Virus record (IMG/VR): IMGVR_UViG_3300032236_000481
Span: 1 to 38,042 of that record
Length of the DNA: 38,042 bases
DNA from: a virus
Direction: 5' to 3' (one strand)
Below are positions 1-38,042 of the stretch, piece after piece; the first letter of the stretch is position 1, and every line of letters begins with the position of its first letter. The notes under the pieces are model-generated. The model had not been told where the DNA came from, did no database searches, and saw only the letters and a program-made list of their open reading frames with translations. Made by a program: the position numbers and the translations under genes.

Positions 1-80
1 GTCGCAATAGAGTCATAAGTGCCAGCAGTAAAGAGATGCCCACTTATCTGTGAGGCCATAATCCCTAGAATCGGAGTCAT
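1..80 (-). CDS. Tail fibre-like protein, N-terminal part only (cut by window edge)
   Basis: The ATG at 80 opens a frame of 26 codons that runs off the left edge. It begins MTPILGIMASQISGHLF and continues to YDSIAT. This kind of start (P-I-L-G-I-x-A-S-Q, then S-I-A-T) is familiar to me from small tail-fibre or receptor-binding-like proteins of environmental phages. The start overlaps the stop of the 376-aa gene upstream (TAATG), so the two are translationally coupled. The missing remainder probably resembles the C-terminal fragment at the right edge of the window. Function as a virion tip protein is inferred from position and start only. Confidence 0.6.
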   Translation of the reverse strand, partial: MTPILGIMASQISGHLFTAGTYDSIA

Positions 81-1210
81 TATGCAATGTCCCCGACCAC
101 GAGCCAGTTATTTGCCGAGAGCTTGATCGCAGTTGCGGCAGAGTTGGCCACTCTCAACTTGGGGGTTGCGCTGACTGCGCCCGTTGAGATGACTGTGGTT
201 GTGCCTGGAGTAGTCGCACCGATAGTTGGCTGACCTGCTCCTGTAATCCATACGAAATGAACCTCAGTGCCGATTGCAAAGTTGAATGTTGCATCGGTTG
301 GGATATTGAACTGCTGCGTTGCAGCATTGTTCATTGAGAATAAGTAGCCTTCATCGCCGCTTGCGATGGTGTAAGCCGCAGTCTTGGCTGTGTAGCCGAT
401 ATAAGTCTTTGGCTGGTTGATGATTGGCGTTGTCAAAGTTGGGGTTGTCAAAGTTGGGGAAGTTGCAAGCACTGCTGATCCTGTGCCTGTGATGGCGTTG
501 AAGCCGATGAATTCATAATCCCAAGAAGCAGCAGTTGTGCCTGAATTCAGGATTGCTGTGATTTTGATGGAAGTGTTTGATGGGATGGCAACGATTGTGT
601 TCAGACCCGAAGATTGAACTGTGACAACGCCTGTCGAGTTATTCTCGATCATGTAGCGAGTTCCAACTGTCATCGTGCTTGCAACTGGCATTGTTACTGT
701 CTGAGTAGTCGTGCCTGTAAATAGTTGCTGATTGTTGCTTGCGTTAGTAAGAGTAGTTGTTCCTGCTGCTGTAGCAGTTGTTGTATAACCCAAGATAGGG
801 TTATCAATAAGAGGCAAAGAAATTGTCTTGTTTGTAAGAGTCTGTGTATCTGTTGTTCCGACAAGAGCGCCAGACAAACCATGGATACCTGTTGTGCCAG
901 CAGTTGAGTTAACGTGAGCATTTGCTTCGTCGAAATCTACCGCAGTTGGAACTGGGTAAATGACTGCACCTGATGTATGAGAAGAAGCTGTTGTGTTGTC
1001 ATAGCCACGAGTTGTAAGAGTTACCGTTGTACCTGTGCGAGAAGTAGCAAGAATCTTTTCTTCGCCTGCTAGACCCGGATCAATAACAAGTGAGAATGAA
1101 CCTGTCGGCCAGTTAGTCGCATCGGTGATGGTGAGTGAAGTCGCTGAGTTAGTGATGCTCGCTGAAAGTGTTGTTGGGGTAGCAGCACCCTTATATTCGC
1201 GTCTTGACAT
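80..1210 (-). CDS. Tail fibre / structural protein (376 aa)
   Basis: The protein is rich in Thr, Ser, Ala and Gly and looks all-beta. The first 110 residues read like a phage tail attachment domain (ITDATNWPTGSF, then GEEKILATSRTGTTVTLTTRGYD cut by short turns). Residues around 120-135 contain DTQTLTNKTI, a motif often seen in phage tail fibre proteins just before the shaft. Imperfect TSPTLTTPTLTTP repeats lie near residue 250, followed by a C-terminal beta domain. No enzymatic motif is visible. The ATG is preceded by AGG at a suitable distance and lies one base from the stop of the nozzle-like gene. The role in the tail is inferred from position among virion genes and from composition. Confidence 0.75.
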   Translation of the reverse strand: MSRREYKGAATPTTLSASITNSATSLTITDATNWPTGSFSLVIDPGLAGEEKILATSRTGTTVTLTTRGYDNTTASSHTSGAVIYPVPTAVDFDEANAHVNSTAGTTGIHGLSGALVGTTDTQTLTNKTISLPLIDNPILGYTTTATAAGTTTLTNASNNQQLFTGTTTQTVTMPVASTMTVGTRYMIENNSTGVVTVQSSGLNTIVAIPSNTSIKITAILNSGTTAASWDYEFIGFNAITGTGSAVLATSPTLTTPTLTTPIINQPKTYIGYTAKTAAYTIASGDEGYLFSMNNAATQQFNIPTDATFNFAIGTEVHFVWITGAGQPTIGATTPGTTTVISTGAVSATPKLRVANSAATAIKLSANNWLVVGDIA

Positions 1211-1211
1211 A

Positions 1212-3098
1212 TTAACCTACTATCTCTCTGAGTTGGGCGTAGAACGTTCCTCGTGGTTGTCCATCTACACCAATAGCTTCTGGGAGCCATTGGTAATCAT
1301 ACATGACCACCTGATAAGTCGCTTCAGCCACTTGGAATGTGATGATTCCTTGGCTTTGATGCAGACCAATCAAATAATCGATTTCTGTCTGTACATTAAA
1401 TGAATAGTCTTTGTCGCCAGCCGTGATAGTTGGGAAGAGAAGAATCGGCACGTTCCACTCTGCTGTGCGCTTAGGTGCTGGATAAGATCGAAGAGTCCAA
1501 CGATTAAGAACGGGACTGATTCCTGAAGCACTTGGCTCCAACTTGAAAATGATTTGAACTGACTCGTTATTTAATTGACCGCAAGGGAAAGCAGATGCAG
1601 GGGAAACGCTTCCTACTTCTTCTGAGGTTCCAATTGCTGTAGCGGTCATAAAGTCAACATCTGAGTCTGACTTATCTGCAATGATTCCCGCAGTAATCTT
1701 TCCATTAAGTGGCTCGTGCTTGATATCCAAAAACATTGCTACTTTTGGATCGGCAATACCATAACCGATAGATCCAGAAACAAAGTAACCAGCATCAACC
1801 GGGGTATTGGCCAATTCAGAATAAAGTCCAAAGCCATCAACGGTAAAGATACGAAGGCTATTAAATGTTCCTACATTTCTAACTGTTCCGCTTCCTGTTC
1901 CGGACATAAGGTCGGAGGCATAGGCAGGGACAAGAGTAGAAGTAAAGTTAGTAAGGTCAAGACGGTAAAGGCCGCTATCGCCATCGTAGTTAGAAGCTGA
2001 AAACCATACGAATCTATCCTGACCCTCAAATGAATATACGGTGTCATAGGTTTGAATAAGTGAGCCGATGACCAATGAGCCATCACTTGCTACTGTACAG
2101 AGGCGCATACCCTTATTTGAGCCGATGAAGATATAACCAAGGTATTCACCAAGGGAAGCGATGATTTCGCCATCTGGCAATTGAGCTGCAACAATTGGTA
2201 CATCAAGTGCTGTTCCGTCTGCCTTAATTGCTGTGCGGTAAATAAATGACTTATCGCCTGTATATCCACCAGCATAAATCTGAGTTGGTGAGCCAACGAT
2301 ATCTACCCATGTAAAACTACGGGCTGTAAGATCCAGCAAAACATCTGAGTTTGTAAGAGCGCCAGAAGCAAGGATATTAAATAACTTTCCACCACTTGCA
2401 GCCATAAGGCGGGACTTTACGAAACGGACAAGACTGAGGCTTCCTGAAGAATAAGTAGCGTAAGAAGTGGCAGATGATGCTCCTACTGTTGTCTTATAAA
2501 TTCCTGAAGTTCCTTGGGCAAAGTAAATACTGTTGCCGTCCGTAGCCATGGAAGTTACCGATGCAGGGCTTCCTGATTCTGTAACTGTTGTCCATGATGC
2601 AAGGTCTGTTGAATATTGAATAGTGGAGTTGCTTGCAAAGTAAACATAAGATCCAGCAACGATACATTGAAGATTTGAGTTTGAAGATGTTTTCTTTACT
2701 GCTGTTTTATTAAGAAGTTTGATTTGCCATGGAGTCCAAGGATCAATTCCTTCTCCGTCGTTATAACGGCGCAAATCTGAGTTAGCGCGGTCTAGGTGAG
2801 ATTGACCTTCTCCAAGTACCCAGTTCTCCTGCGATCTACGCCAGAACTGTTCAGGGGAAATTGACTGCTCGCCCGGAGTATTGGAACTATCTGCCTGTCC
2901 ACGAAGAAGTGGAAGAGACACACGCTTGAACTTTGCGCCCCAAACACCAATGGCCTGTGCATCCCATTGAAGTTGGTAAGCGTGTCCACCAATAGAAATA
3001 GGAAATGGGTAAGGGACTAACTGACTGTAACTTGTACCGCTATAGAAGGCAGGTGCTGGCTTGTAATACGGCGAATCGTATTTTTCGATATTCGCCAT
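1212..3098 (-). CDS. Tail nozzle-like structural protein (628 aa)
   Basis: This is a large virion protein. It begins MANIEKYDSPYYKPAPAFY and then shows repeated short beta strands with aromatic and Gly/Asp turns between about residues 140 and 430 (for example YVYFASNSTIQYSTD, IYFAQGTSGIYKT, YIFIGSNKGMRL). That pattern looks like a beta-propeller. Propeller-containing nozzle proteins (T7 gp12-type) follow the connector gene in podoviruses, and here the gene follows a connector-like gene directly. The N-terminal motif is shared with the protein at 34344-35627. The start has AAGGCG upstream. Structural role is confident; the nozzle assignment is inference. Confidence 0.7.
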   Translation of the reverse strand: MANIEKYDSPYYKPAPAFYSGTSYSQLVPYPFPISIGGHAYQLQWDAQAIGVWGAKFKRVSLPLLRGQADSSNTPGEQSISPEQFWRRSQENWVLGEGQSHLDRANSDLRRYNDGEGIDPWTPWQIKLLNKTAVKKTSSNSNLQCIVAGSYVYFASNSTIQYSTDLASWTTVTESGSPASVTSMATDGNSIYFAQGTSGIYKTTVGASSATSYATYSSGSLSLVRFVKSRLMAASGGKLFNILASGALTNSDVLLDLTARSFTWVDIVGSPTQIYAGGYTGDKSFIYRTAIKADGTALDVPIVAAQLPDGEIIASLGEYLGYIFIGSNKGMRLCTVASDGSLVIGSLIQTYDTVYSFEGQDRFVWFSASNYDGDSGLYRLDLTNFTSTLVPAYASDLMSGTGSGTVRNVGTFNSLRIFTVDGFGLYSELANTPVDAGYFVSGSIGYGIADPKVAMFLDIKHEPLNGKITAGIIADKSDSDVDFMTATAIGTSEEVGSVSPASAFPCGQLNNESVQIIFKLEPSASGISPVLNRWTLRSYPAPKRTAEWNVPILLFPTITAGDKDYSFNVQTEIDYLIGLHQSQGIITFQVAEATYQVVMYDYQWLPEAIGVDGQPRGTFYAQLREIVG

Positions 3099-3100
3099 TG

Positions 3101-3991
3101 TTACGCCTTAAAGTTAGGGTAGATAGCTTCTAGTTTTGCAGCTTCTGAAGTGATGCGCTGTTGACGAAGGATCTGCAAGTTACGAGATGACGCAGCAACT
3201 GCTCCTGCTGGAACTTCGCCAGCGCGTCGTGTATCTCCCTGAGACTCCGTGAAGTCACGTTTGATTTCACGTCCTGCCATAAGACGGATAGATGCGCCTA
3301 GTGGCGGAATATCATAAGCGCTTGGAAGAAGTCCTGTTGCCGAAACATTTGCATAAAGAGTTGTAGGCATTGAGAAGTTAGAACGGTAAACAACGCGCAC
3401 GTTGTAACCAGGATAAGCAGGCTCGAACAACTGAAGCGACATTCCTGATGGGAACTGTGTGCTAATTGCGTTACGGTTCAAGCGCCATCCTGTTGTGTGG
3501 ATGCGTGGGTTATCCATCTGAGGTCCAGGGGTGAGGTACTTAACTTCGTAAATAGAAATCAAATCACCCGCAGTTGGGCCGAGATCGTAGCCATTAAGAA
3601 TAGCGTTGTAAGTAAGGTCGACTGTACCCATACCAAATAAGCCATTAGCAGGGGATGAGAGGTCGTTAAGGTCTGCTGTTAATGCCTTTACTATCTCGTC
3701 GTCTGTAAAGCGTGGAGAGACGCGTACAAGGCTTCCTACGGGTGCATCTTGGTCTGTTGAACCATCTTCTGCTGCTGATACGGTTGCTTGCTGTCCACTA
3801 ATTGTCCATACATAAAAAGTGTTTGTTCCAATTGAAAGGCGAGCGCCAGGACGGATGCCATCTGGTGGATACGCAAAAGTAAGGGTTGTGCCACCTTTTG
3901 TGTAAGCAATAGAAAGTTTGTTGCGGTTCTCTACATAGCCACTCATAAGAGTAGAGCGAGTAGTTGTTACCCAGTCATTTACAGTTGTCAT
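3101..3991 (-). CDS. Head-to-tail connector / adaptor-like protein (296 aa)
   Basis: The gene lies between the capsid genes and the nozzle-like gene, where podoviruses carry the tail adaptor. The N-terminal part (MTTVNDWVTTTRSTLMSGY) looks helical and is followed by a beta domain to about residue 85. The middle has the aromatic and proline-rich pattern of a virion adaptor, and the C-terminal 60 residues are basic and helical (REIKRDFTESQGDTRRAGEV, then RNLQILRQQR). No catalytic motif is seen. Its ATG overlaps the previous stop as ATGA, which implies coupling. The name rests on gene order, not on a recognised domain. Confidence 0.6.
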   Translation of the reverse strand: MTTVNDWVTTTRSTLMSGYVENRNKLSIAYTKGGTTLTFAYPPDGIRPGARLSIGTNTFYVWTISGQQATVSAAEDGSTDQDAPVGSLVRVSPRFTDDEIVKALTADLNDLSSPANGLFGMGTVDLTYNAILNGYDLGPTAGDLISIYEVKYLTPGPQMDNPRIHTTGWRLNRNAISTQFPSGMSLQLFEPAYPGYNVRVVYRSNFSMPTTLYANVSATGLLPSAYDIPPLGASIRLMAGREIKRDFTESQGDTRRAGEVPAGAVAASSRNLQILRQQRITSEAAKLEAIYPNFKA

Positions 3992-4476
3992 AGATTCACC
4001 GGAGTCGTATTAGGTTGATAGACGCTCTTGCCTGTTACTGCTTCAAAAGTGTTGACTGTACTTTCAATTGCCTTTGCCTGTCCCGGCATAATCTTTCCAG
4101 ATTCAATTTCAAATCTAGTTTCGGCTTTCGCCATAAGTTCTGCTGATCCGTCAATGCGGGGCGGTTGGAGTCCTTGTGCGCGAAGTGCTTTGTACGCTGG
4201 CATATCTTTATTCCAACGTTTTTCGCGGGCTTCAACAACCGCAGCGCCAGCCCTACGAGTAGGAGCTGTACCTGAGCCAAATGAAACATTCTGGATCTTA
4301 CAAGCGAAACATTCATCAGCATCACAATTTGTGTGATCTATTTTTCTTACATCGATATCAGGGAAGCGATCCGCAGATTCTGCATCGCAACGAGAACATC
4401 CCCAAAGAATCGGGGTGAAGTTCATGTCCTTATCGAAACCCCACTTGAGGGCGACGTTTGCATGATTGCAGTCCAT
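3988..4476 (-). CDS. Zinc-ribbon-containing protein in capsid-tail region (162 aa)
   Basis: I place the start at ATG 4476 (MDCNHANVAL) because a strong AAGGGGG lies just upstream. The frame stays open to a GTG at 4518 that overlaps the previous stop, so a start 14 residues longer is possible. Cysteines and histidines cluster in the first 65 residues: CNH near residue 3, CSRC near 30, C near 53 and CFAC near 58-61. This is consistent with one or two zinc-binding sites. The rest is a charged helical region. The position between capsid and connector genes suggests a virion or assembly role, but I do not know the function. Confidence 0.65.
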   Translation of the reverse strand: MDCNHANVALKWGFDKDMNFTPILWGCSRCDAESADRFPDIDVRKIDHTNCDADECFACKIQNVSFGSGTAPTRRAGAAVVEAREKRWNKDMPAYKALRAQGLQPPRIDGSAELMAKAETRFEIESGKIMPGQAKAIESTVNTFEAVTGKSVYQPNTTPVNL

Positions 4477-4514
4477 CGAACCCCCTTGATTATTGGTGTT
4501 GATTGTATCGTTTT

Positions 4515-4805
4515 TCACGAAGTAATGCCGTCACCAAACCCAGCGTTACGCAAGATAGTAGCTTCATCATTTGTAATGTCATAAGTGCGTCCACCGTAAT
4601 AGACCTTTGCAACTCCTGGGGCAGTTGGTGTTGCTACCCATAGAGGCGGTTGTGCTGTGCTGATTGTGCCGTTAGTCCATACCCATACGTTTGCACCGCG
4701 AGGAATTGATGGTTTGAAATAAGCGAAAGGTCGCTGTTGCCATTTAGGAGTTACTGGGGTGATAACTGGAACAAGTGTTGCTACTGGTGGTGTGAACTTA
4801 GGCAT
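4515..4805 (-). CDS. Small protein downstream of major capsid gene (96 aa)
   Basis: This short protein is rich in proline and valine at the N-terminus (MPKFTPPVATLVPVITP) and then has aromatic beta-like segments (VWVWTNGTIS, VYYGGRTYDIT). The site AAGGA lies five bases before the ATG. The gene follows the capsid gene after a strong hairpin. A capsid decoration or head-completion protein would fit the size and place, but no family is recognised. Its stop overlaps a possible GTG start of the next gene. Confidence 0.55.
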   Translation of the reverse strand: MPKFTPPVATLVPVITPVTPKWQQRPFAYFKPSIPRGANVWVWTNGTISTAQPPLWVATPTAPGVAKVYYGGRTYDITNDEATILRNAGFGDGITS

Positions 4806-4829
4806 TGCAGTCCTTACTAAAAAGTAATG

Positions 4830-4868
4830 TAGGGGGAGGGCAAGAAAGGTATAAGAACCCTCCCCCTA
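4830..4868 (-). terminator. Strong hairpin after the major capsid gene
   Basis: A perfect 11-bp inverted repeat, TAGGGGGAGGG against CCCTCCCCCTA, has a 17-base loop. On the minus strand it lies just after the capsid stop codon and is followed by CATTACTTTTTAG. The U run is short and late, so it may be a partial terminator or an mRNA 3' stabiliser that keeps capsid message abundant relative to downstream genes. Confidence 0.7.
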
Positions 4869-4876
4869 ACGATCAA

Positions 4877-6061
4877 CTACTGACCGATTGAAGAACCTGA
4901 TTCAATGCGGTACAACGCAGCCTGACGGAATGGAGCATATCCAACGAAGTGCTTCCAGCCGACACCTGTGAAACGACGGAGTGTATCGATAACAGGTACA
5001 TCAACGATGATTGCCTGCTCGCCATATCCTCCACCGGTTGAGTATGCCTTAGCAAGTGCCTGGCGACCCATAACGAGTGTTCCGTAAACGTCAACAGCAG
5101 AAACAGTCAATGTAAGTGATGTTCCAGCATTAACTGCTGTAAGACCCGCTACAGAAACTGTAAGAGTTGTTGTTGATGGAACTGTTGCAACTGTGAACTG
5201 ACGGTTGAAGCCAGTCTGATCTGTTGAACCTGTACCTGATGTTGATGTAGCACCTGAGATAGTGAGTGTGTCACCAACTACAAGACCATGAGCAGCAGAT
5301 GTTGTGATTGTTGCAACTGAAGAAGCAACAGCGATTGTTGAGATTGTGAATGAGTTTGTTCCACCATCAGCAAAGAATGGAGCGCGTGGTGTTTCCATGA
5401 ACTGAACGCCCTGGAAGTTACCAATTACGCCATTGTAGATACCTGATGGATCTGAGTAGACGTGTGGATCTGACCAGTTTGTTCCGCCTGTTGCGCCACG
5501 GAAGTCGTATGAAGCGTCTGGGTGGATAAGACCCTTGTACATTCCGTTGAATGTAGGAACGTTGTTCTTACGAAGGTTAGCAACTGCCTTACGAACATCG
5601 TTGCCTGTGAGTGTGTTTGACTTTGCAAGACCTGTACGAGTTGTACCTGATGTGTATGCAACGTTTGTACCTGATCCAGCGGCAGCACGAGCGATGCCGT
5701 CTGTTGAAATACCAGCGTTCCAACCAACTACGTTAGCAGCGATTGGGTTAACTTCCATAAATGCTGTAGCACCGAGCTTTGAAGTAAGCTGAACAGCGTT
5801 ACCGTATTCAAGTGGTGTAACAGTAATGTATGAGTCAGACATTGCTACTGGTGTAACGTCTGATGTTTCGTTAAGTGCTGTTGTTGCTTCTGCAAGATCT
5901 GAAGCGATTGTGAATGTTACGCTTGTTCCACGGTTTGTTGCGTTTGTTGAACCAACCTCTACGAGTGAATCGTAATAGAGTTCTGGACGAAGCGCGTAAT
6001 ACGCGATCATCTCATACGCGGCCTTGGAAAGATCAAGCGAACTGACCTGTGTTAATGCCAT
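4877..6061 (-). CDS. Major capsid protein, N4-gp56-like, with inserted beta domain (394 aa)
   Basis: The N-terminal 230 residues have the features I associate with the N4-gp56 group of HK97-fold capsid proteins: an early helix (LDLSKAAYEMIAYYALRPELYY), the stretch TPLEYGNAVQLTSKLG, a DGIARAAA helix and a GLIHPDASYDF segment. The C-terminal 70 residues (YGTLVMGRQALAKAY to FRQAALYRIESGSSIG) complete the fold. Between about residues 232 and 322 sits an extra Thr/Val-rich segment with AHGLVVGDTLTISG and FTVATVPSTTTLTV, a pattern typical of small tail beta domains. The gene follows the scaffold gene, and GAGAGAGAAA precedes the ATG. It should be the most abundant virion protein. Confidence 0.88.
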   Translation of the reverse strand: MALTQVSSLDLSKAAYEMIAYYALRPELYYDSLVEVGSTNATNRGTSVTFTIASDLAEATTALNETSDVTPVAMSDSYITVTPLEYGNAVQLTSKLGATAFMEVNPIAANVVGWNAGISTDGIARAAAGSGTNVAYTSGTTRTGLAKSNTLTGNDVRKAVANLRKNNVPTFNGMYKGLIHPDASYDFRGATGGTNWSDPHVYSDPSGIYNGVIGNFQGVQFMETPRAPFFADGGTNSFTISTIAVASSVATITTSAAHGLVVGDTLTISGATSTSGTGSTDQTGFNRQFTVATVPSTTTLTVSVAGLTAVNAGTSLTLTVSAVDVYGTLVMGRQALAKAYSTGGGYGEQAIIVDVPVIDTLRRFTGVGWKHFVGYAPFRQAALYRIESGSSIGQ

Positions 6062-6103
6062 TTGTTGTTTCTCTCTCTAGTGAAGGGTTAAAGGTCTAGG
6101 CTG

Positions 6104-6610
6104 CTAGATAGCGAACCAAGAACCAGGTTGTTCGTTAGAGATATTGATTCCGTTAGCCTGAAGAACCTTTAAGACTTCTTCCGGATTTGTCGCGTTGCGA
6201 ATGTCATCGAGCGCAGAAGGAGTAATAGTTCCAGACGCACCGGCTGATGCGTTTGCGATTCGGTCAATAGCGCTGAGGTCACTTTGGACTTCCGTAGTCT
6301 GGCTGGTCGGAACCAGTCCAAACTCCTGCGCTGCTGCCTTAATTGCTTCTGGTGTTGCTTCTCCATCGTATGCCTTTGCAAATAATTTGCCTGTGCCTGA
6401 TTCGAGGTCAATCCCTGCCTTGATAAGTGCGAGTTCACGCTTTGCTTGCTGTGCTTCTTGCTTAGCAACTTCTGCTTCACGAGATGCGCGCTTGCCATCT
6501 TTTGCGTCCTGCTCTAACTTACGTCGCCAGTTCTTGGAATCATTTTCAGATTCGTTTGCGTCGCTTCCGATATTGTCTAGTTCATCATTATTAAAATCAA
6601 GATCATCCAT
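6104..6610 (-). CDS. Capsid scaffolding protein (168 aa)
   Basis: The protein starts MDDLDFNNDELDNIG, is very acidic at first, and has a long charged coiled-coil-like helix from about residue 25 to 70 (Lys, Glu, Gln and Ala rich). It lies directly upstream of the major capsid gene, and size and composition are typical of phage scaffolds. I chose ATG 6610 because GGAG lies six bases upstream; a TTG four codons earlier would put the ribosome site inside the gene. The transcript probably begins at the promoter at 6825-6853, leaving a leader of about 200 bases. Confidence 0.8.
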   Translation of the reverse strand: MDDLDFNNDELDNIGSDANESENDSKNWRRKLEQDAKDGKRASREAEVAKQEAQQAKRELALIKAGIDLESGTGKLFAKAYDGEATPEAIKAAAQEFGLVPTSQTTEVQSDLSAIDRIANASAGASGTITPSALDDIRNATNPEEVLKVLQANGINISNEQPGSWFAI

Positions 6611-6824
6611 TTTGTTCTCCAATTTCCGTGTCGCATACCTACCTTGGAGGGTGGCATGGCGGGGCTAGTAAAAGTTGTGGTCGTAACCAAGCACGACACC
6701 GCGCAGCCAACAACGGGGCGAACTTTTCTTGCTTACACATAGGTTCTGCCTACGGACAGATTCATCTTTATGTGGTCTAACCCGACGATGAATAGACTGG
6801 GTACGATTTCGGACCAACACCAAA

Positions 6825-6853
6825 ATAATAGACAAACAGGAGGCATTTGTCTA
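6825..6853 (-). promoter_or_regulatory. Promoter for scaffold and capsid genes inside an inverted repeat
   Basis: On the minus strand, TAGACA (-35) and TATTAT (-10) are separated by exactly 17 bases, each one mismatch from the bacterial consensus. The -35 and spacer lie in a perfect inverted repeat, TAGACAAA against TTTGTCTA with a 9-base centre. The repeat could be an operator or a hairpin. Transcription would start near 6818. Confidence 0.65.
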
Positions 6854-6876
6854 GTCGTGATAAACTAAATTAAGAA

Positions 6877-6905
6877 GCCCCCGCACGGAGCAAACCGTCG
6901 AGGGC
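6877..6905 (-). terminator. Terminator-like hairpin shared in part with the 34-kb terminator
   Basis: On the minus strand the arms GCCCTCGACGG and CCGTGCGGGGGC pair around a TTTGCT loop with one bulge and are followed by TTCTTAATTT. The right arm and following bases, GCGGGGGCTTCTT, are identical to 13 bases at 34046-34058. It would stop minus-strand transcripts coming across the HNH gene. Confidence 0.5.
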
Positions 6906-6930
6906 GTGGCACGAATTGGAGTTCGTACAG

Positions 6931-7368
6931 ATGGATATTAGCAGACATAGCGGAAAAAGAATACGTCGCTGGGATAAATTAGATCCAGATTTGGCGCAAA
7001 GCAATCGAGAAAGATGGCTTGCTAGAAACTTTCGATTGTTAGGTGACTTTCAAAGAGAACTCAACCAAGCTAAGTTAGACCAAGCCCGTGAAGTATCTAG
7101 GCGTTCAGGAAACAGGCGCAGAGCGCGTATGCGCGATAATGGCTTTGAGATATATAGCGAAATTCAAGTTCTAGTCAAATACGGAAAAGATTGCCATATT
7201 TGCAAAACGCCTATTGACCTAAAAGCACCAAGGCGTGTTGGGGTGGATAACTGGTTTCTTGGGCTTCATATAGATCATTTAATCCCAATAGCAAAAGGCG
7301 GAGCAGACACTTTAGAAAATGTCCGACCCGCCCATGCTTTGTGTAATCTAAAAAAGGGGTCTAATTAA
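6931..7368 (+). CDS. HNH homing-type endonuclease (145 aa)
   Basis: A very basic N-terminal 75 residues (many Arg and Lys) is followed by an HNH nuclease core: CHIC at about residues 88-91, the HIDH motif at 113-116, GGADTLENV at about 124-132 and HALC at 135-138. The paired CxxC/HxxC motifs should bind structural zinc and HIDH carries the catalytic histidine. I chose ATG 6931 because GGAG lies nine bases upstream. The gene is antisense to the virion genes and its stop overlaps the convergent stop of the next gene in a shared TTAA. This fits a free-standing homing endonuclease inserted in the late block; a packaging-related HNH is a less likely alternative. Confidence 0.85.
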   Translation: MDISRHSGKRIRRWDKLDPDLAQSNRERWLARNFRLLGDFQRELNQAKLDQAREVSRRSGNRRRARMRDNGFEIYSEIQVLVKYGKDCHICKTPIDLKAPRRVGVDNWFLGLHIDHLIPIAKGGADTLENVRPAHALCNLKKGSN

Positions 7369-8480
7369 ACTGAAGGCGCTGAACCGATTCCACCAACGCC
7401 AGTTGCTGAAGATGTGAACTGCCCACCTTCTTGGAAGGTGCCAGCACGAGTTGCTGCAACTTTCTTCAATTTAGCAAGAGCTACTGGATCCATACCAAAC
7501 TGAGCATTGACAAGTTCTTCATTTGAAAGGTTTCCAGAAATGTCTCCTGGAAGTTCTTGCTTAAACTGTCCTTGCTGGGCGATATTTCCAAATCCTTGTT
7601 GCGCTTGCTGCGCTGTAATACCGGCAGCAGCCAAGGCCATAGCTTGGTTAGCATCAACTGCTTGTTGCGCTTGAAATGCTGCTCCACCAATTTGAATTGC
7701 TTTTGCTTTCTGTTGAAGAACAGGAACTGCAATATCTGGGTTTAATACAAAAGCAGTTAAATCTCCTGGTGTAAGACCAAATGCTTCTTTAGCATACGCA
7801 AGAACATCTTTGTTTTGAGACATGATTGAATCTTGCCCAGCCATAAGACGTTCTTGAAGGGTAACTTGATTAACGTTATTAGCAATAAGGCTTCCAAGCA
7901 AAGTACGGTTAGTCGCAATATCTGCTGGGATTCCATAAGTTGTCATCATGTCAATATCAGCTTGTTCTTTAGCAACGTACTGTCCTTCAGTAATGCTACG
8001 TCCTGCTGATCTAAGAGCTGCCATTGCAGGGAATCGAGTTGCGTATTCTGGTTGCTGGCGAACCCAATCCATAATTTGTTCTGCTGAAGTTCCTGAATTC
8101 CATTGGCTCCATGCTTTATCAGCAAGTCCTGAAAGTCCAGCTTCTCGAAGATATCCATTAACAATATCTTTTGCTGATTGAGTTACTCCACTATCAGCTT
8201 TAGCTTTATCTGCTGCGGCTTTATCTGCTGCCAACTTATCTGCTGCTGCTTTATCCGTTGCTGCTTTTTCTGCTATCGCTCTTGCTGCTGCATCGGCTGC
8301 TGCTTGATCGGCTGCTGCTTGAGCATCTTGTGCTGTTGCGTAACCAGAAGTTGTTGCTGCTGTAGGCAATGGTTTATTTGTAAGGATTGCATTAGCAGCT
8401 TGTGCTGAAATACCTGATATACCGCGAACAGGGGCAACAGGAGTATCTATCGCATCTGGTTCTATAGGTGCTTGAGCCAT
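7365..8480 (-). CDS. Putative internal virion protein, Ala-rich (371 aa)
   Basis: Residues 45-95 form an Ala/Lys/Asp repeat (many AAADKAAADK-like units) that should be a long helix or coiled coil. The middle is helical (GYLREAGLSGLADKAWSQW, then MDWVRQQPEYATRF) and a Gln-rich segment follows near residue 290. The start is ATG 8480, with GGAG supplied by the last codons of the upstream gene. It is the last of three similar-sized genes after the 1533-aa gene. Podoviruses carry several internal or ejection proteins here, so that role is inferred; no enzymatic motif is visible. Confidence 0.55.
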   Translation of the reverse strand: MAQAPIEPDAIDTPVAPVRGISGISAQAANAILTNKPLPTAATTSGYATAQDAQAAADQAAADAAARAIAEKAATDKAAADKLAADKAAADKAKADSGVTQSAKDIVNGYLREAGLSGLADKAWSQWNSGTSAEQIMDWVRQQPEYATRFPAMAALRSAGRSITEGQYVAKEQADIDMMTTYGIPADIATNRTLLGSLIANNVNQVTLQERLMAGQDSIMSQNKDVLAYAKEAFGLTPGDLTAFVLNPDIAVPVLQQKAKAIQIGGAAFQAQQAVDANQAMALAAAGITAQQAQQGFGNIAQQGQFKQELPGDISGNLSNEELVNAQFGMDPVALAKLKKVAATRAGTFQEGGQFTSSATGVGGIGSAPSV

Positions 8481-8481
8481 T

Positions 8482-9396
8482 TTATTCTCCAAATCCCATC
8501 ATTGCCTTAAGCTGTCGTCCAAGGTCTTTCGCCGCAGAGATAGCGCCAGGAGTTGTATCGTATCCGTAAATTGGATTAGTACGAACTTCTTTAATTACAT
8601 CTGCATTAGTCCGAGCAACCATTGCTCCTGTCTTTGGATCGCGAGTTGTAACTGCGTTCATCCACTTGCCACTTGGGTCATTAAAGTCAATTAGATTTTC
8701 ATTGATCCCAAGGTTCTGTGAAATAAGATTCTTTGCTGGGCTAAACCATGTAGATGGATTTACAGCATCAATAGTTCCAGCCATGAATGGGTAAAGGCCT
8801 GCTGCCTGATCTTTGAAATACTTTTCAGCATCAGCAGCAGTTTTAGTTCCGGCCTGGATTGCTTGTGCCCATTGCCCTACAACTGCATCATTGACTGGAA
8901 CCATATAGCTGCTTGCTAAGCCTTTAACTTGGTCTGTTGCGCTAAGAGCAGTTCCAGTTTTTGCTTTAGTAATGTCATAAGTGCCAGCAACGATTTGTGG
9001 AATACGAGGATCGGTTGGCGCCCAACCTTTAAGAAATACATCGTTAATAAGTTCTTGACGAATCTCCGGGGTTACTGGATTACCAGACTGAGTAATATAT
9101 TTATCAATAGCAGCAACAGTTGCTTCTTGCTGTTTTTTATATTCGCCAGGATTTGTTAAAGAAAGATTAAAAAGGCTTGCCTGATTAGCAGACCAAACTT
9201 GAGTAATATCCCAGTTATATGTTGCAGCTCTAACTTGCTCTGCTGTTGGAGGATTTCCAGCTTCAGCATCACGCGCCCATTGGAGATAAGTCTTTCCATG
9301 TTGTGGGTCAGTAAGGAGTGGAACTAACCAAGGTGTTGTTTTTTTTGCCTTATCTATAAGTTCTTGATCAGTAGATACTTTTGTTTTCGCTGCCAT
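8482..9396 (-). CDS. Putative internal virion protein (304 aa)
   Basis: The protein is mostly helical and moderately charged. It opens with a helix (TDQELIDKAKKTTPWLVPLL), then TYLQWARDAEAGNPPTAEQV, which resembles segments of its neighbours. It ends in GRQLKAMMGFGE, whose final codons also provide the ribosome site of the next gene. No signal peptide, membrane segment or catalytic motif is seen. Its start overlaps the upstream stop as TAATG. A role in the virion, perhaps ejection, is inferred from context only. Confidence 0.5.
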   Translation of the reverse strand: MAAKTKVSTDQELIDKAKKTTPWLVPLLTDPQHGKTYLQWARDAEAGNPPTAEQVRAATYNWDITQVWSANQASLFNLSLTNPGEYKKQQEATVAAIDKYITQSGNPVTPEIRQELINDVFLKGWAPTDPRIPQIVAGTYDITKAKTGTALSATDQVKGLASSYMVPVNDAVVGQWAQAIQAGTKTAADAEKYFKDQAAGLYPFMAGTIDAVNPSTWFSPAKNLISQNLGINENLIDFNDPSGKWMNAVTTRDPKTGAMVARTNADVIKEVRTNPIYGYDTTPGAISAAKDLGRQLKAMMGFGE

Positions 9397-10313
9397 TACT
9401 TAGTTCCTCTTCCGCCAAGTGACTTAAACCATGTATCAATAGCGCCGTTTAATCCATTCACGCCCGCTTGAGTTGGATCTGCTTGACGAGCAAACTCTGC
9501 TGCTGCAACGTTAACATCTGGTGCTTGCTGAACTGCTGCCAGGCTAGTTGAAGGATTAAAGTTTGCTGATTGAAGATTCTGGTCAAGTGTTGGAGTAGCA
9601 GCAGGTGTAGACCCAGGAGTGCCTGGTGTTGTTGGAGCAACAGGAGCAACTGCTGGTGGTTGTTGCTGTGTAGCTGCTTGGCTCATGCGGGCGGCAGTCA
9701 TAACTTGAGATTGGAATAAAGCACTAAATTGCTTGCGCTGCTTTTCTGTTGCACCTTCTCCAAGAACATCGCGAAATGCTTTATCTGCAAGATAGCTAAG
9801 ATCCATTTGATTAGGAACAGATACTTTGGCTATCTGAGAGCGAACTCCATTACCGCCTAATTTGATTGCTGCGTTTTCTTGGTCTTGCAAAAATGTAGTT
9901 ACCGGGGCAGCAACAGTTGGATCTGCTGAATTATGAACAGTAAGAGACTGCATAAAACTTTTTGTTGCATTTAAATCATTTGTAGAAGTTGAATCCCACT
10001 TGCCAATTGTCGGCATTGAGTTCCCATAATAGTTTGCCTTATACATCGCATACTGAATACCAGCCCAAACATTAGGAGCTTTATCTGCTGTAATCTGTAG
10101 CGCTTTAATAAACTGGTCTGCATCTAATTCAGTCTGACCCCCAGTAGCTTCTTTAGGAAGATTAAGCCCAGCCACATTGTACTTATTAGATGAAATATCA
10201 AATTGACCAATCTTAGTTCCCCCACCAGGAGATGGGACATAACCCAATAAACCCGTAACTGATGAATCAGCTGTCGGTGTAGGTGACGGGGTTGGTTTTG
10301 GAGTCTTAGCCAT
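9396..10313 (-). CDS. Putative internal virion protein, Pro-rich ends (305 aa)
   Basis: A Pro/Thr-rich start (KPTPSPTPTADSS) is followed by a helical central domain with LDADQFIKALQITADKAPNVW and a segment DVLGEGATEKQRKQFSALF near residues 187-205, then a Gln/Pro/Thr-rich linker and a short C-terminal domain. The linker and low-complexity ends suggest a flexible structural protein. Start and stop are both coupled to neighbours through TAATG. No family is recognised with confidence. Confidence 0.5.
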   Translation of the reverse strand: MAKTPKPTPSPTPTADSSVTGLLGYVPSPGGGTKIGQFDISSNKYNVAGLNLPKEATGGQTELDADQFIKALQITADKAPNVWAGIQYAMYKANYYGNSMPTIGKWDSTSTNDLNATKSFMQSLTVHNSADPTVAAPVTTFLQDQENAAIKLGGNGVRSQIAKVSVPNQMDLSYLADKAFRDVLGEGATEKQRKQFSALFQSQVMTAARMSQAATQQQPPAVAPVAPTTPGTPGSTPAATPTLDQNLQSANFNPSTSLAAVQQAPDVNVAAAEFARQADPTQAGVNGLNGAIDTWFKSLGGRGTK

Positions 10314-13300
10314 TACTTAAATCCTTCCAATGGTCCAAATATGCGTTCGTAGTGCGTCTTGTAGAAAGCAGCAAAGCTAGGATCCTTCTGTGCCAAGTCT
10401 ATCGCGACCTTGCGGAATCCATCGGTTATCTTAACCATATTTGCCTCTGGGATTGAATCCTTAGCAATTGCATCGCTGACCCTTTGGGCTGCTGTTTGGA
10501 ATACTTGATAATTCGCTCCACGCTGAGGGTCGCGCTTTTTAATTTCTCCAATAAAGCGATCTGCCTCAGTTTGTTGTTGAGCTGCGATAGAAGAGGCAAC
10601 GGTATTACTCCACTTAGGATACTTATAGTGAACGAGCTGGCCAATAGTATTTTTATTGATTGACTTTCCAGCAATGCCTACTTCAGTCTTAACGGTATTT
10701 GGCCAAACAATCTTGTTGCTTGGGTTCTTATAGTTATAGTCTAGGTATGGTTGCAACTGGGTAATAAGTGTATTTCGATATGCCCAAGCTGCTGTCTGCT
10801 GAGCAGCTTCTGGCATATTGGCGTGTTGACGAGGACTGATAAGAGTTTCACCACCGGTGAATTTTGTCTTAATATCTTCACCAATGTTAACTAGACCCTT
10901 GACGCTTGCTAAGACTTCTCCCTCACCAATCTGGCCCTTGGTATTCATAAAGAGGTCGCTGAATTCTTTAATAGCCGGAATGTACTTTTTAAGGGTTTGC
11001 ATATAAGCGTTATTCTGATCTTGGCTTCCATAGTCAACTACCTTTGGAGAAAGCAGGTCAAAGACTGCTTGGAAGTATGGAGCATTGATACCACCGATGC
11101 CTCCAAGTCCAACTCCATGTTCAAGTGGGTTGAGCTTAGAAAGTTCTTTAATGAGCGGGTGATTATCCTCTAACCATTTAGTCAATTTTGGACCATTGTG
11201 CTTATCGTAGAAATCCATAATTGCGTGTGTAAGAACAACTTGCCCTGGATGAGTAAGGAAGTAGGCGCCGAATTGACGCATTACTGTTTTGTTAAATGAG
11301 AAGGGGAAGAAGATAGCGTTAACTGAGCGCTCTGCTGCTGTGCGCTCGCCATATCCCATGACATTTTCAATCTTCTTTGCAATCTCAGCATCACTAAATC
11401 CTTGCTTAGCAAGCCAATAAGATGCCCATTCTTCAGATGCTTTTGTATTATAAAGATTATAAAAGTCAGTTTCTTTAATTACGCGTTCTGCTTCATCAAG
11501 GAAAGCGTTCTTAGCTGCATCTTCTGGGAACACGCGGGCATGAATCTTTTGTGCTTCTGCGGTAATACCCATTTCATCCATCTTTGCTTCTGGGTACATT
11601 GTTGGAGGAATGTTTTCAGTAATCCCCTTTGCTGCTGTCTTAAACATACGGCGATAAGCAAAGAGTGGAGAAAGCTGGTAACGAACCCTAGATCGAAGAT
11701 TAAATAATTCTGATGGAACAGCAGCAAGTTTCATGCCCGTAGTTCCGCCAACTTTTCCACCGATACCGATTCCTGCATAAAGGAAATCTTCAACCTTAGC
11801 AATTCCGCCAATCATTTCAGTTGGTACTTTAGTACGGGCTTTCCAAATAGCTTGAATAGTATTCATAGCAGATTGCTGATCCATAAATTTAGTGCCTTTA
11901 TCAAGCCCCATCATTTCAGCAACATCTGCATCAAGAGGCTTTGTAAGGATATCCATTAACTGCTTATAAGGTATTTCACGCAAGCCTAATTCAGTACGCT
12001 TTGCTTCTTTAATCTGCGCCCATGCTTGAGGTCTTGTGACTACTCGATTTTCAGCAGCAGCCGCTTCGATAATCTTTTTAATTGGAACATCATAAAGACC
12101 AGCACTTAGGCTGTTCTCTAAAACTTGTTTTTGTCCCCAGGTTAATTCAACTTCTTTTTCAGCAGCGCTGCGGATGTATGTTAAAAGTCTATCTGCATTG
12201 AAACTTGGAAATACCTTAATCTTTCCTGAGTCAATTGCCTCTTGAACTGTTCGGTTAGTCTCAACTAGCGCACGAGCAGATACTGCTGCTGAATCAGATA
12301 AGCGTGGGCTTAATCCAAATCGGCTTGCTACCTTTGCTGCCGCCTTCATTTCTATTGTGCCAAGATCTGTATATTGAGCAGCAGGGTTAAATGCGTGTCC
12401 AATATCTGTTCCGATTACTGGCTTATATCCAAGTTCTTTTAACTTTGCTATGTAGTTTGTAAATTCTTCAGGAGCATTGCGAACATGGTACAAATCGCTT
12501 GCTAGCTTATCGCCTTCTTTGCGAAGAACTGACAAAAGCTCTGAAACATTAGATCCGCCAAGTTCGTATACGTTTAATCCAAATTCGTTAATAAGAGTAT
12601 TGGCAATTTTAGTCCGTAGGGCATCGCGCTCTTCTGGTGTTTTAACTGCTTTAAGTTCTTTAACTAAAGAGTTGTATAACTTTTCAGCAGTTTGTTTTGT
12701 AAGCGTATCAAAATTTGCAATACCAATTTGCCCTGGATTTCCAGTTGCCCCAACTTTTTCTGCCATTTCTGCTGTAGGCACAATAAAATCAGAAGGTGCT
12801 TTAGGCTGTAATTTATTAAGGGCTTGTCGTGCTTCACGATTGGCTCGTGTTGCTGCGTTCCATTCCTGCTGAGCGGCAAGTTGTTCTTCTGTAAAAAGTT
12901 TTTTCTTAATGTCTGTTTTTGTGATTGGTTTATAAACACCTTCGACTTTAATGCCAGCTTTAGCAGCCTTTGCTTTAGCAACTGCTTCTGCCTGAGTTGT
13001 TGCATCAAGAGTTTTTTGAGCTGCTGAAATTTCTTCTGCTGTGCCTCTAGCAACTGGCGCAACCGCTTCTACCGGAGCAGCAGCTTTTGCCTCATTTGTA
13101 ATTGAGGTAAGAAGATCCGGAGTAATGAAATACTGTGAAAGTTCTGGCTTGACAAGATTGCTCATAATTGAATTGGCATGAACTTGTTCACCAAAACGAG
13201 AAGCTGCTTTACGAGCCTTTGCTGCTGCGCGTACATCAGATCCAGCCCATGCTCCGATTTGGCGGAATCCAGTTTCAAGAGCATTTTGATCTGCTACTAA

Positions 13301-14914
13301 ACTTTGACGTGCTTGAGCAAGTAATCCATTTGGGTTTCCAGCATCAGCATAAATTTCTTTGCGGGTATCTAGCCCCCATTGTTCTTTAGCATTAGCATCC
13401 ATCTTTGCCCATGTGCCATCACGCAACAAGCCATTTTTAATTTCAGACATTGCTTGCTGGGTGGCAATTTCATTGACTTGCTGGCCAATGGTTACAAGAA
13501 CATCTCGTTCTGTTCCACCAACAACGCTTGCTTTATGAGCTGCAATAACGCTTGGTAAATCAATTTGAGGATTAGCCTTTTGCCATGCAACTAAAGCACC
13601 CATGTCATCAAGAGCATTTCGCAATGATGCTGTTGCTTTTGCTGAACTACCAATAATGTCTGCTGCTTTTGCTGCTTGGGTTGTTAACGTAGAAGGATTC
13701 ATCTGCATTGAAAATATATCTAAGGCGTTGGCAAGAGCGCCAGAGATAGGAGCAACTCCGTATACCGTTGAAGTAAGGGCGCTATCTTTTGCACCTAATT
13801 TAGATTCAGCGCCGGCAATTGCTTGTTCTTGGATTCCTGCACCAAGGATTGTTAGCCCTGCTTTATTAGCAGCTCGAACTGCTGGAAGGCGCAGGCGTTG
13901 CGCAAAATTATCGCGTACAAGAACTTGTGCTGGCGCTGTCTTTGCAATTGCTGGCTCAATAAGGTTAATTGCCTTTGCAACACCCCAATAAAGTTGTTTC
14001 AAGACTGGCTTATTTAATAAAGCCTTTTCTGAAATACTTGCAATGCCTTTAAGTCCAGCATTATGTGCCGCAACAATTGAATTTAACAAAGTATATTTAG
14101 GTTTAACTGCATCTGCTGAAAGGACTTCGCCAGCTTTTGCTTCAACCCCTGCTGCTTTTAACCCTTGCGCTGCACGAGCCATTGGCAAGAAAGTCAATAA
14201 TGTCATAGCATCGTTGAAGGCTTGCCCGAAAGTCATTGATTTCTTTTCCCACTCTTGGGCGCTAAGGCGATTTTCTGGCTTTGCTCCAAATTGAGCAATT
14301 GCAGAAGCAGCACTATTTGGTATTGCGCCATGTACTGCGTCACCGATAAGCTGCAAAACAGATCGTGGAGTTGATTTAACAGTTTCAATAATTGCATTAA
14401 GCGCTCTTGATTCCATAGATGCACCAAGCAAATGTTCAACTGTGGATTTTGAATCAAGGTTTCCTGTGCCGGGAGCAGTTAGTTGTGCATACTTAGCGTT
14501 CTGTGCTGCTGCTACCCATTCTGGACCCCATACTCCATTTGGCTGAGCGCCCTTTGGTGAGACACCAGCTTTAATTAAATCTTGCTGGATATTACTTACA
14601 TGAGGTTCAGCGACTATCTTATGTCCAAAGTGAGAAGTAATAGCAGTTGTTGCTTGCTGGACTAAAGATGGGATACGAGACTGTTGTGGGTCAGCAAAGA
14701 AATGGTCTAATACAGATGCATTATTTACTGTTGCTTGTTTAATTTGGTCAGCAATTGCTAATTGAACAACTCGTGGGTTCTGGCTAGATGCAATAGCAAC
14801 CTGAGTTGGAATATCTAAATTGCCATACCCATTTGCATGAAGCGCATCGATATTGTCTGCAAGTTCTTGAGCAGGAGTTCTATCTGGTGTAGGTGCAGGA
14901 TTAACCATGCTCAT
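10313..14914 (-). CDS. Very large internal / ejection-type virion protein (1533 aa)
   Basis: This is the largest gene, about 12 percent of the window. The product is almost wholly helical and Ala-rich, with charged segments and without the hydrophobic repeat pattern expected of a long-tail tape measure. I see no transglycosylase, peptidase or polymerase motif by eye. Residues from about 1110 onward are richer in aromatics and more conserved-looking (RYQLSPLFAYRRMFK, FFPFSFNKTVMRQFGAYFL). Location between portal-side genes and scaffold matches the internal core proteins of podoviruses that pass into the cell with the DNA. The start ATG overlaps the previous stop as ATGA; a second ATG two codons on is an alternative. 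Confidence 0.6.
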   Translation of the reverse strand: MSMVNPAPTPDRTPAQELADNIDALHANGYGNLDIPTQVAIASSQNPRVVQLAIADQIKQATVNNASVLDHFFADPQQSRIPSLVQQATTAITSHFGHKIVAEPHVSNIQQDLIKAGVSPKGAQPNGVWGPEWVAAAQNAKYAQLTAPGTGNLDSKSTVEHLLGASMESRALNAIIETVKSTPRSVLQLIGDAVHGAIPNSAASAIAQFGAKPENRLSAQEWEKKSMTFGQAFNDAMTLLTFLPMARAAQGLKAAGVEAKAGEVLSADAVKPKYTLLNSIVAAHNAGLKGIASISEKALLNKPVLKQLYWGVAKAINLIEPAIAKTAPAQVLVRDNFAQRLRLPAVRAANKAGLTILGAGIQEQAIAGAESKLGAKDSALTSTVYGVAPISGALANALDIFSMQMNPSTLTTQAAKAADIIGSSAKATASLRNALDDMGALVAWQKANPQIDLPSVIAAHKASVVGGTERDVLVTIGQQVNEIATQQAMSEIKNGLLRDGTWAKMDANAKEQWGLDTRKEIYADAGNPNGLLAQARQSLVADQNALETGFRQIGAWAGSDVRAAAKARKAASRFGEQVHANSIMSNLVKPELSQYFITPDLLTSITNEAKAAAPVEAVAPVARGTAEEISAAQKTLDATTQAEAVAKAKAAKAGIKVEGVYKPITKTDIKKKLFTEEQLAAQQEWNAATRANREARQALNKLQPKAPSDFIVPTAEMAEKVGATGNPGQIGIANFDTLTKQTAEKLYNSLVKELKAVKTPEERDALRTKIANTLINEFGLNVYELGGSNVSELLSVLRKEGDKLASDLYHVRNAPEEFTNYIAKLKELGYKPVIGTDIGHAFNPAAQYTDLGTIEMKAAAKVASRFGLSPRLSDSAAVSARALVETNRTVQEAIDSGKIKVFPSFNADRLLTYIRSAAEKEVELTWGQKQVLENSLSAGLYDVPIKKIIEAAAAENRVVTRPQAWAQIKEAKRTELGLREIPYKQLMDILTKPLDADVAEMMGLDKGTKFMDQQSAMNTIQAIWKARTKVPTEMIGGIAKVEDFLYAGIGIGGKVGGTTGMKLAAVPSELFNLRSRVRYQLSPLFAYRRMFKTAAKGITENIPPTMYPEAKMDEMGITAEAQKIHARVFPEDAAKNAFLDEAERVIKETDFYNLYNTKASEEWASYWLAKQGFSDAEIAKKIENVMGYGERTAAERSVNAIFFPFSFNKTVMRQFGAYFLTHPGQVVLTHAIMDFYDKHNGPKLTKWLEDNHPLIKELSKLNPLEHGVGLGGIGGINAPYFQAVFDLLSPKVVDYGSQDQNNAYMQTLKKYIPAIKEFSDLFMNTKGQIGEGEVLASVKGLVNIGEDIKTKFTGGETLISPRQHANMPEAAQQTAAWAYRNTLITQLQPYLDYNYKNPSNKIVWPNTVKTEVGIAGKSINKNTIGQLVHYKYPKWSNTVASSIAAQQQTEADRFIGEIKKRDPQRGANYQVFQTAAQRVSDAIAKDSIPEANMVKITDGFRKVAIDLAQKDPSFAAFYKTHYERIFGPLEGFK

Positions 14915-15399
14915 CGTGTAGCACCGTTTGCTGCTCTAGCATTAAGGTAATCTTTAGCCAAAGCAACTTGCGGTGATATATCTGAGCCAAGTTGGTTTAA
15001 CAATCCAAGTGCCTTGATTGCTACATCTGCTTGAAATGTTGGAGCTAATGCTTCTGATCCAGCTCCACCAGGGATGTTATCCATGCCATGAAATAAAGAT
15101 TGGTTTGGATCTCCGGGTGCATCCAATGGAGTAAGAGTTTGTTGACCGCGAGGGGTTGGCTGTCCCTCTGGTGTAGTGACTGCTGGCATACCGGTATTCT
15201 GAATTGGTAATGCTTTCATTGCATTTTCTTGTGCAGTTGCTGCTCCGTATGGTTGACCTGTTGCTGTTGCATTAGCAAGTTTTACGCCAGGCTGATTTTG
15301 TGGTTGTGCAGAAACTACATTCTGTCCTTGTAAATCTGTACGGTTAGCGTAGTTCTTACCTACTACTCCGTCACGCTTTCCTCCACGACCTCTTGGCAT
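14911..15399 (-). CDS. Disordered virion-associated protein next to portal (162 aa)
   Basis: The N-terminus is basic and Gly-rich (MPRGRGGKRDGVVGKNY). The centre is rich in Gln, Pro, Thr and Gly and probably unstructured. A helix near the end (FQADVAIKALGLLNQLG, then VALAKDYLNARA) may bind the portal or the large internal protein. It is coupled to the portal gene by TAATG and to the next gene by ATGA. No known family is recognised. Confidence 0.5.
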   Translation of the reverse strand: MPRGRGGKRDGVVGKNYANRTDLQGQNVVSAQPQNQPGVKLANATATGQPYGAATAQENAMKALPIQNTGMPAVTTPEGQPTPRGQQTLTPLDAPGDPNQSLFHGMDNIPGGAGSEALAPTFQADVAIKALGLLNQLGSDISPQVALAKDYLNARAANGATR

Positions 15400-17165
15400 T
15401 AACGTCCACCTCCGAGTGATGCTAAGAATCCTTGTAGATCAGCAGGTCCAGGTGCAGGTGCTTGAGCAGGTTGTTCTGCTCCCATACCTGGCGCGCCAAG
15501 TCCTGGCATTGTTTCAGGGGCGCCAGCAGGTGCAGGTGTTGCCTGACGCTTCTGTGCTTCTTCGTGAATCTTAGTTACTGCTTCTGCCAAGTCCATCTTG
15601 TCACTCGCGACCAAAGCTGCAATAGCAGCAACATCAGCAGGAGGAATAGCACCTTGCGATGCTTGAGTTTGGATAGACTGAAGAAGTGCTTGTTCGAGTC
15701 CTTCACTAATGACACGATCCTTTTCTAATTCTGGATCCGCAATGAATGGATCGATTTCCTGTGCTGTTTGCTTAGACATGATGCCAATACCAATACGCTG
15801 ACCTAATCCAACTACGAGTGAGTTAGCATCTGCGCCAGAGTGTGAGTATGAAACAACGTTATTGTCATCTTCAAAGTCTTTATTTGGAACATAATCAACG
15901 TGACCTTTTGCCCCACGACCTGAAACATAGAATGACTTTCGTTCGTTGCCGAAATAAGTCTTTGCAATTGCAATAGCGCGCTTGTTTTCTTCTTGAAGCG
16001 ATGCAGCAAATACTTCTTGCGCTTCTTGAATAGGGAAATCAACTGTTGCTGAAAGGATTGCGTCTCCGCGCTTACCTGTTCGGACGTTAGTTGTTGATTC
16101 TCCACCGAATTCTGCTGGTGTTCCTGAAGCAATACGTTGCGCTCGCTCGATGCGATCCATCATTCCGTTAGTTGCGAACCCTGGGTTAGCAGCCATTTCA
16201 CGAATATCGCCACCTTGAACTACGTTTACCTGTCCTGAACGACCATCGTATGGGCCTGCAACGAAACGCGCAGTCTCTCCTGGGCGTGATACAAGGTAAG
16301 TGTCAGGGAAAATTCCGCGTTCTACTGCAATAACTTCAAGAGCCATCAATTTAGACTGCAATGTATACATACCAACGAGTGAATCGAACTGACCCATTGG
16401 GCGATCAAGTGTGATGCGCTGTGGAACTACAGCAAGACACATACCTGTGCGGTTGTGTACGCGCTCTAATTCAACGTGTGGAACTCCGCTCATGTCAGCA
16501 TCCCATGGATTTGGCTTAATAACAGAAGAAGCCATAAGAACAGTTACTTCTGCATCTGTATATTCAGCAATACGAATAAGATCATCAGGTTTCTGAACTT
16601 TAAGGGTTTTGAGACGTGAAAGAGCGTCTGGATAACGAGCCTGCATCCATGCGCGTGAACGTGTGTAAACAAAAATACAATTATCTGGTGTCATGCTGTC
16701 TGGATCTTCGCCAGTTGATGGGAAAGTATTAAGAGGATCACGAATATCCCAACGAGCTGCACCCCACTTAGTATCTGGGCGTAGAACTACTGGTGATGAT
16801 GAGTACCCAATAAACCAACGAGCGCGACGGCGCATCTTAATTGGCATCTTGTTTGCTTCCCACCATCCAAGTGTGGCGCGCTTACGAGTGCGAGCGCGCT
16901 TTTCAGATGCTGAATCGCCTTCTTTAAGTGCTGGGTAATAAACATTTGGCATTGTTGAAGCAATACGCATTGCTGTTTGGTCGAGTCCGGTAGTAATCAA
17001 GTTTGCAACAGCAGACTTTTCGCGCTTATCCATTTCAGGTAACGGAATGACAAGATCACCATTGTAAGTATCGCGCAACTGGCGCATATTTTCAATGATT
17101 GGACCTTGTGCCTGCATACGTTCATGGAGAATCGCTGCAATTTGTTCTACGGATGGACCTAGCAT
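15399..17165 (-). CDS. Portal protein (588 aa)
   Basis: The gene lies downstream of TerL, with size and layout of a phage portal. The N-terminal helices (AAILHERMQAQGPIIENMRQ) are followed by LRDTYNGDLVIPLPEMD, a wing-like region with many Arg residues, and a long helix-rich section with MMDRIERAQRIASGTPAEF and QEAQEVFAASLQEENKRAIA, typical of the portal stem and crown. The C-terminal 60 residues are Pro/Ala/Gly-rich and probably disordered. The portal forms the 12-fold DNA channel at one capsid vertex and docks TerL. The start codon shares its A with the stop of the 42-aa gene before it. Confidence 0.8.
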   Translation of the reverse strand: MLGPSVEQIAAILHERMQAQGPIIENMRQLRDTYNGDLVIPLPEMDKREKSAVANLITTGLDQTAMRIASTMPNVYYPALKEGDSASEKRARTRKRATLGWWEANKMPIKMRRRARWFIGYSSSPVVLRPDTKWGAARWDIRDPLNTFPSTGEDPDSMTPDNCIFVYTRSRAWMQARYPDALSRLKTLKVQKPDDLIRIAEYTDAEVTVLMASSVIKPNPWDADMSGVPHVELERVHNRTGMCLAVVPQRITLDRPMGQFDSLVGMYTLQSKLMALEVIAVERGIFPDTYLVSRPGETARFVAGPYDGRSGQVNVVQGGDIREMAANPGFATNGMMDRIERAQRIASGTPAEFGGESTTNVRTGKRGDAILSATVDFPIQEAQEVFAASLQEENKRAIAIAKTYFGNERKSFYVSGRGAKGHVDYVPNKDFEDDNNVVSYSHSGADANSLVVGLGQRIGIGIMSKQTAQEIDPFIADPELEKDRVISEGLEQALLQSIQTQASQGAIPPADVAAIAALVASDKMDLAEAVTKIHEEAQKRQATPAPAGAPETMPGLGAPGMGAEQPAQAPAPGPADLQGFLASLGGGR

Positions 17166-17293
17166 TATTTTCCTTTTTTAGTTTTAATTGCTTTGAGAAC
17201 TAATTCAGAAGAAGCAATCTTATTTTTCATCTGCTTTCCATCTTGAAGGAAACCAATAGTTTTCTTCATGCCGTCTTTTTTAGCAATAGCCAT
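17165..17293 (-). CDS. Tiny Lys-rich protein (42 aa)
   Basis: The frame begins MAIAKKDGMKKTIGFLQDG and ends with a Lys-rich tail. Both ends are joined to neighbours through TAATG overlaps, which strongly argues that it is translated. Net charge is strongly positive. It is the last of three small basic genes between TerL and portal. DNA- or capsid-binding is a guess from charge; no family is recognised. Confidence 0.6.
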   Translation of the reverse strand: MAIAKKDGMKKTIGFLQDGKQMKNKIASSELVLKAIKTKKGK

Positions 17294-17469
17294 TACTTTC
17301 CCTTCTTAACGCCTGAAACCTTCTTCAAACGTGGGTTAGCTTTGACGGCAGCAGGTGATGCCTTACGAGCGCCAGCAGCGACAATTGCTGATGCGCGTTT
17401 TTCTGAGATCCCTTGTTTCTTTGCAATTGTTTTTGCAACAGCTTTAAATCCTGGGTGAGCCTTTGCCAT
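17293..17469 (-). CDS. Small basic protein (58 aa)
   Basis: The product begins MAKAHPGFKAVAKTIAKKQG and continues with ISEKRASAIVAAGARKAS. It is rich in Ala and Lys and has almost no acidic residues. The segment KKQGISEKRASAIVAAGARKAS has the look of a short helix-turn-helix and is often seen in small phage proteins near packaging genes. Coupled by TAATG at both ends. A nucleic-acid-binding role in packaging is inferred, not shown. Confidence 0.6.
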   Translation of the reverse strand: MAKAHPGFKAVAKTIAKKQGISEKRASAIVAAGARKASPAAVKANPRLKKVSGVKKGK

Positions 17470-17636
17470 TAGATAGACTTCGCAATCTTCTTCTTGCCCA
17501 TTGGCTTGACGATATCTTTCTCGCCCATCTTCTTTTCCATAGCAACCATTTTTTTACCTTCAGCATTTTCATGCTTTTTCATAAGAGCCTTAGTTGCGTA
17601 AACTTCTGTCTTAGATGCTTTTTTCTTCGCTGCCAT
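17469..17636 (-). CDS. Small Lys-rich protein (55 aa)
   Basis: I start it at ATG 17636 (MAAKKKASKTEVYATKALMKK), preceded by GAG at a workable distance. A longer frame upstream overlaps the terminase end and reads like non-coding sequence. About one third of residues are Lys, and several Met-Lys-Lys and Glu-Lys pairs suggest a single amphipathic helix. An AT-rich TATATT at 17676-17681 might be an internal promoter element. It is the first of the three small basic genes before the portal. Confidence 0.55.
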   Translation of the reverse strand: MAAKKKASKTEVYATKALMKKHENAEGKKMVAMEKKMGEKDIVKPMGKKKIAKSI

Positions 17637-17703
17637 GTGATTCTCGATTCTGTGAGGCGCGGTAACTTTGCATAAAATATACCACCTTACGCATAACTTT
17701 TCC

Positions 17704-19599
17704 TTAGCCCTTCCAGCGTTGCCCACTCATCCATGACGGTCTAGCAAATGTTGGTGGCTTATCCATATTGGCATGGAAAAGATTTGGCGCGTTCCAAATT
17801 AAAAACCAATGAGCCATGACCGTATCGTCGGTTGATCCTTCAGGCCAATGGATAAGTTCTTTCACCATAGGGCGCATAATTACTTTAGACCCCATGTAAT
17901 CACCAGCAGGGAAACGAACTCGACCAGCTTTATAGTGTGGGGCAAGAGTTTGTACGCCGTACTCTTCATCAGATTTATTGCGGTTGGTTTGGTGAGGGAT
18001 GATGTTGACACTACGCAAAGCAGTCCATCGTTTGAAATGGTCGTACTGAAGCATGAATCGTTGCGCAGCATTGGCTTCCACGATGAGGTGGGTAAATGGA
18101 TGCCCTTGATCGTTTGAGCGTTGCCACCATTCTTCAAGAAGTCCTGTGAACTGGCGGGTATCTTGGTTGTAATCCAGAAAGTCCGGTGCATCCATAGGCG
18201 ATCTCACAAGGTCAACAAGATGCTGCATCTGAGTATCCGCGTTATAAGCCCACCATTGAACCGCCCAGTATTTTGTAGGCGATGGGTCGGCAGTTACAAC
18301 TGAGTAAGCGCTGACGTTTTCAGGCCATTTGCCGATGTTTCGTTTTTCATCCCAGCACCCTTGGTATTGAACACCCGAGGTATCCATGCCTCCGTCAATC
18401 CATGCTTGTTGAATAAGGCTTGCTGTCGCATCAACATCTTCTTGCTGATACAAAATGCGGTAGCGATCCAGACGGTTCTTCTGAACACGGGCTAGTTCTC
18501 GCCACGGCAAACGAATTTCATCGAGCAAACATCCGTCAGGATAGTTGCCCTTATGCCCGCCGTTAGTTTTATCGGCAGTACACAACTCATCATAGTGAGC
18601 CTTGTAAATGATGTGGTGATATTTCTTTGGGGCTTTCTCCGGCTGATCCTCAAACTCTTCAGACCAGTCAACAAGGTTAAGTGCATAGCGATATAAGTCA
18701 TCTGAAGCCATGCGCTGTCCATTGAGGATAAGAAGCCCGCCCGGATCAAGACGAGTTTCAGCTTCAGTTTCCCACCAGTTAATCAAATTCTCTTTTGACT
18801 CTGCGGTACGAATGTTTGTCTTGTCTACAAGGTCGTCCCAAATAACTGTGTCATAACGTCCACCGAGAAAACCTGAGTCCATACCAAAAGCCGCAAAGTT
18901 TGCTTCTTTGTCATCGACAGCAACTCCGCCATCCTGAGCTAAGATAAATTCTTCCAAGCGCCACAAGTCTGAGTTGGCTGGCTTGAACCGTCCAAAATCT
19001 GTAATCAATGTTGATACTGCATCAACGGCTAAACCCTTTTCTAGCAATATCGGGTCAGCCTTCATCGGGGTCATGCGTTCAAAGGTACGACGAATACGTC
19101 CTGTGTATTTGATTGCTTGGTTAGCAGTACGAGAACCAATCATGGTTCGTCTGGATCTATCACGGACCGCAAGCCATACTGGGAAATCGTGAGTCCATAG
19201 CGTTGACTTACCAACACCAGGGGGTTGGTTAACCACAACGTATTCTTTATGTGGGCTAGCGGCTAACTCCATCATTTTGTATACAGCTTCTTCAGCCCAT
19301 GGTGAAGTTGATCGAGCAAAGTATCTGGATCTAAAATAACCAAAGTCCTCTAACGCTCTAGCCGAATCGCCTTTGACTTTATCAACGCCAAATACGCCAG
19401 CCTTTTCATGGCCGAATTCGCCAAGGATTCTATTGAGGCGGGATGTGGGTACGCGCATCTGACGCATAACTGATGAATAACTAATGCCAGCCATCTGAGC
19501 TGAAGTGCGCTGAGAATGACCTTCGTTAATTAGACGTGCGTATTTGCGCCAACGTCCATCATCAATGCGTTTGTTTGTGCCACCGCCAAGAGCAGTCAA
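17704..19599 (-). CDS. terL: Terminase large subunit with N-terminal HTH-like segment (631 aa)
   Basis: The ATPase domain shows Walker A QPPGVGKST (residues 125-133) and Walker B TVIWDD (251-256). The RNase H-like nuclease has likely metal ligands D438 (VVTADPSPT), E508 (LIVEAN) and D591/D592 (STDDTVMAHW). Residues 17-50 (RKYARLINEGHSQRTSAQMAGIS and following) look like a helix-turn-helix, which is usual for small terminase subunits and unusual here. TerL cuts concatemers and drives DNA into the procapsid through the portal. The start is TTG, directly after the stop TAA of the preceding gene, so it depends on coupling. No separate small subunit is obvious. Confidence 0.92.
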   Translation of the reverse strand: MTALGGGTNKRIDDGRWRKYARLINEGHSQRTSAQMAGISYSSVMRQMRVPTSRLNRILGEFGHEKAGVFGVDKVKGDSARALEDFGYFRSRYFARSTSPWAEEAVYKMMELAASPHKEYVVVNQPPGVGKSTLWTHDFPVWLAVRDRSRRTMIGSRTANQAIKYTGRIRRTFERMTPMKADPILLEKGLAVDAVSTLITDFGRFKPANSDLWRLEEFILAQDGGVAVDDKEANFAAFGMDSGFLGGRYDTVIWDDLVDKTNIRTAESKENLINWWETEAETRLDPGGLLILNGQRMASDDLYRYALNLVDWSEEFEDQPEKAPKKYHHIIYKAHYDELCTADKTNGGHKGNYPDGCLLDEIRLPWRELARVQKNRLDRYRILYQQEDVDATASLIQQAWIDGGMDTSGVQYQGCWDEKRNIGKWPENVSAYSVVTADPSPTKYWAVQWWAYNADTQMQHLVDLVRSPMDAPDFLDYNQDTRQFTGLLEEWWQRSNDQGHPFTHLIVEANAAQRFMLQYDHFKRWTALRSVNIIPHQTNRNKSDEEYGVQTLAPHYKAGRVRFPAGDYMGSKVIMRPMVKELIHWPEGSTDDTVMAHWFLIWNAPNLFHANMDKPPTFARPSWMSGQRWKG

Positions 19600-19779
19600 T
19601 TACCAGCCCAGTTCTGCTTCTTCGATAAGCGCTTCGACAATGCCAAGAATATCTTCAGAGTAATCTGAGTGGTTCATAATCGAATCAAGTTCAACGTAAT
19701 TAACCGAAATTAACTTACGGTAACTCCACGCAATTGAAAACCCATATTCGCGCCAGTAATAAATAAAATCCTTGATCAT
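19600..19779 (-). CDS. Small protein upstream of terminase (59 aa)
   Basis: I use ATG 19779 (MIKDFIYYWREYGFSIAWSYRK) because AAAGGA lies upstream at a good distance. The first half is aromatic and basic, the second half acidic (YSEDILGIVEALIEEAELGW). It directly precedes TerL and is its translational leader. It could be a packaging accessory, but it is short for a small terminase subunit and no motif supports that. It appears to be the first gene of the late transcript. Confidence 0.55.
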   Translation of the reverse strand: MIKDFIYYWREYGFSIAWSYRKLISVNYVELDSIMNHSDYSEDILGIVEALIEEAELGW

Positions 19780-19802
19780 GAAAATCCTTTCGTAATGGTT
19801 AC

Positions 19803-19811
19803 AGCCTATCA
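19803..19811 (-). promoter_or_regulatory. Possible extended -10 promoter of the late block
   Basis: The minus strand reads TGATAGGCT about 25 bases before the first gene of the terminase block. This fits an extended -10 element (TG, one base, then a TAnnnT hexamer). The same pattern, TGTTAGGCT, lies before the block at 33952. No good -35 hexamer is seen, so this is a weak call. Confidence 0.35.
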
Positions 19812-20285
19812 CTTGCAAAGCATTTAGAAAGTGCTATCGTTCGTGGGTCGCACCTGCGGAGATTGCGACACTACAATTTCATAATGGATGCCTAGCAAAC
19901 CATGTAAAAAACTAGGCACACTACTCACTCTAGTGTGGACCCGTCAGATGGGGAAAATTCGTTATGCCCAGTTAATGACTGGCAACCTTGGTGAGCTACC
20001 AAATCTACTAAGCACCGGATTAAACAGCGAGATGATTTCTTTCTTTCAACACGAACTGCCTGAAAGAGAATTACAAGAAGAGATCATCAGTAAGCGCAGT
20101 TGGGAGAAATCCCCTATCTAACTGATAGCCGTGACTAGGCTATCTATGCCCAGCCGTGGAAATCAATTACATCGGTTAGTCTCGTGGTTTTAGAACATCT
20201 ACCACTCATTGAGTTAGCCTTATTAGTAAACGATATCCGAGCTGATCCATAGATTACATTTATGACATATTTGTGGAGAGGTGAT
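19812..20285. other. Divergent intergenic region before the plus-strand island
   Basis: About 470 bases between diverging transcription units. A GTCGC against GCGAC stem is possible at 19847-19869. One weak plus-strand frame lies at 19948-20121. No tRNA is visible. Because it adjoins the terminase genes, a packaging start site may lie here, but nothing in the sequence proves it. Confidence 0.45.
19948..20121 (+). CDS. Doubtful small ORF (57 aa)
   Basis: The frame starts MGKIRYAQLMTGNLGELPN and ends SKRSWEKSPI. Composition is protein-like, with a charged helix ELPERELQEEIISK. No ribosome site precedes the ATG, and the surrounding DNA looks regulatory. I include it only as a possibility. Confidence 0.25.
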   Translation: MGKIRYAQLMTGNLGELPNLLSTGLNSEMISFFQHELPERELQEEIISKRSWEKSPI

Positions 20286-20369
20286 ATGAAGAAGGCGGCG
20301 GCTAAGGCGTGTGGGCAAACCCCCCGTCAAACGCTAAAGGGAGTAGGGCTACCGCCCCACCTACTTTAA
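20286..20369 (+). CDS. Possible 27-aa peptide gene opening the plus-strand island
   Basis: A strong site GGAGAGGTGAT precedes ATG 20286. The product begins MKKAAAKACGQTPRQTLKG and is basic. The ribosome site resembles those of the following island genes (AAAGGTGAA). The last codons overlap a small inverted repeat, AGTAGG against CCTACT. It may be a leader peptide or simply a translated short frame. Confidence 0.35.
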   Translation: MKKAAAKACGQTPRQTLKGVGLPPHLL

Positions 20370-20424
20370 AGTTAGACAATAGCCTCGAATATGTCTAATA
20401 TCTTTCGGCGATATTCTTTCGATC

Positions 20425-20653
20425 CCCGGGTATAAATACGCACCCCCCCCGGGTGAGCTAGTGGCAACGGGTAACGGATACCCCGGCGAGATAGGTAGAC
20501 GCTACGGGTTACGCGTACCGGGTAAGTGTGTATAACGTGGGGATAAGTAAAGGGATAATCTCCCGGATATCTCCACAATATGGGGAAAAATTGGGGATAA
20601 GTCCCGGGTATAAGTGGAAGATATACAGGGTGGAAAGTGTGATAAACCAACAC
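20425..20653. repeat. Repeat-rich non-coding segment, candidate origin or control region
   Basis: The segment has two copies of CCCGGGTATAA (20425, 20603), a further CCCGGG inside a C8 run (20443-20453), two copies of GGGGATAAGT (20539, 20593), a related AGGGATAAT (20551) and GGTTACGCGT (20507). Such iteron-like direct repeats at a switch in gene direction are typical of origins or regulator-binding regions. A 93-codon minus-strand frame covers it, but it reads as Tyr/Pro-rich low complexity with no ribosome site, so I treat the DNA as non-coding. Confidence 0.45.
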
Positions 20654-20877
20654 CCTAAGCCCTACCCCCTAAATCAAGCGTAAATCTTCCCCGGATCTAA
20701 GAGCTATAACACGTTAGACATAATGCGCCACGGTGTCCACCTTGCTACCTATCGCGACACCATAAGACACCAAGGCCACGAGCTGCCCCGGCTGCTTGCA
20801 CTACCGTAATCTATCGCCTATCGTTACACCTAAGAGATCCGCGAGAGCGTGGATCTAATAATGAAAAGGTGAATAAT
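20654..20877. other. Leader region with hairpins before the plus-strand genes
   Basis: No gene is seen. GGTGTC near 20730 can pair with GACACC near 20756. A 9-bp stem with an AGAG loop (AGATCCGCG against CGTGGATCT, one G-U pair) lies at 20835-20856, directly before the ribosome site of the 49-aa gene, and could regulate its translation. Confidence 0.5.
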
Positions 20878-21027
20878 ATGAAGATCTACACACTACAGAG
20901 CAATAAATTCGGCAATTTAATCGTGTGCGGCGATGAAACCCCCCGCAATACTTACCGCATAATCTTTACCGGATCTTATCCGGAGTGCATGGCGCGTAAG
21001 TATTCTGGCGTTAAGGTAGGTGCTTAA
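20878..21027 (+). CDS. Small unknown protein of the plus-strand island (49 aa)
   Basis: The site AAAAGGTGAATAAT precedes ATG 20878. The product starts MKIYTLQSNKFGNLIVCGDE and looks like a small beta-rich protein with TYRIIFTGSYPECMARKYSG. The next gene begins one base after its stop. The ribosome site sits inside a three-codon minigene (ATG AAA AGG TGA), a pattern repeated before the 21466 gene. No family is recognised. Confidence 0.6.
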   Translation: MKIYTLQSNKFGNLIVCGDETPRNTYRIIFTGSYPECMARKYSGVKVGA

Positions 21028-21028
21028 C

Positions 21029-21196
21029 ATGGCTAAAGTAATTAAGAAATCCGTCGTATTCATTGACCGCGAGGGTTATGAGTGGATAGCCGGCGAATTT
21101 ACGGAGTCGCAGATCCTTACATGGCTTAAGCGTTATAAGGTGCAAGGCGTTCACTTATCCGTAAGAGCTGCGCAGAATATGGCGGCGGCGGCATGA
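21029..21196 (+). CDS. Small basic unknown protein (55 aa)
   Basis: The frame starts MAKVIKKSVVFIDREGYEW and contains ESQILTWLKRYKVQGVHLSV. It ends in an Ala-rich tail. It starts one base after the previous stop and ends in an ATGA overlap with the next gene, so it is part of a coupled operon. Function is unknown. Confidence 0.6.
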   Translation: MAKVIKKSVVFIDREGYEWIAGEFTESQILTWLKRYKVQGVHLSVRAAQNMAAAA

Positions 21197-21375
21197 GCGC
21201 CCCCATGTCTGCCGTGGCCTTAATCTCTTGCCTATCTGGAGAGTTGCTAGTAGATCCGGCGCTTATTGTCGAAACTATTAAAGGCGATGAGGATCTCTCT
21301 CGCGTAATTCGCTCATATGGTAAAGGTGACTTTACTTATGCGCAGGTATTAGACACGGTTAGCGATTACTTTTAA
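21193..21375 (+). CDS. Small acidic unknown protein (60 aa)
   Basis: The start is coupled to the upstream stop (ATGA). The product is helical and acidic, with LISCLSGELLVDPALIVETI and FTYAQVLDTVSDYF. Its last codons and stop lie in a perfect inverted repeat (21364-21381). It may bind the basic protein encoded just before it, but this is only a guess from charge and gene order. Confidence 0.55.
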   Translation: MSAPMSAVALISCLSGELLVDPALIVETIKGDEDLSRVIRSYGKGDFTYAQVLDTVSDYF

Positions 21376-21447
21376 GTAATCGGCCCCGCACCGCATAGGC
21401 GGCGCAAGCTCGCGACTTAGCGGGGACACTAGGGGAATTCTCCCCTA
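21364..21447 (+). repeat. Cluster of three inverted repeats before the 21466 gene
   Basis: Perfect GATTACTT/AAGTAATC arms (21364-21381) span a stop codon. CCCCGC (21384-21389) pairs with GCGGGG (21420-21425). TAGGGGA/TCCCCTA with an ATTC loop lies at 21430-21447, just before the AAAGGTG ribosome site. Together they suggest a structured leader, attenuator or protein-binding region. Confidence 0.6.
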
Positions 21448-21465
21448 CTTATGAAAGGTGAAAAT

Positions 21466-21867
21466 ATGAGTACAACACTAGACGGCCTTATTAACGGCAC
21501 AGGGATCCGCGCAACTATTAAAGAGGATTGGAATAACAACTCTCCAGAGTGGGCGCAAGGTAATGCTCGCCATTATCGCATTACCTTGCGTTATCAAAAT
21601 CGCTCGATGAGATTATGGTATTACCAAGGCTTAGGCATTACACGAGATCCACGTTCGGCAGATATTATCGAAACCCTAGCGTGTGACTCATTAAGCGATT
21701 ACGACTCACTAGACGATTTTATTAACGAACACGGGCTAGAGATTAAGAGCGTTGCAGATTTTCGCAATTATGAGCGAACATATAAGCAACTCATACGACA
21801 GAATAAATCTTTCCGCCGCTTAATTGGTAACGTCGAGCTAGTCCAAAGACTCCAAGAGGCCGCATAA
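21466..21867 (+). CDS. Unknown protein of the plus-strand island (133 aa)
   Basis: I choose ATG 21466 (MSTTLDGLINGTGIRATIKED) since AAAGGTGAAA lies directly upstream; an ATG five codons earlier includes that site. The fold looks mixed alpha/beta: NARHYRITLRYQNRSMRLWYY, then acidic helices (SLSDYDSLDDFINEHGLEI) and a basic C-terminal helix (YKQLIRQNKSFRRLIG). No catalytic motif is visible. Size and acidity would suit an anti-defence or host-takeover protein, but I have no motif to support a function. Confidence 0.65.
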   Translation: MSTTLDGLINGTGIRATIKEDWNNNSPEWAQGNARHYRITLRYQNRSMRLWYYQGLGITRDPRSADIIETLACDSLSDYDSLDDFINEHGLEIKSVADFRNYERTYKQLIRQNKSFRRLIGNVELVQRLQEAA

Positions 21868-21868
21868 C

Positions 21869-22000
21869 ATGAGCGAATTACTTTATTTTCTTTCGATAAT
21901 GCTCACCCTCGCCGCTTATGGCGTAGGGATCTGGCTTACATGGCAAGGCGTAGAGCTGATTTATTGGATCTATTGCAAGGCTACAGGGCGCACTTATTAG
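21869..22000 (+). CDS. Single-pass membrane microprotein (43 aa)
   Basis: The frame begins MSELLYFLSIMLTLAAYGVG and then IWLTWQGVEL. Residues 4-25 form one hydrophobic segment, followed by an amphipathic aromatic stretch and a basic end. It starts two bases after the previous stop. It may modify the host membrane early in infection; function is unknown. Confidence 0.6.
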   Translation: MSELLYFLSIMLTLAAYGVGIWLTWQGVELIYWIYCKATGRTY

Positions 22001-22086
22001 AGCGTACTCTCGCGCCCTATCTTTTACCGGGTAGGGCGCGGGAGTATTCGCTAATTCTGGCGGATAATTTACGAAAAGGTGAAATA

Positions 22087-22647
22087 ATGAAAGAGTACAG
22101 AATAATCCGGCACGAATTCGGCGAGCTTAGCGAAACCGCTAAAGAGGCCGCTATCGAATCCGAAAGATCTAGCGCATATAACGAAATCCCGGAAGAGTTG
22201 CTAACGGAGAGCCTCACTTATGAGCTAGGCGAAATCTTAGGCATGACTAGCAATAGCCGCGCCTCTCTAGACTTAAGCTATTGCCTAGGATATTCGCAAG
22301 GCGACGGCGTATCGTTCACCGGTACATTGACACCTAGCGATGCGCCTAATATGGAATGGCCAAAAGGTGTCGCAAGGGTGGAGATCGTTAGAATAGATCG
22401 CCACTATAGCCACGCATTTACCGTACGCCCGGAGTATTTCGACGGCGAGGGGGAAGAGCTAGATCCCGCCTCTTATGCCTCTTTCACTAGCGAGCTGCGC
22501 GAAATATGCGGCAAACTAGAGAAAATTGGCTACGCCGAAATAGAGGCATGGACTAGCCGCGAGCGCGCTATCGAAACCCTTAGCGACGCCGGCGCGATAT
22601 TCTTAGAGTCTGGCAAGATCTCGCACCCGGTAGGGCTTAGCGCATGA
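22087..22647 (+). CDS. Phage protein of the type often labelled antitoxin-like (186 aa)
   Basis: ATG 22087 follows AAAAGGTGAAATA. A longer frame upstream overlaps the membrane peptide gene and lacks a site. The product contains LSETAKEAAIESER near the start and YSQGDGVSFTG near residue 80. I associate these two motifs with a family found in many phages and sometimes annotated as antitoxin of a toxin-antitoxin stability system; the true role is not established. It ends in GLSA with an ATGA overlap to the next gene. Codon choice (CTA, AGC, GCG) differs from the virion genes. Confidence 0.7.
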   Translation: MKEYRIIRHEFGELSETAKEAAIESERSSAYNEIPEELLTESLTYELGEILGMTSNSRASLDLSYCLGYSQGDGVSFTGTLTPSDAPNMEWPKGVARVEIVRIDRHYSHAFTVRPEYFDGEGEELDPASYASFTSELREICGKLEKIGYAEIEAWTSRERAIETLSDAGAIFLESGKISHPVGLSA

Positions 22648-22889
22648 GCGCCGATATTATGACCGAATACGACTACCGCGTGGAAATCGTGGGGAATTAT
22701 TGGACACTATGCACCCGGGTAAGCGTTGAATTCCCGGACACTATCGGAAACCTATCGGAAGAGGCTAGAGAGTTAGCCGAAACCGCCGCCGATAGCGCCA
22801 TAAAGGGCGAGCTAGGGATCTCCCCCCTATCTTTCGCTCATAGTTGCATCGTGACCCTATTGCTAGACGGGGAGGAAATAGCGTTATAA
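22644..22889 (+). CDS. Unknown small acidic protein (81 aa)
   Basis: The ATG overlaps the previous stop (ATGA); another ATG five codons on is possible. The product is acidic with a beta-like start (YDYRVEIVGNYWTLCTRVSVE) and a helix (LSEEARELAETAADSAIKG) that resembles the helix pattern of the 186-aa protein before it. It is the last gene of the island and is followed by a structured terminator. Function is unknown. Confidence 0.6.
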   Translation: MSADIMTEYDYRVEIVGNYWTLCTRVSVEFPDTIGNLSEEARELAETAADSAIKGELGISPLSFAHSCIVTLLLDGEEIAL

Positions 22890-22908
22890 ATAAACCTACG
22901 CCCCGAAA

Positions 22909-22985
22909 GTCTCCACCTATCTCGGGTTAATTCTTAGAGAAATCTGAGAGTTGCCTGAGAGGGTGGGGACAAGATTTATTTTTTG
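22909..22985 (+). terminator. Long structured terminator of the plus-strand island
   Basis: The arms at 22909-22926 and 22954-22970 form a long imperfect stem (GTCTCCACC with GGTGGGGAC, then TCTCGGG with CCTGAGA). Inside the loop is a small hairpin, TTAGA-GAAA-TCTGA (22934-22947). The stem is followed by AAGATTTATTTTTTG. It sits between convergent operons and should end the plus-strand transcript. Confidence 0.6.
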
Positions 22986-23052
22986 ACCGCTACGGGTAAC
23001 GCGTGGCTGAGCTAAGCAAGTTGAAAAAAATTATTGAAGAGACGTAACGTAA

Positions 23053-23244
23053 TCACCCGGCCATAGCGCGGGTGGCCATCCTTGCGAGTCTCTCATCAAG
23101 AAGATCATCAGCGCTGGACAATAGAGTCTGGCGCTTTTTCCATGTCATGCGATTACCAAAGTGATCGGTGTTTAATTGAACGGAGATATAACCAAGCGCG
23201 TCGTCAATTTCTGCGATGGTTACATCTCCCTCAATAATAAACAT
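23053..23244 (-). CDS. Small unknown protein at the end of the early operon (63 aa)
   Basis: The frame starts MFIIEGDVTIAEIDDALGYI and has a basic helix (GNRMTWKKRQTLLSSADDLLD). It starts nine bases after the preceding stop but has no clear ribosome site, so reinitiation is likely. Composition is protein-like. It is the last gene before the convergence with the plus-strand island. No family is recognised. Confidence 0.5.
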   Translation of the reverse strand: MFIIEGDVTIAEIDDALGYISVQLNTDHFGNRMTWKKRQTLLSSADDLLDERLARMATRAMAG

Positions 23245-23253
23245 AGGGAGATA

Positions 23254-23439
23254 TTACGCTTGATTACGCTCATCTCGCTTAACTTTGTAGGCACGAACTT
23301 CACTAGCTGAGTAGAAAACTTCCTTGCCAATCTTCTTAACCCACTTGATAGTGCCACGGTGCTGAATCTGCCGAAGATTATTTAATTTAATCCCGAGAAA
23401 CTCAATAACCTGGGGACACGTCCAAAGTTCTTCTTCCAT
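23254..23439 (-). CDS. Excisionase-like / MerR-type HTH DNA-binding protein (61 aa)
   Basis: The layout matches small winged-helix excisionase or helix-turn-helix 17 proteins: WTCPQVIEFLGIKLNNLRQI forms the HTH, then a wing around IKWVKKIGKEVFYSASEV, then a basic tail (KVKRDERNQ). No integrase is visible, so a transcription regulator role is more likely than excision. Its start overlaps the SSB stop. Confidence 0.65.
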   Translation of the reverse strand: MEEELWTCPQVIEFLGIKLNNLRQIQHRGTIKWVKKIGKEVFYSASEVRAYKVKRDERNQA

Positions 23440-23801
23440 TAGAACGGCGCAGACTCGGCAATAACCAATGCATCAGACTTTTCGGCACGTTCGACCTTAT
23501 GAATGTCGTTAGCGAAAATGTCAATCGACGCATGCTCAACACCATCCTTCTCCCACCATGACTGCGCTAAGCGTCCTGAAATGGTGACTGTATTGCCCTT
23601 GTTGAACTTGTCCACAATCTTCTCAGCTTGAACGCCAAAGAACTTAACCTGAAACCACATGGGCTTACCATCGATCCACTCGCCATCTTTCTTAACGCGC
23701 TGCCCAACTGCTAGAGATAAGTTGCAAATTCCCTTGCCGTCATTGGTGACTTTAAATTCTGGATCTTTGCCAAGGTTGCCTGTGATAATAATTGTGTTCA
23801 T
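23439..23801 (-). CDS. ssb: Single-stranded DNA-binding protein (120 aa)
   Basis: The OB-fold pattern of bacterial SSB is clear: MNTIIITGNLGKDPEFKVT at the start, NLSLAVGQRVKKDGEW, MWFQVKFFGVQAEKI and VTISGRLAQSWWEKDG. The C-terminus ends ESAPF, much shorter and less acidic than the usual DDDIPF tail, but the final Pro-Phe that contacts partner proteins is kept. AAAGG lies upstream of the ATG. It should protect single-stranded DNA during replication and RecT annealing. Confidence 0.92.
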   Translation of the reverse strand: MNTIIITGNLGKDPEFKVTNDGKGICNLSLAVGQRVKKDGEWIDGKPMWFQVKFFGVQAEKIVDKFNKGNTVTISGRLAQSWWEKDGVEHASIDIFANDIHKVERAEKSDALVIAESAPF

Positions 23802-23803
23802 GT

Positions 23804-24130
23804 TTACCTTTCGATTTGTTTAATAGAACCATTGTTTAAGAGAAATACTTTTGTACCGTCGGGCCGTAGGAACTCAGCTTCTTCTGGATCCTGCCAAGAG
23901 CCAACCATCCAACCTTTGTTTTCCGCATCCATCGGGTTCATGTGAATGGATTTCGTTCCCAAGTTGTGGCACTTATGGCAAATGCGGATGAGGTTAGAAA
24001 CTTCATCCTTACCGCCACGAGACTTTAACTTGCGATGATGCAACGCCATAGATGCTTGCTCAGGCATACCGCAAACTTCACAGTAACCCTTAGCGCGTTC
24101 CTTAACCATGTCGATGATCTCTTGCTTCAC
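23804..24130 (-). CDS. HNH endonuclease (108 aa)
   Basis: A compact HNH protein: C17-x-x-C20, the MALHHRKLKSRGG motif with H31/H32, N46 in VSNLIRICHKCHN, and C51/C54 as the second zinc pair. The remaining 45 residues are a short beta tail. The start is GTG, with AAAGG five bases upstream. It sits in the early operon, in the same direction as its neighbours, so it may have a role in phage DNA metabolism or be a fixed homing enzyme. It is unlike the larger HNH protein at 6931. Confidence 0.82.
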   Translation of the reverse strand: MKQEIIDMVKERAKGYCEVCGMPEQASMALHHRKLKSRGGKDEVSNLIRICHKCHNLGTKSIHMNPMDAENKGWMVGSWQDPEEAEFLRPDGTKVFLLNNGSIKQIER

Positions 24131-24160
24131 GTTGACCTTTCAGATTATGCGTAAGCCATC

Positions 24161-24553
24161 CTAATACCAACCGTGGCGCTTATGCCAATTGAGTGCATGA
24201 CATGGAGTTGAGTAACGATTAAAAACATAACGCAACCCTTTATCGATTTGAGTTAAAGGGTCTTTAGATTTTTCTCCAAGTAATTGGGCAATGCCAAACG
24301 CATGAAGCGGAACTCTCTTGCCATTGCGCACCTGGTACACAGGAACTTTATTGCGCGACTTAGGATTCCAATGGCTCTCTTTATTCCAAAGATCCCGCAA
24401 ACACTCAAACTGACTAGGGCTAACCATTTTCTGCGCATAAGCCATCGGGCTTACTTTCATTGCGTATTTAGTTGGTGCAAACGCCTGAGCTGAAGGGAAA
24501 CTGCAAAGTCCAACCAATAAGGCTACGATGAGGACTTTGCCACGGAATAGAAT
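24161..24553 (-). CDS. Secreted transglycosylase/lysozyme-like protein, probable ATT start
   Basis: The mature part has a pattern known from actinobacterial resuscitation and aggregation-factor lysozyme-like domains: FECLRDLWNKESHW with the likely catalytic Glu, then HAFGIAQLLG, and a C-terminal RYSTPCHALNWHKRHGWY. Before it runs a clear signal peptide: FRGK, a hydrophobic core VLIVALLVGLCSF and cleavage box PSAQA. The first ordinary start, TTG 24517, lies inside the hydrophobic core. ATT 24553 is the only sense start that keeps the whole signal, and GGAAGG lies seven bases before it. The protein probably cuts peptidoglycan outside the membrane. Its place in an early operon is odd. Confidence 0.75.
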   Translation of the reverse strand: MLFRGKVLIVALLVGLCSFPSAQAFAPTKYAMKVSPMAYAQKMVSPSQFECLRDLWNKESHWNPKSRNKVPVYQVRNGKRVPLHAFGIAQLLGEKSKDPLTQIDKGLRYVFNRYSTPCHALNWHKRHGWY

Positions 24554-24649
24554 CTATTCGCCTTCCGCCAATCTTTTGCAAACTTCGCAGGTTGAATCCA
24601 CCCACTTCTGACGGCCACACTTACAATCAACTATCTTTGACTCGTCCAT
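24554..24649 (-). CDS. Zinc-knuckle microprotein (31 aa)
   Basis: ATG 24649 follows AGGGGGAAATC. The product, MDESKIVDCKCGRQKWVDST then CEVCKRLAEGE, has CxC and CxxC pairs suited to one zinc ion. Its stop TAG is directly followed, in the same frame, by the presumed ATT start of the lysozyme-like gene, and its last codons supply that gene's ribosome site. Very short, but the site and motif support it. Confidence 0.55.
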   Translation of the reverse strand: MDESKIVDCKCGRQKWVDSTCEVCKRLAEGE

Positions 24650-24689
24650 GATTTCCCCCTTACAGGTGTTGGTTACGGACTGAATTATT

Positions 24690-24932
24690 TTACAATGAAT
24701 TAGGTCTGATATGAACTTCTGCAAGCGTTCTAGCAAGTGCTAATCCACGCTTAAATCCGTCCGCATCAGCAGGTTTTATGTCTGCTGTCTCTAACTCTGA
24801 GATGATTTCGTTAATTTTTTTCACGATAGTTGCAGCAACATAGTTCATCCCACCCTGCACAAGTGAATCAATCTGCTTCTTTGCATCCTTTTGTTCGACT
24901 GCATCGAACTGGGCTTTTCTTTTATTGCTCAT
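24690..24932 (-). CDS. Unknown helical protein (80 aa)
   Basis: The start overlaps the stop of the FmdB-like gene (TAATG). The N-terminal third is highly charged (MSNKRKAQFDAVEQKDAKKQ), followed by helices MNYVAATIVKKINEIISELE and ADGFKRGLALARTLAEV. It could be a small DNA-associated or regulatory protein. No motif gives a function. Confidence 0.6.
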   Translation of the reverse strand: MSNKRKAQFDAVEQKDAKKQIDSLVQGGMNYVAATIVKKINEIISELETADIKPADADGFKRGLALARTLAEVHIRPNSL

Positions 24933-25111
24933 TATTTATTCCGATCTGTTTTGTAAAACCCTGATCCAGTAAAGATAGCCGGGGTTGCGCCATAGATACG
25001 ATGCATAATTGCACCGCATTGGCATATTGGGTGAGGAACTTCCTCATGGATTGACTTACTTATTTCAAGTTCTATCCCACAGTTAGGACACTTAAATGGA
25101 TAGTCCGGCAT
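24932..25111 (-). CDS. FmdB-like zinc ribbon protein (59 aa)
   Basis: The order YPFKCPNCG, then E-x-x-x-S-I-H-E-E, then CQCG and a C-terminal FTGSGFYKTDRNK closely follows the FmdB-type zinc ribbon family, whose members are small putative regulators. Four cysteines should hold one zinc ion. It is coupled to both neighbours by TAATG. In phage genomes such proteins occur near replication or packaging genes; the molecular role is not known. Confidence 0.75.
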   Translation of the reverse strand: MPDYPFKCPNCGIELEISKSIHEEVPHPICQCGAIMHRIYGATPAIFTGSGFYKTDRNK

Positions 25112-25272
25112 TATCCCAACTCCTCCTCTAACTTATCCAAATACTTCGCCATGTTTTGCCCAAGAAGTTCTATTATCTCGTTGCCACATTCCCAGCAGAT
25201 GATTTCGTCAGCCCATTCAAAATCCTCATGAACCTTTCGTACCTCTTTGTGGTTGCGACACAGGCCCCTCAT
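25111..25272 (-). CDS. Small protein with Cys/His cluster (53 aa)
   Basis: The product starts [20 protein letters not shown] and has CWECG near residue 26, then a Leu/Glu-rich helix. CxxH and CxxC can form a zinc site. Both ends overlap neighbours (ATGA and TAATG), so translation is likely. It belongs to the run of tiny zinc-ribbon-like proteins in this operon. Confidence 0.6.
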
Positions 25273-25478
25273 TCCAACTCCTTCTCAATAGCTTCCGCAT
25301 AAGCAAACGCCCATGCCTTTGCTTCTTTTGACGGATGCGGATATTTATTTCTTAAATCAGCTACAACATTTGTTATGACAACCGTGTAGGTATCTGCAAG
25401 ATATTGGCAAATACATTCATCTGAATTACGGTCATTTCTAAATTGCAGGCAGATTGTTGCAGCCTCTTGAACAGTCAT
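25269..25478 (-). CDS. Small helical protein (69 aa)
   Basis: Starts [20 protein letters not shown] and ends [15 protein letters not shown]. It has two isolated cysteines but no CxxC, so it is probably not a zinc ribbon. Its end (IEKELE) resembles the end of its upstream neighbour (IEKELK), which hints at a shared origin or a shared coupling sequence. ATGA overlaps at both ends. Confidence 0.6.
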
Positions 25479-25705
25479 TTTAACTCTTTTTCAATGGCTT
25501 GAATAGTTGGGCAAGGATACGGCACTTTGCATTTACTACATATATAAATAGAAAATGGTTCGTCTTTTCCCCATTCTTCCATTGGACCCCATTCTTCCAT
25601 TGAATGCAATTCCACTACTGCGCTAAGGGCAAAGTGAATGTCTAAGTTATCGCATAAGGCATTTCGTTTTTCCCACAAACGCATTAGCAATTCATCGTGT
25701 GTCAT
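25475..25705 (-). CDS. Small zinc-ribbon-like protein with internal duplication (76 aa)
   Basis: The N-terminal half is helical ([18 protein letters not shown]). Two copies of MEEWG lie side by side, caused by an 18-base tandem duplication at 25569-25604. [11 protein letters not shown] near the end offers three cysteines. ATGA overlaps join it to both neighbours. Function is unknown. Confidence 0.6.
25569..25604. repeat. 18-base tandem duplication
   Basis: CCCCATTCTTCCATTGGA is followed at once by the same bases ending GAA. Two copies with one mismatch lie inside the 76-aa gene and add six residues. It looks recent. Confidence 0.85.
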
Positions 25706-25914
25706 TTATTTGTCATTTCTATAAATGCAGTCATATTACATTTTGAACAATGTAAATCTGTAATATGATTACCTTCATCATTTACCCACCTATTTGATGA
25801 CACACTTTTTTGGGGATGTGATGCACAAGGTTTATAGTTTTCTGGCAGTAAATACCATTCATATTGAATGTGAGTATTTGATTCCATCAAAATAACTTTT
25901 TCTGTTTTTATCAT
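25702..25914 (-). CDS. Small protein with C-terminal Cys pair (70 aa)
   Basis: ATG 25914 is preceded by GGGAGATATT; a TTG six codons earlier is less likely. The product begins MIKTEKVILMESNTHIQYEW. A Cys-x-x-His at CASH and a CSKC pair near the end could bind zinc. It is coupled by TAATG to the gene before it and by ATGA to the gene after it. Confidence 0.55.
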   Translation of the reverse strand: MIKTEKVILMESNTHIQYEWYLLPENYKPCASHPQKSVSSNRWVNDEGNHITDLHCSKCNMTAFIEMTNK

Positions 25915-26039
25915 TAAATATCTCCCTGGCAAACTTCACAAAGTTCCCAATCGCCATAGGCAATAAGGGTTGCTGGATCTACTTCACTTTTGCATCGTGA
26001 ACATTCGGCAGTTTCCTCTTCGTACTCAACGTTTGCCAT
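25914..26039 (-). CDS. Zinc ribbon microprotein (41 aa)
   Basis: The product reads MANVEYEEETAECSRCKSEV, then a 13-residue linker and CEVCQGDI. Two CxxC pairs separated by about 20 residues form a textbook zinc ribbon. Acidic overall. Overlaps with both neighbours (TAATG) indicate coupled translation. Function is unknown. Confidence 0.6.
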   Translation of the reverse strand: MANVEYEEETAECSRCKSEVDPATLIAYGDWELCEVCQGDI

Positions 26040-26299
26040 TAGTCATCACCATATACAAAGAAAGCTGCTGCTGCTTCAGCATGGCAACATGGAGTAACAA
26101 CGAAGTCATTCTCGATATCGAATAACAACTCATTTACTTTCCACTCATTTCCACCATTGCGACACCATCCGCAGAAGCCAAGAAAATCTTCACGCCAATC
26201 ATGGCGATCTGTGAAGTCTTTTAGTTCAACATCGTTCATCTTGCGGATCTCTCCACAATGCTCTGCACAAGTTCTAAGTTCAGGAATATCTAACATCAT
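26039..26299 (-). CDS. Cys/His-rich small protein (86 aa)
   Basis: It has CAEHCGE near residue 11, CGWC near residue 43, and CCHAEAAAAF near the end, enough for one or two metal sites. The middle is acidic and aromatic (KDFTDRHDWREDFLGF). Its ATG overlaps the upstream stop as ATGA. It is among the longest members of the microprotein run. No named family is recognised. Confidence 0.6.
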   Translation of the reverse strand: MMLDIPELRTCAEHCGEIRKMNDVELKDFTDRHDWREDFLGFCGWCRNGGNEWKVNELLFDIENDFVVTPCCHAEAAAAFFVYGDD

Positions 26300-26448
26300 G
26301 CCACCTTTACAATCACGCGCTCGATAACTGAATCGCAGTTAGAGCAGTATGGGTTTTGAATCTCATGCTTATCGTAATACTTATACTCGCCAATGTATTC
26401 GCGAGCGCAATCAGAATTAGAGCATCCAAGAAATACACGAGTTCTCAT
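26296..26448 (-). CDS. Zinc ribbon microprotein (50 aa)
   Basis: ATG 26448 follows GAAGG and also overlaps the stop of the gene before it (ATGA). The product, starting MRTRVFLGCSNSDCAREYIG, has a C-x4-C pair and a later CSNC pair, suited to a zinc ribbon. A longer frame from upstream would start inside the neighbouring gene. Confidence 0.6.
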   Translation of the reverse strand: MRTRVFLGCSNSDCAREYIGEYKYYDKHEIQNPYCSNCDSVIERVIVKVA

Positions 26449-26597
26449 CGAAGTACCTTCTTTGGAAGAGCGACGCAAGATGGGCAAATATATTCAGCTC
26501 CGAAAGAACCAAACACTTTGCGCCAACCCAATGGCAAACCAGCCTTCGGCATACGAGTAACTCTCGCACATTCCCAACATCCAACAATTAGTGTCAT
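26445..26597 (-). CDS. Zinc ribbon microprotein (50 aa)
   Basis: ATG 26597 is preceded by AAAGGTGAATAGC. The product starts MTLIVGCWECARVTRMPKAG and later has ICPSCVALPKK. Two CxxC pairs flank a Gly/aromatic middle (GWRKVFGSFGAEY), as in many zinc ribbons. It is the first gene of the microprotein run after the hairpin at 26613-26634. Confidence 0.6.
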   Translation of the reverse strand: MTLIVGCWECARVTRMPKAGLPLGWRKVFGSFGAEYICPSCVALPKKVLR

Positions 26598-26612
26598 GCT
26601 ATTCACCTTTCA

Positions 26613-26634
26613 TCACGGGAACTTTTCCCTGTGA
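26613..26634 (-). other. Hairpin between nuclease gene and microprotein run
   Basis: TCAC-GGGAA and TTCCC-GTGA pair around a three-base loop with one bulged base. It lies between the stop of the resolvase-like gene and the ribosome site of the 50-aa gene, without a following U run. It may protect or process the mRNA. Confidence 0.45.
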
Positions 26635-26641
26635 CCGTAAT

Positions 26642-27025
26642 CTATCCTTTATCTGGATCCGAGTCAACGACCCTAGCGTTTCCGTATCCTGCGTCGCTGA
26701 GAAGTTTCATCATTGCACCAACTGGCATGACTGCCCACCATTGATCGACTGAGTTCAAACCAATTCCATTCGGCTTTGCAATCACGATTCCGTAGTCAGC
26801 TTTAGCGTTGATGCGTTCGACTTCTGCCTCTTTTACCCACTCGGGAAACTTATATTGTTTGTGATTCTTTATCTCAAAGACAAGCCCAAGCGCACCAGAT
26901 ACGTCGCCCATGTCATTTACCCCGGCGAGACTTCTTCTTTCGACGTGAGGAAATACTTCAGTCACACACTCGGCTTTAACAAACGCCGTCTCTGCCGAAG
27001 TTCCCTTTTGTTTAGATTTACTCAT
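26642..27025 (-). CDS. PD-(D/E)XK nuclease, Holliday-junction-resolvase-like (127 aa)
   Basis: The pattern is KGTSAE with E12, then VERRSLAGVNDMGDVSG with D41, then LVFEIKNHK with E51-x-K53, followed by AKADYGIVIAKPNG. This is the catalytic core of small PD-(D/E)XK nucleases such as archaeal Hjc-type resolvases, and similar proteins in actinophages are commonly called Holliday junction resolvases. It would resolve recombination and replication intermediates, in line with RecT and the Cas4-like nuclease in the same operon. Start overlaps the stop of the next upstream gene. Confidence 0.72.
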   Translation of the reverse strand: MSKSKQKGTSAETAFVKAECVTEVFPHVERRSLAGVNDMGDVSGALGLVFEIKNHKQYKFPEWVKEAEVERINAKADYGIVIAKPNGIGLNSVDQWWAVMPVGAMMKLLSDAGYGNARVVDSDPDKG

Positions 27026-27209
27026 GTACGACTATAGCAACTGGATCTCTTACGACTTTGTGGTGGTCGCCACAGTCGCTGCTAAGGTACAAATCATAAG
27101 TCTGTAAGTTGTCAGGGCCTTCAATAGCACGAATAGTCATGCGTGTATTGTCGATAATTACGGGGTCGCCAGGCATTAAAGCTGATGGCTCTACCTTGGT
27201 TAACGTCAT
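27018..27209 (-). CDS. Small beta-type unknown protein (63 aa)
   Basis: The product begins MTLTKVEPSALMPGDPVIID and shows alternating beta strands, with GDPVIIDNTRMTIRAIEGPD and DLYLSSDCGDHHKVVRDP. It resembles small SH3-like or OB-like folds, but no family is recognised. GGAGACGAA precedes the ATG. The gap before it holds the motif ACGCGTAACC. Confidence 0.6.
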   Translation of the reverse strand: MTLTKVEPSALMPGDPVIIDNTRMTIRAIEGPDNLQTYDLYLSSDCGDHHKVVRDPVAIVVHE

Positions 27210-27231
27210 TTCGTCTCCTTACGCGTAACCG

Positions 27232-27648
27232 TTACGGTTTAGGGTACGCCGATTGCGCCCACTTAGCAAGCAATTCCCGCTTCAATTCTGCGGGCATAGG
27301 TACTGCCTTTTCCCTAGCCAATTCAGCCTCCTGAGCCAGTTCTGCCGACCTTTTGCGCTCTGCCTCATCCCTTTCCTTAGCAAGCCTTATCTCCCGCTCC
27401 TGAGCCTCCTGAGCCGATATCTTGCGGGGAGGCAAAGCACCATCATGCCAACGCTCTTCTTCGAGCCAACGTGCTGGTGCGGGCGTGTAAGTTAGATCCA
27501 GATTAGGGTCTTGGGCTAGACGAGTAACAGCTTCAAGGATCGACTCAGGAGTTGCCTTAGTAATGGCTACAGCCCAAGCATCACGAGCGCTCTTAACGCT
27601 TACCTTGCGGGGGTATACGTTCCAAAACTGCCCAAATAAATCAACCAC
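27232..27648 (-). CDS. Replication-initiator/DnaD-like protein, GTG start (138 aa)
   Basis: I start at GTG 27648, where GGGAG lies four bases upstream inside the end of whiB; the two genes overlap by eight bases. The first 65 residues (FGQFWNVYPRKVSVKSARDAW, then APARWLEEERWHDG) match the C-terminal segment of phage replisome-organiser and DnaD/DnaT-like proteins, where FWxxYPRK and a PxxWLxxxRW motif are typical. The rest is a long charged coiled coil with many Glu, Ala, Arg and Lys. It lacks the N-terminal DNA-binding domain of the longer relatives. It may help load host helicase. Confidence 0.65.
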   Translation of the reverse strand: MVDLFGQFWNVYPRKVSVKSARDAWAVAITKATPESILEAVTRLAQDPNLDLTYTPAPARWLEEERWHDGALPPRKISAQEAQEREIRLAKERDEAERKRSAELAQEAELAREKAVPMPAELKRELLAKWAQSAYPKP

Positions 27649-28018
27649 GGTACTCCCAAGTGTCGTACGGAGACTTCTCCTTAACTCTGACATTCTTTTG
27701 AATATCCTGCGCACTTACTCCAACTTGTTTCATTTCATGTATAACCTTTAGTTTCATCTCGATCTTACTAGGATCGCTAAATGAATCGCGCTCAACGCTA
27801 GTCATGCCACCCCAAACTCCGTACTCTTCCTCTTCGAATCCCCACTCCATACACTTATTGAAAATGGGGCATGACGAACAAAGCCTACGGATAACATCCA
27901 TCTTTTCTTTGCGCTCAGGATTTCCATTGCGCATCTCTTCAATGTCGTAGAAGAAGTTCGTATCCATCCCGGCACAACTTGCTTTCTTCCAATCTACGAA
28001 CGACGCATAGACGAGCAT
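27641..28018 (-). CDS. whiB: WhiB-family iron-sulfur transcription regulator (125 aa)
   Basis: Four cysteines at 15, 47, 50 and 56 (KKASCAG, LCSSC, NKC) are spaced as the [4Fe-4S] ligands of WhiB-like proteins, followed by EEEEYGVWGGMT at about 62-73, the turn that contacts the main sigma factor. A basic region near residues 107-117 (QKNVRVKEK) could touch DNA. WhiB proteins occur only in actinobacteria and their phages. The start lies 25 bases inside the Cas4-like gene, with GGGGAGG just upstream. It may redirect host transcription or, as reported for mycobacteriophage TM4 WhiB, block a host WhiB. Confidence 0.93.
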   Translation of the reverse strand: MLVYASFVDWKKASCAGMDTNFFYDIEEMRNGNPERKEKMDVIRRLCSSCPIFNKCMEWGFEEEEYGVWGGMTSVERDSFSDPSKIEMKLKVIHEMKQVGVSAQDIQKNVRVKEKSPYDTWEYRG

Positions 28019-28677
28019 CCGACCTCCCCAGTTGCGTCATACCATGGGCATGAAGCCACACAGAAGTGCTTAGGTTTTTCTGGTGCGGGGATCTCTTTTA
28101 GTTGCGCTGCTTCTTTGACTTCCTCAAGCCATCTCAATCCTGAGATTGCCATTTCCCTATCGTACGGTTCTGAGTGAGTCATAATGTGTGACTTGTTTCC
28201 ATCGCGAGCAATAGATACTAGAGCCACTTCTTTAGGAGTCTCGCCATTCTTCTCCAAGATATATGCATAGATATTTACTTGCATCTTCTGCTGGTCGCTG
28301 GGGAAGTAGCGTTGCCCTGCCTTGGTAGTTGTTTTCCAATCCACAACTAAATGCTTATCGCGAATATACAAATCAGTATGAGCTGGCAACCCATCGTCAT
28401 CTAGTTCCTGTTCGATAAGAAAGTTGTCGCCAAATGGATCTTCAGGCGCTATAGCCTTAGCAATCATTTCGTGAATTGCTGTACCCATGATGCTCGCCAA
28501 TTTGTCAGGAGTGTGTGTACGGGGCGCATCAATTAATTGATAGTAAACACTACGACGGCATCCACCAATCTGTGATGGGCCAATCTTTACCTGCTTTGAA
28601 CGCGCTCGCTTATTGTCATAGTTATCCAAGGCTCGCGTGAGCATTGAGTAAAGATATTCATTGGTATCTTGGCTCAT
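27994..28677 (-). CDS. Cas4-like RecB-family exonuclease with Fe-S cysteines (227 aa)
   Basis: Motifs run in order: IGGCRRSVYY with C40, GTAIHE with H69, AHTDLYIRDK with D102, VVDWKTT with D113-x-K115, and KMQVNIYAY with Q133 and Y137. Three more cysteines at 206, 210 and 221 (FCVASC, GC) complete a likely [4Fe-4S] site. This is the Cas4/AddB-type PD-(D/E)XK nuclease. With RecT from the same operon it should form a resection and annealing pair, and no CRISPR genes are nearby. The start overlaps the stop of the preceding small gene (ATGA). Confidence 0.85.
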   Translation of the reverse strand: MSQDTNEYLYSMLTRALDNYDNKRARSKQVKIGPSQIGGCRRSVYYQLIDAPRTHTPDKLASIMGTAIHEMIAKAIAPEDPFGDNFLIEQELDDDGLPAHTDLYIRDKHLVVDWKTTTKAGQRYFPSDQQKMQVNIYAYILEKNGETPKEVALVSIARDGNKSHIMTHSEPYDREMAISGLRWLEEVKEAAQLKEIPAPEKPKHFCVASCPWYDATGEVGCSSMRRS

Positions 28678-28841
28678 CTTTGTACCTTTCTAGTTAGTTC
28701 AGAAAAATATCTCTGTCGTTGTTCTTGAATCAGAGCGTATGCAGTCAGGTTGCGGATGATTTCCTTAGCAATCTTTCTTGCCTGGAAACCAGTAAACCCA
28801 AAACTAACCATGGTCTGAGTGACCTTATCTTCCTGAGTCAT
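28674..28841 (-). CDS. Small basic helical protein (55 aa)
   Basis: The product starts MTQEDKVTQTMVSFGFTGFQ and continues as a basic helix (ARKIAKEIIRNLTAYALIQE). Both ends overlap neighbours through ATGA. GGAAAGC lies upstream of the ATG. It sits between the recombination genes; a partner role is possible, but no motif shows it. Confidence 0.6.
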   Translation of the reverse strand: MTQEDKVTQTMVSFGFTGFQARKIAKEIIRNLTAYALIQEQRQRYFSELTRKVQR

Positions 28842-29002
28842 CGCTTTCCTTTCGCTGCGGTTATTGCTAGTGCTTTAGCCTTGAGAAAACCCTGCTCGAA
28901 GTCAGAGTTAGCCACGGTTGTGGTGAGCGCTTCAATTTCCTTAACGATTACTGCGCGCCAATAAGATTCAGCGATTGGATTGTTTAGTATCTCTTCGCTC
29001 AT
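28838..29002 (-). CDS. Small helical protein (54 aa)
   Basis: The frame starts MSEEILNNPIAESYWRAVIV and ends in a basic tail. It contains FEQGFLKAKALAITAAKG. ATGA overlaps join it to both neighbours, and GGATCTCCA is a weak ribosome site. Function is unknown. Confidence 0.6.
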   Translation of the reverse strand: MSEEILNNPIAESYWRAVIVKEIEALTTTVANSDFEQGFLKAKALAITAAKGKR

Positions 29003-29370
29003 TGGAGATCCAGACTTGCACGAACTGATGATCCGATACTGCGAACCAAATCAACCTGAGTCTTTAGACGGGACGCATTAGCCCGTGATGCTTTAACAAC
29101 TGCTTCGGCAGAAGATAGTTGTATGAACAAGTAGTCATTCTCGATAAGAGCCATATCATCTTTCTCTGTTGCGGTAAGTGGCTTGCCTTGTGAGTTCTTC
29201 TCAGCTCCTAAACGGATGCGAGACTTAGCAAGACCGAGTTCATACTTTGCTTTGAGGTCGCTGTAGTTATTTTCTGCTCCCTCCAATTGCGCTTGAGCGA
29301 TATCGATTTCTGCAGATAACTTAATCATCCTCTGTTCCACCTGTGCTGGGGTGATGATTACGCCTGTCAT
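28999..29370 (-). CDS. Coiled-coil protein of the recombination operon (123 aa)
   Basis: I use ATG 29370 (MTGVIITPAQVEQRMIKLSAE), preceded by GGAGAAACG and overlapping the upstream stop; an ATG four codons earlier is in the neighbour's end. The product is helical throughout with heptad-like charge (AEIDIAQAQLEGAENNYSD, then VVKASRANASRLKTQVDLV). Its position between RecT and Cas4 genes suggests a recombination accessory. No known domain is recognised. Confidence 0.65.
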   Translation of the reverse strand: MTGVIITPAQVEQRMIKLSAEIDIAQAQLEGAENNYSDLKAKYELGLAKSRIRLGAEKNSQGKPLTATEKDDMALIENDYLFIQLSSAEAVVKASRANASRLKTQVDLVRSIGSSVRASLDLQ

Positions 29371-29672
29371 CGTTTCTCCCATAAAACAATAATGCGGGAG
29401 TGTGATTGAGAACGGGTGGTCTTTGCATAGCCACGCTTAGTCACTAAACCTTGGTGCGACCATGTACGAACCTTTGCTCCGATAGCGTTGTTCGAGTTAG
29501 CCGAACGCTGATCCGGAAATCCAACTGCGTCGATCATGTCCTCAGAGGTAAATGTGTCACCAGGAATCAGAGTGGCAAACCAATCTTCTGCCTTGCGCGA
29601 CCACTCTCTCTGAAAGATAAGCGACAACTGTGCGCCTTCGTTTGCTAGGCGCTCTCCAACTTCGACGCTCAC
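29367..29672 (-). CDS. Winged-helix-like small protein (101 aa)
   Basis: The central part, FTSEDMIDAVGFPDQRSANS then NAIGAKVRTWSHQGLVTKRG, looks like a winged helix: recognition helix followed by a basic wing (YAKTTRSQSHSRIIVLW). It may bind DNA near the recombination proteins. ATGA overlap with recT and with the following gene. Similar small proteins are common beside phage recT, but the function is not known. Confidence 0.65.
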   Translation of the reverse strand: MSVEVGERLANEGAQLSLIFQREWSRKAEDWFATLIPGDTFTSEDMIDAVGFPDQRSANSNNAIGAKVRTWSHQGLVTKRGYAKTTRSQSHSRIIVLWEKR

Positions 29673-30454
29673 TTAGTTTCACCAGCAGTCTTGATGTATT
29701 CAACCTGCTTGTTGATTGCTTCTTTAAGTGTTGAACCCGCAGCAGGAACATCGAGGTAGTTAGTTTCCTCTGCCCAAATCTGACGGAGTTCGTCGATATT
29801 AACAATTGCTGAAACCTTTTCAATAATCTTTTCTGCATGAGCAATATCCTCATCAGTAAAAGCAACAGGTTCAATCTCGCGAACTGCGGTAACAGTCTGC
29901 TTCTTCTCTACCTGCACATCAGCTTGTGCCATCTCTTCGCTTGTATAAATACCTGAGAGATCATTAGGAAATGCTTTGCGTAGAGCGAGCGCTTCTGCAC
30001 ACTTGCCAAGCATTAGATCCGGCATCTTCTTCCAAATTGGATTCTGCGGAACTGCGTATGAATCCCACTTAGCAACTGCCCATGTTGGGTTAGCAACATC
30101 CTTGTAGTAAACGCCGACTCGTGCGGCTAGTGGTGGAGTTGGAGCAAGCCAAACATCTACCCACGCGCCGTCTGCTCCACACCATTGCGTTGGAGTTTGA
30201 CCGCCGTAATTGCCAGAGCGCTGAGCCACGATACGAAGCCCATCAATTGAGGCTTGGATACCCCACTTGCCACCGCGCTGGATCATGTAAATCTGACGAG
30301 CGAATGGATCTAATCCTGTTCGCTGTGATTGATGGAAAAAGACTTGCAAGTCGCCCTTAGAAGCATTTGAAATGCCGAGCTGACCGAGTGCTGCTACCTG
30401 CTGTTCAGTCCAAAAATCTTGGTCTGCTTTTAGAACTAATCCATGATTGCTCAT
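29669..30454 (-). CDS. recT: RecT/Bet-family single-strand annealing protein (261 aa)
   Basis: The family pattern is clear: FFHQSQRTGLDPFARQIYMI near residues 40-60, KWGIQASIDGLRIVAQRSG, YYKDVANPTWAVAKWDSYA, and MLGKCAEALALRKAFPNDL followed by SGIYTSEEM. This is the Bet branch of RecT-like annealing proteins. The C-terminal third is helical and acidic. It should anneal single-stranded DNA at resected ends, with the Cas4-like nuclease as the likely partner. It is the first gene after the promoter at 30499-30526, and AAAGG lies before the ATG. Confidence 0.92.
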   Translation of the reverse strand: MSNHGLVLKADQDFWTEQQVAALGQLGISNASKGDLQVFFHQSQRTGLDPFARQIYMIQRGGKWGIQASIDGLRIVAQRSGNYGGQTPTQWCGADGAWVDVWLAPTPPLAARVGVYYKDVANPTWAVAKWDSYAVPQNPIWKKMPDLMLGKCAEALALRKAFPNDLSGIYTSEEMAQADVQVEKKQTVTAVREIEPVAFTDEDIAHAEKIIEKVSAIVNIDELRQIWAEETNYLDVPAAGSTLKEAINKQVEYIKTAGETK

Positions 30455-30498
30455 GCTTTACCTTTCGTCTGGGGTTCTGTTAACCCGTGTGTGCGTAA

Positions 30499-30526
30499 TC
30501 TATAGCCACCGTAATCTTTATGTCAA
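30499..30526 (-). promoter_or_regulatory. Near-consensus promoter of the recT operon
   Basis: On the minus strand a perfect TTGACA (-35, 30526-30521) is followed after 16 bases by TATAGA (-10, 30504-30499). Transcription should start near 30492, about 40 bases before recT. It probably drives the whole early operon from recT to 23053. Confidence 0.72.
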
Positions 30527-30562
30527 CAACCCTTTTCGACGTGTCGTGAGAGAATTCTCCCC

Positions 30563-31096
30563 ATGACCACAATCATCGGAGTTGAGTACGAAGAGGGCTG
30601 TACCCTCATGGCTGACAGCCGTACCACCGACTCTGAAGGTCGGATCTATAGCCATCCATCTGTTACTAAACTTAACAAGCGCGGTGATTTCATTATCGGC
30701 GGAAGTGGTGAGGCTTATCCCTGCGACGTGGCTCAACACTTGTGGGTACCACCCAAGTTGACGGCAAGAGATAAGAGAGACTTGGTTCATTTTATGATTA
30801 CCAAGGCAATGCCATCTTTGCGTAGGTGCTTAATTAAGCATGGCTATAACTTCAACGAAGTATCAACCGAAATGCGCTTTCAATTTCTTATTGCTGTGGG
30901 TGGATACATCTTTGATGTAGACCAAGAACTGGTCGCATCGAGAAATGACCCAGGTATTTATGCCGTTGGTTCTGGATCTTCTTATGCTCTTGGCGCTCTT
31001 CATGCAGGAGCCGATATTCAAGAAGCAATGGATATCGCAGCAAAGCTGACTGCCTTTACTGCTCCACCTTATCTTCAGTTGACTCAACTGCGTTAA
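30563..31096 (+). CDS. HslV/proteasome-like Ntn-hydrolase (177 aa)
   Basis: The start MTTIIGVEYEEG matches processed HslV and proteasome beta subunits, in which Met removal exposes the catalytic threonine (T2 here). D18 in LMADSRTTD and K36 in SVTKLNKRG fit the other active-site residues. GSGSSYALGALHAG near 136-149 and DIQEAMDIAAKLTAFT near 151-166 match the conserved C-terminal part of HslV. Length is close to HslV (about 175 aa). No ATPase partner is visible, so it may act alone or replace or poison a host chamber. It is the only plus-strand gene in this region and ends 41 bases inside the methyltransferase gene. A palindrome GAGAATTCTC (30550-30559) covers the ribosome site. Confidence 0.78.
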   Translation: MTTIIGVEYEEGCTLMADSRTTDSEGRIYSHPSVTKLNKRGDFIIGGSGEAYPCDVAQHLWVPPKLTARDKRDLVHFMITKAMPSLRRCLIKHGYNFNEVSTEMRFQFLIAVGGYIFDVDQELVASRNDPGIYAVGSGSSYALGALHAGADIQEAMDIAAKLTAFTAPPYLQLTQLR

Positions 31097-31712
31097 CCAA
31101 GCGCCCAATAATCCACTCTACAACAGGTACTGCAACTGCATTACCCATCTGCTTATAACGATTTGAGTCTGCTTGCTCATCAGTCCAACCATCTGGAAAC
31201 CCTTGCAAGCGCTCACACTCTGTTGGAGTGAGACGGCGAACAACTGGCGGTTGATCTATAAATAACTGCGCATGATGTGATTGAACTGATGGTTGGTGTG
31301 CCTGAAGAGCAAGCGATACTTCTGTTTCCGTAGCGCTGAAGTTATTTGCCTTAGCATCTTCGCGGATTGAATAGGCAACTGCTTGACCACCTGTGCGATC
31401 CAGAGTATATGAAGGAGCGTTTTCAGCTCCGATCCCTAAACCATTTTGATTCTTTTCCATCTCACGCCCATCTTGAATTGGGAATATCATCGGTACGTTT
31501 CCTCCACCTGTGCCGTAACGAGAGATAACTGTTGGGGCTATCTCATCTTCATAAACTCTTACATCTCCAACGCGAGTGCCATCAACAATAAGAACTGTTG
31601 CGTAGGCTTCTCCGTTGTTATCCATTCTGTTCAATGTAGGAACTACCCCCCCCTGAATCCATGTTTCATAATCTTCTTCTGAAGAGGCGCGCTTGCCTTT
31701 AGTGAACCACAT
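31056..31712 (-). CDS. C5 cytosine methyltransferase, C-terminal part (218 aa)
   Basis: The C-terminal portion has motif IX (VRRLTPTECERLQGFPDGW, about 158-176) and motif X (YKQMGNAVAVPVVEWI, about 186-201), which finish the C5-methyltransferase fold. Residues 1-155 (FTKGKRASSEEDYETWIQGG, and PTLNRMDNNGEA) look like the target recognition part of phage cytosine methyltransferases. Motifs I-VIII are in the overlapping upstream ORF, 14 bases shared. Its ATG has only a weak ribosome site. It contains a G8 run (31646-31653). It may be a separate subunit, as in the split enzyme M.AquI, or the tail of a frameshifted gene. Confidence 0.8.
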   Translation of the reverse strand: MWFTKGKRASSEEDYETWIQGGVVPTLNRMDNNGEAYATVLIVDGTRVGDVRVYEDEIAPTVISRYGTGGGNVPMIFPIQDGREMEKNQNGLGIGAENAPSYTLDRTGGQAVAYSIREDAKANNFSATETEVSLALQAHQPSVQSHHAQLFIDQPPVVRRLTPTECERLQGFPDGWTDEQADSNRYKQMGNAVAVPVVEWIIGRLVNAVESTEDKVEQ

Positions 31713-32427
31713 TGGAAGCCTGCAACAAATTGCTATGAATTGCTTGGTGGCTAGTTTGTCCCTTGATTAAATCGGAAACAGTTAGAGCGCCGACTGTATT
31801 GCTTCTAATGCTTTCTGTAACTTTGTTGGAAGGGTTTTGTCCCTCCGATTTGCTCGCCTCAAGATACCTGCTGCGGCTTTCGGCGATAGCGAGTATTTGA
31901 GCAGGTGCCCCCCCCCCATCTCCAAGACATCCGACAATGAAGACTCTTTTTCTTCTTTGGGGGACTCCGAAGTGTTGAGCATCAAGCACCCGCCAGGCGA
32001 TGCGATACCCGCGCTCGACCAACGCTTCAACGACTGCTGCCATGTCTCTTCCTTGATTTGAGGAAAGAAGACCAGGGACATTTTCGAGGATAAAGTTTTG
32101 CGTTCTTGTTTCGTCAAGGAGTCGGCAGATTTCCCAGAAAAGTCCAGACCGTTTTCCTGCCAGTCCTGCTCGCTTACCAGCAACGGACAAATCTTGGCAA
32201 GGAAATCCCCCTGTAATGATTCCATCGTTGGGAGTAAATCCTGCATTGATAAGTTGTTCACCTGTTACCTCCGTAACATCGCCAAAGATTGTTGAATTCG
32301 GAAAGCGTCGGCGTAGCACTTCCTGAGCTTTTTTATCAATCTCTACTGACGCTACAACTTCAACGCCATTTCTTTCTAGCGCAAGGTCAAATCCCCCGAC
32401 ACCAGCAAATAAACTAACTGCTTTCAT
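31699..32427 (-). CDS. C5 cytosine methyltransferase, N-terminal catalytic part (242 aa)
   Basis: Motif I (SLFAGVGGFDLAL), motif IV with catalytic C77 (GGFPCQDLS), motif VI (LENV) and motif VIII (QRRKR, 157-161) are all present. After residue 170 the reading frame meets a run of ten G (31908-31917). In the frame shown the protein continues to ASNVVH. In the frame reached by dropping one G, the next residues include YSLSPKAAAGILRRA, a segment I know from this part of phage cytosine methyltransferases. So the frame after the run is uncertain: slippage, phase variation, decay or a read error are all possible. The enzyme would modify phage DNA against host restriction. Confidence 0.85.
   Translation of the reverse strand: MKAVSLFAGVGGFDLALERNGVEVVASVEIDKKAQEVLRRRFPNSTIFGDVTEVTGEQLINAGFTPNDGIITGGFPCQDLSVAGKRAGLAGKRSGLFWEICRLLDETRTQNFILENVPGLLSSNQGRDMAAVVEALVERGYRIAWRVLDAQHFGVPQRRKRVFIVGCLGDGGGAPAQILAIAESRSRYLEASKSEGQNPSNKVTESIRSNTVGALTVSDLIKGQTSHQAIHSNLLQASNVVH
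31908..31917 (-). repeat. Run of ten G in the methyltransferase gene
   Basis: Ten C on the plus strand, G10 in the sense direction, directly after the codons for motif VIII. Such runs gain or lose bases easily during copying and are the classic basis of phase variation. Confidence 0.95.
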
Positions 32428-32449
32428 TATTTACCTTTTCTAATTTAAT

Positions 32450-33481
32450 TTAGTCTAACCAGATTTGATACTGAGAAGTAACGCGACCTTTCACCGGATC
32501 AATGAAGTGAAGGCGCTGTGATGGAACGCCTGATACTGCCATTGAATCTCGTGCGTATCGGTTATCTGATTCTGTTGAGCCAGTCCAATAGATAGATCCA
32601 GTTTGATCTGACATTGGCTCTTGTGCAAAGCGATGGTAGTGACCCAAGTAAATGTCTTGGAAGAACCACTTGAATGAGCCAGCCTTCCAACGGTTTCCTG
32701 CTGCCTGCCAAGCTGAAGGAGATGCAAACCCAGCACGACCAACTTCATCGCCGTGCATTAAGAGTGCGCGGTAGTTACCAATTTCCACCTTTTGAATATC
32801 TTCAGGGCAATCTTCCCAAGTAAGTCGCTTCTCGCCTGCGAGTAACTGGCGCGCCAGTTCATAACACATACGGTCAAAGTTATCTGCCTTTGGTACATGG
32901 TCACGCTTTGATCCGATGCGTCCGTGGTTTCCCCACTCAGCAACAACCTTAACGGTTTCAAATTGCGTCAAAAGGTAACGCACAAAGTCCACCATCAAAC
33001 GAGAGACTGTTGTGTACTGCTCGAACAAGGTGCTATCAACTTCCCATAACTGTGCTGGGTAGTTAAACAAACCTTCAATCATGTCGCCACCAAACATCAC
33101 TACACAGTCTTTAACTGGGTGATGCTTGCGGGCAATCTCGGTAATCTCTACTGACTTATAAGCAAAGTCCATGACTCGCCTCTTCATTACCTCAGTATTG
33201 TAAGTAGTGGTGATTTTGGCTCCCTGCCAGTCTGTGGCGTGGAGAAGTGCAACCTCAGCCTTAGCCTTACGAACGTCCTTCTTAGGGGCTTCTACGGGCT
33301 TTATATGCCCCATGGCAAGCATCGCATCATAAGCAGCACGAAAGACTGCTTCGCCCATGAGTTGATCGCGTTGCTTCTGCTTCTGTAATTGCTTCTGAGT
33401 ATTGATAAGAGCCTTACGAAGTTCCACAATCTCTGGATCTTTGTCTCTTTCAATCTGTTCTAAATCATCTTTTAACGACAC
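32450..33481 (-). CDS. Calcineurin-like metallophosphoesterase, GTG start (343 aa)
   Basis: A coiled N-terminal 45 residues precedes a metallophosphoesterase core with motifs LLHATDWQG (DxQ in place of the usual DxH), FGGDMIEG, EWGNHGR, LMHGDE and LGHYHR, together giving the two-metal site. Phages often carry such proteins near DNA-repair or replication genes; relation to Mre11/SbcD-type nucleases is possible. GTG 33481 is chosen because GGGGAG lies seven bases upstream; another GTG at 33496 is possible. The start overlaps the preceding HTH gene by 17 bases. Confidence 0.8.
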   Translation of the reverse strand: MSLKDDLEQIERDKDPEIVELRKALINTQKQLQKQKQRDQLMGEAVFRAAYDAMLAMGHIKPVEAPKKDVRKAKAEVALLHATDWQGAKITTTYNTEVMKRRVMDFAYKSVEITEIARKHHPVKDCVVMFGGDMIEGLFNYPAQLWEVDSTLFEQYTTVSRLMVDFVRYLLTQFETVKVVAEWGNHGRIGSKRDHVPKADNFDRMCYELARQLLAGEKRLTWEDCPEDIQKVEIGNYRALLMHGDEVGRAGFASPSAWQAAGNRWKAGSFKWFFQDIYLGHYHRFAQEPMSDQTGSIYWTGSTESDNRYARDSMAVSGVPSQRLHFIDPVKGRVTSQYQIWLD

Positions 33482-33713
33482 GTTGGCACTCCCCACGTCT
33501 ATGTCTACCGAGAGTCCCGGTTGCTAGGTCGTAACCGTTAGCCTTGAGAACTTTACTGATAGATGAATGAGAAATAGATTTATCGTCCATCTTTGCGGTA
33601 AGCAACTTACGTTCTTCTGGTGGTAAGTTTTCTAGCAATGTACAAGTAGAACACCAAGAGCGTGGCTTATCAACAAAGTTAGCTTCGTTCTTTAGATCAT
33701 CTAGTAATCCCAT
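33465..33713 (-). CDS. Small HTH-like protein with Cys pair (82 aa)
   Basis: WCSTC near residues 20-24 offers a metal pair. The C-terminal half, SHSSISKVLKANGYDLATGT then LGRHRRGEC, looks like a helix-turn-helix with a basic recognition end, a layout found in small phage regulators. The start overlaps the DUF6378-like stop (the base at 33713 is shared), and the end lies inside the phosphoesterase gene. Confidence 0.65.
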   Translation of the reverse strand: MGLLDDLKNEANFVDKPRSWCSTCTLLENLPPEERKLLTAKMDDKSISHSSISKVLKANGYDLATGTLGRHRRGECQRVVKR

Positions 33714-33952
33714 TAGATACCCACAAACTCTCTGATAAGGCGTACATAGCCTTCTTTGTCATCGTATGAATCCTTATGAAGTGGATTCTGAAATATGCGT
33801 ACAGTCTTTAGTGCGTCCATCATCAACGCTACTTCGTGTGGCTTAATATCATCTATGCGCAGTAGCGCTCCCCAGATGCGACCAATGGCTAGGAAATTAT
33901 CTTCAGCGTTGCCATACTGATCTTGTCTTTCCTCAAGAATCTTATCAATCAT
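33713..33952 (-). CDS. DUF6378-like protein (79 aa)
   Basis: The order ILEERQDQYGNAEDNFLAIG, IWGALL, HEVALMMDALKTVRI and DSYDDKEGYVRL follows the DUF6378 family of phage proteins, whose function is unknown. ATG 33952 is preceded by AAAGG; GTG two codons earlier is less likely. It is the first gene after the terminator at 34 kb and the start of a short early operon. Confidence 0.72.
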   Translation of the reverse strand: MIDKILEERQDQYGNAEDNFLAIGRIWGALLRIDDIKPHEVALMMDALKTVRIFQNPLHKDSYDDKEGYVRLIREFVGI

Positions 33953-33977
33953 GCTCACCCTTTCTAATGGTGGGCAG

Positions 33978-33986
33978 AGCCTAACA
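33978..33986 (-). promoter_or_regulatory. Possible extended -10 promoter of the 33952-31056 operon
   Basis: TGTTAGGCT on the minus strand lies 26 bases before ATG 33952, matching the TGATAGGCT element before the late block. TAATCT just upstream is another -10 candidate. No clear -35 is seen. The place, just after a terminator, makes a promoter here likely. Confidence 0.4.
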
Positions 33987-34013
33987 GATTATGGTGATTA
34001 TTTGAAGTGCGAC

Positions 34014-34052
34014 ACAAAAGAAAAACCCCCGCGAAAGGTGAGAACGCGGGGG
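34014..34052 (-). terminator. Rho-independent terminator at the end of the tail gene block
   Basis: A perfect 8-bp stem CCCCCGCG/CGCGGGGG with an 11-base loop is followed on the minus strand by TTTTTCTTTTG. It should end late transcripts coming from the tail and lysis genes. On the plus strand it is followed only by CTTCTTGT, so it is stronger in the minus direction. Confidence 0.88.
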
Positions 34053-34077
34053 CTTCTTGTCCGATTAGGAACAGGAA

Positions 34078-34347
34078 TTATGATACAGCAAAAGTACCGC
34101 AGTTAATAACAGGGATCTCTGGCGAGTCGGTGACTCTTGCCCATACAACATAAGTACCAACGCTAAGGTTCTGGATCAGCGTACCGATTTGACCATTGAG
34201 GGAAGTTGACTGAACCCAACTAGATGGGCGAGCGCTAGGTCCAGTAATAGATACTTCGACTTCATTCGCGTTGGTGATAGGTGTGCCATCAAGGGTGATA
34301 AGAATAGGTTGGAACTCAACGCTCTCGCGTGGATAGTTGTTAATCAT
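34078..34347 (-). CDS. Small beta-sandwich-like tail protein (89 aa)
   Basis: ATG 34347 overlaps the previous stop (ATGA) and GGGGAGGGATG lies upstream inside it. The product (VEFQPILITLDGTPITNANE, VEVSITGPS, then TYVVWARVTDSPEIPV) looks like a single immunoglobulin-like beta domain. It is the last gene of the late block before the terminator. A tail or capsid decoration role is inferred. Confidence 0.6.
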   Translation of the reverse strand: MINNYPRESVEFQPILITLDGTPITNANEVEVSITGPSARPSSWVQSTSLNGQIGTLIQNLSVGTYVVWARVTDSPEIPVINCGTFAVS

Positions 34348-35627
34348 AGGAGCATCCCTCCCCAACGGCGTTGGGCTAATGTAGCAAACTTACTGCGCTC
34401 GGCAAGGATACCATCAGCTTCTTTAGTTCCGAGTCGAGAAGATTCATCGCGCATGGTTGCAAGTTGTCCGACCCATCGGCGCTGAAGTAGTTCTCCATCC
34501 CATGGGCGATCCATGATTTGACCGTAGAAAACTGTGTCATGGTCTGTATTTGCGTTGGACTTGCTTGCCTTTGTTGTGCGAGTTGCAGTAATTGCTAGGC
34601 TTGATTGTGCTGTGTAAACCCTAGAAGCATCTGCTGTAAGTCCCGCAGTAACTCCAAGAACTGCGCCAATGCTTTGGCTAACTCCCGCATCAGCAGTAAG
34701 ACCGACTGAGACTGTAGTTGTTGAGTCTAGACTTTGTATCTTTGTTGCGGCTGATGTTACGTTTGAAGTAACTGAGGTAGTTGCCTGTGGGAACTGAACG
34801 CTAGACATTGCCCCAGTAAGAGAGGCTGTAACAGCGAGCGAAGATGCAAGGCTTTGTGTCTTAGTGATAGCCCCTGATTCACTCGCTGTTACAACAAGAG
34901 AAGAATCTAGCTTCTGACCCTTTACGGTACTGGCTGATTCGGTGGCTGTGACTGCGAGTAAAGCATCAGCAGTATGAGTAATAAGAGCTGAGGCTGTAAG
35001 AGTAGAAGTTACTGATGTTGATGAGGCAATAAGACTTGTGTTAGACGCTGATCCAGTAACGGATGCTGTGGCGCTAAATGTTTCATCAGCATATTCGGTC
35101 TTGGCTGCTGTGGTTGTCTCTACGCCAGTAACAGTTGTATTTGCCTGAACAAGCATGGCTCGGTAGCCATCTGCTGTAGGTGTAAAGGTGATCGAAGATG
35201 ATGCTGAAAGGTAAGAAGTACGCAAAGAATCTGCGCTGAGAGTTACTGTAGTTGGTGTGTTGGTCTGAGCGTATCTAGTAATCGTGGCATCGGCAGTAAG
35301 CCCCGCAGCAAAAGATGATGTTACTGAGAGTAAAGAAGCCAGCGCTACTGCTGCTGCAACTGTTGCTACTGTTGGAGCAGATACATCTGCAAATGCAGTA
35401 CGGGTTGCTGAAGCAGTTTCAGTTGCTGTGATTGTTGATGAAGATTGGATCGCGTTCGGCCCAAGATAATAAGCGGGCGCATAACGGTAGAACCCTGAGT
35501 GATAACTCAGTAAACGAAAATTAGTCCCAGCAAGATTGCTGGTGATCTGTCCTACATAAAACGAAGGGGTAGGAGCGAAGTAAGGCGTGTCATATTTGAC
35601 CGCACCATAACTGATGCCATACGCCAT
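34344..35627 (-). CDS. Repeat-containing tail fibre-like protein (427 aa)
   Basis: The N-terminus (AVKYDTPYFAPTPSFYVG) shares its YD-PY-P-P-FY pattern with the nozzle-like protein at 1212-3098. The centre, about residues 60-360, is a Ser/Thr/Ala/Val-rich chain of imperfect units of about 20 residues (for example SSLVVTASESGAITKTQSLA, SSLAVTASLTGAMSSVQ), consistent with a beta-helix or fibre shaft. The final 60 residues are different: basic and aromatic (GQIMDRPWDGELLQRRWVGQ, then RRWGGMLL). Probably a virion surface fibre. Confidence 0.68.
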   Translation of the reverse strand: MAYGISYGAVKYDTPYFAPTPSFYVGQITSNLAGTNFRLLSYHSGFYRYAPAYYLGPNAIQSSSTITATETASATRTAFADVSAPTVATVAAAVALASLLSVTSSFAAGLTADATITRYAQTNTPTTVTLSADSLRTSYLSASSSITFTPTADGYRAMLVQANTTVTGVETTTAAKTEYADETFSATASVTGSASNTSLIASSTSVTSTLTASALITHTADALLAVTATESASTVKGQKLDSSLVVTASESGAITKTQSLASSLAVTASLTGAMSSVQFPQATTSVTSNVTSAATKIQSLDSTTTVSVGLTADAGVSQSIGAVLGVTAGLTADASRVYTAQSSLAITATRTTKASKSNANTDHDTVFYGQIMDRPWDGELLQRRWVGQLATMRDESSRLGTKEADGILAERSKFATLAQRRWGGMLL

Positions 35628-35650
35628 ACTTCACCCCCAGCGAAAAGAAC

Positions 35651-36034
35651 TTACGCAGCCAAAGGTGAAAGCGATACTCCAAGTGTTGTAAATGTGAGAG
35701 TGTCTGTGTTCACGACTGACTTAGATGTTGTCAATGCAGCAGTCCAAAGAAGGTTGCCAGCGCTTGAAGCATCCCATACAGAGATGTGTGTGATTGTTTC
35801 TGTCGTTGTCATTGAAAATGACGGTGAGTTAGAAAGAGCAATAGCACCCGCAGAAGCAGCAGAAAATGTTGCTGACTGACGAGTTGTTACTGCTGATGGG
35901 TTAGCAGTTCCGGCAGCGCCAGGATCTGCTGTATGAAGTTTGATGTATGTTGCAGCAGGAGCAGTAAAAGCAACTGCACGAAGCATATTAAGCCAGTTAT
36001 TGGCAAGTGTTGTTGTTGCTAATCCTACAGTCAT
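35651..36034 (-). CDS. Tail protein of a common actinophage type (127 aa)
   Basis: The order LANNWLNMLRA, YIKLHTADPGAAGTANP, RQSATFSAAS, and ITHISVWDASSAGNLLW matches a family of small tail or fibre-associated proteins seen widely in actinobacteriophages, with the phrase LHTADPG as its hallmark. The fold is probably a beta sandwich. AAGGAG lies at the ideal distance from the ATG, which predicts strong expression. Its ATG overlaps the stop of the tiny upstream gene. Confidence 0.75.
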   Translation of the reverse strand: MTVGLATTTLANNWLNMLRAVAFTAPAATYIKLHTADPGAAGTANPSAVTTRQSATFSAASAGAIALSNSPSFSMTTTETITHISVWDASSAGNLLWTAALTTSKSVVNTDTLTFTTLGVSLSPLAA

Positions 36035-36120
36035 TCTGACTCCTTAGTATCTTTGGTTCCATCCGCATGAGTCACTTCCGCATCTGCGGTAATGACCAAT
36101 TCCATGGTGACTTTAGACAT
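36031..36120 (-). CDS. Tiny protein before the tail gene (29 aa)
   Basis: The product begins MSKVTMELVITADAEVTHAD and is acidic. AAGG precedes the ATG and the stop overlaps the next start (ATGA). Its last codons contain the AAGGAG ribosome site of the next gene, so it may serve mainly as a translational leader. Confidence 0.5.
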   Translation of the reverse strand: MSKVTMELVITADAEVTHADGTKDTKESE

Positions 36121-36130
36121 TTATTGTACC

Positions 36131-36322
36131 TTAACCCTTAATTCCATACTGCTTTGTAAGCGCTGTTACGCGTAGCGCAGCAGATGTAAGTAGCGCGCCA
36201 GCAATAGGAGCGATGCTTGAAGGAAGGTTGATGTTAGGAAGTTGGTTAACGAGTTCGCCAAGGACTGATCCTAGTAGAGCAATAACCAAATGGCGGTTTG
36301 CAGGTGATAGTTTGTCTAGCAT
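36131..36322 (-). CDS. Small membrane protein of the lysis cassette, holin candidate (63 aa)
   Basis: Two hydrophobic segments are visible, about 11-24 (HLVIALLGSVLGEL) and 37-52 (SIAPIAGALLTSAALRV), with a basic C-terminus. It follows the CHAP endolysin directly (TAATG). Size, topology and place fit a holin or antiholin partner of the larger two-pass membrane protein at 36828-37127. Confidence 0.6.
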   Translation of the reverse strand: MLDKLSPANRHLVIALLGSVLGELVNQLPNINLPSSIAPIAGALLTSAALRVTALTKQYGIKG

Positions 36323-36828
36323 TATTTCCCCTTTATGAAAGTTGTCTTGCCAAAGCCTACGATAAATACGGGCAACTTGCGCGCATTGTGTGCATTGTAG
36401 GCTCGAATCCTTTGGGCTACTTCTCCGCCATTGGCTTGATTTCCATTTGGCTTCTTCTCTGGTGAGGTGTTGCCTTCAATAGTTGTGACAGTTCCATCTC
36501 CGTTGTCCTTGAGAACGATGCCAACGTGTTCAACCGCAGCGCCACCCTTTACGAAATCAAAGTAAACCAAGTCCCCTGGTTCTGGTGTCGCTCCAAGAGC
36601 ATCCTGCCAATGGCCGTTCTTCTTAAACGCTGATGATCCAGCAACGGTTGAAACTGTGTTTGGGATTGTCACGCCAGTCTCGTGGGCTACCCACATACAG
36701 AAGGATCCGCACCAAGGCTGAAAGTCATACCCTGTGAAATGTCCGTACTTAGTCTGGTTGTCCTTTGGGCCTTCAACTACGCCAAGTTCACCCTTAGCCT
36801 TGGCTACGAAATCTTCTCTTTGTCCCAT
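36322..36828 (-). CDS. CHAP-domain endolysin (168 aa)
   Basis: The CHAP core is clear: C40 in PWCGSFCMWVAHE, a second conserved part PGDLVYFDF, H101 in VEHVGIVLKDNG, and E118/N120 in TTIEGNTS complete the active site. The rest contains no recognisable cell-wall-binding domain, although the last 25 residues are basic. CHAP enzymes cut peptide bonds in peptidoglycan (amidase or endopeptidase). It sits between membrane protein genes and should cause lysis once a holin opens the membrane. Confidence 0.88.
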   Translation of the reverse strand: MGQREDFVAKAKGELGVVEGPKDNQTKYGHFTGYDFQPWCGSFCMWVAHETGVTIPNTVSTVAGSSAFKKNGHWQDALGATPEPGDLVYFDFVKGGAAVEHVGIVLKDNGDGTVTTIEGNTSPEKKPNGNQANGGEVAQRIRAYNAHNARKLPVFIVGFGKTTFIKGK

Positions 36829-37127
36829 TATTTTTTCCCTTTTACGTCATCGACAAAACCTTGAACGAGGTCATTATCTTCGCCAGCTTTAGCAGTTGCT
36901 GTACGGAAAGCCTCTTGAACATCGTGACCTGTAATACGACCACGCCAAGCAAGGATAACCCCCATACCGCTAATTGCAATAAGTATGGTTGAGGTGAAGG
37001 CAATTGCTCCACCTTTAACCCAATCATTAGAGATGACTGCACCTACGCCCATACCAACAGGAAAAGAAAACATAGCCACCCCGATAGTTCGGGTGGCTAT
37101 ATCTTTATGTAGATCGAAGCGACCCAT
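36828..37127 (-). CDS. Two-pass membrane protein, probable holin (99 aa)
   Basis: Two clear membrane segments lie at about 15-33 (GVAMFSFPVGMGVGAVIS) and 39-61 (GGAIAFTSTILIAISGMGVI), with a charged C-terminal tail (about 65-99) rich in Lys, Asp and Glu. This is the usual design of a class II holin. It stands directly before the endolysin gene and overlaps it by one base. Confidence 0.72.
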   Translation of the reverse strand: MGRFDLHKDIATRTIGVAMFSFPVGMGVGAVISNDWVKGGAIAFTSTILIAISGMGVILAWRGRITGHDVQEAFRTATAKAGEDNDLVQGFVDDVKGKK

Positions 37128-37375
37128 TACTGGCGCGCCTTCATTACCTCTACGTCAACCTTGATTGAGTGCTGGTTTTCTAGCAACTCTTCTACCTTGT
37201 TGATAAGCCCAGTCTTGCCATCGTTATATAGCGCATATTCAATCCGAGCCAACTTATCCTTCAGTTCATCTGTGTGCTTCTGAATCGTGTGCTTGGCAAT
37301 CATGCTCATACCAGCCATTAAAGCTGCTGCTACAAAAAAATATGAGTAAACGATTGTTGCTGTATCTGCTGACAT
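37127..37375 (-). CDS. Membrane-anchored coiled-coil protein of the lysis cassette (82 aa)
   Basis: One N-terminal membrane segment (about 8-26, IVYSYFFVAAALMAGMSMI) is followed by a coiled coil (HTIQKHTDELKDKLARIEYA, then INKVEELLENQHSIKVDVE). Such proteins are regular members of actinophage lysis cassettes and may assist membrane disruption, as spanin-like or holin-accessory proteins. The base at 37127 is shared with the holin gene. Confidence 0.65.
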   Translation of the reverse strand: MSADTATIVYSYFFVAAALMAGMSMIAKHTIQKHTDELKDKLARIEYALYNDGKTGLINKVEELLENQHSIKVDVEVMKARQ

Positions 37376-37398
37376 GATTGCGCCTTTACGGTTATAAA

Positions 37399-37644
37399 TT
37401 AGTTTTCAAATACTGATACTGCTGCTGTTCCTGATGCTGTAATAACCCAAAGTTCAGAACCGCCATTAACATCAAAAGTGATCTTGTCATTGGCATCTAA
37501 TTTGTAACCTGTTGATGAAGTCACATTACGATCACCAAGGTAAGTAGCCACAGTCTCAGAATGAATAGAAACCTTGCGTGGTGATCCAGCTTGGTCAACT
37601 ATCTTTACTGCTGTAGTGCTTACTGAGTATTGCGCTGTACGCAT
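37399..37644 (-). CDS. Small beta-rich virion protein (81 aa)
   Basis: The product starts MRTAQYSVSTTAVKIVDQAG and has short beta strands throughout (KVSIHSETVATYLGD, KITFDVNGGSELWVITAS). It resembles small single-domain tail or capsid accessory proteins. GGAG lies upstream. No definite family is recognised. Confidence 0.6.
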   Translation of the reverse strand: MRTAQYSVSTTAVKIVDQAGSPRKVSIHSETVATYLGDRNVTSSTGYKLDANDKITFDVNGGSELWVITASGTAAVSVFEN

Positions 37645-37654
37645 TTATTGCTCC

Positions 37655-37888
37655 TTAAATGACGAGTGTTGCTGCTTCTTCTTCTGTAAGTGGTGTTCCA
37701 GATACAAGTTTAGCGCGAGCAGATGCTTTGAGATCAGCGAGCGCTTTGGCTGCTGCATCTTCTTCAGCCTTGCGTGCCTCGGCGGCTACGCGATCTGCTT
37801 CCATCTGTGCTACTTCAGCGTCAGTCAATTCAATGATTGACTCCACGCCTGTCTCGCAGTTGATTTCGATTCGTGTTGGATTAGGCAT
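37655..37888 (-). CDS. Small tail-associated protein with Ala/Glu helix (77 aa)
   Basis: A short beta start (MPNPTRIEINCETGVESIIE) is followed by a long Ala/Glu/Arg/Lys helix (LTDAEVAQMEADRVAAEARK, then AEEDAAAKALADLKASARAK). This layout, LTDAEVAQ plus a charged helix, is common in small proteins encoded next to tail fibre genes, where they may be assembly chaperones. It overlaps the preceding tail protein gene by eight bases. Confidence 0.65.
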   Translation of the reverse strand: MPNPTRIEINCETGVESIIELTDAEVAQMEADRVAAEARKAEEDAAAKALADLKASARAKLVSGTPLTEEEAATLVI

Positions 37889-38042
37889 TTTTTACTCCAT
37901 ATAGATAGGCGGTTGAGTATTGTTTTAGATTTCCTGCTGTTGTCAAAAGACTTAGAGAACTGATTGCGGTGGTGATTGACCATAATCCTGCACTCAGTCC
38001 CATAATCGCAGCTGAAGCATTTGTCTCTGTTACAAAGTCAAC
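37881..38042 (-). CDS. Tail fibre-like protein, C-terminal part only (cut by window edge)
   Basis: The frame is open from the right edge to the stop at 37881-37883, giving 53 residues. It includes MGLSAGLWSITTAISSLSLL and ends NLKQYSTAYLYGVKNA. The ending pattern (G-N-x-x-Q-Y-S-x-x-x-L-Y-G) is one I associate with the same type of small tail protein whose start lies at 80-1. If the genome is circular or permuted, these two pieces are one gene with a middle part missing from the window. Confidence 0.65.
   Translation of the reverse strand, partial: VDFVTETNASAAIMGLSAGLWSITTAISSLSLLTTAGNLKQYSTAYLYGVKNA

Follow-up and report, generated by a model that had tools for sequence, protein, structure and literature searches.

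Introduction

How can one short stretch of phage DNA read as methyltransferase in two frames at once? The question is raised by a run of ten G in the window, by which we mean the whole stretch of DNA analysed here, the 38,042-nt IMG/VR record IMGVR_UViG_3300032236_000481 (positions 1 to 38,042). An earlier note on this DNA had observed that the catalytic part of a C5-cytosine methyltransferase runs into the G10 run, that the annotated frame and the frame reached by losing one G both look like methyltransferase beyond it, and that the two are mutually exclusive unless the reading frame shifts again. Its observations were sound: the ten G are present on the minus strand, the annotated frame (ORF1) continues past them into ...TVGALTVSDLIKG... 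as methyltransferase, and the alternative, +1 frame encodes ...KYSLSPKAAAGILRRA..., whose profile matches the segment that follows motif VIII in one-chain C5-methyltransferases. The supposed exclusivity is where we part from it, because a separate open +1 frame of 159 codons (ORF3), which begins 344 bases upstream of G10, crosses the run unshifted; if both frames are read, each passes G10 at its present length, and there is no dilemma between them. Judged from the sequence, dual coding of the region is very probably the answer to the frame puzzle. The features on which the argument depends are collected in Table 1.

Table 1. Features of the methyltransferase locus, in window coordinates.
Feature	Position	Strand	Description	Basis
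ORF1	31699..32427	-	242 aa; C5-cytosine methyltransferase, alpha part, motifs I-VIII	PF00145, TIGR00675
ORF2	31056..31712	-	218 aa; second methyltransferase part: target-recognition region, motifs IX and X	PF00145, motifs
ORF3	31782..32261	-	159 aa; nested in the +1 frame, entirely within ORF1	homologues, start and Shine-Dalgarno, synonymous constraint
ORF3 Shine-Dalgarno	32267..32272	-	GGAGGT, 5 nt upstream of the GTG at 32261
ORF3 C-terminal domain	31791..31946	-	about 50 aa, SLSDVLE...KYSLSPKAAAGILRRA...LP..L..AL, short helices	pLDDT, profile match
G10 run	31908-31917	-	within ORF1 and ORF3; no frame effect at present length
G8 run	31646-31653	-	in ORF2 (ETWIQ-GG-VVPTLN), in frame (ON); candidate on/off switch	length variation among homologous sites

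A Methyltransferase in Two Consecutive Reading Frames

ORF1 aligns with PF00145 (4e-58) over profile positions 1-167 of 324 and with TIGR00675 (5.9e-57) over positions 2-163 of 329, and it contains both GGFPCQ, which holds the catalytic PCQ motif, and ENVPG, which holds ENV. ORF2, whose start overlaps the final 14 nt of ORF1 and which is kept as a separate ORF in most of the clade, matches PF00145 at positions 245-322 (3.6e-15) and supplies motifs IX and X as QGFPDGW and GNAVA. TIGR00675 positions of about 164-236 are matched by neither protein; the segment that follows motif VIII is missing from the methyltransferase chains of the window, and its relative is the C-terminal domain of ORF3. An in-chain segment after motif VIII is usual for C5-methyltransferases without being strictly defining, there being naturally split enzymes that lack it. 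As a separate observation on window positions 31056-32427, the ORF2 protein is 100% identical to that of a relative (L001/L081), whereas divergence is far greater in the 5' half of ORF1, a mosaic of identities that suggests recombination within the methyltransferase locus.

Evidence That the Nested Frame Is a Gene

ORF3, which also encodes the YSLSPKAAAGILRRA stretch, has a start site of its own. An in-frame TAA (32267-32265) lies between its Shine-Dalgarno sequence and its GTG, the pattern GG(A/G)GGTAACAG-GTG is present in most close relatives, and the start codon of the relatives is GTG in 97 of 98 sequences and TTG in the remaining one. Preservation of this site is also visible in the codons of the methyltransferase: glycine codon 53 is GGG, the rarest glycine codon of the long ORFs of the window, in 78 of 78 sequences, and GGT occupies, in 87 of 93, the glycine codon from which the GTG start of ORF3 is formed. 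In many P1-type genes a GGAG precedes an ATG at the equivalent place, about 103 codons into the methyltransferase, and otherwise the start-site signal is weaker outside the clade of the window.

The second line of evidence is constraint on synonymous codons. Among 96 close relatives, the methyltransferase frame has a mean synonymous-codon diversity of 0.49 in the part upstream of ORF3 and of 0.55 in motifs IX-X of ORF2, against 0.30 in the N-terminal part of ORF3 and 0.09 in its C-terminal domain. Base variability within that domain is 0.41, 0.28, and 0.23 at methyltransferase codon positions 1, 2, and 3, respectively, so that the first position, which is the third of ORF3, varies most and the third varies least, the reverse of what a gene read in the methyltransferase frame only would display. 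When synonymous codons were randomised, the probability of the +1 frame staying open was 0.0003-0.08 in each of 14 lineages, and the +2 frame, taken as a control, never provided 120 open codons at the same place. The synonymous randomisation, the flip in codon-position variability, and the +2 control together led us to reject the idea that ORF3 is a shadow forced by the codons of the methyltransferase. What does count against dual coding is the N-terminal half of ORF3, which is of low complexity, is modelled with a pLDDT of about 45, and is as poor as would be expected of a mere shadow of methyltransferase motifs. ORF3 nevertheless presents the features of an overprinted gene, namely a conserved and selected open second frame with its own start; the substitution pattern indicates that it is under selection as a protein, and we infer that it is translated.

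Conservation and Distribution

A tblastn search with ORF3 returned matches in P1 and in phages of Mycobacterium, Caulobacter, Streptococcus, Vibrio, and gut bacteria, and wherever a match was inspected it lay in the +1 frame of the annotated methyltransferase. The distribution of ORF3 takes in the dmt gene of phage P1, Omegavirus mycobacteriophages, gut phages, and prophage-like loci of several bacterial phyla, with an offset of +1 to the methyltransferase in 126 of 126 distinct loci. The frame is open for some 160 codons in nearly all of these loci, and the few interruptions (L133, L144, L162) are found only near the N-terminus. A wider search with a profile of the C-terminal domain added 80 bacterial-genome loci and 80 viral-contig loci; across all sets, matches cut by a contig end being left out, the domain is in the +1 frame relative to a methyltransferase in 323 of 324 matches. 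The sole exception, L319, is a locus in which the methyltransferase itself changes frame near motif VII; the change may be a natural mutation or stem from misassembly. ORF3 stays open at L319, in frame with the first part of the methyltransferase.

Relatives chosen by methyltransferase motifs alone carry ORF3 in 74 of 75 cases, a figure that describes the clade rather than all phage methyltransferases because only the closest 80 relatives were retained. A comparable +1 frame is absent from E. coli dcm and from the methyltransferase of Klebsiella phage KP15. P1 dmt retains a +1 frame of 163 codons. Of 5426 complete E. coli genomes, 493 contain ORF3, almost without exception on a plasmid. Gene callers mostly leave ORF3 out, and the P1 record has no gene annotated for it.

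Product and Origin of ORF3

In the AlphaFold2 model of ORF3 the core of the C-terminal domain reaches a pLDDT of about 93 and the rest is poor. Foldseek comparison gave no fold match in the PDB; on the viral side, the best matches were an unnamed protein of 81 aa from Mycobacterium phage Thibault and an entry for a phage methyltransferase. Sequence searches of Pfam, NCBIfam, PADLOC, and the PDB yielded no match that names a function. The only good match in the family libraries, at 1.1e-10, is phrog_16143 (139 aa), labelled DNA methyltransferase, a family that conveys, label included, neither a function nor the overlap. A more informative comparison comes from hhalign, which places the profile of the C-terminal domain on the stretch immediately following motif VIII in one-chain C5-methyltransferases such as Dcm (P 1e-5), with a score of 34.8, against 15.2 for the best of 60 column-shuffled controls.

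At the level of profiles, then, the C-terminal domain is of methyltransferase origin, and its resemblance to the segment following motif VIII makes ORF3 probably a displaced piece of the enzyme. Given this match and the lack of the same segment in ORF1 and ORF2, the most likely origin of ORF3 is a frameshift that put the post-motif-VIII segment out of frame, after which the displaced part would have become a gene by starting inside the upstream frame.

The strongest competitor, which we consider unlikely without dismissing it, is that the product of ORF3 is an effector in its own right, say one of anti-restriction or regulation, whose gene happens to lie on that of the methyltransferase and which does not become part of the enzyme. 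The ORF3 domain is small, basic, and helical, and ORF3 is retained where a single methyltransferase chain has motifs I-X, as in P1. Against this stand the resemblance of the C-terminal domain to a methyltransferase segment and the constant company of the two genes: searches of viral, genome, phage, and plasmid sequences found no free-standing copy, the three ORF3 fragments without a methyltransferase each lay at a contig edge, and a free-standing ORF3 gene was accordingly rejected as a candidate. Whether ORF3 binds the methyltransferase, or is needed by it, we would put at an even chance.

A further reading, which we regard as improbable, is programmed frameshifting, in which ribosomes translating ORF1 would move to the +1 frame around motif VIII, yielding a fusion of methyltransferase motifs I-VIII with LSPKAAAGILRRA, ORF3 not being translated on its own. 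Such a fusion would bring back the ancestral order of methyltransferase segments, and the loss of one G from G10 would indeed join motifs I-VIII and LSPKAAAGILRRA in one frame. There is, however, no conserved slippery site, G10 itself being missing in all relatives, and frameshifting would call for neither some 100 open codons of +1 frame upstream nor, in that part, synonymous constraint and a conserved Shine-Dalgarno sequence and start codon.

The G10 Run

The ten G form the longest G or C run of the whole window, and in principle such a tract is unstable; here it is located in two coding frames, which lent weight to the suggestion of phase variation, slippage, or a read error at G10 itself. 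We hold a role of this kind to be very improbable. The stretch aligns without gaps to sequences of relatives such as TCAGGGCGAT, and among 103 distinct sequences more than five G occur at the site in one, namely the contig of the window, all other aligned relatives having at most five G at equal length. A search of viral contigs found no other contig with the G10 allele at any run length, so that G10 is no conserved, length-variable tract of the sort that defines a contingency locus, and both ORFs stay open at its present length. The concern that the frame is uncertain at G10 through decay, slippage, or error is likewise not borne out: homologues of either frame are unbroken at hundreds of loci, and it is because alignments run through each frame without a break that the G10 hypothesis fails, by the very comparison of homologues that the earlier note had proposed. 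With the run private to one contig, length-preserving, and without a length variant, we rejected G10 as a programmed or phase-variable site; it is incidental or an artefact of poly-G base-calling and has no programmed role. That the methyltransferase is a decaying pseudogene, as several frames and a split within one short region might suggest, is scarcely credible and was rejected, since the split, the nesting, and the frames repeat in more than 100 relatives under purifying selection in both frames, and relatives with random stops in all three ORFs were not seen.

A Candidate Phase-Variable Tract in ORF2

The proposal that single phages could switch the methyltransferase on and off is plausible, albeit at a different tract: not G10 but the G8 run in ORF2, 255 bases further along. 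Nearly identical sequences with different run lengths, the observation expected of a switch, are absent at G10 and present here. Among 107 sites homologous to G8, 69 have at least 7 G, and the frame of ORF2 is broken at 18 of these 69 versus none of the 38 with shorter runs; in 16 of the 18 broken alleles the downstream half, which carries motifs IX and X, is still intact. Where the tract is a run it comprises 6-12 G (loci L001-L158), identical flanks are seen with 7, 8, and 9 G, and two loci that differ as G8 and G9 (L101 and L108) share 97.5% downstream identity. The tract thus combines the attributes of a contingency locus, a conserved homopolymer whose length differs between near-identical sequences and toggles the frame, and this combination of a conserved tract, broken frames with intact downstream halves, and varying lengths between identical flanks is the signature by which we read it as phase-variable. 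That G8 switches methylation in the living phage seems to us a reasonably good bet, with the general reservation that homopolymer lengths in metagenome contigs may be erroneous. A further G8 run was noticed at 20443-20450 on the minus strand, inside a 93-codon ORF (20372-20653).

Proposed Organization and Its Significance

We propose that ORF1 would encode the catalytic half of a phage C5-cytosine methyltransferase, comprising motifs I-VIII; that ORF3, having a separate ribosome-binding site within ORF1, would be translated in the +1 frame into a protein whose N-terminal part is predicted to be disordered and whose C-terminal domain, compact and helical, derives from the post-motif-VIII segment; and that ORF2, beginning at the end of ORF1, would provide the target-recognition region and motifs IX-X. 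The polypeptides most likely assemble as one enzyme, in which ORF3 would return the segment missing from ORF1 and ORF2, and methylation would probably be switched by slippage at G8 of ORF2, G10 presumably playing no programmed part. The full generalization, to which we give slightly less than even credence, is that a large and ancient clade of phage C5-methyltransferases, P1 included, consists of multi-subunit enzymes encoded in two frames, in which a piece displaced from the methyltransferase fold is contributed by a hidden +1 subunit that gene callers overlook, and that in one aquatic phage lineage the enzyme is switched by a conserved poly-G tract.

Annotation pipelines usually discard long overlapping genes on the same strand, and only a small number of such genes are known to be conserved across phages of several bacterial phyla; ORF3 sits in the much-studied phage P1, yet it is unannotated there. 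If ORF3 is a subunit, studies of the activity or specificity of phage C5-methyltransferases may, where only the annotated ORF was used, have dealt with an incomplete enzyme. As for phase variation of DNA modification encoded by a phage, the G8 tract opens it to direct testing.

Comparison with Known Systems

The small subunit of M.EcoHK31I is read from another frame that overlaps the large one. A similar layout, a nested +1 ORF with motif IX, occurs in Callan, Porphyromonas, Synechococcus, and Vibrio ZQ26 phages, and nested motif-IX +1 ORFs resembling the small subunit of a split enzyme were seen at four loci (L411, L413, L414, and L417) from phages of Porphyromonas, Synechococcus, Paenibacillus, and Vibrio. 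M.EcoHK31I is a naturally two-chain C5-methyltransferase in which one subunit carries motifs I-VIII and X and a small second subunit carries motif IX (PMC3404938). ORF3 differs in that it contains no motif IX and has the post-motif-VIII segment instead, and the P1-like cases differ further in having a long chain with motifs I-X.

Other nested frames were encountered alongside these. In the Dylan and Cindaradix phages (L412 and L420) a +1 ORF starts inside the first methyltransferase gene and extends past its end, and two Streptococcus phage loci (L410 and L415) have a shorter nested +1 ORF of 141-142 codons, ending ...CSLSDILEE...FLS..., that stands in the tree beside one-chain Dcm-like methyltransferases and is perhaps an independent case of the same displacement. 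In the tree of the catalytic half, the 58 rows with ORF3 need 4 label changes, compared with a shuffled mean of 17.3; the types with either nested ORF are strongly clustered, and a single origin is not firmly supported (88/94).

The division between ORF1 and ORF2 resembles that of M.AquI, a two-chain C5-methyltransferase divided into motifs I-VIII and IX-X (PMC3404938). As in M.AquI, the split falls in the variable region, a division that is conserved in relatives and here comes with a 14-nt overlap, and the window adds to this plan the nested ORF3 and the G8 tract. To our knowledge, M.AquI has no nested ORF or G tract of this kind.

We found no description of the overlap between ORF3 and the methyltransferase in the literature searched. 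The nearest parallel among phage methylases is the ShiLan type, in which an out-of-frame HNH endonuclease is present as an inserted mobile element of sporadic occurrence (PMC11855218). ORF3 shares with it the status of a second, out-of-frame gene with a GTG start within a phage methylase gene, and gp104 of Mycobacterium phage Constella holds both ORF3 and a nested, annotated HNH gene. In contrast to the ShiLan-type element, ORF3 is no inserted sequence: it is superimposed on the catalytic motifs, and nearly all members of its clade possess it.
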